Below, one piece after another: positions 1 through 64,000 of a stretch of DNA of 64,000 nucleotides; the first letter of the stretch is position 1, and every line of letters starts with the position of its first letter. This DNA is from Actinophytocola algeriensis. GTDB lineage: Bacteria; Actinomycetota; Actinomycetes; Mycobacteriales; Pseudonocardiaceae. The stretch is taken from assembly GCF_014203735.1 (NCBI RefSeq), contig NZ_JACHJQ010000006.1, positions 381,698 to 445,697 on the forward strand, written 5' to 3'. Made by a program: the position numbers and the translations under genes. The notes under the pieces are model-generated. The model saw nothing but the letters and a program-made list of their open reading frames with translations, made no database searches and was not told the DNA's origin.

Positions 1-3000
1 CTTGCCGTTGAAGTCGACCCAGTTGACGTTGAACAGCCCGCCGGTGTTGGTGGAACCGGACGGCCGCCGAGCGATCATGTACAGCGGCGCCGAACCCGTC
101 GGCGGGTCGTCGAGCGTGAGCGTCACGTCCGTGAAGCTCTGCCAGTCACCCGTCACCGGCACCGCGACGGAACCCACGAGCGCGCCGTCGGTGGCACCGG
201 ACCGCACCTCGATGGTGCCGCCGCCACCGTTGGAGGACACCCGGAACCCGATGGAGTCCACATCGGACAGGTTCGCGGGGTCGAACGACCACCAGTCGCC
301 GTCCTCGATGAACCCGATGTTGCGGAAGCCGCCGCCGGTGTCGGACGTGGTCTCCACCTGGACACCGGGGTCACCGGTCCCCGCCGCGTCTGCCGTGCGG
401 CCCGTCGCGGAGAAGAACTCGGCCTGCTTGTGCTTGGGCTGGAGGATGGCCTCCGCCCGGCCGGTCAGCGGCGAGGAGCCGCCGGCGCCGCCCTTGTCGG
501 TGTAGCTGGCCTCGAACACCGCGAACACGTTGTCGCTGTCCGAGTGCCCGGACGACAGCGTGGTCTGCACCGTCCCGTCACAACCGGTGTACTGGTCGAG
601 CGGGTGGCCGTGCGTGTCGTGGCCGAGGATCGACTGCAGCTTGACGTCGTCGCAGTTGATCGTGCCCTCTTCCGGGTCGGTGACCGTGATGGAGAACTTG
701 ACCTGGTCACCCCAGTCGAAGAACCCGCCGTCCGGTGGCAGGTTGAGCTTCACGGTCGGGGCCGTGTTGCCCACCACGATCGGCACGTTCGCCGTACCGG
801 TGCGGCCGTCGGCGTCGGTCACCGTCAGCGTGGCGCTGAAGTTCCCGTTCGCCGTGTAGGTGTAGGACGGGCTGGCCTCGGTGGAGTCCGTGGTGCCGTC
901 ACCGGTGAAGTCCCACGCGAACGTGACCGCCGTGCCGTCCGGGTCGAGCGACCCGTCGCTGGAGAAGTTCACCGAGAGCGGGGCGATGCCGGACGTCTTG
1001 TCCGCGTGCGCCCGCGCGATCGGCGCCCGGTTGCCCTGCACGTAGTCGATGCGGTAGATGCCGGAGTCGGCGTTGTCGCCGCCGAAGCCGGAGCCCCACT
1101 CGATCATGTACAGCGCGCCGTCCGGACCGAACTTCATGTCCATCGGCTTGAGCATGGTGACCGTCTTGAAGATCTGGTTGATGTCGGTCAGCTCGCTGCC
1201 GTCCTCGTTCAGCTGGAACGAGTACAGCTTGTTCTGGTTCCACTCGGCGAAGATCGCCTTGCCGTCCCAGTACGCGGGCCACTTGCGGTCGGAGCTCACG
1301 GCCTCGTCGTACCGGTAGACCGGGCCCGCCATCGGCGCGCCGCCGCCACCCAGCTCAGGGAACGCGGGGTTGGTGGCGTAGTGGTAGTCGACGGTGGCCG
1401 GGATGGCCGGTGGCAGCGCGGTGAGGCCGGTGTTGTTCGGCGAGTTGTTCACCGGGTTGGCGCAGTCGTACTTCGCACCCGAGGTGGCGGTGGCGAAGTC
1501 GTACTCGTTGTACGGGACGTTGTTGCCGATGCAGAGCGGCCAGCCGTAGTTGCCCGGCCCGTTCAGGAGGTTCCACTCGACAGTGTTCTCCGGCCCTCGG
1601 TTCGGGTTCGCCGTACCGGCGTCCGGACCGTAGTCGGCGACCATGAGCTTGTGCGTCCGCGGGTCGATGCCGATGCGGAACGGGTTGCGGAAGCCCATCG
1701 CGTAGATCTCGGGCTTGGTCTTCGCCGTTCCCGGCGCGAACAGGTTCCCCTCGGGGATGGTGTAGGTCCCGTCGTCCTCGGGGTGGATCCGCAGCACCTT
1801 GCCGCGCAGGTCGTTGGTGTTGGCCGACGACTTCTGCGCGTCCCAGTCGGACCGGCCGGCCCGCTCGTCGATCGGCGCGTAGCCGTCGGAGGCGAACGGG
1901 TTGGTGTTGTCGCCGTTGGCGAGCCACAGGTCACCGGTCTGTTCGTCGAAGACCATGCCGCCGCCGTGGTGGCAGCACTGCGACCGCTGGACCGGGACGT
2001 CCAGCACGACCTTCTCCGAGGCCATGTCCAGGGTGGAGTCCGCCTTCACCGTGAACCGCGACAACCGGTCGATGTCCCCGCCGGTGGCCGGCGAGTGGTA
2101 CAGGTAGATCCAGTTGTTGGTGGCGAAGTCCGGGTCCAGCGCCATGCCGAGCAGGCCGGACTCGTTGGCGGTGAACACGTTCAGGTGCGCCGCGGTCGCG
2201 ACCGAGCCACTCGGCTGGACGACCTTCACGTCCCCGAGCCGGTCGATGTAGAACACCCGGCCGTCGTCGGCGACGTCGAGCATCATCGGGTTCGACGTGT
2301 TGTCGTCGAGCGTGACCTTCTCGAAGCTCGTGTCCTGCGACGCGGAGCAGTCCCCCTGGACCACGCCTGCCGCGGTCTGGATGCCGCCGAGCAGCATGGA
2401 CAGGAACGCCGGCTCGACGAAGCTCTCCTTGGTGTGGCCGAGGCCGGTGTACCAGGAGCGGCCACCGTCGTAGTCCTGGCACCAGGTGATCGGGTGGTCG
2501 AAGCCCATCGACCCGCCGTTGTAGGTCGTCTCGTCCAGCGACGCGAGGACGTGTGCCGTGCCACGCGGGTTCGTCTGGTAGTCGTACCACTCGTCGGTGC
2601 GGGACCACTCCGCCGGCAGGTCCTTGGTCGACGGATGTGCGGGGTCCTCGACCTTGACGGTGGCCTGCTGGATGGCCGGGTGCTGCTTGAAGTAGGCGCC
2701 CACGAGGCCGCCGTACCACTCCCACGCGTAGCCGGTGTCGGCCGCGGCGTGCACACCGACGTACCCGCCGCCGTGCTGGATGTAGCGCTGGAACGCTTCC
2801 TGCTGGGACTGCTCGCCGACCGGCTCACCCGTGGTGGACATGAAGATCACGACGTTGTACTGCGCCAGGTTCGCGTCGGTGAACACCGAGGAGTCCTCGG
2901 TGGCGTCGACCGTGAAGTTGTGCTCCTGGCCCAGCTTCTGGACGGCGGCGATGCCGTCCGGGATGGAGTCGTGGCGGAAGCCGGTGGTCTTGGAGAAGAC

Positions 3001-3171
3001 CAGGGCCTTGAACGACGGGTCCGCGGCGGGTGCCGCGGTCTCGGCCTGCGTGGCGGAAGCCATGGTGGTCGCGACCGCGGCGGCCAGTACGGCCACCGCC
3101 AGCGGTCTGCCAAGTCGAGCCGATCTACGTAACCGCGATCTCAACGCGGACGCCCTGCTCGTCAGGGACAT
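1..3171 (-). CDS. Secreted ThuA / PQQ-type sugar dehydrogenase / PKD / CBM6-like protein (3' end outside window)
   Basis: Read from an ATG at 3171 this frame stays open to the window edge (1057 codons, no stop). The start has a strong ribosome site (GGGAGG about 6 nt upstream). Residues 1-40 are an Arg-rich, Ala/Val-rich export signal. Residues about 45-270 are a ThuA-like domain (ALVFSKTTGFRHDSIP), about 280-700 a glucose/sorbosone dehydrogenase beta-propeller (RSQCCHHGGG near 401, GFRNPFRI, GPGNYGWP), about 718-800 a PKD domain, and about 920 onward a CBM6-like jelly roll (EDGDWWSF). Known family role: soluble PQQ-type dehydrogenases oxidise sugars; ThuA-like domains are linked to carbohydrate metabolism. 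It is a distant paralog of the protein at 60621-63437, which lacks the ThuA part. The ROK regulator lies just upstream on the same strand and may control it (inference). Confidence 0.9.
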   Translation of the reverse strand, partial: MSLTSRASALRSRLRRSARLGRPLAVAVLAAAVATTMASATQAETAAPAADPSFKALVFSKTTGFRHDSIPDGIAAVQKLGQEHNFTVDATEDSSVFTDANLAQYNVVIFMSTTGEPVGEQSQQEAFQRYIQHGGGYVGVHAAADTGYAWEWYGGLVGAYFKQHPAIQQATVKVEDPAHPSTKDLPAEWSRTDEWYDYQTNPRGTAHVLASLDETTYNGGSMGFDHPITWCQDYDGGRSWYTGLGHTKESFVEPAFLSMLLGGIQTAAGVVQGDCSASQDTSFEKVTLDDNTSNPMMLDVADDGRVFYIDRLGDVKVVQPSGSVATAAHLNVFTANESGLLGMALDPDFATNNWIYLYHSPATGGDIDRLSRFTVKADSTLDMASEKVVLDVPVQRSQCCHHGGGMVFDEQTGDLWLANGDNTNPFASDGYAPIDERAGRSDWDAQKSSANTNDLRGKVLRIHPEDDGTYTIPEGNLFAPGTAKTKPEIYAMGFRNPFRIGIDPRTHKLMVADYGPDAGTANPNRGPENTVEWNLLNGPGNYGWPLCIGNNVPYNEYDFATATSGAKYDCANPVNNSPNNTGLTALPPAIPATVDYHYATNPAFPELGGGGAPMAGPVYRYDEAVSSDRKWPAYWDGKAIFAEWNQNKLYSFQLNEDGSELTDINQIFKTVTMLKPMDMKFGPDGALYMIEWGSGFGGDNADSGIYRIDYVQGNRAPIARAHADKTSGIAPLSVNFSSDGSLDPDGTAVTFAWDFTGDGTTDSTEASPSYTYTANGNFSATLTVTDADGRTGTANVPIVVGNTAPTVKLNLPPDGGFFDWGDQVKFSITVTDPEEGTINCDDVKLQSILGHDTHGHPLDQYTGCDGTVQTTLSSGHSDSDNVFAVFEASYTDKGGAGGSSPLTGRAEAILQPKHKQAEFFSATGRTADAAGTGDPGVQVETTSDTGGGFRNIGFIEDGDWWSFDPANLSDVDSIGFRVSSNGGGGTIEVRSGATDGALVGSVAVPVTGDWQSFTDVTLTLDDPPTGSAPLYMIARRPSGSTNTGGLFNVNWVDFNGK

Positions 3172-3324
3172 CTACTAACCTCCCAAGAGGTGCCCGGAAA
3201 CCCGGGCGGGGGTGTGACTTCGGCGTTGCTTCCCCGACAGGTGTGGATCTCGTATCCCTCCTTTCGTCCGAGTGGTGCACCTGCCGTGGTGTGGGGCGCT
3301 GCCACGTCCCGCACCACGGCCCGA
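3172..3324 (-). promoter_or_regulatory. Leader region of the ThuA/PQQ gene with a GC hairpin
   Basis: This 153-nt gap separates the ROK stop from the ThuA/PQQ start. On the minus strand it holds a perfect GCCCGG-GTTT-CCGGGC hairpin at 3192-3207, 21 nt before the start codon and just ahead of the ribosome site. I do not recognise a known riboswitch class. The hairpin could be a terminator/attenuator or simply shield the ribosome site. Confidence 0.35.
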
Positions 3325-4611
3325 TCAGGGGGTATGTCGCAGCGCGACGAGGGTGGGGTCGTCGAGGACCGCTTCGAGCGCGACGTGCGCACCGCCCCGG
3401 GCGGCGGCCGTGAAGCCCAGCGTGGAGAGCGCGACCTCGCACGCGTCGGGCGCGATCACCCGCGCGTGCAGCTCGGCCAGCATCGGCTCGAGGAGGTAGT
3501 CGCCGAGGCTCGCGAAGTACCCGCCGAGCACCAGTACCCGCGGGTTGAACACGTTGACCAGGATCGACGCGCCGAGGCCCAGTGCCTCGCCGACGAGCTT
3601 GAGTGCGTCGAGGGTGCGCGGCTCACCGGCGTCGGCGCGGCCGGACAGCATCGACAGCCGCTGCTCGAGGTCCAGCGACGGGTCGCAGACGGGGTCGTCG
3701 GGGGTGGCGGCCATGCGCAGCAGCGCGGCCAGGCCGACCATGGTCTCCCAGCAGCCGCGACGGCCGCAGCCGCACAGGTCACCGCCGGGGTTGAGCGGCA
3801 TGTGGCCGATCTCGCCGGAGAACCCGGCGGCGCCGCGCAGCAGGCGCCCGTCGACCATCACGCCGCCGCCGACGCCGGTCTCGCCGGTGAGGTAGACCAG
3901 GTCGGCGGTGCCGGCGCGGCTGCCCATGGCGAACTCGCCGAGTGCGGCGAGGTTGGCGTCGTTGTCGACCTGGATGGCGCTGTGCCTCCTGGGGAGCGAC
4001 CCCCAGAACCCGGGCGTGTGGCCGTCGAGCCGCCGCCGGAGGCCGGACACGGCGTCGACCTTGGTCCAGTGCAGGTTGGGGGCGAACGCGACCACGCCGT
4101 CGTCGGTGTCGACCAGCGCGGGCACGGCCAGGGTCATGCCGACCGGGGTGACCTGGCGTTCGTCGCACTCGGCGAGCGCGCGGATGGCCAGCTCGGTGAC
4201 CGCGTCCAGCACCGCTTCCGCGGGCAACGCCTGCACGTCGAGTGCGACCCGGTGCTCGAACACGACCGCGTTGGACAGGTTCAGCACGACCGCGGTCACG
4301 TAGTCGACGTTGATCTCGACACCGATGCCGCCGATGCCGCGCCCGTCCAGCTCGACGGTCTGCCCCGGCCTGCCGACGGACCCGCCGCGCTCGACGTCGC
4401 CCTCGCGGACCAGGCCCCGGTCGATCAGCTCCGCGGTCAGGCTCGACACGGTGCCGCGGTTCAGCCCGGTCTCCACCGCGATGCGGGCACGGCTGCGCGG
4501 ACCTGCGTCCCGCAGGTGCCGCAGCACCAGCGCCAGGTTGCTACGACGCATGGTGACCTGGTCGGCAGGTTGCCGCCCGGTCATGCGCCCGGCGGGTCGA
4601 GACGCGTTCAC
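3325..4611 (-). CDS. ROK-family transcriptional regulator (NagC/XylR type)
   Basis: 428 residues from a GTG at 4611. The N-terminal winged helix-turn-helix (about 22-90; RRSNLALVLRHLRDAGPRSR, then NRGTVSSLTAELIDRGLV) is followed by a ROK sugar-kinase-like fold with the ROK zinc signature GEIGHMPLNPGGDLCGCGRR near residue 270 (three Cys and a His) and DNDANLAALGE. These regulators bind a sugar and repress carbohydrate genes. A perfect inverted repeat at 4630-4656 lies 19 bp upstream, as expected for autoregulation. The secreted sugar dehydrogenase directly downstream on the same strand is the obvious candidate target. ATG codons at 4584 and 4551 are possible alternative starts; the GTG was kept because it is closest to the operator. 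Confidence 0.93.
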   Translation of the reverse strand: MNASRPAGRMTGRQPADQVTMRRSNLALVLRHLRDAGPRSRARIAVETGLNRGTVSSLTAELIDRGLVREGDVERGGSVGRPGQTVELDGRGIGGIGVEINVDYVTAVVLNLSNAVVFEHRVALDVQALPAEAVLDAVTELAIRALAECDERQVTPVGMTLAVPALVDTDDGVVAFAPNLHWTKVDAVSGLRRRLDGHTPGFWGSLPRRHSAIQVDNDANLAALGEFAMGSRAGTADLVYLTGETGVGGGVMVDGRLLRGAAGFSGEIGHMPLNPGGDLCGCGRRGCWETMVGLAALLRMAATPDDPVCDPSLDLEQRLSMLSGRADAGEPRTLDALKLVGEALGLGASILVNVFNPRVLVLGGYFASLGDYLLEPMLAELHARVIAPDACEVALSTLGFTAAARGGAHVALEAVLDDPTLVALRHTP

Positions 4612-4629
4612 AAGGCAGCACCGCCCCGC

Positions 4630-4656
4630 TAATTTGTCCGTTAGCCGGACAAATTA
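4630..4656. promoter_or_regulatory. Probable ROK operator: perfect 11-bp inverted repeat
   Basis: TAATTTGTCCG, 5-nt spacer TTAGC, CGGACAAATTA: a perfect dyad of 11 bp arms, AT-rich at the ends, lying 19 bp upstream of the ROK gene start. ROK repressors usually bind dyads of this size, so autoregulation is likely. The position is directly observed; the binding protein is inferred from adjacency. Confidence 0.7.
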
Positions 4657-4746
4657 AGGCGGTGTGAAATCGGCCGTCAATGGGTTGGGTGAAAGTTTCG
4701 TCCGCGTAACCCAGGTGGCGGCGCCACCGTTACGCCGAACGGCTGC

Positions 4747-4932
4747 TCAGTAGGGCCGTTTGGGCACGAGCGCCCACATGATCAGGTAGGCGATGAACTG
4801 CGGCCCTGGCAGCAGGCAGGACAGCACGAACACGAGCCGCACCCGCCCGACCCGCCACCCGTACCGCTCGGCGAGCCCGGCACAGACGCCGGCGATCATC
4901 TTCTTGCTCTGAGGTCTGGTCAACGTGGTCAT
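4747..4932 (-). CDS. Small PspC-domain membrane protein
   Basis: 61 residues. The sequence MTTLTRPQSKKMIAGVCAGL and the following AERYGWRVGRVRLVFVLSCL are the classic PspC (phage shock protein C) core with one membrane helix, ending in YLIMWALVPKRPY. The family is membrane-associated; in actinomycetes it appears both in sensor proteins and as stand-alone small proteins such as this. The ATG at 4932 fits the family N terminus, although GGAGG sits only 1 nt before it; an in-frame upstream start (to 5010) is possible but would add non-conserved sequence. A lone gene between the ROK regulator and the cupin gene. Confidence 0.8.
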   Translation of the reverse strand: MTTLTRPQSKKMIAGVCAGLAERYGWRVGRVRLVFVLSCLLPGPQFIAYLIMWALVPKRPY

Positions 4933-4997
4933 GCCTCCACGGTGCCCCGGTCCTGGCGGTCTCGCATGGTGGACCACCCTGAGATGACCCTGGACTG

Positions 4998-5417
4998 TCA
5001 GAGGTCGCACCCGGGGTCGGCGGCGTCCTCGGACAGCGGGCTCCCGGTGGGCAGGACGTGGAGCACGTCCAGCACGACCGGCACTCCCCCGAGGTTCCTG
5101 CCGATGTGCACGTGGTCGGCGCCCGGGGTCTCGACGATGGCGCTGCCTGCCGGGCTCACCTCGGTGGTGGCGCAGTCGGCCATGGTGCGGGTGAGGGTCC
5201 CCTGCCGGACGTACGCGTACAGCGGCCCGTCGTGGTAGTGCCAGCCGGTGTAGCCACCGGGTGTGATCGTGATCGTCCGCAGCACGTAGTCGGTTCCCCC
5301 GACGGTCCTCTGGGCGATGACCGTCCCGGTGACCCCGGACGGCGGCGTGGCGACCGCGGTCCCCGGCACGAACACGAGCCCTACGGCGACGAGCACAGCC
5401 CCCAGAATCCTGGACAT
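4998..5417 (-). CDS. Secreted cupin-domain protein
   Basis: 139 residues from the ATG at 5417, with AAAGGAA about 9 nt upstream. Residues 1-25 form a Sec signal peptide (MSRILGAVLVAVGLVFVPGT ending AVA). The mature part is one cupin barrel with the motif GGYTGWHYHDGPLYAYVRQG (His pair for a metal) and the second motif GADHVHIGRNLG. Such exported single cupins are common in actinomycetes; the substrate is unknown. It is divergent from the gene at 5523, with about 105 bp between the starts. An in-frame extension up to 5540 would overlap that gene and is unlikely. Confidence 0.85.
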   Translation of the reverse strand: MSRILGAVLVAVGLVFVPGTAVATPPSGVTGTVIAQRTVGGTDYVLRTITITPGGYTGWHYHDGPLYAYVRQGTLTRTMADCATTEVSPAGSAIVETPGADHVHIGRNLGGVPVVLDVLHVLPTGSPLSEDAADPGCDL

Positions 5418-5522
5418 CGTCGAAGTTCCTTTCCCGGCCAGTAATTGGTCAGAAAGTTGACAAACCTTGTATCGAGTCAGCGGCCCGCTAGCATCCTGTT
5501 GGATTGCTTTGGGGGAATCTGA

Positions 5523-6173
5523 ATGGGAAAGCCAGACCAACCACGGGACGCCAAGGGCAGGTGGACCTCCCGCGGCGCGGGCACGGTGGTCGTCGGCGGC
5601 GCGATCGCGTTGGCGGCGAGCGGAATCAGTGGCGGTGCCGGTGTTGGTGGCTCCGCGGTGGACGCGATCGGCTCGGCGAACGTGTCGGCGGCACGGGTGG
5701 CGCAGAGCAAACAGGCCGCGCGAAAAGGGCGTTCCGACGACGCCTGGCGGGGGCTGAACCTGCGCCGGGTCCGAAAAGCCGCCGAACCGGCTCTGGACTG
5801 CGCCATCAATTCCTACGGTCAGATCCGCGACTTCTTTCTGCGAAACCCGTGCCGGTCACTCGACCGGACGCTATTCACGCTCGCCGACCCCGACGGCAAC
5901 ACGTTCGTCGTGTCGGTGTCGTGGGTGCGGATGCGTCAGCAGGGCGACGTGCGGCGGCTCAAGAACCTCATCGATGTCGACGGCACCGGCAGTGTCACCC
6001 AGCTCGGGGCCGCGGCGCTGAAGACTCAGGGCGTGCGCTTCACCGGCACACCGTTCCGGTCGCGCCCGCAGCGGGACCTGCTCGTCGTGGCGGAGGGTGC
6101 CGCGGTCTCCGGCACCCCGGATCCGGCGTTCTTCTCGGTCGTCGTCGACGTGGCCGCGGAACTGCCCGGTTGA
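5523..6173 (+). CDS. Unknown protein with a glycine-rich membrane segment
   Basis: 216 residues from the ATG at 5523, preceded by GGGGGA. Residues 1-17 are polar (MGKPDQPRDAKGRWTSRG). Residues 18-50 are Gly/Ala-rich and hydrophobic and could form a membrane hairpin. The rest is a soluble basic domain containing ALDCAINSYGQIRDFFLRNP and TLFTLADPDGNTFVVSVSWV. I do not recognise the family. The C-terminal part mentions no catalytic motif I can name. It starts divergently from the cupin gene and is followed 31 bp later by the sugar kinase, with which it may be co-transcribed. Confidence 0.75.
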   Translation: MGKPDQPRDAKGRWTSRGAGTVVVGGAIALAASGISGGAGVGGSAVDAIGSANVSAARVAQSKQAARKGRSDDAWRGLNLRRVRKAAEPALDCAINSYGQIRDFFLRNPCRSLDRTLFTLADPDGNTFVVSVSWVRMRQQGDVRRLKNLIDVDGTGSVTQLGAAALKTQGVRFTGTPFRSRPQRDLLVVAEGAAVSGTPDPAFFSVVVDVAAELPG

Positions 6174-6204
6174 CGGTGCCTCCTCCGGTGGTACCCCGGA
6201 CGGT

Positions 6205-7119
6205 ATGGATGCGGCTGACCAGGTGCTCGTGGTCGGGCAGGTGGCGCGGGACCTCGTGCTCCGCGTGGACGAGGTGCCCGGCGAGCGGGAGGCCGTACCC
6301 GCGCGGCAGCGGCTCGAGATGCTCGGCGGCAAGGGCGCCAACCAGGCGGTGGCACTGGCGCAGCTGGGGGTGCCCGTCGCGCTGCTCGGGGTCGTCGGTG
6401 ACGACGCCGTGGCCGACGACCTGCTGGCCCGCGCCCGCGACGACGGCATCGACGTCTCGCCGGTCGTGCGGCGGGCGGGGACGCGCACCGGCCTGATCGT
6501 GAGCCTCCTCGACTCCGGCGGGCGGTGGCGGTACGTCGAGGACCTGCCCGGCCCGGTCCTGCTCACCGAGGACGACGTGCTGCTGGCCGCCCGGCCCGCC
6601 CGGTGCACGGTCGCCCAGCTGCAGCAGCCGTCCGCCGCCGTGCTCGCCGCGGTCCGGCAGGCCACCGGGCTCGTCGTGGTGGACGGCGCGCCACCGGACG
6701 ACGGGCGGCGCGACGCGATCCTCGCCGCCGCGCACGTGCTGCGGGCCGACGCCAGGGAGGCCGGGATGCTGACCGGCGCCGAGTTGGCCGACCCCGAGAC
6801 CGCGGTGCGCGCCGCCCGGGACGTCCAGCGCACCCACGACCTCGCCATGGTCGCGTTCGGCTACGACGGCGGCGACGTGTTCGCGTGGCGCGGCGGCTCG
6901 CTCGTCGCCACGCACGGTGACGCCGAGGTCGTCGACACCACCGGTGCGGGTGACGCGCTCACCGCGGGGCTGACCGCCGAGCTCGTGCGAGGCAGCGACC
7001 CGCAGCAGGCGGCCGAGCTGGGGGTGGCCGCCGCGGCGGCCACTGTCGGGCATGCTGGTGGTCGCCCGCGACTCACCCACCTGCGCCGGAAAGAAACCAC
7101 TCGTCGCGGAACCCGGTAA
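6205..7119 (+). CDS. PfkB-family carbohydrate kinase (ribokinase-like)
   Basis: 304 residues from the ATG at 6205. It has both PfkB signatures: MLGGKGANQAVALAQLGVPV at residues 34-53 (substrate side) and DTTGAGDALTAGLTAEL near residue 245, which holds the catalytic Asp and anion hole. The fold is ribokinase-like; the reaction is ATP-dependent phosphorylation of a sugar or nucleoside, with the precise substrate not readable. An in-frame upstream ATG at 6097 would overlap the previous gene and adds low-complexity sequence, so it was not used. No transporter is adjacent, so the substrate cannot be inferred from context. Confidence 0.9.
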   Translation: MDAADQVLVVGQVARDLVLRVDEVPGEREAVPARQRLEMLGGKGANQAVALAQLGVPVALLGVVGDDAVADDLLARARDDGIDVSPVVRRAGTRTGLIVSLLDSGGRWRYVEDLPGPVLLTEDDVLLAARPARCTVAQLQQPSAAVLAAVRQATGLVVVDGAPPDDGRRDAILAAAHVLRADAREAGMLTGAELADPETAVRAARDVQRTHDLAMVAFGYDGGDVFAWRGGSLVATHGDAEVVDTTGAGDALTAGLTAELVRGSDPQQAAELGVAAAAATVGHAGGRPRLTHLRRKETTRRGTR

Positions 7120-7213
7120 CAGGCAACTGACAGGCAACGAGAAATCCCCCGTCACGTTCTGTGTCCACACGCGATTGTCCAGTCGTACCGAGCTCATCCG
7201 CGAGGAGAGAACA

Positions 7214-8017
7214 ATGGTCGACTATCTCGACACGTATGTCGCGCGCGCGGATACCGTGCGGGCACAGGAACTCACCGGCACCACGTCCCCCTTCACGATC
7301 ACCGTGCGGTTCACCGGCGGGCTGACCCGCACGCAGCAGGACGCGTTCGCCGCGGCCGCGGACCGCTGGGCCCGCGTCATCGTCGGCGACCTGCCCGACG
7401 TGGAACTCGACGGGGAGGTCATCGACGACGTGCTCGTGCTGGCCTCCGGCGAGGACATCGACGGGGAGGGCAACGTCCTCGGCATGGCCGGGCCAACACA
7501 CATCCGGGCCGGCGGCGCGCCCTGCCGCGGCGAGATGCGGTTCGACTCGGCGGACCTCGCCGCGATGGAACGCGACGGCATCCTCGTCGACGTCATCACC
7601 CACGAGATGGGCCACGTGCTCGGCATCGGCACCCTGTGGGCGGACCTCGTCGACGGTGACGGCGGCGCCGACCCGCGCTACACCGGCCGTGTCGCCATGG
7701 TCGAGTACGGCCGCCTCACCGGCAGCGACCCCGAGCAGGTACCGGTGGAGAACGAGGGCGGCGACGGCTCCCGCGACAGCCACTGGCGCGAGCGCGTCTT
7801 CCGCAACGAGCTGATGTCGAGCGCGATCGGCGGCATGCACAACCCGATCAGCAGGCTGACCGTCGCGTCCCTCATCGACCTCGGCTACCAGGTCGACCTC
7901 GACGCCGCCGAGCCGTACACGTTCCCGGTGCCCGTGGAGGGCGCCGCACTCACCGTCCGCCGTCTGGAGGGACACTTCGAACGGCCTGCGCGCCGTCAGG
8001 TCGGCGAACGCGTCTGA
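7214..8017 (+). CDS. Leishmanolysin-like zinc metallopeptidase
   Basis: 267 residues from the ATG at 7214 with GAGGAGA 5 nt upstream. The zinc motif HEMGHVLGIGTLW lies near residue 131, and the downstream Met of the metzincin turn is probably ELMSSAIGGMHNP near residue 200. The early part (FTITVRFTGGLTRTQQDAFA) matches the pre-catalytic region of bacterial leishmanolysin-like proteins. No signal peptide is visible, so export, if any, is non-classical or the enzyme is cytoplasmic. The gene stands alone between the sugar kinase and the DUF2007 gene. Its substrate is unknown. Confidence 0.88.
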   Translation: MVDYLDTYVARADTVRAQELTGTTSPFTITVRFTGGLTRTQQDAFAAAADRWARVIVGDLPDVELDGEVIDDVLVLASGEDIDGEGNVLGMAGPTHIRAGGAPCRGEMRFDSADLAAMERDGILVDVITHEMGHVLGIGTLWADLVDGDGGADPRYTGRVAMVEYGRLTGSDPEQVPVENEGGDGSRDSHWRERVFRNELMSSAIGGMHNPISRLTVASLIDLGYQVDLDAAEPYTFPVPVEGAALTVRRLEGHFERPARRQVGERV

Positions 8018-8059
8018 CCAGGACATCGGCGCGGCGGACAGCCGCGCCGGCCCGTCGCG

Positions 8060-8269
8060 CTACGCGTCCACACCCGCGTCGGCGAGCAGCTCCCTGGCCG
8101 CCGCGAGCTGGTCCTCGGCGACGAGGACCCGGTTCGTGACCGCGTTGATGGAGCCGTCGATGACGCTCATGTGCGAGTCGGCGACCGAGTGGGTGATCTT
8201 CGCGTCCGCCAGCAGCGACGCGGCGAACGAGATCAGCACGGGATCGTTGGACCTGAGCAGCTCGACCAT
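8060..8269 (-). CDS. DUF2007 family small protein
   Basis: 69 residues, starting MVELLRSNDPVLISFAASLL and ending RELLADAGVDA, the pattern of DUF2007 (putative signal-transducing, ferredoxin-like fold). The ATG at 8269 fits the family start and has AGGGGGCGG just upstream. An ATG at 8293 overlaps by 1 nt (TGATG) the stop of the decayed hydrolase upstream, so translation could once have been coupled. Function of the family is not established. Confidence 0.85.
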   Translation of the reverse strand: MVELLRSNDPVLISFAASLLADAKITHSVADSHMSVIDGSINAVTNRVLVAEDQLAAARELLADAGVDA

Positions 8270-8292
8270 GACCGCCCCCTTCTGTCGTGTCA

Positions 8293-8588
8293 TCAGCGTA
8301 GTCCCGCCACTTCGAGCACGGCGGCCGTGAACGCGCGCGGCGCCTCCTGCGGCAGGTTGTGCCCGGCGCCCGCGACCTGGTGGTGCACCCGCGGCCCGGC
8401 GAAGTACCGCGCGGAGGAGCTGCGTCGGTCGGCGGGATCACGCCGTCGGCCAGGCCGTCGAGCGTCACAGCGGGTGCCTGGATCCGCGGCTGCGCCAGGA
8501 GGCGGGCCTCGCCGAACCGCCACTTCGTCAGCGCGACCGCTGCCGCCCCGCCCGCGACGGCGGTCGCGAAGGTCCTCCTGCTGATCAT
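8293..8588 (-). pseudogene. Relic of a TAT-exported alpha/beta hydrolase with the middle deleted
   Basis: An ATG at 8588 begins MISRRTFATAVAGGAAAVAL, a twin-arginine signal typical of a family of exported alpha/beta hydrolases. It then runs directly into sequence matching the C terminus of that family (RFGEARLLAQPRIQAPAVTL, then DGLADGVIPP), with no nucleophile elbow or core between. A frame change follows, and the family's last segment (AGAGHNLPQEAPRAFTAAVL) reads in another frame to the stop at 8293. About 200 residues of catalytic core are missing by comparison with the family as I know it, so no enzyme can be made. Confidence 0.8.
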
Positions 8589-8599
8589 GTCGTTCGTCC

Positions 8600-8878
8600 T
8601 CACGCGACGGTCGCGGTGATGGTGACGTCGATGTTGTCGCGCGTCGCCTTGGAGTAGGGGCAGATCCGGTGCGCGGCGGCACCGAGCGCGTCCGCGGTGT
8701 CCTGGTCCACACCGGACATCTCGACGTTCGGCGCGGCGCTGAGCCGGAACTCGCCGTCGTCGTGGTGCGGCGTCACCTCGGCGACCACCGCCAGGTCGGA
8801 CAGCCGCGCCTTCCGTTCCGCCGCGGCGCGTCTGACCGCGCCGAGGAAACAGGACGCCCAGCCCGTGACGTGGAGCAT
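8600..8878 (-). pseudogene. ohr: 5'-truncated organic hydroperoxide resistance (Ohr/OsmC) gene
   Basis: The 92 residues after the Met codon at 8878 match the C-terminal two-thirds of Ohr: TGWASCFLGAVRRAAAER holds the first redox Cys, GVDQDTADALGAAAHRICPY the second, and NIDVTITATVA closes the protein. The first 50 or so residues (the N-terminal strands and the conserved Arg) are missing, replaced at the junction near 8878 by an unrelated gene fragment on the other strand. An intact Ohr needs that N terminus for its active site, so this is read as a relic. Confidence 0.75.
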
Positions 8879-8881
8879 GCC

Positions 8882-9127
8882 TTCCCCTGCGGGACCCTCG
8901 CGCTGGACTTCGTCGGCACGCTGCGCGCGCGGCGCAACGCCCTGCCCAGGGAGATGCTCGGCGCGCCCGCCAGCCTCGACGCGTGGTTCCGCGAGTCGGG
9001 CTCGTCGACGACGACACGCACGTGGACGACGCTGGCCTGCGCAAAGACGTCGAGCTACGGGAGGCGATCTACACACTGGTCGCCGGCAGGCTGTTCGGCG
9101 AACCGGCCGACCGGTCCCCGGTAACAG
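8882..9127 (+). pseudogene. Fragment of a CGNR zinc-finger / ABATE-domain regulator
   Basis: The frame beginning FPCGTLALDFVGTLRARRNA and continuing to DAWFRESG, then after a frame slip near 9000 GLVDDDTHVDDAGLRKDVEL and REAIYTLVAGRLFGEP, reads as the N-terminal ABATE domain of a stress-type CGNR regulator. One base appears to be missing at the slip. The C-terminal CGNR zinc finger is absent. It directly abuts the truncated ohr fragment, giving a relic-relic junction near 8880. Confidence 0.65.
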
Positions 9128-9153
9128 CGGCTTCTCACCAAGTGACATCACTG

Positions 9154-9161
9154 TGTATACA
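9154..9161. promoter_or_regulatory. TGTATACA palindrome upstream of the aldehyde dehydrogenase
   Basis: A perfect 8-bp TGTATACA palindrome lies 64 bp before the aldehyde dehydrogenase start, followed by a looser ACAG-TATT-CTGT dyad at 9159-9170. GntR-type repressors often use such sites. No GntR gene is in the window, so this is only a candidate. Confidence 0.35.
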
Positions 9162-9224
9162 GTATTCTGTCTGGAATGTAGGCTGAGCTGAGGACCGTGT
9201 CGTAGAGGAAAGGCCCGCGCTTCC

Positions 9225-10583
9225 ATGTACACAGTCACCAATCCGGCGACCGGCGAACTGGTCGAGGAGATCGAGAACGCGACCGACGAGGAGGTCCGGG
9301 CCGCGATCGACCGCGTGCACAGTGCCTACCCGGCCTGGCGGCGGCGGCCGGTCGCCGAACGCGCGAAGATCGTCTCGCGAGCGGCCGAGCTGTTCGCGGA
9401 GCGCTCCGACGAGCTCGCCGAGATCATGACGCTGGAGATGGGAAAGCGGATCAACGAGGGCCGCGGCGAGGTCGGCATCGTGGTCGACATCTTCAACTAC
9501 TACGCGGACAACGCCGCGACACTGCTCGCCGACGAGCCGCTGAAGGTCACGACCGGCGACGCGGTGATCGTGAAGCAACCGATCGGCGCACTGCTCGGCG
9601 TGATGCCGTGGAACTTCCCGTGCTACCAGGTCGCCCGGTTCGTGGCGCCGAACCTGGTGCTGGGCAACACGATCCTGCTCAAGCACGCGTCGATCTGCCC
9701 GCGCTCGGCGCAGGCCATCGCCGACATCCTGCACGAGGCGGGGGTGCCGGAGGACGTGTACGTCAACACGTTCGCGTCCAGCCGCCAGATCCCGGCGGTG
9801 CTCGCGGACCCGAGGATCGTTGGCGTGTCGCTGACCGGCAGCGAGCCGGCAGGCATCTCGGTCGCGACCGAGGCAGGCAAGCACCTGAAGAAGACGGTGC
9901 TGGAGCTGGGTGGCTCCGACCCGCTGATCGTGCTCGACTCCGACGACCTGGACGAGACGGTGAAGCAGACCGCGACCGCGCGCATGCGCAACTGCGGCCA
10001 GTCGTGCAACGCGCCGAAGCGGATGATCGTGCTGTCGGAGCTGTACGACGACTTCGTGGACAAGCTGTCCAAGCACGTCGCCGACTACTTCCAGCCGGGC
10101 GACCCGGCCGACCCGGCGACCAGGCTGCCACCGCTCGCGTCGACCGCAGCCGCGGACGAGGTGGCCGGGCAGGTGCGCAAGGCCGTCGAGCAGGGCGCCA
10201 CCCTGCGCGCGGGCGGCAACCGCGTCGAGCCGGGTGCGTACCTCGAGGCGACCGTGCTGACCGACGTGACGCGCGAGATGGACGCCTACTACGAGGAGAT
10301 CTTCGGCCCGGTCGTGGTCGTGTTCCGCGCGCACGACGACGAGCACGCGATCGAGCTGGCCAACGATTCACCGTTCGGCCTCGGCGCGAGCGTGTGGGGC
10401 ACCGACGCGGCGCGGATGCGCCGCGTGGCCGAACAGATCGAGGCCGGGATGGTGTACGTCAACCGCGCGGGCGGCTCGTCGGCGGACCTCCCGTTCGGCG
10501 GCATCAAACGCTCCGGCATCGGCCGCGAACTCGGCCCCGCGGGCATCGAGGAGTTCATGAACAAGAAGGCGATCCGGTTGTGA
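9225..10583 (+). CDS. NAD(P)-dependent aldehyde dehydrogenase (succinate-semialdehyde type)
   Basis: 452 residues from the ATG at 9225, with AGAGGAAAGG about 10 nt before. The Rossmann region has PWNFPCYQVARF (residue about 127), the conserved general-base Glu in LELGGSDP (residue about 228) and the catalytic Cys in NCGQSCNAPKRMI (residue about 263). The end, PFGGIKRSGIGRELGPAGIE, is typical of the GabD-like branch. It oxidises an aldehyde to a carboxylate in the cytoplasm; the exact substrate is unproven. The usual Cys context is NxGQxC followed by T or S; here it is N, a small departure. A single-gene unit with its own terminator. Confidence 0.93.
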   Translation: MYTVTNPATGELVEEIENATDEEVRAAIDRVHSAYPAWRRRPVAERAKIVSRAAELFAERSDELAEIMTLEMGKRINEGRGEVGIVVDIFNYYADNAATLLADEPLKVTTGDAVIVKQPIGALLGVMPWNFPCYQVARFVAPNLVLGNTILLKHASICPRSAQAIADILHEAGVPEDVYVNTFASSRQIPAVLADPRIVGVSLTGSEPAGISVATEAGKHLKKTVLELGGSDPLIVLDSDDLDETVKQTATARMRNCGQSCNAPKRMIVLSELYDDFVDKLSKHVADYFQPGDPADPATRLPPLASTAAADEVAGQVRKAVEQGATLRAGGNRVEPGAYLEATVLTDVTREMDAYYEEIFGPVVVVFRAHDDEHAIELANDSPFGLGASVWGTDAARMRRVAEQIEAGMVYVNRAGGSSADLPFGGIKRSGIGRELGPAGIEEFMNKKAIRL

Positions 10584-10598
10584 GCTGAGCTCGCCGCG

Positions 10599-10629
10599 AA
10601 CGGGCCGGAGCCACGCGCTCCGGTCCGTT
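10599..10629 (+). terminator. Rho-independent-type hairpin after the aldehyde dehydrogenase
   Basis: AACGGGCCGGAGC and GCTCCGGTCCGTT pair over 13 positions (one G-U) around a 5-nt loop, 15 nt past the stop, and are followed by TCTC. There is no long T run, as usual in high-GC actinomycetes. Confidence 0.75.
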
Positions 10630-10697
10630 TCTCATGCGCACGGGGCGGCCAACACGGCTTTGTGGCTCCGAAAATTTCGGTCCGCAGAACCTCGTGA

Positions 10698-10770
10698 TTG
10701 ACAACGTCTGCCGAACACTTCTACATTTAATTCCGGAATTGTTTCGAAACTTCCGGAATTCGTAGAAGTG
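10698..10770 (+). promoter_or_regulatory. Strong promoter with nested palindromic operator before the deacetylase operon
   Basis: TTGACA (10698-10703) and TACATT (10722-10727), 18 bp apart, form a near-consensus vegetative promoter. Starting at the -10 box, three back-to-back palindromes follow: AATTCCGGAATT (10729-10740), GTTTCGAAAC (10741-10750) and TTCCGGAA (10751-10758). The outer arms CACTTCTAC (10716-10724) and GTAGAAGTG (10762-10770) are also complementary, so the whole 55-bp block is a nested dyad. A repressor sitting here would block the start point. A related motif lies near the second SGNH gene at 22468-22491. Confidence 0.75.
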
Positions 10771-10789
10771 CGATAGACGGGAGCACGGT

Positions 10790-11479
10790 GTGTCCGCCGC
10801 ACGAACCCTCGGTCTTCTCCTCGTTCCACTGCTGGCCCTCGGCGCGACGCCCGCGTACGCCGACCGGCACGCCCCGCCCACCTCGACCATCGTGGACTCG
10901 GCGCGGGAGGGCGGCCTGTCCGTGGCCCTCACCTTCGACGACGGGCCTGACCCCCAGAACACGCCGAAGCTGCTGCAACTGTTGCGGCGCAACCACATCC
11001 GAGCGGTCTTCTGCCTATGGGGCGAACACGCGCGCCAGTATCCGGCGCTGGTGCGGCAGATCGTGTCGGAGGGGCACGTCCTGTGCAACCACTCCCTCAA
11101 CCACGACGACCTGTCGACCTGGACCCCGGAGGCGATCCGGGCGGATCTCCAGGCGACCAACGCCGCCATCCGCGCCGCCGTGCCGTGGGCGCGCATCCCG
11201 TACTTCCGCGCCCCGTACGGCGCGTGGGGCTCGAGCCCGGAGGTGGCCGCGGCCATGGGCATGCAGCCGCTGGGCTGGCGCCTCGCGATCGGCGACTGGG
11301 ACCCGCCGGGCACCGACGTGCTCGTGGACCGGATCCTGACCGGCGTGACACCGGGCGCGGTGGTGCTGCTGCACGACGGCGGCGGTGACCGCGTCCAGAC
11401 CGTCGACGCGGTGGCGGCGGTCATCCCGCGGCTGCGGTCCGACGGCTGGCGCTTCGCCCTCCCCGCGCGGCGCGGGTGA
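10790..11479 (+). CDS. Secreted polysaccharide deacetylase (NodB homology, CE4)
   Basis: 229 residues from a GTG at 10790. Residues 1-24 are a Sec signal (ending AYA). All five NodB motifs are visible: TFDDGPDP (catalytic base Asp and metal Asp), HSLNH (two metal His), RAPYG, DWDPPG and LLHDGGGD (catalytic His). The enzyme removes acetyl groups from an N- or O-acetylated glycan outside the cell, for example chitin fragments, peptidoglycan or xylan; which one cannot be read. The stop overlaps the GTG of the SGNH hydrolase by 4 nt, so the two are translationally coupled. Confidence 0.92.
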   Translation: MSAARTLGLLLVPLLALGATPAYADRHAPPTSTIVDSAREGGLSVALTFDDGPDPQNTPKLLQLLRRNHIRAVFCLWGEHARQYPALVRQIVSEGHVLCNHSLNHDDLSTWTPEAIRADLQATNAAIRAAVPWARIPYFRAPYGAWGSSPEVAAAMGMQPLGWRLAIGDWDPPGTDVLVDRILTGVTPGAVVLLHDGGGDRVQTVDAVAAVIPRLRSDGWRFALPARRG

Positions 11480-12732
11480 GCACCGTGGCACGCAAGAAGA
11501 TCCTGGCGGTGCTCGCGGGCGCCGCGGTCCTGCTGACCGGCGCCTCGGTCGCCGACGCCACCCCGCCCGCGCACTGGGTCGGCACGTGGGCGAGCGTCCC
11601 GACACAGACCCCGGCGACGGCGACCCCGACGCTGGCCGACGAGACGATCCGGCAGGTCGTGCACACGAGCGTCGCGGGCAGTGAGGTGCGCCTGCGCCTC
11701 ACCAACGAGTTCGGCACGACCGCGTTGCGCGTGGGCGCGGTGCACGTGGCCCGCCGGGCGGGGTCCACCGGCACGGCGATCGACCCGCGCACCGACCGCA
11801 CGGTGACGTTCGGCGGCGTCGGCTCCCCCACGATCCCCTCGGGTGCCCCGCTGCTGAGCGACCCGGTGCGGCTGCCGGTCCCGGCACGAGCCGACCTGGT
11901 GGTGAGCATCTACCTGCCGGGCCCGACCCCGGTGACGTCACTGCACAACTTCGCGTACCAGGAGAACGTGGTCGCGCGGGGAGACGTGACGGACGACCGC
12001 GCCGTCGCCGGCCGCACGGTGACGGCGTGGTACTTCCTGTCCTCGGTCAGCGTGCGCACGACGGACCGGCACGCGACGGCGGTGGTCGCGTTCGGTGACT
12101 CGATCACCAACGGCGCCGAGTCGGCGGTCAACGCCAACCACCGCTGGCCGGACCTGCTGGCGAACCGCCTGCGGGGCAGGGGAATGCTGAACCTGGGAGT
12201 GGCGGGCAACCGCCTGCTGCACGACCCGAACCCGCCGCCCGGCAGCGACGCGGTGAACTACGCGGCGTTCTTCGGCGAGAGCGCCATGCGCCGCTTCGAC
12301 CGGGATGTGCTCGCGCAGCCGGGGGCCGAGCACGTGATCGTGCTGCTGGGGGTGAACGACCTTGGCCACCCGGGGACGTCGGCGCCGGTGACGGAGGCGG
12401 TGACGGCGGAGGAGATCATCAACGCACACCGGCAGCTGATCGTGCGCGCCCACGCGGCCGGACTGGAGATCATCGGCGGCACGATCCTGCCGTTCAAGAA
12501 CGACACCTTCGGCTTCTACAGCCCCGAGAACGAGGCGAAGCGGCAGGCGGTGAACCACTGGATCCGCACGGGTGGCGAGTACGACGGGTTCGTCGACTTC
12601 GACGCGGCACTCCGCGACCCGGCCGATCCGCGGCAGCTGCGCGCCACCTACGACAGCGGTGACCACCTGCATCCCAACGACGCCGGCATGGCAGCCATGG
12701 CAGCGGCGATCCCGCTGAACCTGCTCCGCTGA
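11476..12732 (+). CDS. Secreted SGNH/GDSL hydrolase (carbohydrate esterase-like)
   Basis: 418 residues from a GTG at 11476 that overlaps the deacetylase stop. A signal peptide covers about residues 1-28 (ends VADA). A beta-rich N-terminal domain (about 30-195) precedes the SGNH core: block I VVAFGDSITNGAES (nucleophile Ser), block II GVAGNRLL, block III LLGVNDLGHPG, and block V DHLHPNDAG (catalytic Asp-x-x-His). It is a paralog of 21069-22352 with the same architecture. The likely role is de-esterification of extracellular plant or fungal polysaccharide in step with the deacetylase. Confidence 0.92.
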   Translation: MSTVARKKILAVLAGAAVLLTGASVADATPPAHWVGTWASVPTQTPATATPTLADETIRQVVHTSVAGSEVRLRLTNEFGTTALRVGAVHVARRAGSTGTAIDPRTDRTVTFGGVGSPTIPSGAPLLSDPVRLPVPARADLVVSIYLPGPTPVTSLHNFAYQENVVARGDVTDDRAVAGRTVTAWYFLSSVSVRTTDRHATAVVAFGDSITNGAESAVNANHRWPDLLANRLRGRGMLNLGVAGNRLLHDPNPPPGSDAVNYAAFFGESAMRRFDRDVLAQPGAEHVIVLLGVNDLGHPGTSAPVTEAVTAEEIINAHRQLIVRAHAAGLEIIGGTILPFKNDTFGFYSPENEAKRQAVNHWIRTGGEYDGFVDFDAALRDPADPRQLRATYDSGDHLHPNDAGMAAMAAAIPLNLLR

Positions 12733-12737
12733 CGGTT

Positions 12738-12768
12738 GGTTCCGCGGGCGCCGCGCGCCCGCGGAACC
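12738..12768 (+). terminator. Hairpin terminator after the deacetylase/SGNH operon
   Basis: GGTTCCGCGGGCG and CGCCCGCGGAACC pair perfectly (13 bp) around CCGCG, starting 5 nt past the stop. A very stable stem, serving as the end of the operon. Confidence 0.85.
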
Positions 12769-12920
12769 GGCGGCCCGTTTCGAACGGCCCGCCCGTAAGC
12801 AAGCCCGCCGCGTGGACTCGAACCGACCCCACGCGGGGCCGGGCTTGGCCTCCGGCCCCGGTTGCCGGCCTCTCACGGGGCACCGACAACGCGCCGACCG
12901 CGGACGCCGCGAAGCCCGGG

Positions 12921-12948
12921 GTGTCCACAACGCACCACGTTGTCCACA
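12921..12948 (+). other. Two DnaA-box-like sequences
   Basis: TTGTCCACA at 12940-12948 matches the actinomycete DnaA box exactly, and GTGTCCACA at 12921-12929 differs at one base. They are direct repeats 19 bp apart, both flanked by CCCGGG. With only two boxes and no AT-rich segment or dnaA/dnaN genes this is not an origin. The rest of 12769-13024 shows no gene. Confidence 0.5.
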
Positions 12949-13024
12949 ACCCGGGCCCGCGACACCGAAACCTGTCGGTCCTCGGCACTACTCTGGATAC
13001 CGGGGGCCGGCGGCCGCCTCACCG

Positions 13025-14410
13025 TCAAGCAGGCAGGCGCCACACCTGGTTGCTGCCAGCGAAGCAGTCCCAGATCTGCAGTCGCGTGCCGTCCGCCGAG
13101 CTGGGTCCGGTGGCGTCGAGGCAGCGGCCCGACGTGGGGTTGCGCAACGTGCCGTTGGACTGCGCCTGCCACTGCTGCGCACCGGTCCCGTTGCAGTCGT
13201 ACAGCTGCACGACCGTGCCGTTGGCGGTGCCGGCCGCGGTGACGTCCATGCACTTCCCGAGCGCGCGCAGCGTGCCGTCGGAGCTGACCGTCCAGCTCTG
13301 GGCGTTGGAGCCGTTGCACGTCCACAGCTGGACGGCGGTCCCGTTGGCGCTGCTGGCGCTCGCGACGTCCACGCACTTGCCGCCGATGCCGGTGATCGGG
13401 CCGGTGCGGCCGGTCGGCGGGTTGCCCGTGCCGCCGGTCGCCACCTCGTAGATCGCGCTCACCAGGGACGTGCTGCCGCTGGTGTCCTGCGACAGCTCCC
13501 AGTTCATGATGCCGCCCGCGTTCGCCATCGCCCACTGGGTCTTGCGCTTGATCGTGGGGATGCCGTTGTAGCACTGCTGCGCACCACCCGCGGTGACGCA
13601 GTCGCGGTTCGCGTTGGCCGGGTCCATGGCCACGAGCTGCGAGTACGTGTAGTAGCCGGGGCGGCTGTAGAACGGCACACCGAGCACCGTCTTGCTCGCG
13701 GGCAGGCCGCGGCCCTTCCAGTAGTTGGCGGACTGGATCGACCAGTCGTAGTTCGCGTGCGGGCTACCGCCGTCGTAGGCCATGATGTTGAGCCAGTCGA
13801 CGTAGCCGAACACCGCGGGCTGCACGCCTTCCGCGGTACCACCGCCGGAGACGACCGCCGCGGTGAGCAGCTTGCCCCTGCTGTGCATGGCGGAGGACAG
13901 CTGCTGCATCAGCGCGGTGAAGTTGTTCCCCGACTGCCCCGGGTCCGGGTACTCCCAGTCGATGTCCACACCGTCGAGGTTGTACTGGTTCACCACGCTC
14001 ACCACGCTGTTGACGAACGTGGTGCGCGACGAGGCGTTGGCGGCGAGGGCCTCGAACGCGGAGTCGTTGCCGTCGTTCCACCCGCCGATCGCGAGGGAGA
14101 CCCTGACGTTGTTGCTGTGCCCGAGGCTCACGAGCGACGAGAGCTTGCCGGGGTCGGGGATGCCCTGCAGCGTGCCGTTGGAGTTCGGCAGCGCGAAGGC
14201 GTAGTTGATGTGCGTGAGCTTGTTGTACTGGATGCTGTTCACGCTCCCGGACCACGACGGCATGTAGCCGACGCTCCGGAACCCGTTGGGCAGCACCGCG
14301 GCCGCGGCAGGCGACGCGGCCGCCACCACGAGCCCGGTGGCGACGGTCGCCAGTGCGAGTCCGGCGGCACCCCACCGGCGTCTTTGCCGGGACAGGCGAG
14401 AGTTGGGCAT
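13025..14410 (-). CDS. Secreted GH18 chitinase with ricin-type lectin domain
   Basis: 461 residues from the ATG at 14410 (GGAAGGA upstream). Residues 1-38 are a signal peptide ending AAAA. Residues about 42-345 are a GH18 barrel with SLAIGGWNDG and the catalytic DGVDIDWEYP (D-x-x-D-x-D-x-E; last Glu is the acid/base), plus MAYDGG and NWELSQD. From about 355 to the end there is a ricin B-type lectin domain with three QxW-like repeats (NAQSWTV, GAQQWQA, SNQVWRL). It hydrolyses chitin outside the cell with the lectin binding carbohydrate. The domain order catalytic-then-lectin is less common in actinomycete chitinases than FN3/CBM arrangements. Confidence 0.95.
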   Translation of the reverse strand: MPNSRLSRQRRRWGAAGLALATVATGLVVAAASPAAAAVLPNGFRSVGYMPSWSGSVNSIQYNKLTHINYAFALPNSNGTLQGIPDPGKLSSLVSLGHSNNVRVSLAIGGWNDGNDSAFEALAANASSRTTFVNSVVSVVNQYNLDGVDIDWEYPDPGQSGNNFTALMQQLSSAMHSRGKLLTAAVVSGGGTAEGVQPAVFGYVDWLNIMAYDGGSPHANYDWSIQSANYWKGRGLPASKTVLGVPFYSRPGYYTYSQLVAMDPANANRDCVTAGGAQQCYNGIPTIKRKTQWAMANAGGIMNWELSQDTSGSTSLVSAIYEVATGGTGNPPTGRTGPITGIGGKCVDVASASSANGTAVQLWTCNGSNAQSWTVSSDGTLRALGKCMDVTAAGTANGTVVQLYDCNGTGAQQWQAQSNGTLRNPTSGRCLDATGPSSADGTRLQIWDCFAGSNQVWRLPA

Positions 14411-14754
14411 GGGCGTCCTTCCAAGGCAGGGGGAGAAGGTGACGCGTGCACACGTGGAACCGGTTCCGGCCCAGTGAACATCGGACCTCTCCCGGGCGTC
14501 AATAGTGGACGGCACATTGGTTCAACCACTTGGCCGGGCAAGGCGGGCGAACCGGCGACCCCCGGCGCCCCAGCCATCCGATGATCACGGCCAGGACGAC
14601 CGGGCTCGTTCGACGCGTCGTTCGACCATTTCCACGGGAGTTTCGGCCGGTTTTCCGGGATTGTTCGGGGCCATTGCGCAGGTCGCCGGGAATGCGGTAC
14701 TACCGGTTTTCGCGTGAATTTTCCCCACCGTTGCCGAATCCCCGGAGGTGCGCG
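14411..14754. promoter_or_regulatory. Divergent promoter region, chitinase and GH28
   Basis: This 344-bp gap lies between the divergent chitinase and pectinase genes and holds no convincing gene. A perfect TGGTT-C-AACCA dyad lies at 14518-14528, 108 bp upstream of the chitinase start. It resembles the DasR site (TGGTCTAGACCA) but its centre is one base shorter, so I do not call it DasR. Confidence 0.4.
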
Positions 14755-16182
14755 ATGTCAGCTCGATGGTCCCGCCGCTCGTTCCTCAGAACCGCGGCGG
14801 CGGGTAGCCTGCTCGGCGCGACAACCCTGGGGCAACCGCTTGCCTCGGCTACTCCGGGTGCGCCGGCCGAGCCGTGGGCACGTGCGGACGAGATCGCACG
14901 AAAAGTGCGCCCGCCGCGATTTCCGCGCAAGTACTTCCCCGTGACCCGATTCGGCGCGAAAGGCGACGGGGTCACCGACTGCACCATCGCGTTCGCGCGG
15001 GCGGTGCGTGCCTGCGCGCACGCGGGTGGCGGGCACGTCGTCGTGCCGGCGGGCCGGTACCTGACCGGGCCGATCCACCTGCGCGGCAACGTCGACCTGC
15101 ACGTCACCGCCGACGCGACGATCGCCTTCAGCCAGGACCCGGACCACTACCTGCCCGCGGTGTTCACCCGGTGGGAGGGCACCGAGCTGTACAACTACTC
15201 GCCGCTGATCTACGCGTTCGAGCAGCACGACATCGCGGTCACCGGCACCGGGACGCTCGACGGGCAGGCCGACAACGCGCACTGGTGGCCGTGGAAGGGA
15301 AACCCCGACTACGGCTGGCAACCCGGCGACCCGCACCAGGCCGACGCCCGCGCGCGGCTGTTCGCCATGGCCGAGCAGGGGGTGCCGGTGGCGCAGCGGG
15401 TCTTCGGTGCCGGCGACTACCTGCGGCCGAGCTTCGTGCAGCCGTACCGGTGCCGGAACGTGCTCGTCGAGGGCGTCACGATCGTCAACTCCCCGATGTG
15501 GGAGGTCCACCCGGTGCTCTCCCGCAACGTGCTGGTGCGGGACGTGACCGTGGCGACGCACGGCCCGAACAACGACGGCTGCAACCCCGAGTCGAGCAAG
15601 GACGTCGTGATCCGCGGCTGCACCTTCGACACCGGTGACGACTGCATCGCGGTCAAGTCCGGCCGCAACGCCGACGGCAGGCGCGTGAACGTGCCCAGCG
15701 AACGGATCCTGGTGGAGGACTGCGACTTCGCGGCCGGGCACGGCGGAGTGACGGTGGGCAGCGAGATGTCCGGCGGCGTGCGGGACGTGTACGCGCGCGA
15801 CCTGCGGCTGAGCAGCCCCGACCTGGACACGGCGCTGCGCTTCAAGACGAACTCGGTCCGCGGCGGCTTCATCCACGACGTGCACGCGCGCGACATCACC
15901 GTCGGCACCGTCGCACAGGCCGTGATCACCATCGACTTCTACTACGAGGAGGGCCCCGGCCACGGCTTCAACCCGGACGTCACGGGCATCACCGCGGAGA
16001 ACCTCACGGTCGCCGAGGCCGGTCGCGCACTCAACCTGCGCGGCTACCCGGACAACCCGGTCGGGGCCATCCATCTGACGAATGTCGACTTCTTGCGCAC
16101 CGCGCAGCCGTCGATCGTGGAGAACGTGTCCGGGCTCGAGCTGACCGACGTGTACGAGAACGGCGCACCGATGGAGATCTAG
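14755..16182 (+). CDS. TAT-exported GH28 polygalacturonase-like glycosidase
   Basis: 475 residues from the ATG at 14755 with GGAGG 7 nt upstream. The N terminus SARWSRRSFLRTAAAGSLLG is a twin-arginine signal. The family's FGAKGDGVTDCT motif starts the right-handed beta-helix, and all GH28 catalytic motifs are present: NNDGCNPESS (near 272; N-x-D), DTGDDCIAVKSG (near 293; Asp-Asp), GHGG (near 328) and RFKTN (near 362). It hydrolyses galacturonan or rhamnogalacturonan. With the GH78 rhamnosidase and SGNH esterases nearby, rhamnogalacturonan is the likely target (inference). An upstream in-frame ATG at 14530 would add 75 residues ahead of the TAT signal and is rejected. Confidence 0.94.
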   Translation: MSARWSRRSFLRTAAAGSLLGATTLGQPLASATPGAPAEPWARADEIARKVRPPRFPRKYFPVTRFGAKGDGVTDCTIAFARAVRACAHAGGGHVVVPAGRYLTGPIHLRGNVDLHVTADATIAFSQDPDHYLPAVFTRWEGTELYNYSPLIYAFEQHDIAVTGTGTLDGQADNAHWWPWKGNPDYGWQPGDPHQADARARLFAMAEQGVPVAQRVFGAGDYLRPSFVQPYRCRNVLVEGVTIVNSPMWEVHPVLSRNVLVRDVTVATHGPNNDGCNPESSKDVVIRGCTFDTGDDCIAVKSGRNADGRRVNVPSERILVEDCDFAAGHGGVTVGSEMSGGVRDVYARDLRLSSPDLDTALRFKTNSVRGGFIHDVHARDITVGTVAQAVITIDFYYEEGPGHGFNPDVTGITAENLTVAEAGRALNLRGYPDNPVGAIHLTNVDFLRTAQPSIVENVSGLELTDVYENGAPMEI

Positions 16183-16203
16183 CTGCTCGGAAGGTGTTGT
16201 CCT

Positions 16204-16279
16204 TGCCGGACGGGCCTCCTCGCCGGAGGGGCAGATCTCCGGAATGGCTCCTGGGTTGGCAACGGGGTTGGTTTGGCAT
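16204..16279 (-). repeat. Dispersed intergenic repeat core, copy A
   Basis: Read on the minus strand, this 76-bp stretch is nearly identical to 37830-37905: TGCCAAACCAACCCCGTTGC, then CAACCCA, then a variable joint, then CCGGAGATCTGCCCCTCCGG, CGAGGAGGCCCGTCCGGCA. The CCTCC-GGCGA-GGAGG part can fold. Shorter copies lie at 45092-45134 and 58231-58269. Nearby at 16316-16345 are GCGCCTTT units like those at 44919-45032. It sits just after the GH28 stop and is not coding in any convincing way. Confidence 0.75.
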
Positions 16280-16398
16280 GGGTCGGTCTGGGCTCGCGCC
16301 CCCTCCCACGCACGCGCCTTTCACGCCGTTCGCGCCTTTGCGGGTGTGGTGGCTGAGTCGATCGTGCCGGTGTGGGCTGTACGTGCGAGCATCGACGG

Positions 16399-17289
16399 GT
16401 GAGATTCAACGAGGGTGCGGACCTCGACACGTCGCAGGTCACCGATCAGCGGGGCATGGGCGGGCGCATCGCCGTGGGTGGTGGTGGGCTCGGCATTCTG
16501 GGGCTCGTCATCTACTTCGTGATCTCGCAGCTCGGCGGTGGGGGTGGTGCGGCGCTGCCGTCCGGGTTCGGGGACATCGGGCAGAACGAGCAGGTCGGGT
16601 CGTCGTCGCTCGCCGAGCGGTGTCAGACCGGGGCGGACGCGAACCGGGAGGCGGACTGCCGCGCGGTCGCGTTCATCAACTCCATCCAGAGCTACTGGAC
16701 CGGCACCCTCGACGGCTACCAGCCCGCCGAGACCAACTTCTTCTCCGGCGGTGTGCAGACCGGGTGCGGGAACGCGTCCTCGGCGGTCGGGCCGTTCTAC
16801 TGTCCCGCCGACAACGAGGTGTACATCGACCTCGGGTTCTTCCAGGAGCTGACCGACCGGTTCGGCGCGCAGGGCGGGCCGTTCGTCGAGGGGTACGTGC
16901 TGGCCCACGAGTACGGCCACCACGTGCAGAACCTCCTCGGCACCTCCAAGAACGTCGGCTCGGACACCGGGCCCACCTCGGGGTCGGTGCGTCTCGAGCT
17001 GCAGGCCGACTGCTACGCGGGCGCGTGGGCCAACCACGCCACCACCGCCCCGGACGCGGACGGCGAACCGCTGATCACCGAGGTCACGCAGGACGACATC
17101 GCCGCCGCGCTGGATGCCGCTTCCCGCATCGGGGACGACTACATCCAGAAGGAGCTGGGTGGCGGCAAGGTCGACACGACCCAGTTCAGCCACGGTTCCT
17201 CGGCGCAGCGCCAGAAGTGGTACACGATCGGCTACGACAGCGGTGACCCGAACCGCTGCGACACGTTCGCCACCGACGACCTCGGGTGA
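16399..17289 (+). CDS. Neutral zinc metallopeptidase (YpfJ family), membrane-anchored
   Basis: 296 residues from the GTG at 16399. The start VRFNEGADLDTSQV is the conserved family N terminus. A single membrane helix lies at about residues 28-48 (GGRIAVGGGGLGILGLVIYF). The zinc site is VLAHEYGHHVQNLLG near residue 170, with a downstream Glu ligand in LELQADCYAGAWANH. The catalytic domain should face outside. The family is widespread in bacteria but its substrates are unclear. The gene lies alone, preceded by the repeat element, with no strong ribosome site. Confidence 0.92.
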   Translation: MRFNEGADLDTSQVTDQRGMGGRIAVGGGGLGILGLVIYFVISQLGGGGGAALPSGFGDIGQNEQVGSSSLAERCQTGADANREADCRAVAFINSIQSYWTGTLDGYQPAETNFFSGGVQTGCGNASSAVGPFYCPADNEVYIDLGFFQELTDRFGAQGGPFVEGYVLAHEYGHHVQNLLGTSKNVGSDTGPTSGSVRLELQADCYAGAWANHATTAPDADGEPLITEVTQDDIAAALDAASRIGDDYIQKELGGGKVDTTQFSHGSSAQRQKWYTIGYDSGDPNRCDTFATDDLG

Positions 17290-17396
17290 TGCCCTGACGG
17301 ACGTCGCACGTCTCGGAGGGTGCTGCACGGCATTAGCCCGTCCGGACGTTGCCTCCTTGTGACCGGCTGGTTACAGTTGTGCCTACCCGGGTTATG

Positions 17397-17404
17397 AAAC
17401 GTTT
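17397..17404. promoter_or_regulatory. AAACGTTT palindrome before the rhamnosidase
   Basis: A perfect 8-bp AAACGTTT palindrome 41 bp upstream of the rhamnosidase start, with a central CG as in LacI-family operators. The regulator is not in the window; low-specificity call. Confidence 0.35.
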
Positions 17405-17444
17405 AAATCCCCTGCTCGTCGGTTCGCTCGGTGGGAGCCCTGCC

Positions 17445-20400
17445 ATGCCCCGGAACAGCCGTCGCTCGATCGTCGCCGTCCTCGTCTCGACACTCGTCCT
17501 CGCCGTCGTCGGTGTGCCGCCCTCGGCCACCGCCGCGCCACCCGATCTCGCCGGGGCGCACTGGATCTGGTTCCCGGAAGGGGATCCACGCGTCTCCGCG
17601 CCCGAGGGCCACCGCTACTTCCACACCACGTTCACCGTCGCGCCAGGTGCGGTCAGCGACGCCACCTTCGTCGTCACCGGCGACGACACCGTCGACGTGT
17701 GGCTCAACGGCACACCGCTCGCCGGTTCCCCGCGCCGGGACCACTCGTGGCGCCAGTCGATCGCGGTCGACCTGCGGCCCGCGCTCGTCGCGGGCACGAA
17801 CACGATCGCGGTCGCCGCGCGCAACACCTCCGCCTCCCCCGCCGGGGTGATCGGCCGCGGCCGGATCGCGACCGCGGGCGGGGTGACCGACCTCGTCACC
17901 GGCACCGCCTGGAAGGTGAGCCGCACCGCGGCCACCGGCTGGGAGAAGGGTGCGGGCTCCTGGTCGGCCGCCAAGGACCTCGGCGCGTACGGGGTCCCGC
18001 CGTGGAACCGGGACGTCGTAGCGCCGGACCTGGCCGTGGCGTCGGCACTGCAGGTCGCCAGCGGCACCGTGGAGCACCAGGCGAACCCGCTGGGTGTCGA
18101 CGCGGCGAAACCGCGGTTCGGCTGGCAGCTCACGGCCTCCGCCCCGCAGCAGCGGCAGGCCGGCTACCAGCTCACGGTGTCCGGCCCCCGGGGCCAGGTG
18201 TGGGACAGCGGCCGCGTCGTGTCCGGCACGCGGGCCGACGTGACCTACGGCGGACCCGCGCTCGCGCCGCTCACCCGCTACACGTGGCGGGTCCGCGTGT
18301 GGGACGGGCAGGGCCGCGCGGGCGGCTGGAGCCAGGAGTACTCGTTCGAGACCGCGCCCGGGGAGTGGACCGCGGACTTCATCGGGCAGCGGCCGGTCGC
18401 GCCTGGCCTGTCCGGCGCGAGCTGGATCTGGTACCCAGAAGGCGATCCGGTGGCCGGGGTGCCGCCGTCGACCCGCTACTTCCGGCACACGGTCCAGGTG
18501 CCGTCGGCGACCAGGGCCACGCTGGTGCTCACCGGTGACGACTCCGCGGACGTGTGGGTGAACGGCACGCAGGTCAGCACGTCGCCGCGGGTCACGGACT
18601 CGTGGAAGAACGCGGCGGTGGTCGACGTGCCGCTGTCCTCGGGCGCCAACGTGGTCGCGGTGCGCGCGGAGAACACCACCCAGTCCCCGGCGGGCGTGAT
18701 CGGCGCACTGGCCGTCCCGGGTGGCCAGACGGTGGTCACGAACGGGTCGTGGAAGGCTAGCCAGACCGGGCCGTCCGGCTGGGAGCGACCGGGGTTCGAC
18801 GACAGCGCGTGGCCTGCCGCGAGTGCGCTCGCCACGTACGGCAGCGGACCGTGGGGTTCGAATGTGCGGGTGGCGCAACCGGCACCGTTGCTGCGCAAGG
18901 GTTTCACCGTGGACAAGCCGGTCGCGAGCGCGCGTCTGACGACCACCGCGCTCGGCCTGCACGAGACCAGGCTCAACGGCCAACGCGTGGGCGAGGACGT
19001 ACTCGCTCCCGGGTGGACGGACTACCGCAAACGCTTGCAGTACAAGGTGTTCGACGTGACCGGCGACATCAGGCAGGGCGCGAACGCGCTCGGCGCGTGG
19101 CTGGGCAACGGCTGGTACTCCGGCAGCCTCGGCATGGCCGGCAACCAGTACTACGGCACGCAGCCGTGGTATTCGGCGCAGCTCGTGCTCACCCACACCG
19201 ACGGCACGACGACCGCGGTCGGGACCGACGACACGTGGAAGACGGCCGCGAGCCCGATCCGGTCCGACGACCTGTACCACGGCGAGACCTACGACGCGCG
19301 GCTCGCGGTGCCGGGATGGGACGGTCCCGGCTTCGACGACCGGACGTGGGCGGCGCCGGTCGTGCGCACCGACCCGCTGCCGAACCTGGTGTCCCAGGTG
19401 GACAACGGGGTGACCGTGCAGGAGGAGTTCCGGCCGGTCGCGATCACGCAGCCCAAGCCGGGGGTGTGGGTGTTCGACCTCGGCCAGAACTTCACCGGCT
19501 GGAACCGGCTCGCGGTGCGCGGCCCGGCGGGCACGACCGTCACCATGCGGCACGCGGAGGTGCTCAACCCCGACGGGACGATCTACACGGCGAACCTGCG
19601 GGCCGCGCAGGTCACCGACCGGTACACGCTCACCGGCACCGGCGCGGTGGAGACGTGGGAGCCGAGGTTCACCGTGCACGGCTACCGGTACGTCGAGGTC
19701 ACGGGCCTCACGGAGGCACCGACCGCGGACACGGTCACCGGCCGCGCGGCGTGGGCGTCCGGTGGGCAGCCGGGCACCTTGACGACGTCGAACCCGCTCG
19801 TGAACCAGTTGCAGCACAACATCCTCTGGGGCACGCGGTCCAACATGCTGTCGATCCCGACCGACTGCCCGCAGCGCGACGAGCGGCTCGGGTGGACCGG
19901 CGACATCGCGATCTTCGCCGGCACGTCGACGTTCAACCTGGCCGCGCACAACTTCCTCGGGAAGTTCGCCGACGACCTCGTCGACGCGCAGCGCGCGGAC
20001 GGCGCGTACACCGACGTGGTGCCCGCGGTGATCGACGGCGCCGGCCGCGCGGGCTGGGGTGACGCGGGGGTGGTCGTGCCGTACACGCTGTGGCAGCGGT
20101 ACGGCGACACGGCCGTGATCGACGAGCACTTCGCGGCGATGGCGAAGTGGGTCGACTACCTGCGGGCCACGTCCGGCGCGGACCTGATCCGGAACCAGTG
20201 GACGTACGGGGACTGGCTCAACGTCAACGACAACACCGCGCAGGACGTGCTGTCGACGGCGTTCTTCTCGTGGTCGGCACGGCTGGTGTCGCGCATGGCG
20301 GCGGCGACCGGGCGCACCGCCGAGGCCGCGTCGTACGGTCGCCTCGCCGACGACGTCGCGGCCGCGTTCACCAACCGGTTCGTCGCCGCGGACGGCACGG

Positions 20401-21059
20401 TCGGGTCGAACACGCAGACCGGTTACGTGCTGGCGCTGGCGTTCGAGCTGCTGCCGCCGTCGCTGCGCCAGCCGGCGGCGGACAAGCTGGCGGCGAAGGT
20501 CGCCGCGACCGGCGGCCACCTGTCGGTCGGCTTCCTCGGGGTGGAGAACCTGCTGCCGGTGCTGGCCGACCACGGGCACGCCGACACGGCGTACGAGATC
20601 CTGCTGCAGCCGGACTTCCCCGGCTGGGGCTACATGCAGGGCCGCGGCGCCACGACGATCTGGGAGCGGTGGGACGGCATCCGGCCGGACGGTTCGTTCA
20701 ACGATCCGGGCATGAACTCGTTCAACCACTACGGCCTCGGCTCGGTCGGCGACTTCCTGTACCGGCAGGTCGGCGGCCTCGCCCCGGCGAGCCCCGGCTA
20801 CGAGTCGCTGCTGATCGCCCCACGGCCGGGCGGCGGTCTGACGTCGGCGAGCGCCGCGTACGAGACCCCGCACGGTGTGGCGAAGAGCGACTGGTCGCGC
20901 TCGGGCGACCGGTTCACGCTGCGGGTCACGGTCCCGACGGGCACGTCGGCGACGGTACGGGTACCGGGCACGGTGACGTCGTACCCACCGGAGGCAGTGC
21001 CCACAGAGGACGGTTTCCACGTCCCGGCGGGGAGCTACACGTTCACGGCCACCATGTGA
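17445..21059 (+). CDS. Secreted GH78 alpha-L-rhamnosidase
   Basis: 1204 residues from the ATG at 17445 (GGGAG upstream). Residues 1-32 are a signal peptide. Two related beta-sandwich modules follow, beginning AGAHWIWFPEGDPR (about 42) and GASWIWYPEGDPVAG (about 325), each with a DDTVDVWLNG/DDSADVWVNG core, with a Ig-like rhamnosidase N region between them. The (alpha/alpha)6 catalytic barrel carries SIPTDCPQRDERLGWTGDIA near residue 805 and RGATTIWERWDG near 1068, both diagnostic for GH78. It releases terminal L-rhamnose from rhamnogalacturonan or plant glycosides. It converges on the second SGNH esterase with only 9 bp between stops. An upstream ATG at 17349 is disfavoured. Confidence 0.95.
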   Translation: MPRNSRRSIVAVLVSTLVLAVVGVPPSATAAPPDLAGAHWIWFPEGDPRVSAPEGHRYFHTTFTVAPGAVSDATFVVTGDDTVDVWLNGTPLAGSPRRDHSWRQSIAVDLRPALVAGTNTIAVAARNTSASPAGVIGRGRIATAGGVTDLVTGTAWKVSRTAATGWEKGAGSWSAAKDLGAYGVPPWNRDVVAPDLAVASALQVASGTVEHQANPLGVDAAKPRFGWQLTASAPQQRQAGYQLTVSGPRGQVWDSGRVVSGTRADVTYGGPALAPLTRYTWRVRVWDGQGRAGGWSQEYSFETAPGEWTADFIGQRPVAPGLSGASWIWYPEGDPVAGVPPSTRYFRHTVQVPSATRATLVLTGDDSADVWVNGTQVSTSPRVTDSWKNAAVVDVPLSSGANVVAVRAENTTQSPAGVIGALAVPGGQTVVTNGSWKASQTGPSGWERPGFDDSAWPAASALATYGSGPWGSNVRVAQPAPLLRKGFTVDKPVASARLTTTALGLHETRLNGQRVGEDVLAPGWTDYRKRLQYKVFDVTGDIRQGANALGAWLGNGWYSGSLGMAGNQYYGTQPWYSAQLVLTHTDGTTTAVGTDDTWKTAASPIRSDDLYHGETYDARLAVPGWDGPGFDDRTWAAPVVRTDPLPNLVSQVDNGVTVQEEFRPVAITQPKPGVWVFDLGQNFTGWNRLAVRGPAGTTVTMRHAEVLNPDGTIYTANLRAAQVTDRYTLTGTGAVETWEPRFTVHGYRYVEVTGLTEAPTADTVTGRAAWASGGQPGTLTTSNPLVNQLQHNILWGTRSNMLSIPTDCPQRDERLGWTGDIAIFAGTSTFNLAAHNFLGKFADDLVDAQRADGAYTDVVPAVIDGAGRAGWGDAGVVVPYTLWQRYGDTAVIDEHFAAMAKWVDYLRATSGADLIRNQWTYGDWLNVNDNTAQDVLSTAFFSWSARLVSRMAAATGRTAEAASYGRLADDVAAAFTNRFVAADGTVGSNTQTGYVLALAFELLPPSLRQPAADKLAAKVAATGGHLSVGFLGVENLLPVLADHGHADTAYEILLQPDFPGWGYMQGRGATTIWERWDGIRPDGSFNDPGMNSFNHYGLGSVGDFLYRQVGGLAPASPGYESLLIAPRPGGGLTSASAAYETPHGVAKSDWSRSGDRFTLRVTVPTGTSATVRVPGTVTSYPPEAVPTEDGFHVPAGSYTFTATM

Positions 21060-21068
21060 GCGACCACG

Positions 21069-22352
21069 TCAGCGGAACAGCCTGGCCGGGACCGCGTCCG
21101 CGAGGGCGCGGTACCCGGTCGGGTTGAGGTGGAGGTGGTCGCCGGTGTCGTAGGCCGGGAGGAGCCGGCGCGGGGTGGCCGGGTCGCGCACGGCCCTGTC
21201 GAAGTCGATGACGGCGTCGAAGACGCGGCTGGTGCGGATCCAGTGGTTCACCTTCTGCCGCGCGGCTTCGCGCAGGCCCGCCGGGTCGTCGTAGGAGGTG
21301 TTGCCGCCGATCGGGGTCACCGTCGCGCCGAAGACCTCGATGCCCTGCGCGTGGGCGCGGACCACGATCTGTTCGAACGCCGCGATCAGGTCGGCCGCGA
21401 CCTGTTGCTGCGCCTCGGGAGTGGCGGGCGCGGTGCCGATGTCGTTGACGCCCTCGAAGACGATCAACCACTCGACGCCGCTCTGCGCGAGCACGTCCCG
21501 GTCGAGGCGGGCGAGTGCGTTGGGACCCAGCCCGTCGTTGAGCACGCGGTTGCCGCCCGCCGCCTGGTTGTGCACGGGCAGGTGCCGGACCCGGTCGGCG
21601 AACTGGTCGGGCCAGCGGTCGTTGCCGTTGGTGGTGGAGCCGCGGCCGTCGGTCAGCGAGTCGCCGAGCATGACCACGCCCTCGGTGCCGCGCGCGGCGA
21701 GCACCTCGACGCCGGACAGGAAGTACCAGTGGTCCGTCGGGGTCGCGCCCGGCAGGTCGGCGTCGCCGACGTGGTTACCCGCCACCAGGTGCGAGGTGGT
21801 CCGGGAGCCCGGGTGCGACGTGATGTCGTTCGACGCCTGACCGCTCTGGAGGTACACGGTGACGGTCAGGTTCGTCCGCGGCGCCACGGGGAACGCGAGC
21901 GGATCGGACACCACCTGCGCCCCGACGGGGATCGTGGTCGCGACGCGCCCGTTGAACGTGACTGGCCGCGCCGACCCCGGCTCGATGGCCGCCACCCCGG
22001 CACGGCCACCGGCGGGTACCGCCACCGACGCGGCGGTGATCGGCAGCGCGGTGCCGCCGAACGCGTTGGAGAACCGCAGGCGCAGGTGCGGCCCGCCGAC
22101 CGTCACACGCACGGTCTGGCGCAGCGTCGTGTCCGCCATGACGAGCCCGTCCTGCGTGAACGGTGGCGGCGGCATGTTCCCCGGCTCGGTGAGCTGCGGC
22201 ATCGACGTCCAGGTATTGACCCAGTTCCCCGCCGCGACCGGTGATCCGGCGGCCGGTGACGCCCCGATCCCTGCCGCCCCGATCCCTTGTGCCGCACCGA
22301 GAAGCGCGGCCACCAGCACGCCGACGAGGCCGACGACAACGCGCCCGCGCAT
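21069..22352 (-). CDS. Secreted SGNH/GDSL hydrolase, paralog of 11476-12732
   Basis: 427 residues from the ATG at 22352, with GGGAGG 5 nt upstream. Residues 1-38 form an Ala/Gly-rich signal peptide. The N-terminal beta domain (NWVNTWTSMPQLTEPGNMPP) and the SGNH blocks match the paralog: VVMLGDSLTDGRGS, AAGGNRVL, FEGVNDIGTAP and DHLHLNPTGY. It likely removes acetyl or other esters from pectic polysaccharide so that the convergent GH78 and nearby GH28 can act. Its stop is 9 bp from the rhamnosidase stop. Confidence 0.92.
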   Translation of the reverse strand: MRGRVVVGLVGVLVAALLGAAQGIGAAGIGASPAAGSPVAAGNWVNTWTSMPQLTEPGNMPPPPFTQDGLVMADTTLRQTVRVTVGGPHLRLRFSNAFGGTALPITAASVAVPAGGRAGVAAIEPGSARPVTFNGRVATTIPVGAQVVSDPLAFPVAPRTNLTVTVYLQSGQASNDITSHPGSRTTSHLVAGNHVGDADLPGATPTDHWYFLSGVEVLAARGTEGVVMLGDSLTDGRGSTTNGNDRWPDQFADRVRHLPVHNQAAGGNRVLNDGLGPNALARLDRDVLAQSGVEWLIVFEGVNDIGTAPATPEAQQQVAADLIAAFEQIVVRAHAQGIEVFGATVTPIGGNTSYDDPAGLREAARQKVNHWIRTSRVFDAVIDFDRAVRDPATPRRLLPAYDTGDHLHLNPTGYRALADAVPARLFR

Positions 22353-22365
22353 ACGCCCTCCCGAA

Positions 22366-22491
22366 TTCCGAAATTATCGGAAATGCACCGCTTACGCGAA
22401 GACGATATTCGCTCCGCAAGCTCCGCTCAGAACGTTAGGGCAAACTACAATTTCGGGTCAACAAAAAGAATTCTGGAAGTTTCGACATTCC
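22366..22491 (-). promoter_or_regulatory. Promoter and palindromes for the second SGNH gene
   Basis: On the minus strand TTGACC (22461-22456) and TAACGT (22437-22432), 18 bp apart, form a plausible promoter. A TTCCGA-N5-TCGGAA dyad lies at 22366-22382 close to the start codon. Upstream at 22468-22491 (plus strand) GAATTCTGGAAGTTTCGACA and TTCC closely match the nested operator ahead of the deacetylase operon (AATTCCGGAAGTTTCGAAAC on its minus strand). The shared motif suggests one regulator for both SGNH genes. Confidence 0.6.
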
Positions 22492-22740
22492 TCAGACCGC
22501 CGACGACCGGCGCACGGCGGCGTCGATCAGGTCGTGGGCGTCCTGTTCGCTGAAGATGCCGGGCAGCGTCAGCCGCTCGACGATGAGCCAGTTGAGCGCG
22601 AGGTACAGGAGCACCACCGAGGTCGAGTCGCCGGGCAGGCCCGACGCGGCGTGGTGGCCGATGTTGGCGTCGATGTCCTCGCGGATGCGCTTGGTCAGCA
22701 CCTCGCGCAACTCCGGCCGCCGGGTGGACGCTCCCCACCC
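22492..22740 (-). pseudogene. 3' fragment of a TetR-family regulator
   Basis: The frame reads RPELREVLTKRIREDIDANI, then a stretch ending LALNWLIVERLTLPGIFSEQ DAHDLIDAAV at the stop, a typical TetR C-terminal ligand domain end. The helix-turn-helix half is missing: the frame runs at about 22740 straight into another gene fragment on the plus strand. Only about 80 residues of an expected 190-200 remain. Confidence 0.6.
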
Positions 22741-22742
22741 AC

Positions 22743-22985
22743 GTGCGCAAGCTCGTCGGCCTCGACGGCACGCCCAACAAGGCCTTCGACACGCTGGTCA
22801 TGGGCCGGCGGCAGACTCGCCGGCGCGCTGCTGGGGAGATCGACGAGATCCTCAAGAGCTACCCGGTCGTGGCGGGCGCCGGCATCCCGATGGTCGCCGA
22901 CGGGTTCAGCCCCACCGGGTGCACACCGACCCAGCGGGAGACCTTCGACAACGGCGCGCAGGTCACGTGGCTCACGCGGTCCTAG
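22743..22985 (+). pseudogene. Dihydrofolate reductase-like (RibD C-terminal) gene with deleted middle
   Basis: From a GTG at 22743 the 80-residue frame reads RKLVGLDGTPNKAFDTLVMG, then jumps to GEIDEILKSYPVVAGAGIPM and VADGFSPTGCTPTQRETFDN GAQVTWLTRS. Start and end match actinomycete dihydrofolate reductase family proteins (normally about 180-200 residues), but the NADPH-binding middle is gone. It is read as an internally deleted relic; expression of a short protein cannot be excluded. Confidence 0.65.
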
Positions 22986-22986
22986 C

Positions 22987-24684
22987 TCACGATGGCACGG
23001 CGCCGAGTCGCAACCGCCGGTGCGCGGCCATGCGGACCGGTGAGTTGACCGCGCCGTAGCCCGCGTAGCCGCCGATCCGCTGAACGATCTCGAAGAACAC
23101 GCGGCCGCCGAGGATGTGCGTGTAGAAGTGCAGGTACTCGCCGTCGTCGTCGCGGTCGTACAGGATCGAGGAGGCACGCAGGTCGTCGAGGCGGGGCGGG
23201 GCGAGGCGGGCGTCGAGGTCGTCGTAGTAGTTGTCGCCGATCTCGAGGAGTTTCGCGCCCGCCGCCCGCATCGCGTCCGCCGCGGCCAGCGCGTCCGGGG
23301 TGGTGAACGCGATGTGCTGCGGGTCGGGCACCGCGGGTGCCCAGTCGCCGCGACGCAGCATCGCGACGTTGTGCGCCACGCGGACCCGGCCCCCCGCGTC
23401 GATCGCGGAACGGCTGCGGACCAGGCCGAACGGCGCCGCGAACTCCGCCTCCGGTTCCGGGCGCAGTCCCAGCACCGCGCGGTAGAACAGCGCCGTCTGG
23501 TCCACGTCGTCGAAGGGCGCGGACAGCGACACGTGGTCGATGCCGGTCAGCAGCCCGTCCTCGACGACCGGGGGGAGGCCGGCTTCGAACGCGAGCGCGG
23601 TGCCGTCCGGCGCGGCCACCGCGCCACCCGGGAGCGGTCGCGCCAGCAGGCTTTCCGCGCGGCGCCGGGAGTCGTCGGGGGACGTGCTCACGACACCGAC
23701 CGTCGCGATGCGGGTGTCGTCACCGGCGCGCAACCGCAGTGCCGCGCCGCCCTGGCGCCACACGTCGTCGCCGGTGCGGCGGAAACCCAGCGCTGCCACC
23801 GTTTCCTCGGCGTCCCGGGAGACCACCTCGGCGAACGCGTACCCGTCGAGCGGTGGCGCGGCCGGCAGGTCGCCAAGGCCGACCTCCTCCCGCAGCACGA
23901 GCAGCGACCGCAGCGCGTCGACCGCGGTGCGGTTCGGGTCGGCCTGGCGGAACACGTCGTTGAAGACCTCGAGCGACAGCGGCCCCGCGTACCCGGTGCC
24001 GAGCACGAGCCGCACGAACTCCGGGAGGTCGAACGCGCCCTGCCCGGGGAACAGCCGGTGGTGGCGGCTCCACTGCAGCACGTCCATGCGCAGCCGCGGC
24101 GCGTCGGCCAGCTGCAGGAAGAACAGCTTCTCCCCCGGGATCACGCGGATGCCGGCCGGGTCGCTGCCGCGCGAGAGCACGTGGAAGCTGTCCAGGCACA
24201 GCCCGAGCGCGGGGTGGTCCGCGCGACGCACGATCCGCCACGAGTGGTCGTACGTGTTCACGAAACGGCCCCAGGCAAGAGCTTCGTACGCGATCCGGAT
24301 GCCGCGCTCCGCCGCGCGGTCCGCGAGCAGGTGCAGCTGCTCGGCGGCGAGGTCGTCGTCGTCCACCGCGTCGCGGGACACCGACGAGCACACGAGCATC
24401 GTGTCCGCGCCCAGCTCGGCCATCACGTCGAACTTGTGCTCCGCGCGGCGCAGGTTGGCGGCGAGCACGTCCGGCGGCACCGCCTCGAAGTCGCGGAAGG
24501 GCTGGTACAGGTCGATCGTGAGGCCGAGGTCCGCGCACCGGTCGCGGATCCCTTTCGGTGACCACGGTGAGACGACCAGGTCGTTCTCGAAGATCTCGAC
24601 CCCGTCGAAGCCCGCGGCGGCGACGGCGGCGAGCTTGTCGTCGAGCGTGCCGGACAGGCACACGGTCGCGATGCCCAGTTTCAC
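22987..24684 (-). CDS. qsuB: Bifunctional 3-dehydroshikimate dehydratase / HPPD-like protein
   Basis: 565 residues from the GTG at 24684 (GGAGG upstream), overlapping the aroE stop by 4 nt. Residues 1-270 are a sugar-isomerase-like TIM barrel with the metal ligands of the AsbF/QsuB type: Glu in IAYEALAWGRF, Asp and His in LGLCLDSFHVLSRG, Gln in FFLQLADAPR, Glu in LSLEVFND. This domain dehydrates 3-dehydroshikimate to protocatechuate. Residues about 275-565 are an HPPD-like VOC domain with His in GIDHVSLSAPF, His in PQHIAFTTPD and Glu in FFEIVQRIGGYAGYG; in known QsuB proteins this half is not a proven dioxygenase. Operon with aroE. Confidence 0.93.
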   Translation of the reverse strand: MKLGIATVCLSGTLDDKLAAVAAAGFDGVEIFENDLVVSPWSPKGIRDRCADLGLTIDLYQPFRDFEAVPPDVLAANLRRAEHKFDVMAELGADTMLVCSSVSRDAVDDDDLAAEQLHLLADRAAERGIRIAYEALAWGRFVNTYDHSWRIVRRADHPALGLCLDSFHVLSRGSDPAGIRVIPGEKLFFLQLADAPRLRMDVLQWSRHHRLFPGQGAFDLPEFVRLVLGTGYAGPLSLEVFNDVFRQADPNRTAVDALRSLLVLREEVGLGDLPAAPPLDGYAFAEVVSRDAEETVAALGFRRTGDDVWRQGGAALRLRAGDDTRIATVGVVSTSPDDSRRRAESLLARPLPGGAVAAPDGTALAFEAGLPPVVEDGLLTGIDHVSLSAPFDDVDQTALFYRAVLGLRPEPEAEFAAPFGLVRSRSAIDAGGRVRVAHNVAMLRRGDWAPAVPDPQHIAFTTPDALAAADAMRAAGAKLLEIGDNYYDDLDARLAPPRLDDLRASSILYDRDDDGEYLHFYTHILGGRVFFEIVQRIGGYAGYGAVNSPVRMAAHRRLRLGAVPS

Positions 24685-25508
24685 TGGCGCACCTCCAGCG
24701 TGTCGAAGAACCGCAGCATCCGGTCGGCGTCCGGGGTGCGGCCGGTGAACAGGCGGAACGCGTCCGCGGCCTGGAAGACCGCCATCCGGCCGCCGTCGAG
24801 CACGCGGCAGCCACGCGCGCGGGCGGTCTCGACGAGCGCGGTGGTCAGCGGCCGGTAGACCACGTCGGCGACCCACAAGGATGAGGCGAGCAATTCAGCC
24901 GGCAGTGGCAGGCCGGGGTGGGCGTCCATGCCGGTCGGGGTGGCGTGAACGAGCCCGTCGGCGTGCGCGATGGCGTCCTCGATCGAGCCGCCGGTCGTGG
25001 CGCGGTCCCCCAGCCGGGCGACCAGGCTGGCGGCGCGGGCTTCGTCGCGGTCGAAGACGGTGATCCGGGAGGTGCCGAGCGCGTGCGCGCACGCCGCACC
25101 CGCACCGCCCGCGCCGAGGATGACCACGTGTCCGAGTCTCACGTCCGGCAGCCCGGAGTGCATGGCACGCGCGAAGCCGGTGGTGTCGGTGTTGTGGCCG
25201 ATGGCCGTGCCATCGCGGAAGACCACGGTGTTCACGGCACCGAGCGCGGCGGCGGTGGCGTCCAGCTCGTCGAGGTGCGGGAGCACCAGCTGCTTGCACG
25301 GGTGGGTGACGTTGAGGCCGTCGTAGCCCGCGAGGCGAGCGGCGGCGAGGAGGTCGCCGACCTGCTCGGGTGGCAGACCGAGGTCATCGAGGTCGAGGCG
25401 CCGGTAGAGGTAGCGGAGCCCGAGCAGGTCGGCCTCGCGCTCGTGCAGCGCGGGGCTCAGCGAGGGACCGATGCCCGTGCCGACGAGACCGACGAGGTAG
25501 CTGTCCAC
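24681..25508 (-). CDS. aroE: Quinate/shikimate dehydrogenase (AroE family)
   Basis: 275 residues from the GTG at 25508. It has GPSLSPALHEREADLLGLRY (substrate side), the catalytic Lys motif NVTHPCKQLV, the Asp of GHNTDTTGFARAM, and the nucleotide loop ILGAGGAGAACAHAL. The Arg-rich start YLYRRLDL resembles NAD-dependent quinate/shikimate dehydrogenases of Corynebacterium rather than the biosynthetic AroE. It oxidises shikimate (or quinate) to the 3-dehydro compound, the substrate of the downstream dehydratase. No ribosome site is visible; TACGTT ends 7 nt before the start, suggesting a leaderless mRNA. Confidence 0.92.
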   Translation of the reverse strand: MDSYLVGLVGTGIGPSLSPALHEREADLLGLRYLYRRLDLDDLGLPPEQVGDLLAAARLAGYDGLNVTHPCKQLVLPHLDELDATAAALGAVNTVVFRDGTAIGHNTDTTGFARAMHSGLPDVRLGHVVILGAGGAGAACAHALGTSRITVFDRDEARAASLVARLGDRATTGGSIEDAIAHADGLVHATPTGMDAHPGLPLPAELLASSLWVADVVYRPLTTALVETARARGCRVLDGGRMAVFQAADAFRLFTGRTPDADRMLRFFDTLEVRQ

Positions 25509-25557
25509 GCTAATTAACGTACCAGATAGTTAGTTACGTTCGCGCTACATTGGGCAG
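25509..25557. promoter_or_regulatory. Divergent, probably leaderless promoters with TetR operator
   Basis: Only 49 bp separate the divergent GTG starts of aroE and the TetR gene. TACATT (25546-25551) ends 6 nt before the TetR GTG, and on the minus strand TACGTT ends 7 nt before the aroE GTG; neither has a ribosome site, so both messages may start at the initiation codon. The sequence AACGTACCAGATAGTT (25516-25531) recurs in altered form in the MFS promoter, so it is the likely operator. Confidence 0.6.
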
Positions 25558-26187
25558 GTGGCACAGCCCGACCGGACCCGCGACGCGGAACGCACCCGCG
25601 CGGAGATCATCCAGGTGGCGACGCGTGAGTTCGCCGACAAGGGCTACGCCGGTGCCCGGGTGGACGAGATCGCCGCGAAGATGAGCACCACCAAGCGGAT
25701 GATCTACTACTACTTCGGCAACAAGGAACAGCTGTACGTCGAGGTGCTGGAGCACGCGTACGCGGGCATCCGCGCGATCGAGCAGGAACTCGACGTCGAA
25801 CACCTCGACCCGGCCGACGCGATGCGCCAGCTGGCCGAACTGACCTTCGACCACCACGAGTCCCACCCCGACTTCATCCGCCTGGTGAGCATCGAGAACA
25901 TCCACCGCGCCGAACACATCGGCCGGTCGACGGTGCTGTCCGGGCTGGCCAACCCGGCTCTGGACGTGCTCGCCAGGATCCTGGACCGCGGCCGGGAAGC
26001 CGGGGTCTTCCGCAGCGGCGTCGACCCGCTGGACATCCACATGGTCATCAGCGCGTTCTGCGTCTTCCGCATCGCCAACCGCCACACCTTCAAGGCGATC
26101 TTCAAGCGCGACATGCTGTCCCCCGACCACCGGGAGGACCACCGCCGCCTCCTTGGCGACCTGGTGCTGGACTACCTGACCCGCTGA
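25558..26187 (+). CDS. TetR-family regulator of the quinate/shikimate cluster
   Basis: 209 residues from the GTG at 25558. The N-terminal helix-turn-helix (about 10-58) reads AEIIQVATREFADKGYAGAR, then VDEIAAKMSTTKRMIYYYFG. The C-terminal ligand domain contains HPDFIRLVSIENIHRAEHIG. It is divergent from aroE and followed by the MFS transporter, and similar 16-bp sequences lie at both promoters. It most likely represses both units and is released by a pathway compound such as shikimate or protocatechuate (inference). Confidence 0.9.
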   Translation: MAQPDRTRDAERTRAEIIQVATREFADKGYAGARVDEIAAKMSTTKRMIYYYFGNKEQLYVEVLEHAYAGIRAIEQELDVEHLDPADAMRQLAELTFDHHESHPDFIRLVSIENIHRAEHIGRSTVLSGLANPALDVLARILDRGREAGVFRSGVDPLDIHMVISAFCVFRIANRHTFKAIFKRDMLSPDHREDHRRLLGDLVLDYLTR

Positions 26188-26241
26188 CCGCGCGAAGGCC
26201 ACGACGCGCACCCGGAGCCGCCGGCGCGCGGCCGTCCGGCC

Positions 26242-26285
26242 TTGACAACACCCCGTCCTCCGCCTTATTAACTATCCAGTTCGTT
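26242..26285 (+). promoter_or_regulatory. MFS promoter with the shared TetR operator
   Basis: TTGACA (26242-26247) and TATTAA (26266-26271), 18 bp apart, form a strong promoter. AACTATCCAGTTCGTT (26270-26285) overlaps the expected start point and matches the minus strand of 25516-25531 (AACTATCTGGTACGTT) at 13 of 16 positions; its core AACT-ATCC-AGTT is a dyad. Confidence 0.65.
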
Positions 26286-26327
26286 CGTTCTTCGGTTCGC
26301 CGTCGTCGTCTGACTGAGGAGTACGCC

Positions 26328-27635
<1,308 letters not shown>

Positions 27636-27646
<11 letters not shown>

Positions 27647-28670
27647 CCAGTGCCGTCATCGCCGAGGTGGGCAGGTCGCGGAGGATCGCGGCAACGAGCA
27701 CGCCCTCGTTGCGGAGGAACGTCCGCTGTGGGGCCGGTCCGGCCGCGTGGTGCACCGCGCAGACCCGCCACTCGTCGGTGAGCACCGGTGCGCCGGACGA
27801 CCCCGGCAACGTCGGCGTCACGTACTGCACCACGCCCCCGCCGACGTACTCGACGACGTTGTCGCGCAGCGCGATTCGCTTGGGCCCGCCGCCGGGGTGG
27901 TGGATGACGGTGACCCGGTCGCCCGCCGCGGGTGTCTCCGCGGTGAGCGGCAGGTAGCCCCACCGGTCACCGGGCCTGCCCGTCAGCCGCACCAGCGTGT
28001 AGTCGAGGTGCTTGCTGGTGTGGAACAGCCCGCCCGGAGCGGCCGTGTGGTCGTCGTGCTGTTCCGGCCTGCCGTCCGCGTCGTGCTGGAAGTTGAAGCG
28101 GAACACCGTGGTGAGCGCGAGGTCCGCGCGGGGCAGCACGCGGTTGGTGGTGAGCAACAGATCCGGGCCGACGAGGAACCCGGTGCCGGACCACGGCACA
28201 CCGCCCGCCGTCACCTCCAGGAAGGCGACGCACCGCGCGACAGCCACCGCCGTGGACAGGAACGCGATGGGGTGCACCGCGTTCGAGCGGATCACCGTCT
28301 CCGTGAGGTCGGTGGTGGTGCCGCGCCACGTGCCGACGCCGGGCGCCGCCGCCACCGGGGTCATCAGGTCGTACCCGGTCAGCAGGTCGGCGAGCACCGC
28401 CTGCCGCTCCGCGCCGACGAAACCCTTGACCAGGTTGCAGAACAGGCCCAGTGCGTGCGGGCCCGACGACGCGTGCCCGTAGCCCGCCAGGTGGTGGACG
28501 ATCCGGGCGACCGCCTCCGGCGGCGGGCCGGACACGTCGATGTTGGCCGCCAGCTCGTCGAGTCCCGCGAGCACGAGCAGGTCCCGGCGCGACTCCTCGG
28601 TCGCGAGACCCGGCACGTCCGACAGCAGTCGCACGAGGCGCTGCCGGTCCTCGACGTCGACCTCGGGCAT
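27636..28670 (-). CDS. Effector-associated-domain / trypsin-fold protein with mutated catalytic His
   Basis: 344 residues from the ATG at 28670 (GGAGGAGG upstream; an ATG at 28691 is an alternative). Residues about 5-95 are a helical domain (DRQRLVRLLSDVPGLATEES RRDLLVLAGL) like the effector-associated adaptor domains found with NTPases and proteases in bacterial conflict and signalling systems. The rest is a trypsin-like fold: the Ser motif PGSSGAPVL and the Asp in HLDYTLVRL are intact, but where relatives have His-Val-Leu after Asn this protein has LLLTTNRVLP, i.e. Arg instead of the catalytic His. It may therefore be inactive as a protease and act as a binding protein, or be decaying. Confidence 0.8.
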
Positions 28671-28712
28671 GGGCGCCTCCTCCCGGACCATGCTGCCACG
28701 GAAGGATTTCGG

Positions 28713-29630
28713 TCAGGACTCGCCGACCACGGCCCGGTCGTCGAGGTCCACGGGCACACGCGCCGGTTCGAGCCACTCGCGCATGGTGGGCGGCAGCCGC
28801 TTCTCCAGCCCGTACGGCTCCAGGTGCGCGGCGAACACCTCGTCGAACGCCCGCTCGATGCTCTCGTCGTCCCACGTGTCGCGTTCCAGCACGGGTGCCT
28901 TGAAGTACGGCTGGCCCACGATGTGCAGCTGCGGCCCGTTGCACCGGATCACCTGCCCGGTGACGCCGCGCGAGCGGTCGCCGAGCAGGAACGTCACCAG
29001 CGGCGCGACCTTCTCCGGGGTCCGGTCGGGCGGGCAGTTGCGTAACGACCGCTCGCAGCCGAGCACCATGCGGGTGTGGGCGAGCGGGCACACGGCGTTG
29101 ACGCGGATCCCCGCCACCTCCAGGTCCAGCGCCCACGAGTAGGTCAGCGACGCGACAGCGCCCTTGGTCGCCGCGTAGGTGCCGCGGGCGCGCTGGCCGA
29201 GCGCGGCGCCGGAGGAGATGTTGACGATCGACCCGCCGCGGCCCATGGCGCGCATCGCGGCCAGCCCGGTGTAGATCACGCCGAGGAGGTTGACCTCCAC
29301 CAGCTCCTTCACCAGCCGGGGGTCCTCGTCCCACGGCAGGACCGCGTAGTTCAGCCCCGCGTTGTTGACGAGGCCGTCGACCCGGCCGTACTCGGCGACG
29401 CACTGGTCGACGAGCGCCTGCGCCTCGTCCGCGTCGGCCACCGAGTGCGCGCTGACGACAGCGCGGCCACCGTCGGCCCTGACCAAGGCCGTGGTCTCGG
29501 CCGCGAGGCCCCCGTCCACGTCGTTGACCACGACCGCGGCGCCGGTACTCGCGGCGTGCCGCGCGAACGCCCGCCCGAGCCCCTGTCCGGCCCCGGTCAC
29601 CACCACAGCTCGCCCGTCCAACGACGTCAT
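28713..29630 (-). CDS. Short-chain dehydrogenase/reductase (SDR)
   Basis: 305 residues from the ATG at 29630. Classical SDR motifs: VVVTGAGQGLGRAFARHAAS (cofactor loop), NNAGLNYAV, catalytic Ser in VNISSGAALGQ and Tyr-Lys in TYAATKGAVASL. NDVDGG at the end of the second strand favours NAD over NADP. The C terminus is longer than usual (about 45 extra residues, FDEVFAAHLEPYGLEKRLPP onwards). The substrate cannot be read. Downstream on the same strand lies the EAD/trypsin-fold gene 42 bp away, but there is no obvious functional tie. Confidence 0.9.
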   Translation of the reverse strand: MTSLDGRAVVVTGAGQGLGRAFARHAASTGAAVVVNDVDGGLAAETTALVRADGGRAVVSAHSVADADEAQALVDQCVAEYGRVDGLVNNAGLNYAVLPWDEDPRLVKELVEVNLLGVIYTGLAAMRAMGRGGSIVNISSGAALGQRARGTYAATKGAVASLTYSWALDLEVAGIRVNAVCPLAHTRMVLGCERSLRNCPPDRTPEKVAPLVTFLLGDRSRGVTGQVIRCNGPQLHIVGQPYFKAPVLERDTWDDESIERAFDEVFAAHLEPYGLEKRLPPTMREWLEPARVPVDLDDRAVVGES

Positions 29631-29842
29631 CGTCCGCTCCCCACGGTCGCACCCTCCCGATGCCTCCAGTGTCCATCCGGGACCACCCGCCTGCCCGTGT
29701 CCTCGACGGGAGGTCGGCTCGGTGCGGTCAACGCACACCGGGCACTTCGGCAGGGCCTTACGTCCCGGCGTAACGACCAGCGGTACACCTCGTGCGACGA
29801 CCGGCCATGTCCGCCGGTCAAGGACGGCGTAACGTCGAGCGG

Positions 29843-30340
29843 GTGACGAGTGCGGAGTTGCTCCTCGACGCGTTCGGACGGATCAAGGAGGTCGTCCACG
29901 ACGCCGTCGAAGGACTCACGGAAGACCAGCTCACCCACCGGCCGGAACCGTCGGCGAACTCCATCGCCTGGCTGGTGTGGCACCTGACGCGCATCCAGGA
30001 CGACCACGTCGCCGGCGTCGCGGGCACCGAGCAGACCTGGCCCGACTGGGCCGACCGCTTCGGCCTGCCGTTCCGCCGGCACGACACCGGCTACGGCCAC
30101 GACGCCGCCGCCGTCGGCGCGGTGCGGGTCCCCGCCGACCTGCTCCTTGCCTACCACGACGCCACCCACGCACGGACCGTCGAGTACGTTTCCGGTATCG
30201 CCGACGGTGATCTCGCGCGCGTCGTGGACGAGCACTGGGAACCGCCGGTGACGCTGGGGGTCCGGCTGATCAGCGTCGTCTCGGACGACCTGCAGCACGC
30301 CGGGCAGGCCGCGTACGTGCGCGGGCTGCTGTCCCGTTAG
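29843..30340 (+). CDS. DinB-family protein (DUF664 type)
   Basis: 165 residues from the GTG at 29843. A four-helix DinB bundle with the first metal-site His in SIAWLVWHLTRIQDDHVAG and the third in SDDLQHAGQAAYVRGL, typical of mycothiol- or bacillithiol-dependent DinB proteins. These act as thiol transferases or metal-dependent hydrolases; the substrate here is unknown. A second DinB protein lies at 37000-37560. The short gap (24 bp) to the TPR gene suggests co-transcription. Confidence 0.88.
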   Translation: MTSAELLLDAFGRIKEVVHDAVEGLTEDQLTHRPEPSANSIAWLVWHLTRIQDDHVAGVAGTEQTWPDWADRFGLPFRRHDTGYGHDAAAVGAVRVPADLLLAYHDATHARTVEYVSGIADGDLARVVDEHWEPPVTLGVRLISVVSDDLQHAGQAAYVRGLLSR

Positions 30341-30364
30341 GCAGCCGGACTGGGGCGGGTGAGC

Positions 30365-31171
30365 ATGGGACACGGCCGACGGTGGCGCAGGAAACGCCAG
30401 GACTGGCTCACACGGGATCTGGACAACGCCGAGTTCACGCTGAAACTGACGCGCTGGCTCGCGGCGAGGTGGTCCCGGCACGACTTCGACGTGGGTTCCG
30501 TGCTGCTCGACTACGCGCGCAGGCTGACCGAGGCGGGCCGCCGCGAGGAGGCGCTCGCGGCGCTGAACGAGTCGATCGCCATCGGCAACCGGCACATCCA
30601 GGAGAAACCGCTGCGCTACGCGCCGAACATGGCCGCCGCGCTGCTGACCAAGGCGCACCTGCTGGCCGACCTGAACCGCATCGACGAGGCCCTGTCGTCG
30701 GTGACCGGCGCGGTGGACATCTTCCGCACCCTCACCCCGACCGACCCGGAGCGCTTCGAGCCGGTGCTGTTCGCCGCGCTCACGTCGCTCGGCTTCTGGC
30801 GCCACCAGCGCGGTGACCTCGACGCGGCGCTCCCCGCCTTCCGCGACGCCGCCGCACTGGCCCCGAAGCTCCCGGCCACGCGGGACGGCGACCGGGCGAT
30901 GGCCCTGCACAACTACGGGGCCGTGCTGCACAAGCTGGGCCAGTCGAAGGAAGGGCTCCCGTACCTCGAGCAGGCGGTGGGCATCCGCAGGCGACTGGTC
31001 AAGGAGGACCGGGAGCGGTTCGAGCGGGACCTGGTGCTGTCGCTGCGGAACTACGAGCAGTCGCTGTCCGCCGTGGGGCGGTACGTGGAGGCCATCGAGG
31101 TCGTGGAGGAACTGTCCGCGCTGGCAGGCAGGTCGAGCCGCGCGAAGGAGAACGATCCGGGCTCGACGTAG
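30365..31171 (+). CDS. Tetratricopeptide-repeat protein
   Basis: 268 residues from the ATG at 30365 (GGGGCGG 7 nt upstream; a GTG two codons earlier is possible). After a basic start (GHGRRWRRKRQDW) come about five TPR-like helix pairs: DYARRLTEAGRREEALAALN, LTKAHLLADLNRIDEALSSV, LTSLGFWRHQRGDLDAALPA, LHNYGAVLHKLGQSKEGLPY and SLRNYEQSLSAVGRYVEAIE. No signal or enzymatic domain. Such proteins are scaffolds; a partner is not evident in the context. Confidence 0.85.
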   Translation: MGHGRRWRRKRQDWLTRDLDNAEFTLKLTRWLAARWSRHDFDVGSVLLDYARRLTEAGRREEALAALNESIAIGNRHIQEKPLRYAPNMAAALLTKAHLLADLNRIDEALSSVTGAVDIFRTLTPTDPERFEPVLFAALTSLGFWRHQRGDLDAALPAFRDAAALAPKLPATRDGDRAMALHNYGAVLHKLGQSKEGLPYLEQAVGIRRRLVKEDRERFERDLVLSLRNYEQSLSAVGRYVEAIEVVEELSALAGRSSRAKENDPGST

Positions 31172-31175
31172 TCCA

Positions 31176-31475
31176 CTACGCCGAGGTCAACCGCGCCAGC
31201 GCCGCGGCCGACGGCGAGCCCGGCTCGGCGTAGAAGACCGCCAGCCGCTGTCCGTCGTCCGGCAGGATCAGCAGGTCGGCGACGTTGTCGCGGGCTTTCC
31301 GCCGCCAGTCGGCGAACAACGCGCGCACCCGAGGGTCGAGGAAGACCAGGCGGGCCCAGTCGGGCCGGTCCGTGACGTCGAGATGCGGGGCGAGCTCTTC
31401 GCGGCGCAGCCCTGGCACGCGGCGCCGCTCGCCGAAGTCGTCCAGGCCCACGTCGGCGGGTGTGAGCCGCGCCCG
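31176..31475 (-). pseudogene. Internally deleted MmyB-type helix-turn-helix regulator
   Basis: The 99-residue frame preserves the family start (RARLTPADVGL, RRRVPGLRREELA), then jumps to the middle of the ligand domain (RPDWARLVFLDPRVRALFAD WRRKARDNVADL) and then to the extreme end (LPDDGQRLAVFYAEPGSPSA AALARL). Relatives are about 270-290 residues; most of the helix-turn-helix and large parts of the MmyB ligand-binding domain are absent at two joints. The beginning also lacks a convincing start. Confidence 0.75.
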
Positions 31476-31500
31476 CCCGATGATCGCCACCCTCGACGCC

Positions 31501-31943
31501 ATGGACATCCTGGTGATCGGTGCGAGTGGGACGATCGGCCGCGCGGTGACGGCGGCCGTGACGGGACGCGGCCACACGGTGCTTGCCGCGTTCCGGTCGA
31601 CCGGGACTGACATCGCGGACCCCGGCACGGTGCCGTCGCTCGATGTCGATGCGGTCGTCTGTTGTGCGGCGAGCGGTGGGCTGACCCGGATCGACGGTGG
31701 CACGGACGACGAGTTCCTGCGCGGTCTGCACGACAAGCTGGTTGGTCAGCTGCCGCTGGTCCGCCGCGCGGTCCGGTGCCTGCGGGACGGGGGCTCGGTC
31801 ACGCTGACCGCCGGCCGGTTCACCGAGCCGACGAAACGTCGCAGGCCATGGGTCGTGCGGGCGGCACACCAGCCGCCGACGTGGCCGTTCGGTACGTCCA
31901 GGCCGTCGAGGATCGGACCCTCAACGGAGCCACGCTGACGTAG
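31501..31943 (+). pseudogene. Internally deleted short-chain dehydrogenase
   Basis: The N-terminal part is intact from the ATG at 31501: MDILVIGASGTIGRAVTAAV through DAVVCCAASGG and DKLVGQLPLVRRAVRCLRDG GSVTLTAGRFTEPT. The C-terminal tail (QAMGRAGGTPAADVAVRYVQ AVEDRTLNGATLT) follows in a different frame to a stop at 31943. About 60 residues including the catalytic segment between are missing, compared with typical 200-residue family members. A relic, divergent from the MmyB relic. Confidence 0.75.
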
Positions 31944-31977
31944 TCGCAAATTTTCTGAATCACGTCAAGTTCTTGCA
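31936..31977 (+). promoter_or_regulatory. Conserved upstream block shared with the GH99-like operon
   Basis: CTGACG, then CGCAA (31945-31949), then GTCAAGTTCTTGCA (31964-31977), 72 bp before the beta-helix glycosidase. The same order and spacing occurs at 58997-59037 (CTGACG, CGCAA, GTCAATTTCTTGCA). CTTGCA-type motifs are known for MalR-like LacI repressors in Streptomyces; assigning that here is inference. Confidence 0.6.
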
Positions 31978-32048
31978 TTGAGTCTACCGACTGTTGCATG
32001 CTGCTTACAGCTCTGGCACCCCTGCTGTCTCAAAGAAGAGAAGACGCC

Positions 32049-35000
32049 ATGACACGTATGCGGCTCTCCCGGCTCGTCGCCGGGTTCCTCGCGGCGGGGC
32101 TTTCCGTCGCCGGGGTCTCGTTCGCCTCCGCGGCCAGTGGTCCATCCCAGGACACCACCACCGCCCAACCCAGACCCGTCGCCCTCGCGGACGTGCCGTT
32201 GACCCGTTCGGTGTCGGCGAGCAGCGCGCTGCCCGGCTACCCCGTCGCCAACGCGGTCGACGGGAACCAGGCCACCTACTGGGAGTCCACCAACAACGCC
32301 TTCCCCCAGTGGATCCAGGCCGACCTCGGCTCCACGAAAGCCCTGTCCAGGATCGTGCTGAAACTCCCAGCCAACTGGGAGTCCCGCACGCAGACGCTGA
32401 CCGTGCGAGGCAGCAACGACGGCACGTCGTTCTCCGACCTGGCCGCCGCGCGCGGGTACGCGTTCACCCCGAGCGCCAACACGGTCACCATCCCCCTGAC
32501 CACCTCGGCCCGCTACGTGCGCCTGAACATCACCGCGAACACGCAGTGGCCTGCCGCGCAGCTCTCGGAGTTCGAGCTGTACGGGCCGGACAGCGGGGAC
32601 ACGCAGGCACCGTCGGCGCCCGCGAACCTCGCGCTGACCGAACCCGGCTCCGGGCAGATCCGGCTGGCCTGGTCGGCGGCGACCGACAACGTCGGGGTCA
32701 CCGGCTACACCGTCTACCGCGACGGCGCGCCGGTCACCACGATCACCGGCACCACGTTCACCGAGACCCGGCCCGCGGGCACGCGGATCGAGTACTTCGT
32801 GCGGGCCAGGGACGCGGCGGGCAACGAGTCCGCCGACAGCAACCACGTCGTGCGGGCCGGGCCCATCGCGGGCGCGAACCTCGCCGCCGGCAAGCCCATC
32901 GAGGCGTCGTCGACGGTCCACTCGTTCGTCGCCGCCAACGCCAACGACGGCAACACCGGCACTTACTGGGAGTCCGCCGCCGGCTACCCGAACACGCTGA
33001 CCGTCAAGCTCGGTGCCAACGCCGAGCTCGAGCAGGTCGTCGTGAAACTCAACCCGGACCCGATCTGGGGCGCGCGGACGCAGAACTTCGAGGTGCTCGG
33101 CCGTGACCAGGGCGCGACCGGCTTCACCTCGCTGAAGGCGCGGGCCGACCACCGCTTCGACCCGGCCACCAACCAGAACTCGGTGACCATCCCGGTCAGC
33201 GGGCGCGCGGCGGACGTGCGGCTGCAGTTCTTCGCCAACACCGGCGCACCGGGCGGGCAGGTCGCGGAGTTCCAGGTGATCGGCACCCCGGCACCGAACC
33301 CGGACCTGGTCGTCACCGGCACCACCTGGACCCCGGCGAACCCGACGGAGACCAGCCAGATCGCGGTGTCGGCGACCGTGCGGAACTCCGGATCCGCCGC
33401 CGCGGGCGCCACGACCGTGAACGTCAGCCTCGGCGGCACGGTCGTCGGGAACGCGGCCGTCGGCGCGCTCGCCGCGGGCGCGTCCACCACGGTGACCGTG
33501 AGCGCGGGCACCCGGCCGCAGGGCAGCTACCCGGTGGCCGCGACCGTCGACCCGGCCAACACGGTGGTCGAGCAGAACGACACCAACAACACGTTCACCT
33601 CACCGACGCCGCTCGTGGTCGCGCAGTCGCCGGGACCGGACCTCGAGGTCACCGGCATCACGTCGAACCCGCCGAACCCGGCGGTCGGCCAGGCGGTGTC
33701 GTTCACCGTGGCGGTGCACAACCGAGGGACGAGCGGCGCGGGCGCCTCGGTGACCCGGCTGAGCGTCGGCGGCACCACGCTGAACGGCAACACGGGCACG
33801 ATCGCGGCAGGCGCCACGGCCACCGTCGCGATGTCGGGCACGTGGACCGCGACCAACGGCGGCGCGACGCTGACCGCGACGGCCGACGCGACGAACACGG
33901 TCGCGGAGACCAACGAGTCCAACAACGGGCTCTCGCGGGCGATCGTGGTCGGCCGCGGCGCGGCGGTGCCGTACGTCGAGTACGAGGCGGAGGCCGCGCA
34001 GTACCAGGGCCAGCTCGTGGAGGCCGACCCGCTGCGCACGTTCGGGCACACCAACTTCGGCACCGAGTCGTCGGGCCGCAAGTCGGTGCGGCTGAACAGC
34101 CAGGGCCAGTACGTCGAGTTCACGTCGACGAACCAGGCGAACTCGATCGTCGTGCGGAACTCGATCCCCGACGCCCCTGGCGGTGGTGGGCAGGACGCGA
34201 CGATCAGCCTGTACGCCAACGGCACGTTCGTGCAGAAGCTGACGCTGTCGTCGAAGCACAGCTGGCTGTACGGCAACACCGACGACCCCGAGGGCCTGAC
34301 GAACACGCCGCAGGGTGACGCGCGACGGCTGTTCGACGAGTCGCACGCGCTGCTGTCTCAGTCGTACCCGGCGGGCACGAAGTTCCGGCTGCAGCGCGAC
34401 AGCGGTGACAACGCATCGTTCTACATCATCGACCTGATCGACCTCGAGCAGGTCGCACCGGCCGCGAGCAAACCGGCGAACTGCACGTCGATCACCGAGT
34501 ACGGCGCGGTGCCGAACGACGGGAACGACGACACGGCGGCGATCCAGCGCGCGGTGACCGACGACCAGAACGGCGTGATCAGCTGCGTGTGGATCCCGGC
34601 CGGCCAGTGGCGGCAGGAGCAGAAGATCCTGACCGACGACCCGACCGTGCCCAACGGCGGTGGCCAGTACAACCAGGTCGGCATCTCCAACGTGACCATC
34701 CGCGGCGCGGGCATGTGGCACTCGCAGCTGTACACGCTGACCCAGCCCCAAAACGCGGGCGGCATCAACCACCCGCACGAGGGCAACTTCGGGTTCGACA
34801 TCGACAAGAACACGCAGATCTCGGACATCGCGATCTTCGGTTCCGGCCGGATCCGCGGTGGGGACGGCGGCGCCGAGGGCGGCGTCGGCCTCAACGGGCG
34901 GTTCGGCACCGGCACGAAGATCACGAACGTGTGGATCGAGCACGCGAACGTCGGTGCCTGGGTCGGCCGGGACTACAGCAACAAGCCGGAGCTGTGGGGC

Positions 35001-35753
35001 CCCGGCGACGGGCTGGAGTTCAGCGGTGTGCGGATCCGCAACACCTACGCCGACGGCATCAACTTCACGAACGGCACGCGGAACTCGAAGGTGTTCAACT
35101 CGTCGTTCCGCACCACCGGCGACGACTCGCTCGCCGTGTGGGCCAACCAGTACGTGAAGGACACGTCGGTCGACGTCGCGCACGACAACGTGTTCACCAA
35201 CAACACCATCCAGCTCCCGTGGCGCGCGAACGGCATCGCGATCTACGGCGGCTACGGCAACAAGATCGAGAACAACCTCATCTACGACACGATGAACTAC
35301 CCGGGCATCATGCTGGCGACGGACCACGACCCGTTGCCGTTCTCCGGGCAGACGCTGATCGCGAACAACGCCCTGTACCGCTGCGGCGGTGTGTTCTGGA
35401 ACGAGGACCAGGAGTTCGGCGCGATCACGTTCTTCGCGCAGGGCCGGGACATCCCCGGGGTCACGCTGCGGGACACGGAGATCCACGACTCGACCTATGA
35501 CGGCATCCAGTTCAAGACGGGTGGCGGCAACGTGCCGAACGTGGCGATCACCAACGTGAAGATCGACAAGTCGAACAACGGCGCCGGCATCCTCGCGATG
35601 AGCGGGGCACGTGGCAGCGCCAACCTGACGAACGTCACGATCACGAACTCGGCCGACGGGAACATCCTCGTCCAGCCGGGCTCGCAGTTCGTCATCAACG
35701 GGGCGCAGGTCCCGGCGGTGGCGGCCGCACCTGGCCGCCGCGGCACCCGGTAG
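32049..35753 (+). CDS. Large secreted beta-helix glycosidase (mycodextranase/GH87-like) with CBM32, FN3 and CARDB modules
   Basis: 1234 residues from the ATG at 32049. A signal peptide (about 1-33) precedes a discoidin/CBM32 module (about 45-180), an FN3 domain (about 185-280), a second CBM32 (about 283-410), two CARDB repeats (about 418-530 and 533-640), a CBM-like module (YVEYEAEAAQYQGQLVEADP, about 645-805) and a right-handed beta-helix (about 815-1220) starting ITEYGAVPNDGNDDTAAIQR and holding RTTGDDSLAVWANQ. The CBM-plus-helix arrangement resembles bacterial alpha-1,3-glucanases (mycodextranases). The fungal wall or bacterial alpha-glucan is the suspected substrate; the family number is a judgement, not proven. 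Confidence 0.85.
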   Translation: MTRMRLSRLVAGFLAAGLSVAGVSFASAASGPSQDTTTAQPRPVALADVPLTRSVSASSALPGYPVANAVDGNQATYWESTNNAFPQWIQADLGSTKALSRIVLKLPANWESRTQTLTVRGSNDGTSFSDLAAARGYAFTPSANTVTIPLTTSARYVRLNITANTQWPAAQLSEFELYGPDSGDTQAPSAPANLALTEPGSGQIRLAWSAATDNVGVTGYTVYRDGAPVTTITGTTFTETRPAGTRIEYFVRARDAAGNESADSNHVVRAGPIAGANLAAGKPIEASSTVHSFVAANANDGNTGTYWESAAGYPNTLTVKLGANAELEQVVVKLNPDPIWGARTQNFEVLGRDQGATGFTSLKARADHRFDPATNQNSVTIPVSGRAADVRLQFFANTGAPGGQVAEFQVIGTPAPNPDLVVTGTTWTPANPTETSQIAVSATVRNSGSAAAGATTVNVSLGGTVVGNAAVGALAAGASTTVTVSAGTRPQGSYPVAATVDPANTVVEQNDTNNTFTSPTPLVVAQSPGPDLEVTGITSNPPNPAVGQAVSFTVAVHNRGTSGAGASVTRLSVGGTTLNGNTGTIAAGATATVAMSGTWTATNGGATLTATADATNTVAETNESNNGLSRAIVVGRGAAVPYVEYEAEAAQYQGQLVEADPLRTFGHTNFGTESSGRKSVRLNSQGQYVEFTSTNQANSIVVRNSIPDAPGGGGQDATISLYANGTFVQKLTLSSKHSWLYGNTDDPEGLTNTPQGDARRLFDESHALLSQSYPAGTKFRLQRDSGDNASFYIIDLIDLEQVAPAASKPANCTSITEYGAVPNDGNDDTAAIQRAVTDDQNGVISCVWIPAGQWRQEQKILTDDPTVPNGGGQYNQVGISNVTIRGAGMWHSQLYTLTQPQNAGGINHPHEGNFGFDIDKNTQISDIAIFGSGRIRGGDGGAEGGVGLNGRFGTGTKITNVWIEHANVGAWVGRDYSNKPELWGPGDGLEFSGVRIRNTYADGINFTNGTRNSKVFNSSFRTTGDDSLAVWANQYVKDTSVDVAHDNVFTNNTIQLPWRANGIAIYGGYGNKIENNLIYDTMNYPGIMLATDHDPLPFSGQTLIANNALYRCGGVFWNEDQEFGAITFFAQGRDIPGVTLRDTEIHDSTYDGIQFKTGGGNVPNVAITNVKIDKSNNGAGILAMSGARGSANLTNVTITNSADGNILVQPGSQFVINGAQVPAVAAAPGRRGTR

Positions 35754-35765
35754 CCGGAGGGGAAA

Positions 35766-35812
35766 CCGGTCCTGGGCCGGGGTGGATGGTGACCGCCCCG
35801 GCACGGGACCGG
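35766..35812 (+). terminator. Long stem-loop after the beta-helix glycosidase
   Basis: CCGGTCC (35766-35772) pairs with GGACCGG (35806-35812) and GCCGGGG (35776-35782) with CCCCGGC (35796-35802), with a small internal loop and a 13-nt apical loop. It begins 13 nt after the stop. Confidence 0.75.
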
Positions 35813-35905
35813 CCCTCGCATTCCTGTTCCGGCCCGATGTAGAAACGGCGCCGGTGACTTCGTCGTGTCTGTGTAAGGGGAGAACACGACACCTCGGAGG
35901 ACACC

Positions 35906-36694
35906 ATGACCACCGCATTGCCACCCGTGGTCGACCTGGCCACCTGGCAGGCCGCCCGCGACGAACTGCTGGTCCGCGAGAAGGCCCACACCCGCGAGGG
36001 CGACGCCATCGCCGCGGCCCGCCGACGGCTGCCGATGGTCGAGTTCGACGGCACCGTCGAGGTCGTCGGACCCGACGGCCCGGTCCCGTTCCTGAACCTG
36101 TTCCAGGGCCGCGACGAGCTCGTGGTCTACAAGCACATGTGGTACGACGGCGCACCGCACCAGGGGCAGTGCGAAGGCTGCACCACCACGGCCTGGCACC
36201 TCCCCGACGCCTCCTACCTCAACGCCCGCGGCGTCTCCTTCGCCGTCCTGACCACCGGCCGCTGGGACGAGGTGGCCGGCTACGTCGAGTTCATGGGCTA
36301 CACCCAGCCCTGGTACTCGGTCCGCGACGTGGACGGGCCGGCGGGCGGCAGCATGGGTTACCTGACCAGCTACCTGCGCGACGGCGATCGCGTGTTCCTC
36401 ACCTACTCCACGACGGCCCGCGGCAACGAGCGGGTCAACGGGTCACTGGGCCTGCTCGACATGACGCCCCACGGCCGCCGCGAGGCGTGGGAGGACAACC
36501 CCGATGGCTGGCCGGAGGGGCGGACCTTCCAGCCCGACGGCGGCAGGCCGAACGGCTCGTGCTGGTACTGGCGCACGGACGCCGACGGGAACGCCGACTG
36601 GGGCCCCACCAGCCGCCCCGTGCCGCAGTGGACCCGCCCCGGCGCCACGCCCGTGGAGACGCTTGGCCGGAAGGATCGCCACTTCCACAGCTGA
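35906..36694 (+). CDS. DUF899 family thioredoxin-like protein
   Basis: 262 residues from the ATG at 35906 with GGAGG 6 nt upstream. Diagnostic DUF899 features: TWQAARDELLVREKAHTREG, RRRLPMVEFD, LFQGRDELVVYKHMWYDGAP with the following CEGCTTTAWHLPDASYLNAR, and the end WDMTP-like LLDMTPHGRREAWED. The CEGC pair occupies the place of a thioredoxin-type CxxC. The function of the family is not established; it is common in actinomycetes as a stand-alone gene. The following 40 bp start a decayed gene. Confidence 0.9.
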   Translation: MTTALPPVVDLATWQAARDELLVREKAHTREGDAIAAARRRLPMVEFDGTVEVVGPDGPVPFLNLFQGRDELVVYKHMWYDGAPHQGQCEGCTTTAWHLPDASYLNARGVSFAVLTTGRWDEVAGYVEFMGYTQPWYSVRDVDGPAGGSMGYLTSYLRDGDRVFLTYSTTARGNERVNGSLGLLDMTPHGRREAWEDNPDGWPEGRTFQPDGGRPNGSCWYWRTDADGNADWGPTSRPVPQWTRPGATPVETLGRKDRHFHS

Positions 36695-36737
36695 CGCCTT
36701 CGTCCGACCCACTCCGGTCGCATCGTAGGATCCGACC

Positions 36738-36980
36738 ACGAAGATCGACTTCGACTCCTGGTGAGCCGTCATCGAGCGCGCACGGGCCGCGGCCGGGGAC
36801 CGGGCGGAGGACCTCAACCCGCCGGACGACCCGCTGCCCGGCGCGCTCGTCGACGAGCTGGCCACGCTCACCCCGGCCGAGCTGGTCGACTGGTACGTCG
36901 GCCACGTCCAGGTCGCCGAGCGTCGAGGACGACGACGCGAACCGGCGCGATCTCCCCGACTGGCGGCCCTGTTCGGGTGA
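36738..36980 (+). pseudogene. 5' fragment of a DUF4240-like gene with in-frame stop and lost start
   Basis: The frame reads TKIDFDSW, a TGA at 36762-36764, then AVIERARAAAGDRAEDLNPP and DDPLPGALVDELATLTPAEL VDWYVGHVQ, ending at a TGA at 36978. The start resembles DUF4240 proteins (short 'D-x-F-W-x-I-I-E-x-A-R' opening). The first codon where an ATG would be expected is ACG, the reading frame is interrupted, and about 100 C-terminal residues are missing. Assignment of the family is tentative. Confidence 0.5.
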
Positions 36981-36999
36981 CGTGGCCCGGTGCGGTGGG

Positions 37000-37560
37000 T
37001 CAGCGGTGCTGGTCGGCTGCCTCCTGTACCCGGGCCACGTGCTTGTCCCACCACGCCGTGTCGCCCGTGTCCTCGTGGTCCTTACCCGCCCGGCCGTCGA
37101 TCATCTCCCGGACGATGTCGGCGTGCCCCGCGTGCTGGGCGGTCTCCGCGACCACACGCACGAGCAGGTGCCCGAGGGTCGTCGTGCGGCGCTCCTCCGG
37201 CCACCACGCGACCGTCGCGGGCGCGTCGAGCCCGAACTGCTCCAGCGACTCGTCCGAGTGCTGCCACGCCCGCCGGTACAGCCCGACGAGGTACTCCCGG
37301 CTCTCCTCCGGTAACGCCCACATGTCCGCGCTGTCCCAGATCGACTCGTCGGTCCACGGCATGGGCACCGGCGCGCTCCGCCCCACACACTCACCGAGGT
37401 AGCCGAACTCGATCCCGGCCAGGTGCTTGACGAGCCCCAGCAGGTTGGTGGCAGTGGGCGTCATCGGTCGGCGGATGTCGTACTCCGACAGCCCGGCCAA
37501 CGACGCGACCATCGCGTCGCGGCCCTGCTGGAGGTACTGGCGCAGGTCAGCGGTAATCAT
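37000..37560 (-). CDS. DinB-family protein
   Basis: 186 residues from the ATG at 37560. DinB four-helix bundle: LRQYLQQGRDAMVASLAGLS, the first His in NLLGLVKHLAGIEFGYLGEC, and the last metal-ligand His region RVVAETAQHAGHADIVREMI. It ends WWDKHVARVQEAADQHR, a common actinomycete tail. Probably a thiol-dependent transferase or hydrolase; the substrate is unknown. Its start lies about 55 bp from the palindrome array at 37615, which sits in its upstream region. Confidence 0.9.
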   Translation of the reverse strand: MITADLRQYLQQGRDAMVASLAGLSEYDIRRPMTPTATNLLGLVKHLAGIEFGYLGECVGRSAPVPMPWTDESIWDSADMWALPEESREYLVGLYRRAWQHSDESLEQFGLDAPATVAWWPEERRTTTLGHLLVRVVAETAQHAGHADIVREMIDGRAGKDHEDTGDTAWWDKHVARVQEAADQHR

Positions 37561-37614
37561 GCGGCCAGGCTAGATCGCACCACCGACAAAACCGCTGGCC
37601 GCGTCCACCTGCGG

Positions 37615-37812
37615 CGGGCGGCCCTTCATCACCGCGAACGTTACGAAGGGGCCCTTCATCACACCGGACGTCACGAAGGGGCCCTTCATCACGGTGAGCA
37701 CAACGAAGGGCCCCTTCATCGCACCGGACGTCACGAAGGCGTCCTTCATCGCACCGGACGTCACGAAGGCGTCCTTCATCGCACCGGACGTCACGAAGGC
37801 GTCCTTCATCGC
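37615..37812. repeat. Array of seven 30-bp palindromic repeats
   Basis: Units begin at 37645, 37675, 37705, 37735, 37765 and 37795 (exactly 30 bp apart), plus a degenerate unit at 37615. Each has GAAGGGGCCCTTC (or GAAGGGCCCCTTC, or GAAGGCGTCCTTC) followed by ATC and a spacer such as ACACCGGACGTCAC that holds a second short palindrome (GACGTC or AACGTT). The arms vary but stay complementary. Read as protein the minus strand gives a run of MKGPFVTSGV-type decapeptides, but there is no ribosome site. The family recurs at 58499-58775. Confidence 0.85.
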
Positions 37813-37821
37813 ACCACTCCC

Positions 37822-37905
37822 GAGGCTGCCTGCCAAACCAACCCCGTTGCCAACCCAAGGCCATCCCGGAGACCTGCCCCTCCGGCGAGGAGGCCCGTCC
37901 GGCAG
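37822..37905 (+). repeat. Dispersed intergenic repeat core, copy B
   Basis: GAGGCTGCCTGCCAAACCAA, CCCCGTTGCCAACCCAAGGC, CATCCCGGAGACCTGCCCCT, CCGGCGAGGAGGCCCGTCCGG: the longest copy. It is nearly identical to the reverse of 16204-16279 over 75 bp, and its middle matches 45092-45134 and 58231-58269. It directly follows the palindrome array. 37906-37979 shows nothing else apart from CCCGCCGGGC-like motifs. Confidence 0.8.
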
Positions 37906-37979
37906 CACACCCGCCCGGCGAGGACAAACCCCGCCGGGCAAGAACTTCCGCCAAGAACAACACCCGACCGGGCCAGAAA

Positions 37980-38381
37980 CTAACGAGCAGACCCCGCGAG
38001 CTCGGGAACAAGATTCAACACCCGATCGAGTGCCATCATCATGAGCGGACGGGTCACCACACTGGTGTTCGCCCGGATCTGGAGCGAGCTGCCGAGGGCG
38101 GCGCAGCGCTCGTGGTGCGCCAGTAACACGGCCAGACCCGCGGACCCGATGAACGTGAGTCCCGTCAGGTCCACCACGACCGGGGCCGGTGGCACGACGA
38201 TCGCCTCCGCCTGGTCGAGCTGGGCCGACAGCCTCGGCGCGGTCAGCATGTCCAGCTCGCCGCCCGCCTGAACCACCACCGACAGGTTGTCGACGGTCCG
38301 CTGCACCCACAGCACATCATCGATCTCGGTCACAACGACCTCCACTGGATGGCGCGAGCCTTGGGGGAGACGGTCGAGCAT
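37980..38381 (-). CDS. STAS-domain anti-sigma factor antagonist
   Basis: 133 residues from the ATG at 38381. After a short N-terminal tail the STAS fold runs from VDNLSVVVQAGGELDMLTAP to the end, with the conserved VVDLTGLTFIGSAGLAVLLA segment; Ser of the IGSAG motif is the expected phosphorylation site. These proteins free a sigma factor by binding its anti-sigma kinase. A second STAS module, fused to an ATPase, lies at 55395-56066. Only one gene; no sigma or anti-sigma gene is adjacent. A GTG 13 codons in is an alternative start. Confidence 0.88.
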   Translation of the reverse strand: MLDRLPQGSRHPVEVVVTEIDDVLWVQRTVDNLSVVVQAGGELDMLTAPRLSAQLDQAEAIVVPPAPVVVDLTGLTFIGSAGLAVLLAHHERCAALGSSLQIRANTSVVTRPLMMMALDRVLNLVPELAGSAR

Positions 38382-38783
38382 AGTCGAGGTTCGCGCCCGG
38401 GCGCGAGCCCAGTTTTGCCGTGGTCACCACGATTCCGGAACATCACCCGTCTGGAGGAAGATCGCACGGCGAAACCCGCACGCCGGGGTGTATTCAGTCC
38501 ATTTCGGACTGTCACCCGCCGCCACGGTACGGGACTTCCCCGCCCCCAACGTGGAACGGATTCACATCGGGGACTCCGGTGCGGATTCCGTCGCGCAAGC
38601 CGGTCCACAGCATGGAATCCCGCCAGACGGCTCATTGACACCGGCCGCCGTACCGGGTCCTATGGACGACGTGCCCCAGGTCGCGCTCACGAGGCGTCGC
38701 CACGTGGACTTCGCCATCGTGGCGGCCCAAGGCTGTGCCGGTTTCGCCCTGCCAGCCGTTGCCGACCCCTGCGAGGTGCACCC
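38382..38783. other. Gap between STAS and winged-helix genes, no gene seen
   Basis: About 400 bp between divergent genes. I see no convincing coding frame, repeat or hairpin of note. It should contain the promoters of both neighbours. Confidence 0.4.
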
Positions 38784-39287
38784 GTGTCGTTGCCCACCCC
38801 GACCATCGTCGTCCACCTGAACATCGAGCTCCCCAGACACCCGGACACGCTCGCCGCGCTGTCCGAACTGCTGCACTCGGTCGCCGAGCTGCCCGGCGTC
38901 GCGGTGACGCAGCAGGCGGTCCCCGAGCTGCCCTACCCCCGCTCGTCCACAGCGGACGCCGTGGACGAGCGGCTGCGGATCGTGCCCTACTCGCGGACCG
39001 TGCTGCGCCGCGGCAGGCCGATCCCGCTGACCAGGCTGGAGTTCGACCTGCTGCTGTACCTCACGCAGCGGCCGAAGCGGGTGCTGCCGCGCCGCACGCT
39101 GATGGCCGAGGTGTGGGGCATCGACGAGCCGTTGAACAGCAGGACCGTGGACGTCCACATCAGACGGTTGCGGGACAAGCTCGGCCCGGACCGGCCGCGG
39201 ATCACGACCGTGCGCGGGGTCGGCTACCGCTTCGACGGCCCGCAGGACGTGGTCATCGAGTCGGCACCGGAGTGGGCGGTGGTGTGA
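38784..39287 (+). CDS. Orphan winged-helix (OmpR/PhoB-type) DNA-binding protein
   Basis: 167 residues from the GTG at 38784 (GAGGTG 5 nt upstream). Residues about 75-160 are a complete trans_reg_C winged helix: LTRLEFDLLLYLTQRPKRVL, RTLMAEVWG, SRTVDVHIRRLRDKLGPDRP, TVRGVGYRF. The first 70 residues (VVHLNIELPRHPDTLAALSE and following) are not a receiver domain: there is no phosphoacceptor Asp/Lys set. No sensor kinase is adjacent. Such atypical regulators may respond by another route. The last 35 nt overlap the decayed LysR gene on the other strand. Confidence 0.9.
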   Translation: MSLPTPTIVVHLNIELPRHPDTLAALSELLHSVAELPGVAVTQQAVPELPYPRSSTADAVDERLRIVPYSRTVLRRGRPIPLTRLEFDLLLYLTQRPKRVLPRRTLMAEVWGIDEPLNSRTVDVHIRRLRDKLGPDRPRITTVRGVGYRFDGPQDVVIESAPEWAVV

Positions 39288-39640
39288 CGGCGGCACCGCC
39301 GCAGAGGCAGACCGCGCACGCGTCGACGAACACGCGGATGGCGGACCGGTCGTCAGCGGTCCGCCACGCGATGGCCAGTTCGCTCGGCGGCAGCCCGGTG
39401 ACCGGCAGGAACACCACGTCGTCGCGGCAGTAGATCCCGGCGTTGCCCGCCGACAGCAGCGCGACGCCCAGCCCGGACGCGACGGCCTCGAACGCGACCT
39501 CCGCACGCCCGGCCAGCGGGTGGCCGGCGGCCAGCGCGACCCAGCGGTCCTCGGTGGCGACGACCCGCCAGGACAGCCCGCTCTCGGGCACGGGCAGCCA
39601 CGCGACCGCGACGTCGACCTCCCGGCGCGCGAGCCCCCGA
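39253..39640 (-). pseudogene. LysR-type regulator relic (3' part, internal deletion)
   Basis: The frame reads LARREVDVAVAWLPVPESGL, SWRVVATEDRWVALAAGHPL AGRAEVAF and then jumps to EAVASGLGVALLSAGNAGIY with CRDDVVFLPVTGLPPSELAI at the end, i.e. the substrate-binding domain of a LysR regulator with about 50 residues missing after AEVAF. The helix-turn-helix half is gone; at about 39640 it meets the LLM relic. Confidence 0.7.
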
Positions 39641-39644
39641 CCCG

Positions 39645-40042
39645 CTGACGCACCTGGCGTTCGTGGCCGCCGTGACGACCACGATCCGCCTCGGCACGGC
39701 GATCCTGATCCTGCCGCAGCGCAACCCGGTGGTCCTCGCGAAGCAGGCGGCGAGCCTGGACGTGCTGAGCGGCGGCCGGTTCAGCCTCGGCGTGGGCGCG
39801 GGGCACCTCGAGCCGGAGCCGGCCGCCGTCGGCGTCGACCTCGCCCACGCGCGGCAGGCGCACCGACGAGTACCTGGACGCCATGCACTCGCTGTGGCAC
39901 GACCCGGCGGGCCGCGGACCGGTACGCGGAGCTGGGCGTCGACCACCTCGTCGTGTACCCGCTGCCGCTGGCGGAGCCCACCGCCGTAATTCGCTTTCTC
40001 GAACAGCACGCTGATCTACGATCACGACTGTGGCATCACTAA
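39645..40042 (+). pseudogene. LLM-class F420-dependent oxidoreductase relic
   Basis: DPLTHLAFVAAVTTTIRLGT and AILILPQRNPVVLAKQAASL DVLSGGRFSLGVGAGHLEPE are typical LLM flavin-enzyme sequence. After LAHARQAHR the frame changes (TDEYLDAMHSLWHDPAG in the next frame) and then again to the family end (ADRYAELGVDHLVVYPLPLA). The first 50 residues and a large central part are absent, and at least two frame changes are present. Confidence 0.7.
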
Positions 40043-40479
40043 CCGCTTTGTACCAGGCACTGCCGATCTCGAGCGAGCACATCCGCGTCGGGAGCCAGTC
40101 AGGCTGCGGCGGCATCGCGGCGGCACGCATCGATCTCGCGGCCGCGCAGACCTACGAGTTCGTGGACGCCACCCCGCCGCCGCGCGAGAACGACATGTAC
40201 GAGGACCAGGAGCTGGTCGACTTCTGCGTCACGAACGTGCGCGAGGGCATCGAGGAGGAGTTCTACGCACTGTTCGGGAAGCTGCCCACGGTGCGGGTGG
40301 TGCTGCACAAGGTGCTGCCGCACGCGGTCGACTCCAACGAGATGATCAACAGGCATGCCGGGCGGACCGTGGTGCGGCTGGCGTTGCGGAACGTGGGGCT
40401 GGACGACGTGCCCAGCCCCACGTCCAGTCACAAGGTCATACGCCCGCGACCGACTGGATCCAGCTCCGGTACGACATGA
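40030..40479 (+). CDS. Hypothetical protein
   Basis: 149 residues from the GTG at 40030, overlapping the LLM relic's end. The sequence (LTALYQALPISSEHIRVGSQ, CGGIAAARIDLAAAQTYEFV DATPPPREN, MYEDQELVDFCVTNVREGIE EEFYALFGKLPTVRVVLHKV) has even composition and looks like a real protein, but I do not recognise its family. No signal or membrane segment. The last 14 codons overlap the trypsin gene on the opposite strand, suggesting the original end may have been lost. A later start (Met at residue 55) is possible. Confidence 0.65.
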   Translation: MASLTALYQALPISSEHIRVGSQSGCGGIAAARIDLAAAQTYEFVDATPPPRENDMYEDQELVDFCVTNVREGIEEEFYALFGKLPTVRVVLHKVLPHAVDSNEMINRHAGRTVVRLALRNVGLDDVPSPTSSHKVIRPRPTGSSSGTT

Positions 40480-41161
40480 CGTTCGTGTAGGCGGTGCGGG
40501 TGGCGCGGTCGCTGGTCGACGCGACGCCCACCTGCTTCCCGCTCGCGAACATCGGGCCGCCGGAGTCGCCGCCCGCGGTGATGCCGTTGATCCGCTGCGC
40601 GCAGATCGCGACACCGCCGGTGTAGTCGCGGCAGCTCTCCGACGTGACGCGCACGTCGGCGTACTTCAGGTAGCGGGACTGGCAGTTGATCTCCGGCTGA
40701 CCGGTGCACGTGGCGCCCCACCCGTAGACCTGGACCGTCTGGCCGACGGACACGGGATCCTCGCCGGTGCGCGGGAGCGGCGAGTAGGTCCCCGACACGC
40801 TGCGGTCGAGCCGCACGATCGCGAGGTCCGCCCGCGAGTGACGGGTGATCGCGACGCCGGTGGCGACCACGCCGCCGCTGGTCTGGTCGAGACTGCCGAT
40901 CCGGAACGTGTACGTGCCCGAGCCGGACACGCAGTGCCGCGCGGTGAGGATGTACTGCGGCGCGATGATCGTCGCGGTGCAGTTCTGCTGCCCGTTGACG
41001 AACAGGCGCGCCGCCCACGGGGCGTTGGACGCGGTGCCACCGCCGATGATCATCGGAGTGGCGCCACCCGGCTCCGGCGGCGCGGCGACCGCCTGCGGGG
41101 CGGCCGTGGCGAGTGCGAGTGCGGCCCCGACCATCGCGAGGGCGACCTTGAACAGCTTCAT
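40436..41161 (-). CDS. Secreted trypsin-like serine protease (S1)
   Basis: 241 residues from the ATG at 41161. Residues 1-27 are a signal peptide (MKLFKVALAMVGAALALATA, ending AVA); a short propeptide precedes MIIGGGTASNAPWAARLFVN. The triad is complete: His in ILTARHCVSG, Asp in SRADLAIVRLDR, Ser in GGDSGGPMF. Six Cys include the usual disulfide positions. An extracellular endopeptidase. The N-terminal IIGGG after cleavage is typical for activation. An ATG at 41188 is a less likely start since it precedes the signal peptide. Confidence 0.93.
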   Translation of the reverse strand: MKLFKVALAMVGAALALATAAPQAVAAPPEPGGATPMIIGGGTASNAPWAARLFVNGQQNCTATIIAPQYILTARHCVSGSGTYTFRIGSLDQTSGGVVATGVAITRHSRADLAIVRLDRSVSGTYSPLPRTGEDPVSVGQTVQVYGWGATCTGQPEINCQSRYLKYADVRVTSESCRDYTGGVAICAQRINGITAGGDSGGPMFASGKQVGVASTSDRATRTAYTNVMSYRSWIQSVAGV

Positions 41162-41276
41162 ATCCGGTTTCTCGATTCTGCGGTCCATAGACCGCGAGCA
41201 GGGGTGAATCGGGAAACCTCAGCTCACCATCCCTCCGCGCGAGCGGGCAAGGACGCGAACTTCCCAGAGTTACCGG

Positions 41277-42311
41277 CTATCCGGTGAGGAGGTCGAGCGC
41301 CAGCTTGCGTGCCTCGTCGCCGTTGTCAGCCCAGTGGGCGAGCGTACTGGGGTGCGTCCACGACTCGTGGACGCCGCTGACCTTGCCGTAGCCGTTGTCC
41401 AGCACCACGTGCGCCACCCCGGCGAGCAGCGCGAGGACGTGCCCGTGCAGCTTGTCCGTCACCAGCACTCGGCCCCGGCCGAGGATGTGCAGACCGCGCA
41501 GCACCCACCCGTGTCCGAGCGGTGCGAACGTGGCACCGAGCGGCCGCCACGCGTACCGCGCCCACCGCGCGTCGGACTGCGCGCGGGCACGCAGGAACAC
41601 GTTGGCACGCCTGGCGATCCGGTGGTCGAGACGCCACTCCGGCTCGTCGGGCTGCTCGTGGATCCACTCCACCACGCTGCCGGTGACCCCGTCCGGCAGA
41701 CCACCGTGGTCGACGTGCTCCGGGTCGCCCGGCACGCGGTGCAGCCACAACACGTCCGCACGCGGCGTGCCGGGAAGAGGCAGCTCTCCGAGCCCGAACG
41801 CCATGTCCGGCACCAGGCGCACGTCCGCGTCGAACTCGCGGGCCGCGATCTCCTGGCTGCGGTGCTCGCGTACCAGCAACGTCACGTCGCCGTGCTCGGC
41901 GACGAGGCGGCGCACCCGGTCGAGGTTCTGGCGCTCGCGGAAGTGGATGCTCTGCGGCAGCTGCACGAGCCGCCGGTCCCGCAACGTCGACAGCAGGTGC
42001 TCACGCAACCCCTGCTGCCCCTGGTACAGGTCGCCGAAGTTGCCGCCCCCGTTGAGAAGCACGGGCCCGTCGGGCACCGCGCGCCGCAGCGCCGCCGCCG
42101 AGAACGTGTCCCACGCGCACTGGTACCCGACCCGCACGCCGATGCGCCGCAGCGCGGCCCTGGTGCCGAGCCAGATGGCCGGGTCGCCGGGGTTGCCGTG
42201 GTTGGGAAAGTTGACGAGCGCGACCCGGCGGGCGCCGCGCAGCACCGCGCGGAGCGCATCGTCCACTTCCGAGCGCAGGCTCGCGATCAGTGCGGAGTCT
42301 GGGTTGGACAC
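41277..42311 (-). CDS. Polysaccharide pyruvyl transferase family protein
   Basis: 344 residues from the GTG at 42311. Family motifs: RVALVNFPNHGNPGDPAIWL, VLLNGGGNFGDLYQGQQGLR, VQLPQSIHFRERQNLDRVRR, VREHRSQEIAAREF, VLVTDKLHGHVLALLAGVAH and LDNGYGKVSGVHESW. Enzymes of this family add a pyruvate ketal to surface polysaccharides or teichoic acid sugars in the cytoplasm, using PEP. No other wall polysaccharide gene is adjacent, so the acceptor is unknown. An upstream in-frame start is possible but not supported. Confidence 0.9.
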   Translation of the reverse strand: MSNPDSALIASLRSEVDDALRAVLRGARRVALVNFPNHGNPGDPAIWLGTRAALRRIGVRVGYQCAWDTFSAAALRRAVPDGPVLLNGGGNFGDLYQGQQGLREHLLSTLRDRRLVQLPQSIHFRERQNLDRVRRLVAEHGDVTLLVREHRSQEIAAREFDADVRLVPDMAFGLGELPLPGTPRADVLWLHRVPGDPEHVDHGGLPDGVTGSVVEWIHEQPDEPEWRLDHRIARRANVFLRARAQSDARWARYAWRPLGATFAPLGHGWVLRGLHILGRGRVLVTDKLHGHVLALLAGVAHVVLDNGYGKVSGVHESWTHPSTLAHWADNGDEARKLALDLLTG

Positions 42312-42434
42312 ACGCCGCAGCCTAGAGGCAGTCGAGCACCGACCGCGGCGGACGGTCCGCCCCGACGACGGCCACGCAGCGCACGAGCACGCGACCGAGG
42401 AACCGGCAAAGCGGACCAACCACCCACGGTCACC

Positions 42435-43259
42435 TCACGGCGTACCCATCAGTCCCGTGACCGGAGTGTCCGAGATCGCCATGCAGGTACCGGTGTTGTA
42501 ACCGGCGGACCATTGTTCCGGCGACCCGTAGCTCATACCGAAACTCACCCCTGCACGCTCACCGCCGAGATAGTCCGAGACCGCGTCCTCGCACTCGCCG
42601 AACGTCACCTCCTGGATGTCCGCCTCGGTGGGCGGCGGATCAGTCAGCTCCCCCAGCTTCACCACCGGCGTGACAGCCTCACTGCGGTGCGGCTGATCGC
42701 AGGACACCATGACCGGCGGGCCCGGGTCGGTCGTGGCGCCGACCAGGCACTGCCGCAGGTCACCGAGCCCGTCGGCGAGGGAGTCACGCAGGGTGCCGGT
42801 CCGCCGGGTCGTCTCGCCGTTCGTCGAGTCGACGCTGGCGAGACAGGAGTACCACCGCTCCCCCGCCTGCCACTGGGGCTCGTGCGGCCACACGTACGCC
42901 GCCTCGACAAGGCTCGCCTCCACGTCCTGGCTGCCGGTCAACTCCACCAGTTCCTCCCGGCAGGTCGGACCCACGACCGTGTCCAGCTCAGGCGGGAACG
43001 TGGCCGGCACGCCGGCGGGCAGGCCGGCGGACAGCGTGACCTCGTACTCGTGCGGCTCGTCGCAGGACACGACCTGGATCCCGTCCTCGATGGCGAGGCA
43101 GTCGCCCGGCGTGTACGCACCCTCCGGCGGCGGTTCGGTGGTGGTGGTCGTCGTCGCCGGCGCGGCACTGGCCGGCGCCGCGGCCGGTTGCCCATCCACA
43201 GTGGACATGCAGGCGGCGAGCGGGAAAGCGAGCAGGCACAGCGCGACGCGGCGGAGCAT
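42435..43259 (-). CDS. Septum-formation-family lipoprotein
   Basis: 274 residues from the ATG at 43259. The signal ends in the lipobox LAAC (Cys at residue 17), so the protein should be lipid-anchored outside the membrane. A Thr/Ala/Pro-rich linker (TVDGQPAAAPASAAPATTTT) follows. Two septum-formation-like repeats follow: GDCLAIEDGIQVVSCDEPHE and later VMVSCDQPHRSEAVTPV, each with CxxPH. A second half has CMAISDTPVTG. The function is not established. Divergent from the Nramp-like gene; a GATCT-TGCCG-AGATC dyad lies at 43345-43359 between them. Confidence 0.88.
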   Translation of the reverse strand: MLRRVALCLLAFPLAACMSTVDGQPAAAPASAAPATTTTTTEPPPEGAYTPGDCLAIEDGIQVVSCDEPHEYEVTLSAGLPAGVPATFPPELDTVVGPTCREELVELTGSQDVEASLVEAAYVWPHEPQWQAGERWYSCLASVDSTNGETTRRTGTLRDSLADGLGDLRQCLVGATTDPGPPVMVSCDQPHRSEAVTPVVKLGELTDPPPTEADIQEVTFGECEDAVSDYLGGERAGVSFGMSYGSPEQWSAGYNTGTCMAISDTPVTGLMGTP

Positions 43260-43386
43260 GTCCGCGAGACAACCACGGCCGCGCGGGGACGGGTCCCGGG
43301 CGGCCGGTTGCGGCCATCCCCCACGGGGATGACATCCGCAGTACGATCTTGCCGAGATCTCCTTTTCCTGTGAAGGGATCACCACT

Positions 43387-44829
43387 ATGACGAGGCAGCA
43401 CGACGACGTGACAACCTCGGTGACCAGCCGGTTCCCCACGAACAGCCGGTTACCCGCGCCCGAGATCCGGCCCCTGCCGGAGGCGCCGACCTCCACGTGG
43501 CGGATCATCGGCCCGGGAGTCATCGCCGCCGGTGTCGGACTGGCGTCCGGCGAGTTCATCCTCTTCCCCTACATCGCCTCCCAGGTCGGCCTCGTGTTCG
43601 TGTGGGCCGCGCTGATCGGCCTGGCCACGCAGTACTTCCTGAACATGGAGATCGAGCGGTACACGCTCGCCACCGGGGAGACCGCGCTGACCGGGTTCAG
43701 CCGCTTCTGGCGGCACTGGGGCCTGGTGTTCGCGGTGCTCACGCTCCTCGCGAACCTGTGGCCCGGCTGGGCGACCAGCTCCGCGACGCTCGTGACGTAC
43801 CTGTGGGGCGGCAGCGTCACCTGGATCTCCGTCGGCATGCTGGTCGCCATCGGACTGATCCTCACGCTCGCGCCGGTGGTGTACGTGGCACTGGAACGCG
43901 CCGAGATGGTCAAGGTCGCGGCCGTGCTGGTGCTGCTGGTCGTCGGCGCGGTGGTCGCGATCACCGCGGACGCGTGGGCGGACGTGCCGACGATCGTGAC
44001 CCAGGCGAGCATACCGATCGACCCGCTCGGCCTCGCGTTCCTGATGGGCGCGCTGGCGTTCGCCGGTGCGGGCGGCGGCCAGAACCTGGTGCAGAGCAAC
44101 TGGATCCGCGACAAGGGCTTCGGCATGGGCAAGTACGTGCCGCGCATCAAGAGCCCCGTGACCGGCAAGCCGGAAGCCGCGCCGAGCACCGGTTTCATCT
44201 TCGAACCGACCGACGAGCACATGGCGCGCTGGCGGGCGTGGTGGCGGTTCGCGAACCGCGAGCAGCTGTTCACGTTCGTGCTGATCACGTTCATCTCCAT
44301 CCTGTTCACGTCGCTGCTGGCATACTCGACCGTGTACGGCCGCGACGACCTGCCCAACAACATCGGGTTCCTGGAGATCGAGGGCCAGGTGCTCAAGGAC
44401 ACGGTCGGCGCGTGGTTCGGCACGCTGTTCTGGCTGATCGGCGCACTGGCGCTGTTCGCGGCGGCGCTGGGCATCGTGGACTACACGGCCCGGCTGGTCG
44501 CCGACGTGCTCAAGACCGCGTACGTCAAGCAGGCCAAGGAAAGCACGCTGTACTTCGGCATCGTGTGGGTGCTCGTGCTGGTCGGCTGCGGGATCGTGCT
44601 GTCCGGGTTCGCGCAGCCGCTGATCCTGCTGGTGATCTCCGCGTGCGTCGGCGGCCTGATGATGTTCATCTACTCCGGACTGCTGATCCTGCTCAACCGC
44701 AAGGTCCTGCCCGGCCCGATCCGCATCCGCGCGGGGCGGACGGCCGTGCTCGGCTGGTCGGTCGCGCTGTTCGGCATCCTGAGCGTCCTGACGATCATCG
44801 AACAGGTGCGCAAGCTGTTCGGCGACTAG
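43387..44829 (+). CDS. Nramp-family (APC superfamily) membrane transporter
   Basis: 480 residues from the ATG at 43387 (GAAGGGA upstream). About eleven to twelve membrane helices. Helix 1 has IIGPGVIAAGVGLASGEFIL, in which the canonical Nramp DPGN metal motif is replaced by GPG, and helix 6 has ALAFAGAGGGQNLVQSNWIR in place of MPHN. So it belongs to the Nramp-like branch without the metal-binding motifs, and divalent-metal transport should not be assumed. Large soluble loop of about 60 residues between helices 6 and 7 (VPRIKSPVTGKPEAAPSTGF). Followed by repeat-type hairpins. Confidence 0.88.
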   Translation: MTRQHDDVTTSVTSRFPTNSRLPAPEIRPLPEAPTSTWRIIGPGVIAAGVGLASGEFILFPYIASQVGLVFVWAALIGLATQYFLNMEIERYTLATGETALTGFSRFWRHWGLVFAVLTLLANLWPGWATSSATLVTYLWGGSVTWISVGMLVAIGLILTLAPVVYVALERAEMVKVAAVLVLLVVGAVVAITADAWADVPTIVTQASIPIDPLGLAFLMGALAFAGAGGGQNLVQSNWIRDKGFGMGKYVPRIKSPVTGKPEAAPSTGFIFEPTDEHMARWRAWWRFANREQLFTFVLITFISILFTSLLAYSTVYGRDDLPNNIGFLEIEGQVLKDTVGAWFGTLFWLIGALALFAAALGIVDYTARLVADVLKTAYVKQAKESTLYFGIVWVLVLVGCGIVLSGFAQPLILLVISACVGGLMMFIYSGLLILLNRKVLPGPIRIRAGRTAVLGWSVALFGILSVLTIIEQVRKLFGD

Positions 44830-44918
44830 TGCTGTGTCCACCGACGTTTGCCGGGTCCTGCGGCGGGTCCGGCCAAGCCGACGGTGATCGCCGTACCCGG
44901 GGTGGGGCTGGGTTTGCC

Positions 44919-45032
44919 GTGAAAGGCGCGTTCAGGACATCGCCGGCGCTGTGAAAGGCGCGTTGAGGGCGTTGAGTGCCCTGAAAGCGCCTTTCACAGC
45001 ATGGCCAACGCCGTGAAAGCGCCTTTCACGGC
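44919..45032. repeat. GTGAAAGGCGC-type palindrome cluster
   Basis: Four units at about 44919, 44951, 44981 and 45013 (30-32 bp apart). GCTGTGAAAGGCGC (44948-44961) and GCGCCTTTCACAGC (44987-45000) pair over 14 bp with AGGGC/GCCCT inside. GCCGTGAAAG (45010-45019) and CTTTCACGGC (45023-45032) form a 10-bp stem around CGC. They differ in sequence from the GAAGGGGCCCTTC units but share their spacing, and may terminate the Nramp-like gene. Confidence 0.7.
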
Positions 45033-45091
45033 ACAACGGGATGTCGTGAGGGCGCGCAGGCGCCGGGGGGCGCGAGCCCCACACCACCCCT

Positions 45092-45134
45092 GAGGCTGCC
45101 TGCCATCCCAGAGACCTGCCCCTCCGGCGAGGAG
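45092..45134 (+). repeat. Dispersed intergenic repeat core, copy C (shortened)
   Basis: GAGGCTGCCTGCC joined directly to ATCCCAGAGACCTGCCCCTC and CGGCGAGGAG. The segment AAACCAACCCCGTTGCCAAC plus CCAAGGCC present in copy B is missing, so it is an internally deleted copy. Followed by GGCAAACCCGTCCGGAGGCA-type direct repeats to about 45190. Confidence 0.7.
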
Positions 45135-45247
45135 CCGCCGGAGGCAAACCCGTCCGGAGGCAAACCCGTCCGGCGAAGACACCCATCCGGCGAGAACAAA
45201 CCACGAACCCACCCCGGCCAACGTAAAGCAAGCAGCACTAGCGCCGC

Positions 45248-45286
45248 GGGCCGTGCCGGTGCCCATCGGAGTCACCGGCACGGCCC
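45248..45286. terminator. 14-bp hairpin between convergent genes
   Basis: GGGCCGTGCCGGTG (45248-45261) and CACCGGCACGGCCC (45273-45286) pair perfectly around an 11-nt loop. It lies between the Nramp-like gene and the FHA-like gene ends, so it can end either transcript. The rest of 44830-45359 holds the two repeat features and no gene. Confidence 0.75.
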
Positions 45287-45359
45287 CCGTCCCGGGAGAT
45301 GTGAGCCGTGCCGTCCCGGCGCAAAAGAGCCTCAGGGTCACAGGGGCATCGAGGCGGGG

Positions 45360-46169
45360 CTACGGGCGGCGTACCGCGTGTTCGACCTCCGCCAGGTCCT
45401 CCGCGGTCACCAGCCGGTACTCGGCGACCCGTTTGCCCACCGCGAACCTCGGGTTCTGGATGCGGCCGTCGCGGGCCTCCAGGTACGGGTCTCCCAGTTC
45501 GCCGAACGCGATCTGGGAGACCGAGCGGATCGCGTCGTCGACGCGTTGCGGGCGTTCGAGGTTCCACGCCTGGCCGCCGCGCCAGTCGCGGATCCGTTCG
45601 TAGATGCGGCGGTTCGTCGGCGGGAACGGGGAGTCGTCGTCGCCCGCCAGCCAGGGTTCGGCCAGGGCCAGGGCGACGTACCACTCCTTCGAACCGCGCG
45701 TGAGCTGTCCCTTGCGCTCGTGGGGTTTCAGCTCCGTGTCGCGGTGGACCGGGGCCGCGGGCGGCGTGGACGGCATGAGCGCGTTGACCGAGAACGTCAT
45801 CAGCAGGTCGGTGAACAGCTCGTTGCCAACCTGCTTGCCCGCCAGCACGACCAGCTCGTTCTTGCCGCCGTCGAGCAGAGCCGTCATGTCCCGCACCAGC
45901 GTCACCCGCCGGGCGCCGCCCGGCGCGTCCAGCAGGCTCGACAAGCGGCCCTCACCGGCACCCAGCCACCGCAGCCACGCCGCCTCGTTGCCGACCACCA
46001 GCTCCGCCAGCGTGCCCGACACGTGCGGCGCGGCGGCGGGCAGCCGCAGCTCGACCCGGCCCGGTCCCGGACCGCCCGCGCTGTGGGGATCGCGGCCGAA
46101 CAACAGGCGCTCGCCCGTCGTCAGCAGAACGGGATGCACATCGTTGCCCCGCACCATGACCTGCAACAT
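45360..46169 (-). CDS. FHA-like-domain protein
   Basis: 269 residues from the ATG at 46169. Residues 5-105 resemble a forkhead-associated domain: HPVLLTTGERLLFGRDPHSA and PHVSGTLAELVVGNEAAWLR contain the Arg and a Ser-Gly close to those that bind phosphothreonine, but the usual Ser-Arg-x-His part is degenerate. The C-terminal part (GSKEWYVALALAEPWLAGDD to the end) is a conserved actinomycete domain often with FHA. The position next to the kinase-nSTAND gene suggests it reads phosphorylation by that kinase (inference). Confidence 0.7.
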   Translation of the reverse strand: MLQVMVRGNDVHPVLLTTGERLLFGRDPHSAGGPGPGRVELRLPAAAPHVSGTLAELVVGNEAAWLRWLGAGEGRLSSLLDAPGGARRVTLVRDMTALLDGGKNELVVLAGKQVGNELFTDLLMTFSVNALMPSTPPAAPVHRDTELKPHERKGQLTRGSKEWYVALALAEPWLAGDDDSPFPPTNRRIYERIRDWRGGQAWNLERPQRVDDAIRSVSQIAFGELGDPYLEARDGRIQNPRFAVGKRVAEYRLVTAEDLAEVEHAVRRP

Positions 46170-46178
46170 TGGCGCAGA

Positions 46179-46532
46179 CTACCCGGCGAGGAACCACAGG
46201 AGGCCGGCCAGCGCCAGCGGCACGAACGTGAACAGCGTGATCGCGTCGGGCGCCGCGAACAACAGGAACAGAAAACCCATCGCCTGTGCCGCGAAGTACA
46301 GCGGCGGACCCCACGGTCGTCGCAGCCACGCACCGGCGATGCCCGCCAGGGCGGCCACCGTCACCAGTATCGACAGCATCCCGAGACCCGTGAGGTCGCC
46401 GCCGTAGGTGGATTCCTCGGACCAGGCCGCCACCGCGAGGACGAGCGCGGCCACGTTGGCGACCGTGACGATCACCAGCAGGGCGGTGAATCCCGGACGG
46501 AGCCGGGGTCGTGGGTTCTCGGTTGCGGTCAT
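46179..46532 (-). CDS. Small four-helix membrane protein
   Basis: 117 residues from the ATG at 46532. Three or four membrane helices: FTALLVIVTVANVAALVLAV, LGMLSILVTVAALAGIAGAW, PLYFAAQAMGFLFLLFAAPD and FVPLALAGLLWFLAG. I know no family for it. It lies between the kinase-nSTAND gene and the FHA-like gene, 9 bp before the latter, so it is probably part of the same operon. Confidence 0.75.
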   Translation of the reverse strand: MTATENPRPRLRPGFTALLVIVTVANVAALVLAVAAWSEESTYGGDLTGLGMLSILVTVAALAGIAGAWLRRPWGPPLYFAAQAMGFLFLLFAAPDAITLFTFVPLALAGLLWFLAG

Positions 46533-46581
46533 GGTCCAATCCTAGGAAAAACCGCGCCACACCCCAGTGGAATCTTCCGCC

Positions 46582-49500
46582 TCAGCAGCCGAGCGACCCG
46601 AGGTCCTCCTCGCCGGCGTCGGCGAGGTTGTCGCACAGCTGCCGCACCACCGCCTCCGGGTCGAGCTGCCACACGCCGACGTCGGTGTCGGTGCCACCGC
46701 TCGCGAGCATCGAGCCGTCCGGTGCGAACACGACCTCGTTGAGCGACGCGCCGTGCCCGGTGAGCACGGCGAGGAGCGCACGGTCGGCGAGGTCCCACAG
46801 CCGCACGACCGGATCCTCCACCGTCACCGTCGCGGCTCTGCGCCCGTCCGCCGACACGGCGATCTCGCGGACCGTGGACGAGTGACTGCCGAAGGTGGCC
46901 CGCACCTCGCCGGTCACCGCGTCGCGGACCTGCACCACGCCTTCGGTGCCCGCCGTGAGCACGGACCGGCTGTCCGGCGTGAACGCGAGCGTGGACAGGG
47001 AGTTCTCGTCGAGCGGGACCTCCTCCTCGGCGTCGAAGCCCGCGGTCCGCCACGAGACCATGGTGGACGAGATCGCACCGTCCGGGTCGCTGCCGACCGC
47101 CGCGTTGCCCGCGCTGTTCACGAGCGCGACCAGCCGCTTGCCGTCCGGTGAGAACGTGAGGTCCGCCGGTGACCTGGTACCGAGGTCCAGCACCGCCCAC
47201 TGCTTCAGCGTCGCCACGTCCCACACACCGATCTTGTAGTCGGTCGACTCCGTGGACCGCAGCGGACTCTCGTGCGCGGCGGCGAAGGTCTTGCCATCCG
47301 GCGACACCACCAGCGCACCGCGGAAGTCGCGGCCGGTCAGGCGGACGGACCTGGGGCGGGCGAACCCGCCACGTTCGGCGGTGACGGTGAACGTGGCGTC
47401 CGCGGTGCCGGTGATGCGCGACCCGTCGGGGGTGAAGCGGGCGGCGAAGACCGAGCTGTCGAGCCGGGTGGCCGCGATCTGCCGCCCGGACCGGGCGTCC
47501 CACATCTCGAGGCCACCCTCGGCGTCGCCCGCCAACAACGTCCTGCTGTCCGAGCCGAAGTCGAGGCCGGTCACCGAGCCGATGGGCCGGACGTACCAGT
47601 TCGTGTTGGAGTGCCACCGCAGCACCGTGCCGTCGCTGGTGGCCGCGACCTTCGTGCGGCCGTCGCCGGACACGGCGATCGCCAGCACCGTGTGGCCGAC
47701 GGTCGTGCCCGCCCTCGGGCCGGGGGCGAGTGTGCCGCCGTAGCTGCCGGTCAGGGTGTCCCACGCGGTGAGCGTGGTCGAGTCGCTGTTGGTGTAGAGG
47801 ATCGAGCCGTCCGAGCTGAACGAGAGCGCGATCGGGCCCTGGCCCACGTCGGTGGCGTGCCGGGTGACGTCCCGGAACTCCCGCACCAGCGCCCCGGTTT
47901 CCGCGTGCCACAACCGGATCGTGTTGTCGGCGACGCTGACGCTCGCCAGCAGCTCGTCGGAGAACGCGACCTGGACCGGCACGTGTGGTTCCTCGTCCTT
48001 CACCGCGGTCCGGAAGTGGTCGTCGTGCCGGGCGACGAGCCCGCCGGTGGCCGGGTCCCACAGGTCCACCACCCCGCTGGCGTGCCCGGCCGCCAGCCGC
48101 GTGCCCGTCTTGCTGTACTCGAGACCGGACACGTCGCCGGCGGTCTCGGCGATCCAGCGGATCAGGTTCCCCGTGCCCGGCTCCCATTCGCCCAACTTGG
48201 CCTTGCCGTCCGTGTCGACCGACAGCGCCGCGAGCGCGGCCCCGTCCGGCCGCCACGACACCGGCCCGAACGCGTTGAGGTTGTGCCGGAGCCTGCGGAT
48301 CAGCGTGCCGCCGGGCACCGACCAGATCTTCACCCCGCTGTCCTCGATGTCGCCCGACTGGATCGACGACACCGCGAGCATCCGCCCGTCCGGGGAGAAC
48401 CGGAGCGCCCGGATGGTCCCGGCGCCGGAGATGTCGACGTCGAGCCGTTCGCGTTTCTCCAGATCCCACAGCGCGACCTCGCCCTCGCCGGACCCGATGG
48501 CGACGAGCCGCCCGTCCGGGCTGATGTCGATCGAGTACCCCTGCCCGACACCGGACGCGAACGAGGACGGGTAGGTGAGGCCCGGCGCGGACAGCAGCGC
48601 GCCGCGCGCCTCCACGGTCGGGCTGGCACGCCAGCCCTGCACGGCCTTGCGCATGGCGCTCACCGGGTCGACCTGTGACTCGGCGAGCGACTCCGCCGCG
48701 AACTGGCGGGACAGGGCGACGTTGCGCTGGTCCTGCGCGTCCGCGCGGGAGATCACCGCGACCACACCGGCGACGAGCGCGACCGCGAGCAGCGACGCGA
48801 GCCCGGCGACCAGTACGCGCAACCTGCGGGTGGTGCGCCGCCGGTCCCGGTCGCTCGCCTGCAGGAACGCGTGCTCGTCGGGGGTGATGTCGGTCCGCCC
48901 GCCACTCCAGTCGAGCGCGGCGGCGAGGCGGGCGCCGCGGTACAGGTCGCCGCGGTCCTGGCCGCTCTTGCGCCACGCACCCGCGGCCTCGGCGAGTTGC
49001 TGGCGGATGAGCAGCCCCTGCCGGTCCTCCTCCACCCACTCGCGCAGGCGCGGCCACGCGGTCAGCAACGCGTCGTGGGACAGGGCGACCGTGTCGCGGT
49101 CGACGGTGACGAGCCGCGCGGCGACCAGGCTCTCGAGGATCCTCGGCGGCACCTCGTCGCGGCGGGCGCGGCGGCGGGCGATCCCGCCGCCGTCCAGCAG
49201 CGTGACCATCCGCAGCAGCGCCGCGCGCAACGCCCACCGGTCCGGTTCTGGGAGGCGGTTGTAGACGCCGTCCGCGGTGAGCGCGACCGCCCGGTCGACG
49301 CCGCCGGTGCGCTGGTACCCGTTGAGCGTCAACCGGTTCCCGTCGCGGTTGTGCCACGTCTCGCGCAGCGCGTGCGCCAGCCGGGGCAGCGCGCCGGGGT
49401 CCCGGCCCGCGCCGACATCGGTGATCAGCCGGTCGACCAGGCCGGGCTCCAGCTCCAGCCCGGCGGCCCGCGCCGGCTGGGTGACCACCCTGGCGAGCTC

Positions 49501-51012
49501 GTCGGTGGACAGCGGGCCGAGCACGTACGGCGCCGCGAGGGAGTGCTTCAACGCGGGCAACGTGATGCAGTGCTCGACGAAGTCCGCGCGGACCGCGAGC
49601 ACGGCTCGCGCAGGCCACGCGGAGGCGAGCGCCGTCGCGAACGCCTCCCGCTCGCGCGGGTCCCGGCACAGGGTGAACAGCTCCTCCGCCTGGTCGACGG
49701 CGATGACGAGCGGTCCGTGGTCACCGGCGGCCGCCTGGCAGAGTTCGCCGAGCTCGGCAGGCCGTTCCCACAGCCGCTGCGCGAGCACGCCGGGGTCGGC
49801 GTGGACGAGCGCGGCCAGCCGTGCCGCGAGTGTTCCAATAGGACGATCGCCGGGCGTCATGGCGAGCGACTTCTCACCGGACCTGGCGTGCGCGGCGAGG
49901 AGCCCCGCGTTCAGCAGCGACGACTTCCCGGCGCCGGACGCGCCGACCACGATCAGCGGCCCGTCGTCCGCGCGCTGCCGGGACAGGCGGGCGAGCAGGT
50001 CCCGCACGGACTGCTCGCGGCCGTAGAACCAGTCGCTGTCGCGCACCCCGAAGCTCTGCAGCCCCGGATACGGGCAGCTGTCGGGAGTGTGGTGCGCCCG
50101 CGGCTGGTCCTGCCCGGAGACCACGGTCATGAGCAGCTGCACGAAGTGGCCGCCGGTCAGCGTGGCCTCGGCCTGCACGGCCGTCGGCGCCTCGGCGGTG
50201 ACCGCGGCGGCCGCCGCCATCAGCTCGCCCGCGCTGGGGTAGCGCCGCTTGGGGTCCTTCTCCATGCCGGTGCGCACGACGAGGTCCATGGCGGCCGGGA
50301 TGCGGCGGTCGAACAGCGACGGCGCGGGCGGCGGGTCGTTGAGCTGTGCCGACAGCTTGCCGACCGAGTCGGGCGCGGGGAAGGGCACGCGGCCGGTGAG
50401 GCACTGGAACAGCACGCACGCGAGCGAGTACACGTCCGACGCGGCGTCGACGTCGCCGCGCATCAGGCGTTCCGGCGCCATGTAGTCGAGGGTGCCGATG
50501 TAGTCGCCGGTGTTGGTCAGCTTCGTGACGTCGTCGGCGAGCGAGCGCGCGATGCCGAAGTCGGCGAGGTACGCCTTGCCGTCGCGGTCGAGCAGGATGT
50601 TGGCGGGCTTGACGTCCCGGTGCAGCACCCCGGCGGCGTGGGCGGCGTCGAGCGCGGTCGCGACCTGGCCGAGGATCTCCACGGCCCGTGCGAGCGACAG
50701 CGGGCCGTCGGCCAGGACGCGTTTGAGGTCGGGCCCGTCGACCAGCGCCATGTCGAGGTACAGGCGGCCGTCGATCTCGCCGTGCGCGTGGATGGGGATC
50801 ACGTGCGGTTCGCGCAGGCCCGCGACCAGCTTGGCCTCGCGGCGGAAGCGGGCGCGGAACTCCGCGCCCGCGGTGGCGGGCAGCCGTTTGAGGGCGACGT
50901 GGCGCTCGTGCTCGGTGTCGAAGGCGCGGTGCACCTCCCCCATGCCACCACGGCCGAGCAGCTCCTCGATCCGATACGGGCCGAATAACTCGGTGGCCGT
51001 ATCGTCGTTCAC
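46582..51012 (-). CDS. Ser/Thr kinase - nSTAND NTPase - WD40 membrane protein
   Basis: 1476 residues. The GTG at 51012 is chosen because GGGAGGGGG lies 4 nt upstream; an ATG at 51027 overlaps that site. Residues 10-270 are a Hanks-type kinase with all key motifs (GRGGMGEVHRAF, VALKRLP, VLHRDVKPANILLD, DFGIA, GTLDYMAPE). Residues about 320-720 are an nSTAND1 NTPase: CPYPGLQSFGVRDSDWFYGR, Walker A VVGASGAGKSSLLNAG near 361, Walker B LVIAVDQAEELFTL near 439. A membrane helix lies at about 737 (VLVAGLASLLAVALVAGVVA), followed by a WD40 beta-propeller array (about 815-1470) that should be outside if the kinase is cytoplasmic. Likely a sensor switch. Confidence 0.95.
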   Translation of the reverse strand: MNDDTATELFGPYRIEELLGRGGMGEVHRAFDTEHERHVALKRLPATAGAEFRARFRREAKLVAGLREPHVIPIHAHGEIDGRLYLDMALVDGPDLKRVLADGPLSLARAVEILGQVATALDAAHAAGVLHRDVKPANILLDRDGKAYLADFGIARSLADDVTKLTNTGDYIGTLDYMAPERLMRGDVDAASDVYSLACVLFQCLTGRVPFPAPDSVGKLSAQLNDPPPAPSLFDRRIPAAMDLVVRTGMEKDPKRRYPSAGELMAAAAAVTAEAPTAVQAEATLTGGHFVQLLMTVVSGQDQPRAHHTPDSCPYPGLQSFGVRDSDWFYGREQSVRDLLARLSRQRADDGPLIVVGASGAGKSSLLNAGLLAAHARSGEKSLAMTPGDRPIGTLAARLAALVHADPGVLAQRLWERPAELGELCQAAAGDHGPLVIAVDQAEELFTLCRDPREREAFATALASAWPARAVLAVRADFVEHCITLPALKHSLAAPYVLGPLSTDELARVVTQPARAAGLELEPGLVDRLITDVGAGRDPGALPRLAHALRETWHNRDGNRLTLNGYQRTGGVDRAVALTADGVYNRLPEPDRWALRAALLRMVTLLDGGGIARRRARRDEVPPRILESLVAARLVTVDRDTVALSHDALLTAWPRLREWVEEDRQGLLIRQQLAEAAGAWRKSGQDRGDLYRGARLAAALDWSGGRTDITPDEHAFLQASDRDRRRTTRRLRVLVAGLASLLAVALVAGVVAVISRADAQDQRNVALSRQFAAESLAESQVDPVSAMRKAVQGWRASPTVEARGALLSAPGLTYPSSFASGVGQGYSIDISPDGRLVAIGSGEGEVALWDLEKRERLDVDISGAGTIRALRFSPDGRMLAVSSIQSGDIEDSGVKIWSVPGGTLIRRLRHNLNAFGPVSWRPDGAALAALSVDTDGKAKLGEWEPGTGNLIRWIAETAGDVSGLEYSKTGTRLAAGHASGVVDLWDPATGGLVARHDDHFRTAVKDEEPHVPVQVAFSDELLASVSVADNTIRLWHAETGALVREFRDVTRHATDVGQGPIALSFSSDGSILYTNSDSTTLTAWDTLTGSYGGTLAPGPRAGTTVGHTVLAIAVSGDGRTKVAATSDGTVLRWHSNTNWYVRPIGSVTGLDFGSDSRTLLAGDAEGGLEMWDARSGRQIAATRLDSSVFAARFTPDGSRITGTADATFTVTAERGGFARPRSVRLTGRDFRGALVVSPDGKTFAAAHESPLRSTESTDYKIGVWDVATLKQWAVLDLGTRSPADLTFSPDGKRLVALVNSAGNAAVGSDPDGAISSTMVSWRTAGFDAEEEVPLDENSLSTLAFTPDSRSVLTAGTEGVVQVRDAVTGEVRATFGSHSSTVREIAVSADGRRAATVTVEDPVVRLWDLADRALLAVLTGHGASLNEVVFAPDGSMLASGGTDTDVGVWQLDPEAVVRQLCDNLADAGEEDLGSLGC

Positions 51013-51049
51013 GGCGCCCCCTCCCATGTTCTGTTCGTGCCAGGTGATC

Positions 51050-51547
51050 CTACTGGCACGCGGTGAACATGGCGTCGACCGCGGCGTCGCGAGCGGTTCC
51101 CTCCAGCCCGTCCCACAGGTAGTGCTGCACGGCGTCCACGCACGTCGTGAGCGTGGCCTTCTCGGCTTCCAGGTCACTGTTGCGGGTTTCCGCGCTGTCC
51201 TGCGCGGCCGCCGCCGTGGTGAGGCGTTCGCGAACCTCGGCCAGTTGCGACTTCCGTTCCGCCAGACGGGCGACCGCCGCGTCGTGGCCGGAGTCCGCGC
51301 CGATGTAGAGGGCCCCGAACACCCCCGCCGTCGCGAACGCGACCACGCAGGCGACCAGGAGGACGATCCTGGCCCGCTGCTTGGGCTGCCACTGTTGCGG
51401 GAACGGCTGCGGGAACTGCTGCGGGAACTGCTGGGGGTACTGCTGCGGGATGGGTTGGGAGATCGGTGACCGCGGCGACTGCACCGGCAGGTGCGGCTGT
51501 TGTTGCTGTTGCGGTTGCCGGTACGGGCCCGGGTAGTGGTCGGACAT
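51050..51547 (-). CDS. One-pass membrane protein with Gln/Pro-rich N terminus and coiled coil
   Basis: 165 residues from the ATG at 51547 (GGGAG 6 nt upstream; an ATG two codons earlier is possible). Residues 1-55 are rich in Gln and Pro (repeats of PQQFPQ). Residues about 60-80 are a membrane helix (VLLVACVVAFATAGVFGALY). Outside there is a coiled coil (AVARLAERKSQLAEVRERLT) and a C-terminal domain with two Cys (TTCVDAVQHYLWDGLEGTAR, ending MFTACQ), which may form a disulfide. Lies between its smaller relative and the kinase-nSTAND gene. Confidence 0.85.
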   Translation of the reverse strand: MSDHYPGPYRQPQQQQQPHLPVQSPRSPISQPIPQQYPQQFPQQFPQPFPQQWQPKQRARIVLLVACVVAFATAGVFGALYIGADSGHDAAVARLAERKSQLAEVRERLTTAAAAQDSAETRNSDLEAEKATLTTCVDAVQHYLWDGLEGTARDAAVDAMFTACQ

Positions 51548-51559
51548 GGTCATCTCCCG

Positions 51560-51910
51560 TCATCTCCCGCAGTACAGGATCATCTGGTCGATCGAGTCCG
51601 AGAGCGCCTGGTCGTCGCCTGCCCGCACCGCATCGATGGACGCCTTCGTCGGGTCCGCGCACGCCCGCAGCGCGTCGACCTCGTCGCGGAGCACCTGTTC
51701 GTCGTCGGCCAGTTCGTCCACTGTGGACCGCGCGGTGCCGAGCCGGTCCCGCGCACCCGACAGTTCCCGTTCCGTCACGGTGACCTGGCCGCCGACCTCG
51801 CTCGCCGCCGACCGCTCGATGAGGAAGAGCGCGACGAACGCCCCCGCCGCCGCGACCAGCACCCCCAGCACGACCGCGTACACCACCGTCGTTCTCCGCG
51901 TCCCGTTCAT
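51560..51910 (-). CDS. One-pass membrane protein with extracellular coiled coil
   Basis: 116 residues from the ATG at 51910 (AGGGGAG upstream). A short basic tail and membrane helix (VVYAVVLGVLVAAAGAFVAL) are followed by a coiled coil (VTERELSGARDRLGTARSTV) and a two-Cys end (ALRACADPTKASIDAVRAGD, ending ILYCGR). The end domain is similar in layout to that of the next gene (cysteine, about 30-35 residues, cysteine), so the two may be diverged paralogs. First gene of the kinase operon. Confidence 0.85.
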   Translation of the reverse strand: MNGTRRTTVVYAVVLGVLVAAAGAFVALFLIERSAASEVGGQVTVTERELSGARDRLGTARSTVDELADDEQVLRDEVDALRACADPTKASIDAVRAGDDQALSDSIDQMILYCGR

Positions 51911-52025
51911 GCGACTCCCCTGCCTTCGCTCGGTGTACTCCAGTCTGCGGATCCGCCACGCGCGCGAGTAGCGGAAAGTTCCGCCGCCGGTTAACGATTC
52001 GGTGCGGCGCGACGACAGTTCCGGC

Positions 52026-52699
52026 ATGGATGCCGTGACCGGGGTGATTGCCTGGTGGCGCAGGAAACTCGTCTGGGGTGTGCTCGTCTCCGTGGCACTG
52101 GGCGGGTTCTCGCTGCTGGTCGAGGGCGTGGACGCGGACCTGAAGACCGCGGCCGTGATCACGTTGCTCGGGATCGCGACGACGCTGGTGGTCGAGCTGC
52201 GGTTCCAGTCGGAGGAGTCGGCGGTAGGGCTGCGTGCCGACGTGCGGCGGCTGCACGACGCACGCACCCGCTGATCGACTTCGCCCGGATCCGGTCCGTG
52301 GACGCGACGCTCACGAACTACTGGAACACCGGCGGCGGCCGGAGGTACCTGGAGAGCCAGCGCAGCGGCATCGCGGCGGGCAACCTCGAGGTGACGCGCG
52401 TGCTCGTGCTGCCGAGGGGCCAGGTGGCGAACGCGCGCGAGATCATCCGCAGGCACGTCCAGGCGGGGGTGGCGGTCTCGATCGTCGTGCGCGAGGACAT
52501 GGCGGCCGACCCGGACCTGCCGGAGTTCGAGGACTACTCGCTCGTCACCGACCGCAGCGGGGTGACCGGTGTGCTCATGCCGCGGTCCGCGCGGGAGGCG
52601 GACATCTTCACCACGGAGGAGCGGCAGGTCGCGCACGCGGAGGAGGTCGTCGAGCTCCTCGCGCAGTACGCCAACGACATCGACGACATCTACTCGTGA
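52026..52699 (+). pseudogene. Two-helix membrane protein gene split by a frameshift
   Basis: From the ATG at 52026 the frame gives a two-helix membrane segment (VWGVLVSVALGGFSLLVEGV, AAVITLLGIATTLVVELRFQ) and a linker SEESAVGLRADVRRLHDA, then stops at 52272. In the adjacent frame the sequence continues without a start: HPLIDFARIRSVDATLTNYW and NTGGGRRYLESQRSGIAAGN through to DDIYS at 52697. The two halves look like one protein of about 224 residues with one base lost near 52255-52262. Either a recent mutation, a sequencing error or a programmed slip. Function unknown. Confidence 0.65.
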
Positions 52700-52703
52700 C
52701 GGT

Positions 52704-53069
52704 TCACCCGACGTACAGGCAGAACGGGTGCCCCGCCGGGTCGAGGCACACCCGCACGTGGTCCTGTGGCTGGAAGTCCGCGATCCCGGCGCCTTCCGCG
52801 ACCGCGCGCGCGACCTCGGCGTCGAGGTCGTCGACCTCGATGTCGAGGTGCGCCATCACCAGCTGGCCGTCCCGCTCCCCCGGCCACACCGGCCGCCGGT
52901 ACTCGGGCTCGGTCTGGAACGACAGCCGGGCGGTGCCCGAAGGGTCGCGCAGCACCACCCAGTCCGGCTCGTCCTGCTCGGTCTCCCAGCCCAGCAGGCG
53001 CCGGTAGAAGTCCGCCAGCTCGCGCGCGTCCGGCGCGTCCAGGACGGTGCTCGTGTACGTCATCGTCAT
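52704..53069 (-). CDS. VOC (glyoxalase/bleomycin resistance) family protein
   Basis: 121 residues from the ATG at 53069 (53063 and a GTG at 53075 are alternatives; no strong ribosome site). A single VOC module of two beta-alpha-beta-beta-beta repeats: VLDAPDARELADFYRRLLGW, WVVLRDPSGTARLSFQ, VMAHLDIEVDDLDAEVARAV, DPAGHPFCLYVG. One His/Glu metal set is incomplete, so it may be a binding protein. Typical actinomycete orphan. The stop is only 4 bp from the end of the frameshifted gene. Confidence 0.88.
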   Translation of the reverse strand: MTMTYTSTVLDAPDARELADFYRRLLGWETEQDEPDWVVLRDPSGTARLSFQTEPEYRRPVWPGERDGQLVMAHLDIEVDDLDAEVARAVAEGAGIADFQPQDHVRVCLDPAGHPFCLYVG

Positions 53070-53104
53070 ACCCACGGGTGTTGACGTTGAGCGGCGGCGT
53101 CAAA

Positions 53105-54373
53105 CTACCGCTTCGGGTGCAAGCGAACCTCGGTGATCGCGTGGTGGGCGACGGCGGTGACCTCCACGGTCCACTCGGTCAGCACCACCCGGTCGCCGGG
53201 CGCGGTCGGGATGCGGCCCAGTGCGGTGAGGACGAGCCCGGCGATCGTCGCGTAGTCGCCATCGGGCCGGTCCGCGAGCTCCACCCCGACGTCGACGAGG
53301 TCGTGGACGGGGAACGTGCCGGGCAGTTGCAGCGCACCGTCCGGCCGGGTCTGGACGGCCATCACGTCCCGGTCGGTCTCGTCGTAGATCTCGCCGACGA
53401 TCTCCTCGAGGAGGTCCTCGAGCGTGACGATGCCGTCGATCGCGCCGTGTTCGTTGGCCACCAGCGCGAACTGCTCGCGTTCGTCCTTGAAGCGCCGCAA
53501 CGCGTCCGACACCCGCACCGAGTCGGGGAACACGACCGGCTGCCGCGCGACGGCGGCGAGCGTGGCCGAGTCGTCGAGCAGGTCCCGCAGCGTCACCACA
53601 CCGATCACGTCGTCGAGGTGCCCGTCGCGCACGATCGGGGCCCTGGTGTGGCCGGACCCGGCGAGCGCGGCCCTGGCCTGCGCGATCGGCACGTCGGCCC
53701 GCATCGTGAACACCGATCGCCTCGGTACGAGCACCTCGCGCAGGATCCGCTCGTGGATCTCCAGCGCGCCGGTGATGATCGTGCGCTGCTCGGCGTTGAG
53801 CCCGCGGTGCCCGGCGACCAGGTCTCGCAGTTCCTCCGGGCTCAGCTGTTCGGAGTCCGCCCTGGGGTCACCGCCGAACATCCGCACGATCAGGTCGGTG
53901 GTCCGCCCGAGCAACCACACGGCGGGCCGCGACACGCGGGACAGGAAGTCGAGCGGCCGGGCCACGGTGAGCGCCCAGCGTTCCGCGTACTGCATCGCCA
54001 GCCGTTTCGGCGCCAGCTCACCGAACACGAGCGTCACGAACGTCAGCAGCAACGTGATCACCGCGATCGCGACGGCCTCCCGTGCGGTGCCGAGGAACGA
54101 GAACAGCGGTGCCACCGGCTCGGCGAGCGACACGGCCGCGGTCGCGGACGCGAGGAACCCGGCGAGCGTGATGCCGACCTGGATGGTGGCGAGAAACCGG
54201 TTCGGGTCCCGTGCGAGCCGCACCAGCGTCCTGCTCGTCGCGCCGCCGTGGCGTTCGAGCCGCTTCAGCTGTCCCTCCCGGAGCGAGATCAACGCGATCT
54301 CACTGCCCGCGAACAACGCGTTGAGCACCACGAGCACACCGACCAACACAAGGTTGAACCAATAACCGCTCAT
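53105..54373 (-). CDS. CNNM/CorC-type hemolysin-like membrane protein
   Basis: 422 residues from the ATG at 54373. An N-terminal DUF21/CNNM membrane domain (about 1-190: [60 protein letters not shown]) is followed by a CBS-pair (about 205-330: [40 protein letters not shown]) and a CorC_HlyC C-terminal domain (about 345-422, [20 protein letters not shown]). The family is linked to Mg/Co efflux; a role as hemolysin is historical naming. Confidence 0.93.
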
Positions 54374-54431
54374 GTTCCAATCCCGGCTCGGCAGAGGACA
54401 ACGGTACCGAGCCGTACCTAACGTGGTGGTC

Positions 54432-55178
54432 ATGAGACCAGCGGATGTCCGGCAGCGGGTCACCGGGCCGACAGCGGGCCTCGCCCCGGGGTACACACAG
54501 GCCAACCTCATCGCGGTGCCCACGGACTGGGCCTACGACATGCTCCTGTTCGCACAGCGCAACCCGAAACCGTGCCCGGTGCTGGACGTGACCGACCCCG
54601 GCAACCCGGTGACGGTCCTCGCCCCGGACGCCGACCTGCGCACCGATGTCCCGCGCTACCGCGTGTGGCGGGAAGGTGTGCTGACCGACACGCCGATCGA
54701 CGCGACCCCGTACTGGCGCGACGACCTGGTCGCGTTCCTCATCGGCTGCAGCTTCACGTTCGAGGCCGCGCTGGTGGCGGCCGGGGTCCCGCTGCGCCAC
54801 GGCCGCAACGTCCCGATGTACGTGACGGACCGCGAATGCCGCCCGGCGGGCCGGCTGCACGGTCCGATGGTGGTGTCACTGCGCATGGTCCCGGCGGCCA
54901 TGGTGGACACCGCGGTCCGGGTGAGCGGCCTGATGCCCGCCGTCCACGGGGCACCGGTACACGTCGGCGACCCGGCGGGGCTGGGCATCACGGACCTCGG
55001 GGCGCCGGACTTCGGCGACCCACCGGTCGCGGCGGACGGTGACGTGCCGGTGTTCTGGGCGTGCGGGGTGACCCCGCAGGCGGTGCTGATGGCGTCGAAG
55101 CCACCGTTCGCGATCACGCACGCACCGGGTCACATGTTCGTCACCGACGTCCCGGACAGCGAGTACCGGATGACGTGA
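54432..55178 (+). CDS. DUF1445 family putative hydro-lyase (D-glutamate cyclase-like)
   Basis: 248 residues from the ATG at 54432. Family signatures: [20 protein letters not shown]-like start ([20 protein letters not shown]), [60 protein letters not shown], and the end [18 protein letters not shown]. Members act on D-glutamate or related lactams; mammalian relatives convert D-glutamate to 5-oxoproline. Divergent from the CNNM gene with 58 bp between the starts. No adjacent urea amidolyase-type gene. Full length. Confidence 0.9.
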
Positions 55179-55394
55179 GCCGCGGGACGGGACCGCGGCG
55201 CGGCGGTGCTCCTGGCCGGACCGGCAGGCACGCTGTCCGCCTGCGACGAGCACAGCGAGGCGTCCGACCGCGTGAGCACGACCACCGGTCATCGCTTCGA
55301 CCGCCTACCCGGCCACGCCCCACACAAACCCGATTCGCCGCGTTTTCACCTTTCGCGGTAGGGCATCCCGACCACGACGGGAGGTGAACGGGTC

Positions 55395-56066
55395 GTGTTC
55401 AAGGGCACCGAAACACAGGACCACATCGCGATACTGGCACCGACGGGCGCACTGGACGCGGAGAGCGGTGACGCTCTGCGCATCCGCATGCTGGCCGCCG
55501 CCGCCACGGAACCGCGCGCCGTGCTGGTCGAGATCGGAGAACTGGACCTGTCCGGCCCGACCACGCTGTTCGCCGAGGCCGCCGACGAGGCCGCGCGCTG
55601 GCCAGGGGTGCCGCTGCTGGTGGTGGACCCCCACGACCGGCTACCCGGTGACCTGGCCCACCACTCGGTCGCGGACGCGCTGGCGGCGATCGGCGATCCG
55701 CCGGCACGCCGGGTCGCGCGGCGTGACCTGCCCAACACCCGCATGGGCGGGCGTGCCGGGCGTGCGTTCGTGCGGGACTGCTGCCGGCGCTGGCACGTCG
55801 AGGAACCGCGGGCCGGTGACGCGGTGTGGGTCGCGAACGAACTGATCGAGAACACCATCCGGCACACGCCGTACCAGCCGTCGCTGCGGGTCGAACTGCG
55901 GGAGGACGAGCTGACGGTGGCCGTCGCCGACGAGGACCCGAGCCCGCCACGGCCGGACCCGGCGCTGCGGCCACTGCACGGGCTCGGCGCGGTGCACAAG
56001 CTCGCGAACGCGTGGGGCACCGCGCCGACGACCAGCGGCGGGAAGGTGGTCTGGGCGGCACTGTGA
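55395..56066 (+). CDS. STAS-like / HATPase fusion protein (anti-sigma-type regulator)
   Basis: 223 residues from the GTG at 55395. Residues 1-95 look like a STAS module (IAILAPTGALDAESGDALRI, LVEIGELDLSGPTTLFAEAA). From about 120 a GHKL ATPase domain follows: WVANELIENTIRHTPYQPSL (N box), AVADEDPSPPRPDPALRPLH GLGAVHKLANAWG (G1 and G2), ending GGKVVWAAL. Fusion of the antagonist-like and kinase-like halves in one chain is unusual: the two are normally separate partners. It may sense by intramolecular binding. No sigma gene is adjacent. Precedes the TetR-controlled operon. Confidence 0.85.
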   Translation: MFKGTETQDHIAILAPTGALDAESGDALRIRMLAAAATEPRAVLVEIGELDLSGPTTLFAEAADEAARWPGVPLLVVDPHDRLPGDLAHHSVADALAAIGDPPARRVARRDLPNTRMGGRAGRAFVRDCCRRWHVEEPRAGDAVWVANELIENTIRHTPYQPSLRVELREDELTVAVADEDPSPPRPDPALRPLHGLGAVHKLANAWGTAPTTSGGKVVWAAL

Positions 56067-56076
56067 CGCGCACGGG

Positions 56077-56120
56077 CTATGACGGCTGTCATGATCGCGC
56101 TACTATGACAGCCGTCATAG
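56077..56120. promoter_or_regulatory. Double TetR operator, perfect 16-bp arms
   Basis: CTATGACGGCTGTCAT (56077-56092) and ATGACAGCCGTCATAG (56105-56120) are perfect inverses 12 bp apart. Each arm is itself an ATGAC-N4-GTCAT palindrome, so two TetR sites are arranged head to head 12 bp before the dehydrogenase start. The same half-site forms the palindrome at 58029-58046 near the TetR gene. Confidence 0.85.
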
Positions 56121-56132
56121 CCTTGGGAGGTC

Positions 56133-57008
56133 ATGGTGCGACTGGGTTTTCTCGGGCTCGGCGTGATGGGTCTGCCCATGGCGCTCAACCTGGCGCGGGC
56201 GGGCACCCCGCTGGTGGTGTGGAACCGCACGCCGGGGCGGTGCGACGAGCTGCGTGCGGCTGGTGCGGAGGTGGCCGAGAGCCCGGCCGGGGTGTTCGCG
56301 ACCGCGTCGACCGTGCTGATGATGCTGGCCGACGACGCGGCGGTCGACGCCGTGCTCGGCCGGGGCACACCGGCGTTCGCGGCGCACGTCGCCGGGCACA
56401 CCGTCGTCCACATGGGAACGACCGCGCCCGGCTGGTCGCGGGCGCTGGGCGAGGACGTGGCGGCGGCGGGTGGCCGGTACGTGGAGGCACCGGTGTCCGG
56501 GTCGCGGATCCCCGCGGCGAAGGGCGAGCTGGTCGCGATGCTGGCCGGGGACGCGGCCGGTGAGATCGCGCCGCTGCTCGCGCCGATGTGCCACGAGACG
56601 GTGCTGTGCGGTCCGGTACCGAACGGGCTGCTGACCAAGCTCGCGGTCAACCTGTACCTGATCACCATGGTCACCGGCCTCGCGGAGGCCACGCACTTCG
56701 CACGGCGGCACGGGCTGGACCTGGCCCGGTTCGCACACGTGCTCGACGAGGGCCCGATGGCGAGCGCGGTGTCGCGGGTGAAGACGGCGAAGCTCCTCGC
56801 AGGCGACTTCGACGTGCAGGCGTCGATCACGAACGTGCTGGAGAACAACCGCCTCGTCGCGGAGGCGGCGCGGCACGCCGGCATCGCGTCGCCGCTGCTG
56901 GACGTCTGCCACGCGCTGTACGGGGAGACCGCGGCGCTCGGACACGGGCAGGAGGACATGGTCGCGGTGGTGCGCGCGATCGAGGCACGCACGGCGGCGG
57001 CGTCGTGA
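56133..57008 (+). CDS. 3-hydroxyisobutyrate dehydrogenase-like NAD(P) oxidoreductase
   Basis: 291 residues from the ATG at 56133 (GGGAGG upstream). The nucleotide loop [20 protein letters not shown] is at the N terminus, followed by [35 protein letters not shown] and the catalytic Lys in [20 protein letters not shown]. It oxidises a beta-hydroxy acid, with the exact substrate unknown. The end of the gene overlaps the acetyltransferase start by 4 nt, and the double operator before it shows control by the TetR protein at 57437-58015. Confidence 0.92.
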
Positions 57009-57511
57009 TCCGCTTACTGCGCCCCGACGACGCGGACGCGCTGACCCGCATGCTGGCCCGCTGCTCGCCGATGACGAGGTACCGCCGGTTCCACGGGGTG
57101 GTCGCCGAGTTCCCGCCCGCGTACCTGCGCCGCTGCCTGACCGGCGAGCACACGGCGATGGTGGCCGAGGAGGACGGCGAAATCGTCGCGTTCGCGAGCG
57201 TGGGCCCGGTGTTCGAGGAACCGGCCGTGCACGAGGCGGCGACGATCGTCGAGGACCGCTGGCAGAGCAAGGGACTCGGCCGCGAGCTGGTGACCGCGCT
57301 GCTGGCGCACGCAGGCGTGGCCGTGGTGCGCATGGAGGTGTGCCAGACCTCGCTGCTGGGCTACCTCACGCGGACGCTGCCGGTCGTGTCGGCCCGCCAC
57401 CACGGCTGCGACACGACGCTGGATCTGGACGTGCGGTCAGCCGTCGAGCAGTGGCGCCAGCTCCGCGACGACGGTCGTGAGCGGGCCCGCGTCCCCCCGG
57501 ACCCGCGCTGA
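57005..57511 (+). CDS. GNAT-family acetyltransferase
   Basis: 168 residues from the GTG at 57005, coupled to the dehydrogenase stop. GNAT motifs: [60 protein letters not shown] (acetyl-CoA loop Q/R-x-x-G-x-G is QSKGLG). The substrate is unknown. The last 25 codons overlap the end of the convergent TetR gene by 75 bp, a long overlap; the family-like part ends before it (about residue 140). Confidence 0.88.
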
Positions 57512-58015
57512 CATGATCGCGCCCTCGAGGGTGGAGATCATGAGGGTGGCGAGCCGCTTCGCCCGCCGCGGCGGCACGTCCATGGCGACCAGCTCCCCCG
57601 CGACGGCGGCCTCCCACCGCTCGATCGCGTCCCGCAACTGCTCCGCCACGACCGACCCGGCCCCGACCAGATCCGCGGCGGCGGCCATGAGCGGGCACCC
57701 CCGGTCGAAGCCGCGCCTGCCGAACTCCTGTTTCCACTGGCGCGCCAGGTGCGCGAACAAACCGGCGGGCGTTGGCCTGCGAGCCGTGGCCCGGTAGGCC
57801 CGCGCCCAGTCGGCCGCGTAGTCCGCCGCCCAGAGCACCGCCTCCCCGACGAGCTGGTCCTTGCCGCCGGGGAAGTAGTGCTGGAAGGACCCCCGCGGTG
57901 CCCGCGCGTGCTCGACGACGTCCCGCACCCCGGTCCCGTTCGCACCCCGGGTCCGCACCAGCTGCACGGCGCTGTACACCATCCGCTCCCGCGGCGACCG
58001 CGTCCCACCGGCCAC
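57437..58015 (-). CDS. TetR-family regulator of the dehydrogenase/acetyltransferase pair
   Basis: 192 residues from the GTG at 58015. Helix-turn-helix: RMVYSAVQLVRTRGANGTGV RDVVEHARAPRGSFQHYFPG. The C-terminal domain (AGLFAHLARQWKQEFGRRGF, DRGCPLMAAAADLVGAGSVV) resembles the LmrA/YxaF group that responds to small hydrophobic compounds. A perfect palindrome lies 14 bp upstream and matches the double site before 56133, so it represses itself and that operon. Confidence 0.9.
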   Translation of the reverse strand: MAGGTRSPRERMVYSAVQLVRTRGANGTGVRDVVEHARAPRGSFQHYFPGGKDQLVGEAVLWAADYAADWARAYRATARRPTPAGLFAHLARQWKQEFGRRGFDRGCPLMAAAADLVGAGSVVAEQLRDAIERWEAAVAGELVAMDVPPRRAKRLATLMISTLEGAIMSARVRGDAGPLTTVVAELAPLLDG

Positions 58016-58028
58016 GACAACCTCCCGA

Positions 58029-58046
58029 CTATGACGATCGTCATAG
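58029..58046. promoter_or_regulatory. TetR operator, 18-bp perfect palindrome
   Basis: CTATGACGATCGTCATAG is a perfect palindrome 14 bp before the TetR start. Its half (CTATGAC) matches both arms of the double operator at 56077-56120. Confidence 0.85.
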
Positions 58047-58230
58047 CAGGCTACCAGCTGAAACCGGCGTGAAACCGTCCGGTGCGTGGGCTTCGCCCGC
58101 TGTCGCGGGGCCGGACTGTGGACGCATTGCTGCGAAAGGCGCTTTCAGGGCACTGGACCTGGATCTCACCGATGGACCTCCGTTCTCGGTTGCTGGTTGG
58201 TGTTGGGGTGTCTTCGCGGATGGGTGTGCC

Positions 58231-58269
58231 CCGGGCTCCTCGCCGGAGGGGCAGGTCTCTGGGATGGCC
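58231..58269 (-). repeat. Dispersed intergenic repeat core, copy D (short)
   Basis: On the minus strand GGCCATCCCAGAGACCTGCC and CCTCCGGCGAGGAGCCCGG match the middle of copies B and C. The flanks are different from those copies. Confidence 0.7.
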
Positions 58270-58309
58270 TTTCGGTTTCGCAGGTTGCCTGCAGTTGGGT
58301 GCGGGTCTG

Positions 58310-58446
58310 CCTGCCATCCCGTCGACCTCACTGCGTGCTATCACACCGGCTCAAGGGGGCGGTTTTCGACTTTTGGCGCCGGTTTCGTTGGTGGTGCCCC
58401 CTTGATCCGGTGTGATCGGGCTTCGCCAGGTCGACGGGATGGCAGG
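58310..58446. repeat. Imperfect inverted repeat with 51-bp arms
   Basis: CCTGCCATCCCGTCGACCT (58310-58328) pairs with AGGTCGACGGGATGGCAGG (58428-58446), ATCACACCGG (58340-58349) with CCGGTGTGAT (58407-58416), and TCAAGGGGGC (58351-58360) with GCCCCCTTGA (58396-58405). The 11-nt segments between the outer and inner stems are the same length but not complementary. A 35-nt loop remains. About 39 of 51 positions pair. I see no gene in it. Confidence 0.8.
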
Positions 58447-58498
58447 AAGCCCCTCTGTGGCGGGCTTTCGCCCTGTGCTCGGTTGGCCTTCGTGCCGT

Positions 58499-58775
58499 GG
58501 AAGACGCTTTCAGGACGTGGCCGATGTCATGAAGGGGCCCTTCATCACGGTGAGCACAACGAAGGGGCCCTTCATCGCACCGGGCGTTACGAAGGGGTCC
58601 TTCATCACGTTGAGCGCAACGAAGGGTCCTTCATCACACCGAAGGGGTCCTTCATCACGTTGAGCGCAACGAAGGGTCCTTCATCACACCGGGCGTTACG
58701 AAGGGGGTCCTTCGGGACGTTGAGCGTCCCGCAGGGGCCTTTCGTGGCATCGCAGCTGTCTCGAAGGCGTCTTTC
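58499..58775. repeat. Second array of GAAGGGGCCCTTC-type palindromes
   Basis: Palindromic units begin near 58500, 58531, 58561, 58591, 58621, 58641, 58671, 58700, 58731 and 58763, mostly 29-32 bp apart with one 20-bp step. Early units are GAAGGGGCCCTTC; later ones drift to GAAGGGGTCCTTC and GAAGGCGTCTTTC. Spacers (ACGGTGAGCACAAC, GCACCGGGCGTTAC, ACGTTGAGCGCAAC) recur between this array and that at 37615. It lies between the TetR gene and the GH99-like operon. Confidence 0.85.
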
Positions 58776-58867
58776 GAGGCATCCTGCGAATGGGTGCGGG
58801 CGCTGCGCGCCCGTCGCCCGCGCGGCGGGCCTGGCCAGGCCCGGCACCGCCATGAGGCAAGAACACA

Positions 58868-58980
58868 CGGTTCGACCATCAGTGGATCACGACGACCCTG
58901 CTGCTCGGCAACACCGTGCTGACGCGCGACGAGCACCAGGACGCGGCCGCGAAGGTCCGTACCGACCTGTCCTGCTGCCG
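58868..58980 (+). other. Possible fragment of an unidentified gene
   Basis: One frame reads FDHQWITTTLLLGNTVLTRD EHQDAAAKVRTDL with protein-like composition, flanked by non-coding sequence on both sides and lacking a start. I cannot name a family. It may be another decayed gene; the rest of 58776-59000 shows nothing. Confidence 0.3.
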
Positions 58981-58996
58981 TGCTGACCAGCCGAGA

Positions 58997-59037
58997 CTGA
59001 CGTCGCAAGACTTGCGTAAGTCTGTCAATTTCTTGCA
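58997..59037 (+). promoter_or_regulatory. Conserved upstream block with CGCAAGACTTGCG dyad
   Basis: CTGACGT, a perfect CGCAAG-A-CTTGCG palindrome (59004-59016) and GTCAATTTCTTGCA (59024-59037), 88 bp before the GH99-like gene. Same elements in the same order as at 31936-31977. CTTGC half-sites recall MalR-type LacI operators. Confidence 0.65.
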
Positions 59038-59124
59038 GATTACTGCTGTCATATTGCCGGAAACTGTTGACGCTGCGTATCCTCCTAGTCACCTGGCAGT
59101 GTTGCGAGGAATCGAAGGGCAGAC

Positions 59125-60597
59125 ATGCGAACCCTGCACGCAATCGTCGGCCTTCTGGCTCTGCTGCTCGCTTTCGGCGCGGTCGCCACACCCGCGCCGG
59201 AGGCCGGTGCGCAGCCAGTGGCTGTCCAAGCCGTCCCCTCGGACGTCCACCTCTTCTACTACCCCTGGTACGGCACCTACCGGCACTGGGACCAGGGCGG
59301 TCACACGCCCCCGAACGACGTCGGCGCCAACTTCTACCCCACCCTCGGCGCGTACGACTCCGGCAACGCGGCGGTGCTGGAACAGCACATGGCGTGGGTC
59401 CGGCAGTCCGGTGCCGGCGTGATCGTCACCAGCTGGTGGGGCCAGGGCTCCTACGAGGACAACCTGGTGCCCGCCATCCTGGCCGCCGCGGCACGGCACG
59501 GCATCAAGGTGGCCTGGCACCTGGAGCCCTACAGCGGGCGCACGGCCGAGTCGACGGTCGCCGACATCGACTACATCCACTCCCGCTACGGGTCGAGTCC
59601 CGCATTCTACCGGGACCCAGGCCACGGCAACCGGTCGGCGTTCTACGTGTTCGAGAGCCTGCGGATCACCGACTGGACCGCGCTCGACCAGGTGGCGGAC
59701 AACAGCATCGTGCTCGCGCAGACCACCGACACGTCCAAGGTCGCGCACTTCGGCGGCATGTACACCTACGACGGCATCGCGGGCGCCACCGCACCGGGCT
59801 GGAAGAACGCGTCGGACTTCTGCAAGGCCAACGGCCTGGTGTGGGCGCCGTCGATCGCGCCGGGGTACCTCGACGACCGCGCGGTGCCCGGCAACACCAC
59901 CCCGACCGTGGACCGCGCGAACGGCGCGATGTACGACCAGCAGTGGAACAACGCGCTCGACCCCGCGACCGGCGGCGCGCCGACGTGGGTGTCGATCACC
60001 TCGTTCAACGAGTGGCACGAGGGCTCGATCATCGAGCCCGCCCGGTCGAACCCGCCCGGCGGCCACGGTTACCTGACCTACGACGGCGCGTACGGCAAGA
60101 CCGGCGCCGCCGCCGAGATCGCCTACCTGGACCGCACCCGCTACTGGGTCGAGCGGTTCACCGGCGGCACGGTGCCACCCGTGAACCCGGACCTCGCGCG
60201 CGGCAAGGCGATCACGGCGAGCAGCACGCAGCACGGCTACCCCGCCTCGAACGCGAATGACGGGAACCAGGGCAGCTACTGGGAAAGCGCGAACCACGCG
60301 TTCCCGCAGTCGCTCACGGTCGACCTCGGCGCCGCGCAGAGCGTCGGCAGGCTGTCGCTGTCGCTGCCGCCGTCGTGGGGTGCGCGCACGCAGACGATCG
60401 AGGTGCGGGCGAGCGGTGACGGCGGGTCGTACGCCACGATCGCCGCCGCGAAGGGCTACCGCTTCGACCCCGCCTCCCAGAACACGGTGAGCGTGCCCGT
60501 CACGGCGGGCAGCCACCGTTTCGTGCGCCTGGTGTTCAGCGGCAACACCGGCTGGCCCGCGGGCCAGGTCGCTGAGTTCCAGGCGTTCCGCAACTGA
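59125..60597 (+). CDS. Secreted GH99-like glycosidase with CBM32/discoidin domain
   Basis: 490 residues from the ATG at 59125. Residues 1-30 are a signal peptide. Residues about 38-355 are a (beta/alpha)8 domain of the GH99/GH71-like type: VHLFYYPWYGTYRHWDQGGH, VIVTSWWGQGSYEDN, WHLEPYSGR, and the acid-rich ITSFNEWHEGSIIEPARSNP. The C-terminal discoidin module (about 358-490) starts LARGKAITASSTQHGYPASN and matches the modules of the protein at 32049. GH99 members cut alpha-mannosides; substrate here may be fungal mannan or glucan. Operon with the next gene (23-bp gap). Confidence 0.9.
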   Translation: MRTLHAIVGLLALLLAFGAVATPAPEAGAQPVAVQAVPSDVHLFYYPWYGTYRHWDQGGHTPPNDVGANFYPTLGAYDSGNAAVLEQHMAWVRQSGAGVIVTSWWGQGSYEDNLVPAILAAAARHGIKVAWHLEPYSGRTAESTVADIDYIHSRYGSSPAFYRDPGHGNRSAFYVFESLRITDWTALDQVADNSIVLAQTTDTSKVAHFGGMYTYDGIAGATAPGWKNASDFCKANGLVWAPSIAPGYLDDRAVPGNTTPTVDRANGAMYDQQWNNALDPATGGAPTWVSITSFNEWHEGSIIEPARSNPPGGHGYLTYDGAYGKTGAAAEIAYLDRTRYWVERFTGGTVPPVNPDLARGKAITASSTQHGYPASNANDGNQGSYWESANHAFPQSLTVDLGAAQSVGRLSLSLPPSWGARTQTIEVRASGDGGSYATIAAAKGYRFDPASQNTVSVPVTAGSHRFVRLVFSGNTGWPAGQVAEFQAFRN

Positions 60598-60620
60598 CAC
60601 AACAGAAGAGAAGGACGCCG

Positions 60621-63437
60621 ATGTCCCTGCAAAAACGGCGTCGGTGCGGTGTTGTCGCCGCACTGCTCACTGCCGCGATGCTCCTACCGGTCCCCGCCGC
60701 GCAGGCCGGGTCCGTCATCCCACCCGGTGACTACCAACAGGTCCAGCTCGCGTCCGGTGGCGGCGAGCTCGGCGAGGCCATGTCGCTCGCCGTGCTGCCG
60801 AACCGGTCGGTCGTGCACACGGCCCGCGACGGCACGGTCCGCGTCACGGACGCGGCGGGCAACACCACCACGGCGGGCAAGTTGCCCGTCTACACCCACG
60901 ACGAGGAAGGCCTCCAGGGCGTGGCGGCCGATCCCGGTTTCGCCACGAACCGGTTCATCTGGCTGTACTACTCGCCCGCACTGTCCACTCCGGGCGGTGA
61001 CGCGCCGACCGAGGGCACCCAGGCGGACTGGGACCGGTGGAAGGGCGAGCTGCGCCTGTCGCGGTTCGTGCTGAACACCGGCAACACCCTCGACCTGGCG
61101 AGCGAGAAGATCGTGCTGCGGGTCGCGAACGACCGCGGCCAGTGCTGCCACGTCGGCGGCGACATCGACTTCGACGCCACGGGAAACCTCTACCTGACAA
61201 CGGGTGACGACACCAACCCGTTCCAGTCGGACAGCTACACGCCGATCGACGAGCGCACGAACCGCAACCCGCAGTTCGACGCGCAGCGGTCGTCGGGCAA
61301 CACCAACGACCTGCGTGGCAAGGTGTTGCGCATCAAGCCGCAGGCCGACGGCACGTACACGATCCCATCGGGCAACCTGTTCGCGCCGGGCACGGCGAAC
61401 ACCCGCCCGGAGATCTACGCGATGGGCTTCCGCAACCCGTTCCGCATGAGCGTCGACAAGGCCACCGGGATCGTGTGGCTCGGCGACTACGGCCCGGACG
61501 CGGGCGGCACCAACGCGAACCGCGGGCCGGGCGGGCAGGTCGAGTTCAACCGCATCACCGCGCCGGGCAACTACGGCTGGCCGTACTGCACGGGCACGAA
61601 CACGACCACCGAGACCTACAACGACTTCACGTTCCCGTCCGGTCCGTCCGGCGCGAAGTTCGACTGCGCCACCGGGCCGGTGAACAACTCCTTCCGCAAC
61701 ACCGGTCAGCAGAAGCTGCCCGCACCGAAGGCGTCGTGGATCAAGTACGGCGGCGACAGCGGCACCCCGCCGGAGTTCGGCGGCGGTTCCGAGTCGCCGA
61801 TGGGCGGCCCGGTGTACCGGTACGACCCGAACCTGAACTCGTCGGTGAAGTTCCCGCAGTCGCTCGACGGGCGGTTCTTCGCGGGCGAGTACGGCAGGCG
61901 CTGGATCAAGGCGATCGAGGTGACCGGCTCCGGCGGAGTCGGTGACATCGGCGCGTTCCCGTGGACCGGCACGCAGGTGATGGACATGGCGTTCGGACCG
62001 GACGGCGCGCTGTACGTCCTCGACTACGGCACCGGGTCGAACAACCAGGCCCTGTGGCGGATCGAGTACATCGGCGGGACGAACCGCAACCCGATCGCGA
62101 AGGCGGCGGCGAACAAGACGTCCGGCCCGTCCCCGCTGACGGTGACCTTCTCGTCCGCGGGCAGCTCCGACCCGGAGGGCGGCGCGCTCACCTACTCGTG
62201 GAACTTCGGTGACGGCACCACGTCGACGGCGGCGAACCCGACGAAGACGTACAACACCAACGGGAACTACACGGCCACCCTGACCGTGCGGGACCCGCAG
62301 GGCCTCACCGGTTCGGCGAACGTGCAGATCTCGGTCGGCAACACGGCACCGTCGGTCACGCTCTCGTCGCCGGGCGACGGCGCGTTGTTCTCCTTCGGCG
62401 ACACGGTGTCGTTCCAGATCACCGCCACCGACCCGGAGGACGGCACGATCGACTGCTCGCGGGTGAAGATCCGGTACCTGCTGGGCCACGACAGCCACGA
62501 GCACGAGATCACGTCCAGGACCGGGTGCTCCGGCACGATCACCACTCCGGTAGACGGCGAGCACGATCCGGCCGCGAACGTGTTCGGCGTGCTCGACGCC
62601 GAGTACACCGACAACGGTGGCCTGACCACGCACAGCAAGCGGAAGCTCCAGCCGCGACACCGGCAGGGTGAACACTTCAGTGCGCAGAACGGCATCCAAC
62701 TCGCTCAGCACGGTGGCGCGGAAGGTGGCCAGACGGTCGGGTTCACCGACAACGGCGACTGGATCTCGTACACGCCGTACGTGCTGTCGGGTGCGGGGAG
62801 TTTCACCGCCCGCGTCTCCTCCGGCGGGGCCGGTGGCACGCTCGAGGTCCGCGCCGGCTCGGCCACCGGCACGTTGCTCGGCTCCGCCGCCGTCGCCAAC
62901 ACCGGCAACTGGGACACGTTCGTGAACGTCAACGGCACGTTGTCCGGGGCGCCATCCGGGACCACACAGCTGTTCCTGGTGTTCAAGGGCGTCACCGGGC
63001 AGGGGAACCTGTTCGACCTGGACGCGTTCACGCTCAACCCGGGCAGTGCGGGGACGAACCGCACGGTCGAGGGCGAGGCGTGGACGTCGACCGGTGGTGT
63101 GCAGGCCGCTGCCCACGCCGGGGCCTCGGGTGGTGCGACGGCCGGGTACATCGAGACGGGTGACTGGGCCGGGTACTCGCAGCTCAACACCAGTGGCGCC
63201 AAGGGGTTCTCGGCCCGGATCTCGTCCGCCGGGGCGGGCGGGACCATCACGATCCGGTCCGGGTCCCAGACCGGGACCGTGCTCGGGTCGGTCCCCGTGC
63301 CGGTCACCGGCGGGTGGGAGACGTTCCAGGACGTCTCGACCACGTTGACGGGCAACGTGTCCGGACCGTTGTTCCTGTCGTTCACGGGCGGCGCGGGCTC
63401 GCTGTTCGACGTGGACACGGTGACAGTCCGGTACTAG
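60621..63437 (+). CDS. Secreted PQQ-type sugar dehydrogenase with PKD and two CBM6 domains
   Basis: 938 residues from the ATG at 60621 (GAAGGA upstream). Signal peptide about 1-28. A glucose/sorbosone dehydrogenase propeller (about 35-490) has RGQCCHVGGDIDF-like NDRGQCCHVGGDIDFDATGN near 173, GFRNPFRMSVDKATG and DYGPDAGGTNANRGPGGQVE. PKD at about 495-575 (LTYSWNFGDGTTSTAANPTK), an unnamed module with GTIDCSRVKIRYLLGHDSHE, then two CBM6-like domains from about 690 and 815 (GFTDNGDWISYTPY; GYIETGDWAGYSQL). It probably oxidises sugars released by the GH99-like partner. It is a paralog of the ThuA-fused protein at the left edge. Confidence 0.93.
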   Translation: MSLQKRRRCGVVAALLTAAMLLPVPAAQAGSVIPPGDYQQVQLASGGGELGEAMSLAVLPNRSVVHTARDGTVRVTDAAGNTTTAGKLPVYTHDEEGLQGVAADPGFATNRFIWLYYSPALSTPGGDAPTEGTQADWDRWKGELRLSRFVLNTGNTLDLASEKIVLRVANDRGQCCHVGGDIDFDATGNLYLTTGDDTNPFQSDSYTPIDERTNRNPQFDAQRSSGNTNDLRGKVLRIKPQADGTYTIPSGNLFAPGTANTRPEIYAMGFRNPFRMSVDKATGIVWLGDYGPDAGGTNANRGPGGQVEFNRITAPGNYGWPYCTGTNTTTETYNDFTFPSGPSGAKFDCATGPVNNSFRNTGQQKLPAPKASWIKYGGDSGTPPEFGGGSESPMGGPVYRYDPNLNSSVKFPQSLDGRFFAGEYGRRWIKAIEVTGSGGVGDIGAFPWTGTQVMDMAFGPDGALYVLDYGTGSNNQALWRIEYIGGTNRNPIAKAAANKTSGPSPLTVTFSSAGSSDPEGGALTYSWNFGDGTTSTAANPTKTYNTNGNYTATLTVRDPQGLTGSANVQISVGNTAPSVTLSSPGDGALFSFGDTVSFQITATDPEDGTIDCSRVKIRYLLGHDSHEHEITSRTGCSGTITTPVDGEHDPAANVFGVLDAEYTDNGGLTTHSKRKLQPRHRQGEHFSAQNGIQLAQHGGAEGGQTVGFTDNGDWISYTPYVLSGAGSFTARVSSGGAGGTLEVRAGSATGTLLGSAAVANTGNWDTFVNVNGTLSGAPSGTTQLFLVFKGVTGQGNLFDLDAFTLNPGSAGTNRTVEGEAWTSTGGVQAAAHAGASGGATAGYIETGDWAGYSQLNTSGAKGFSARISSAGAGGTITIRSGSQTGTVLGSVPVPVTGGWETFQDVSTTLTGNVSGPLFLSFTGGAGSLFDVDTVTVRY

Positions 63438-63444
63438 TGCGTAG

Positions 63445-63478
63445 AACGGGCGCCCACGAACGAACGTGGGCGCCCGTT
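63445..63478 (+). terminator. Strong 14-bp hairpin after the sugar dehydrogenase
   Basis: AACGGGCGCCCACG and CGTGGGCGCCCGTT pair perfectly around AACGAA, starting 8 nt after the stop. It can end the operon and, read from the other side, the convergent gene. Confidence 0.88.
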
Positions 63479-63496
63479 CCCGTGCTCAGCGATCGC

Positions 63497-63931
63497 TCAC
63501 TCGGGGATCGACTCGGTGGCGTACCAGCGCCACAGGACGCACACGCCGTCCACGTCCGGGTGGCGGAACACGCTGCCGCGGAAGACCTTGCGGTGGCGGA
63601 TGCCGTTCAGTGGCGGCACGTGGCTCGTGCGCTCCAGGACGTCGATGTGGTCCGGTGGCAGCTCGACCGACACGAACGCGAGGAACTCCTCTCCCGCGCC
63701 CTCGGCCAGTTCCAGCGGGCACGGCCACCGCTCCTGGCCGACCAGCTCCGTGAAGTACGCGACCGCCTTGTGCGTGTACAGCGCGCTGAACGACGTCGGC
63801 TGGCTGTCGCCGATCGCCGACCTGATGTCGACCGGGCGTTCCGCCAGGGCCCGCTCGTAGGTGTCCCACGCCTCGACCAGCCGGATGGGCTCGTATCGAG
63901 GCGCTCCGGCGAGCCATTCGCGGACGCCCAC
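63497..63931 (-). CDS. Hypothetical protein
   Basis: 144 residues from the GTG at 63931 (VGVREWLAGAPRYEPIRLVE). It has alternating helical and strand segments (SFSALYTHKAVAYFTELVGQ, FLAFVSVELPPDHIDVLERT, KVFRGSVFRHPDVDGVCVLW RWYATESIPE) and no signal or membrane helix. I do not recognise the family. It starts 9 bp after the stop of the gene that enters from the right edge on the same strand, so the two form an operon. Confidence 0.75.
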   Translation of the reverse strand: MGVREWLAGAPRYEPIRLVEAWDTYERALAERPVDIRSAIGDSQPTSFSALYTHKAVAYFTELVGQERWPCPLELAEGAGEEFLAFVSVELPPDHIDVLERTSHVPPLNGIRHRKVFRGSVFRHPDVDGVCVLWRWYATESIPE

Positions 63932-63940
63932 CGACCCAGT

Positions 63941-64000
63941 CTAGGTTCGCTGCTCCCGCAACAGGTCGAGCAACAGGCCTTCTTTCGTCGACCACGGGCT
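63941..64000 (-). CDS. C-terminal end of a gene continuing past the window edge
   Basis: Only 19 codons are visible: SPWSTKEGLLLDLLREQRT and a TAG at 63943-63941. The SPWxxxEGLLLDLL pattern resembles the end of Ppx/GppA-type exopolyphosphatases (SPWALREGILL-type), but this is too short to be sure. Confidence 0.45.
   Translation of the reverse strand, partial: SPWSTKEGLLLDLLREQRT

What the first reader, a model, noticed from the sequence alone, without database searches (positions are those of the whole stretch)
37615..37812. Array of 30-bp palindromic units (GAAGGGGCCCTTC family)
Seven units repeat with exact 30-bp spacing. Each holds a 13-bp palindrome (arms GAAGGG/CCCTTC) and a second mini-palindrome in the spacer (GACGTC or AACGTT). 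Where the centre changes (GGGGCCC, GGGCCCC, GGCGTCC) the outer arms stay complementary, which suggests selection on the paired form or on a dyad-binding protein. It is not a described repeat family that I recognise. Options: nucleoid-protein or regulator landing array, multi-hairpin RNA terminator, or a non-autonomous spreading element. Read as protein the units give a decapeptide run, but no ribosome site is visible.
Basis: seen in the sequence. Interest (0 to 1): 0.75.

Follow-up and report, generated by a model that had tools for sequence, protein, structure and literature searches.

The report
Spreading hairpins at gene ends
The 30-base palindrome array belongs to a large family of folding DNA repeats that sits mostly at the ends of genes in a group of soil bacteria, probably stopping or capping messages there, and that appears to have replaced ordinary stop signals at some sites.

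Summary
The array is real: six full 30-bp units and one partial unit at 37620-37815, with a second array at 58531-58726. The family is large: 306 near-matches in this genome against 2 for the reversed control. Two cores (GAAGG-N3-CCTTC) with a gap of 4-30 bp occur in 46 of 120 genomes of the family, reversed control 0. The window's genus is inferred to be Actinophytocola.

In related genera two units usually form one long hairpin; their centres are reverse-complementary in 102 of 121 pairs (shuffle mean 17). The hairpins lie at gene 3' ends, often between convergent genes. At two orthologous convergent junctions all 57 readable copies hold a hairpin, but only 17 carry the exact core; others carry variants, unrelated hairpins or T-tailed terminator-like ones. 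I read the family as a dispersing 3'-end (terminator-like) hairpin, tandemly amplified here. The window array is absent between the orthologous genes of A. oryzae.

Against plain intrinsic termination: no U-tract. In this genome adjacent units are direct repeats, not complementary. In an unselected A. oryzae block the placement bias is weak. What spreads the repeat is unknown.

The parts
37620..37815 (.). 30-bp palindrome array: one partial and six full units, cores GAAGG-N3-CCTTC at 37645, 37675, 37705, 37735, 37765 and 37795 with centres GGC, GGC, GCC, CGT, CGT, CGT
58531..58726 (.). second array of the same unit (spacings 30, 30, 50 among the four units that match the oriented 18-mer)
58709..58744 (.). 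two-unit hairpin form (family of CGAAAGGCCCCTTCGGGACGTTGAGTGTCCCGAAGGGGCCTTTCG, 94% over 36 bp) at the right end of the second array
37592..37979 (.). approximate extra DNA between the STAS and MST/DinB genes that is absent at the orthologous junction in G002 (A. oryzae); read by eye, exact boundaries and any target duplication not resolved
37980..38381 (-). STAS-domain gene (PF13466, PF01740), upstream of the array in the direction of transcription; the array begins about 165 bp after its stop
37000..37560 (-). mycothiol-S-transferase/DinB-like gene (PF04978, PF12867), downstream of the array; its start lies about 60 bp from the partial unit
37860..37892 (-). copy of another dispersed repeat (GGCTCCTCGCCGGAGGGGCAGGTCTC family) next to the array

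Best explanation
The array belongs to a dispersed family of 3'-end hairpin elements found widely, though patchily, in Pseudonocardiaceae. The basic module is a 30-bp dyad (GAAGG-N3-CCTTC plus 17 bp). In most of the related loci examined two modules in the 30-bp register make one long hairpin, median stem 26 bp, soon after stop codons and mostly between convergent genes. There it ends transcripts in both directions or caps their 3' ends against exonucleases. The family spreads and is homogenised, by an unknown route, and takes over sites that in other species hold ordinary terminator-like hairpins. In the window's genome (inferred Actinophytocola) the module has been amplified into tandem arrays. 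The window's array lies between a STAS gene and an MST/DinB gene that are side by side in A. oryzae, where it would act as a multi-hairpin 3' end for the STAS transcript. Seen in sequence: the family, the register, the gene-end placement, pairing in relatives, change of hairpin at two orthologous junctions, and the array-free junction in A. oryzae. Inferred: termination or 3'-end protection, the direction of the change (gain here rather than loss there), and spread by copying or conversion.
For: Context: in this genome, of 44 array clusters, 29 are convergent, 12 codirectional, 2 divergent and 1 at a contig edge; background gene pairs without arrays are 50 convergent of 337 (Fisher p = 1e-12; 7 of 74 for gaps of 150 bp or more, p = 8e-11). 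Cross-species: 117 places in 115 loci are 61 convergent, 37 codirectional, 4 divergent, 12 at a locus edge and 3 inside genes; Fisher p = 5e-26 for the 102 with both neighbours against gaps of 90 bp or more. Codirectional cases are nearer the upstream stop in 33 of 37, median 22 bp, against 162 bp to the next start. Pairing: centres complementary in 102 of 121, 2000 shuffles mean 16.8, maximum 29. Folding: 40 of 40 own arrays of three or more units (both strands) and 112 of 112 relatives (one strand) have z below -2. Substitution: at two orthologous convergent junctions, perfect arms of 10 bp or more in 27 of 27 and 27 of 30, against 0 of 109 flanking coding segments; the GAAGG-N3-CCTTC core is in only 6 and 11. 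Register: in two 400-kb blocks, 24 of 27 and 41 of 53 successive exact-core spacings of 120 bp or less equal 30, reversed control 0. Turnover: 7 elements with both flanking genes orthologous between the two genomes (the orthologs adjacent in 4), 0 shared; array-free junction in A. oryzae.
Against: No U-tract after the stem: 1.38 T per 8 nt against a baseline of 1.32, and 4 or more T in only 4 of 184 ends, so classical intrinsic termination is not shown. No RNA data were available. In this genome neighbouring units are direct repeats (64 of 138 with identical centres) with no excess of complementary centres, so an array need not work like the two-unit hairpin. In the 400-kb blocks the placement bias is weak: convergent 4 of 9 in G000 and 6 of 23 in A. 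oryzae against 58 of 322 and 60 of 342 of all gene pairs, and divergent 4 of 23 in A. oryzae against 61 of 342. Own codirectional arrays are nearer the upstream stop in only 8 of 12. Convergent gaps also tolerate insertions, so placement alone does not prove function. The two junctions were chosen because the reference species carried the element. Gene calls come from my own untested script. The window's own array is codirectional, 60 bp from a start codon.
Confidence: 0.7

Rival explanations
1. A purely selfish MITE- or REP-like repeat without a host role, which accumulates between convergent genes because insertions there do least harm.
For: Rapid turnover, 0 of 7 testable elements shared between two species of one genus; presence patchy among genomes, 46 of 120; mosaic flanks with other repeats; weak placement bias in the A. 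oryzae block; the pneumococcal BOX, RUP and SPRITE repeats are read as parasitic on the same kind of placement (PMC3049150, abstract and sections 5-6).
Against: At two orthologous junctions a hairpin is present in all 57 readable copies while its family changes (z of -3.69 or lower against letter shuffles). In relatives the codirectional copies sit close to the upstream stop (median 22 bp). No Y1 transposase was found in this genome, and neither precise ends nor target duplications were established.
Confidence: 0.2
2. A DNA landing array for a dimeric regulator or nucleoid protein: each 30-bp unit is a dyad site.
For: The core dyad differs by only 0.9% between arrays while spacers differ by 32%. 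The core-to-core register of 30 bp holds even where the orientation of units flips. Each arm of the long hairpin is itself a palindrome, which a terminator does not need. In the A. oryzae block divergent gaps are not avoided (4 of 23, background 61 of 342).
Against: Rare between divergent genes in the larger sets (2 of 43 in this genome, 4 of 102 across species). In relatives the two units pair with each other, centres included. Two orthologous sites carry hairpins with unrelated sequence in other species.
Confidence: 0.07
3. A translated decapeptide repeat (MKDAFVTSGA type).
For: 30 bp keeps all frames open; long ORFs cross the array, and my codon-usage gene caller accepts it as coding if it is not masked. 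The window array itself has no frame-breaking spacing.
Against: No Pfam match for two of the crossing ORFs, one on each strand. In other arrays of this genome spacings of 28, 31 and 50 bp occur (4 of 155 core-to-core). In relatives the units are inverted pairs, mostly placed after stop codons. Core positions are fixed while the centre codons change amino acids (my reading).
Confidence: 0.03

Closest known systems
[quoted passage not shown] PMC3049150, abstract and sections 5-6 read
   Same: Dispersed repeat folding like a terminator, enriched between convergent genes and close to gene 3' ends, thought to be parasitic and partly co-opted as terminators.
   Different: SPRITE is AT-rich with an 18-bp stem and a U-rich tail, 30 copies in the genome studied. 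This family is GC-rich with no U-tract, has arms that are themselves palindromes, a 30-bp register, tandem arrays in some genomes and up to hundreds of copies.
BOX elements (boxA-boxB(n)-boxC) of S. pneumoniae; PMC3049150, abstract and sections 5-6 read
   Same: Modular repeat with a variable tandem middle unit and structured ends; large copies create ORFs.
   Different: No sequence relation was tested. The unit here is itself a palindrome of 30 bp, and the end modules are not constant in all copies.
REP/BIME (repetitive extragenic palindromes)
   Same: Intergenic palindromes, often 3' of genes, in clusters (recalled).
   Different: REPs mobilised by RAYT need a Y1 transposase (recalled); none was found in this genome. 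The RepRanger tool separates REPs from T-tailed terminators (PMC12306157, passages). Terminator replacement at orthologous sites is not part of the definition I recall.
U-less (I-shaped) terminators / highly structured U-lacking transcript ends of high-GC actinobacteria; PMC8269248 (S. clavuligerus) and PMC12207403, passages read
   Same: Long stable GC hairpins at transcript ends with few U: 353 of 535 highly structured ends in S. clavuligerus lack a U-rich tract.
   Different: Those are described as individual sites, not, in the passages I saw, as a repeat family with a shared core and register. Streptomyces terminators still show 3-4 U in 10 nt, more than here.

Membership tests
Classical intrinsic (Rho-independent) terminator | Stable GC-rich RNA hairpin shortly after the stop codon | tested here: met
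   For the two-unit form in relatives: median stem 26 bp in 92 elements; median 22 bp from the upstream stop in 37 codirectional cases; folding z. The window array is about 165 bp from the stop.
Classical intrinsic (Rho-independent) terminator | U-tract directly after the stem | tested here: not met
   1.38 T per 8 nt against baseline 1.32; 4 of 184 ends with 4 or more T
Classical intrinsic (Rho-independent) terminator | Measured transcript end at the element | not testable with these tools
   No RNA data held
REP/BIME with RAYT | Y1 (TnpA_REP-like) transposase in the genome | tested here: not met
   PF01797: 0 matches in G000 (98% complete); the control search rang in 5 of 14 named genomes
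REP/BIME with RAYT | Many dispersed extragenic palindromes | tested here: met
   306 near-matches genome-wide; placement
MITE / BOX / SPRITE type mobile repeat | Presence/absence at orthologous sites | tested here: met
   7 elements with both flanking genes orthologous, 0 shared; junctions read
MITE / BOX / SPRITE type mobile repeat | Terminal inverted repeats with target-site duplication | tested here: inconclusive
   Boundaries at the junctions read were not sharp enough
CRISPR array | Constant repeat with unique spacers and cas genes | not tested
   Spacers recur between arrays and the unit is a short dyad; cas genes were not looked for
Rfam RNA families | Match above the gathering score | tested here: not met
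   0 matches in the window

The most novel reading that the evidence does not exclude
A lineage-wide selfish terminator: a repeat that spreads by colonising and overwriting existing terminators, so that the host keeps a working transcript end while its sequence is swapped. The self-palindromic 30-bp arms would be the recognition module of the copying or conversion machinery, or of a dedicated termination factor, in Pseudonocardiaceae. One junction copy looks, by eye, like a half-overwritten chimaera (L245 against L246 and L249).
Probability: 0.25. Interest if true: 0.8.

Novelty: new variant of a known kind. Interest (0 to 1): 0.55.

Why it matters
It gives a readable case of gene-end hairpins being replaced wholesale at fixed gene junctions within a genus, which makes the question of how terminators are gained, swapped and homogenised directly testable. 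It bears on how high-GC actinobacteria, with few U-tracts, end transcripts. It also warns annotators that these arrays can be read as decapeptide-repeat genes. In one search, 7 of the 10 genomes of the genus that holds A. orientalis and A. roodepoortensis have 101-147 copies of the two-unit form (the other three 0-2), which could serve as ready-made insulators if they work.

Tried and rejected
RAYT-mobilised REP: no Y1 transposase in this genome. Rfam: nothing in the window. Viral origin: no match of the two-unit pattern in the viral contig collection. Coding sequence: no Pfam match for two crossing ORFs. Landing array: see rivals. Inter-unit pairing as the general rule: it holds in relatives but fails in this genome. 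Canonical U-tract terminator: not met. A 60-bp dimer period in own arrays is only weakly supported: spacer divergence 0.30 adjacent against 0.23 next-but-one, p = 0.012.

Errors of mine: one search used a spacer of 13-15 bp where the unit has 12, so its zero says nothing; one search used the extra genome-contig scan that is allowed when the first finds nothing. In one search the printed tally lumped convergent with codirectional; one search recounts it. One of the five terms was mistyped with an extra base.

Dropped rows and limits: three in-gene loci (L083, L092, L115) left out of the pairing and fold counts, 112 of 115 loci kept; 92 of 112 used for the U-tract test (single, complementary pairs away from locus ends); 3 of 30 loci at the L131 junction were unreadable, and the two junction stretches longer than 130 bp gave no control segments. 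The junction z-scores use letter shuffles, not dinucleotide shuffles. Two of the 44 own clusters hold a single unit, and one of them is probably a chance match. The 40 own regions come from the first 100 listed places on contigs C1-C6. The own 400-kb block contains the window, so its two arrays count in both sets. Gene calls are from a small script of mine, not checked against a standard annotator.

Paper searches (10 of 10 used): none of the listed titles and abstract starts describes this family; several listings were cut at 8-15 papers (one search had 769 hits, 15 listed). Four correctly typed core strings were found in no paper of the open-licence library. Subscription papers are not covered.

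Full report
What is there. The reported array is real. Tandem Repeats Finder places it at 37620-37815 with period 30, 6.5 copies, no indels and score 231. It holds six full cores GAAGG-N3-CCTTC and one right half. A second array of the same unit lies at 58531-58726. The cores are far beyond chance (21 matches, shuffle mean 0.72, maximum 5).

Family size and range. In the window's genome (G000, 9.73 Mb) the oriented 18-mer ACGAAGGNNNCCTTCATC has 166 + 140 matches with up to one mismatch, against 1 + 1 for the reversed control, and 93 + 66 exact against 0. Two cores with a free gap of 4-30 bp occur in 46 of 120 genomes of the family (this one included): 224 times in G000, 366 in G002 of the same genus and 110-154 in four genomes of one other genus (g16); the reversed control is 0 in all 120. 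With the gap fixed at 17 the pattern occurs in 25 of 298 genomes of the order: 18 of this family and 7 of one other family, with 1-4 copies each. By title 106 are from Pseudonocardiaceae (family membership recalled) such as Amycolatopsis, Kutzneria, Lentzea, Prauserella, Saccharomonospora, Actinophytocola and Actinomycetospora, and 9 from elsewhere. g16 holds A. roodepoortensis and A. orientalis: their loci match genomes of that genus at 100%.

Anatomy. In relatives the usual form is two cores 30 bp apart inside one long inverted repeat. The centres of the two cores are reverse-complementary in 102 of 121 pairs, shuffle mean 16.8, maximum 29 of 2000 (relatedness among the loci is not corrected for). 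The median stem is 26 bp, range 18-32, in 92 elements. In G000 the unit is amplified into arrays of mostly 2-9 in the same register. Of 155 spacings of the oriented 18-mer 127 are 30, 24 are 29 or 31 at orientation flips (core-to-core 30), two are 31 without a flip, one is 28 and one is 50 (my count). In the two 400-kb blocks the 30-bp spacing again dominates: 24 of 27 in G000 and 41 of 53 in A. oryzae, with 0 in reversed sequence. Between arrays the core differs by 0.9%, the centre by 34% and the spacer by 32% (109 internal units; the unit search itself favours intact cores). In G000 neighbouring units are mostly direct repeats: complementary centres in 13 of 138, shuffle mean 21, identical in 64. 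Own arrays of three or more units fold better than dinucleotide shuffles on both strands (40 of 40 with z below -2), as do 112 of 112 relatives on the one strand folded; the window array has z -3.8 on the plus strand and -6.6 on the minus strand. Repeats of palindromes fold well by construction, so this alone is weak evidence. Some own arrays carry a further two-unit hairpin at the right end (8 BLAST hits in the 40 array regions, 1 in the window) and about half share other repeat modules on the left.

Where it sits. With my own gene caller, 44 array clusters in the 40 fetched regions and the window are 29 convergent, 12 codirectional, 2 divergent and 1 at a contig edge. Gene pairs without arrays in the same stretches are 50 convergent of 337 (p = 1e-12), or 7 of 74 for gaps of 150 bp or more (p = 8e-11). 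Across species, 117 places are 61 convergent, 37 codirectional, 4 divergent, 12 at locus edges and 3 in genes; p = 5e-26 against 16 convergent of 249 gaps of 90 bp or more. Codirectional elements are nearer the upstream stop in 33 of 37 across species, 11 of 13 in the A. oryzae block, 8 of 12 in own loci and 3 of 4 in the own block. Against this, the bias is weak in the two 400-kb blocks: convergent 4 of 9 and 6 of 23, against 58 of 322 and 60 of 342 for all gene pairs (12 of 117 for element-free gaps of 80 bp or more in A. oryzae), and divergent 1 of 9 and 4 of 23 against 58 of 322 and 61 of 342.

Turnover. The window array lies between a STAS gene and an MST/DinB gene, both on the minus strand. 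In A. oryzae the orthologous genes (MST/DinB 74% identical) are neighbours with no array: read by eye, the STAS stop is followed after 9 bases by a possible start, while my gene caller gives a 114-bp gap; about 35 bp just upstream of the MST/DinB start can be aligned between the two species. Of the more distant orthologs, G001 has a two-core hairpin just after the stop of a different upstream gene, and no element is seen within 420 bp in G003 and G004. Over the 400-kb blocks with 141 reciprocal best hits, 7 elements have both flanking genes orthologous (2 of 9 from G000, 5 of 23 from A. oryzae; the orthologs adjacent in 4); none is shared.

Substitution at fixed junctions. Two convergent junctions of Amycolatopsis were sought in 80 genomes of the genus each; loci were returned for the 30 best. 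The stretch between the stops was readable in 27 and 30. All 57 copies hold a hairpin (z of -3.69 or lower against letter shuffles); perfect arms of 10 bp or more are present in 27 of 27 and 27 of 30 (the other three have 7-9), and in 0 of 109 flanking coding segments, whose mean z is -0.6 and 0.1. The sequence of the hairpin changes: exact GAAGG-N3-CCTTC cores in 6 and 11, other hairpins that contain both GAAGG and CCTTC in 14 and 2, and neither in 7 and 17, several of these with runs of 4-5 T like ordinary terminators. L245 and L249 look by eye like intermediates, one with a left arm of a different subfamily, one with a single mispaired centre. Both junctions were picked because the reference species had the element, and the genomes of the two sets overlap.

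How it most likely works. The hairpin stands where transcripts of convergent or upstream genes must end, and other hairpins stand in for it in other species. So I hold that it makes or protects transcript 3' ends, in both directions where genes converge. The stem is not followed by a U-tract (1.38 T per 8 nt against 1.32). In S. clavuligerus 353 of 535 highly structured transcript ends lack a U-rich tract and are read as possible I-shaped terminators or Rho-dependent ends (PMC8269248, passages), and Streptomyces terminators are long and U-poor, with 3-4 U in 10 nt (PMC12207403, passages). I recall that U-less intrinsic termination is disputed for mycobacterial polymerase. Whether the polymerase stops at the hairpin, or the RNA is trimmed back to it, is therefore open. 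The spread mechanism is unknown: no Y1 transposase in G000, no viral-contig copies, and unclear insertion ends. Conversion between copies is my preferred inference.

Known or new. The kind is known: dispersed terminator-like repeats such as SPRITE, and modular BOX repeats (PMC3049150). The family, with self-palindromic arms, a 30-bp register, tandem arrays and change of hairpin at orthologous junctions, was not seen in the listings of ten searches of an open-licence library, which does not cover subscription papers.

Noticed in passing
window 16216-16248, 37860-37892, 45102-45136, 58234-58268: Another dispersed palindromic repeat (GGCTCCTCGCCGGAGGGGCAGGTCTC family), 4 copies in the window and 14 in the 400-kb block that contains the window, in places beside the 30-bp arrays.
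   Followed up: partly
window 58397-58445 and surroundings: A further repeat module (CCCCCTTGATCCGGTGTGATCGGGCTTCGCCAGG...) with a possible large inverted partner near 58340; 14 matches in the 40 array regions.
   Followed up: partly
window 44915-45173: A third mosaic site with two modules of the array flanks and a 16-bp tandem repeat but no listed 30-bp unit.
   Followed up: no
window 37570-37809: Unmasked, the array passes my codon-usage gene caller as a gene, so false decapeptide-repeat proteins may occur in annotations.
   Followed up: partly
genomes G146, G201, G244, G280, G310, G342, G374 (one other family of the order): Few copies of a similar two-unit hairpin, mostly GAAGGGCCCCTTCTTAAC...GTTAAGAAGGGGCCCTTC, in another family, perhaps Micromonosporaceae (compare L081, Micromonospora).
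   Followed up: no
L272, L273 (Amycolatopsis junction): Beside a hairpin lie palindromes of a different repeat (AATGCCACATTGGGTGC...), perhaps another dispersed family at the same gene junction.
   Followed up: no
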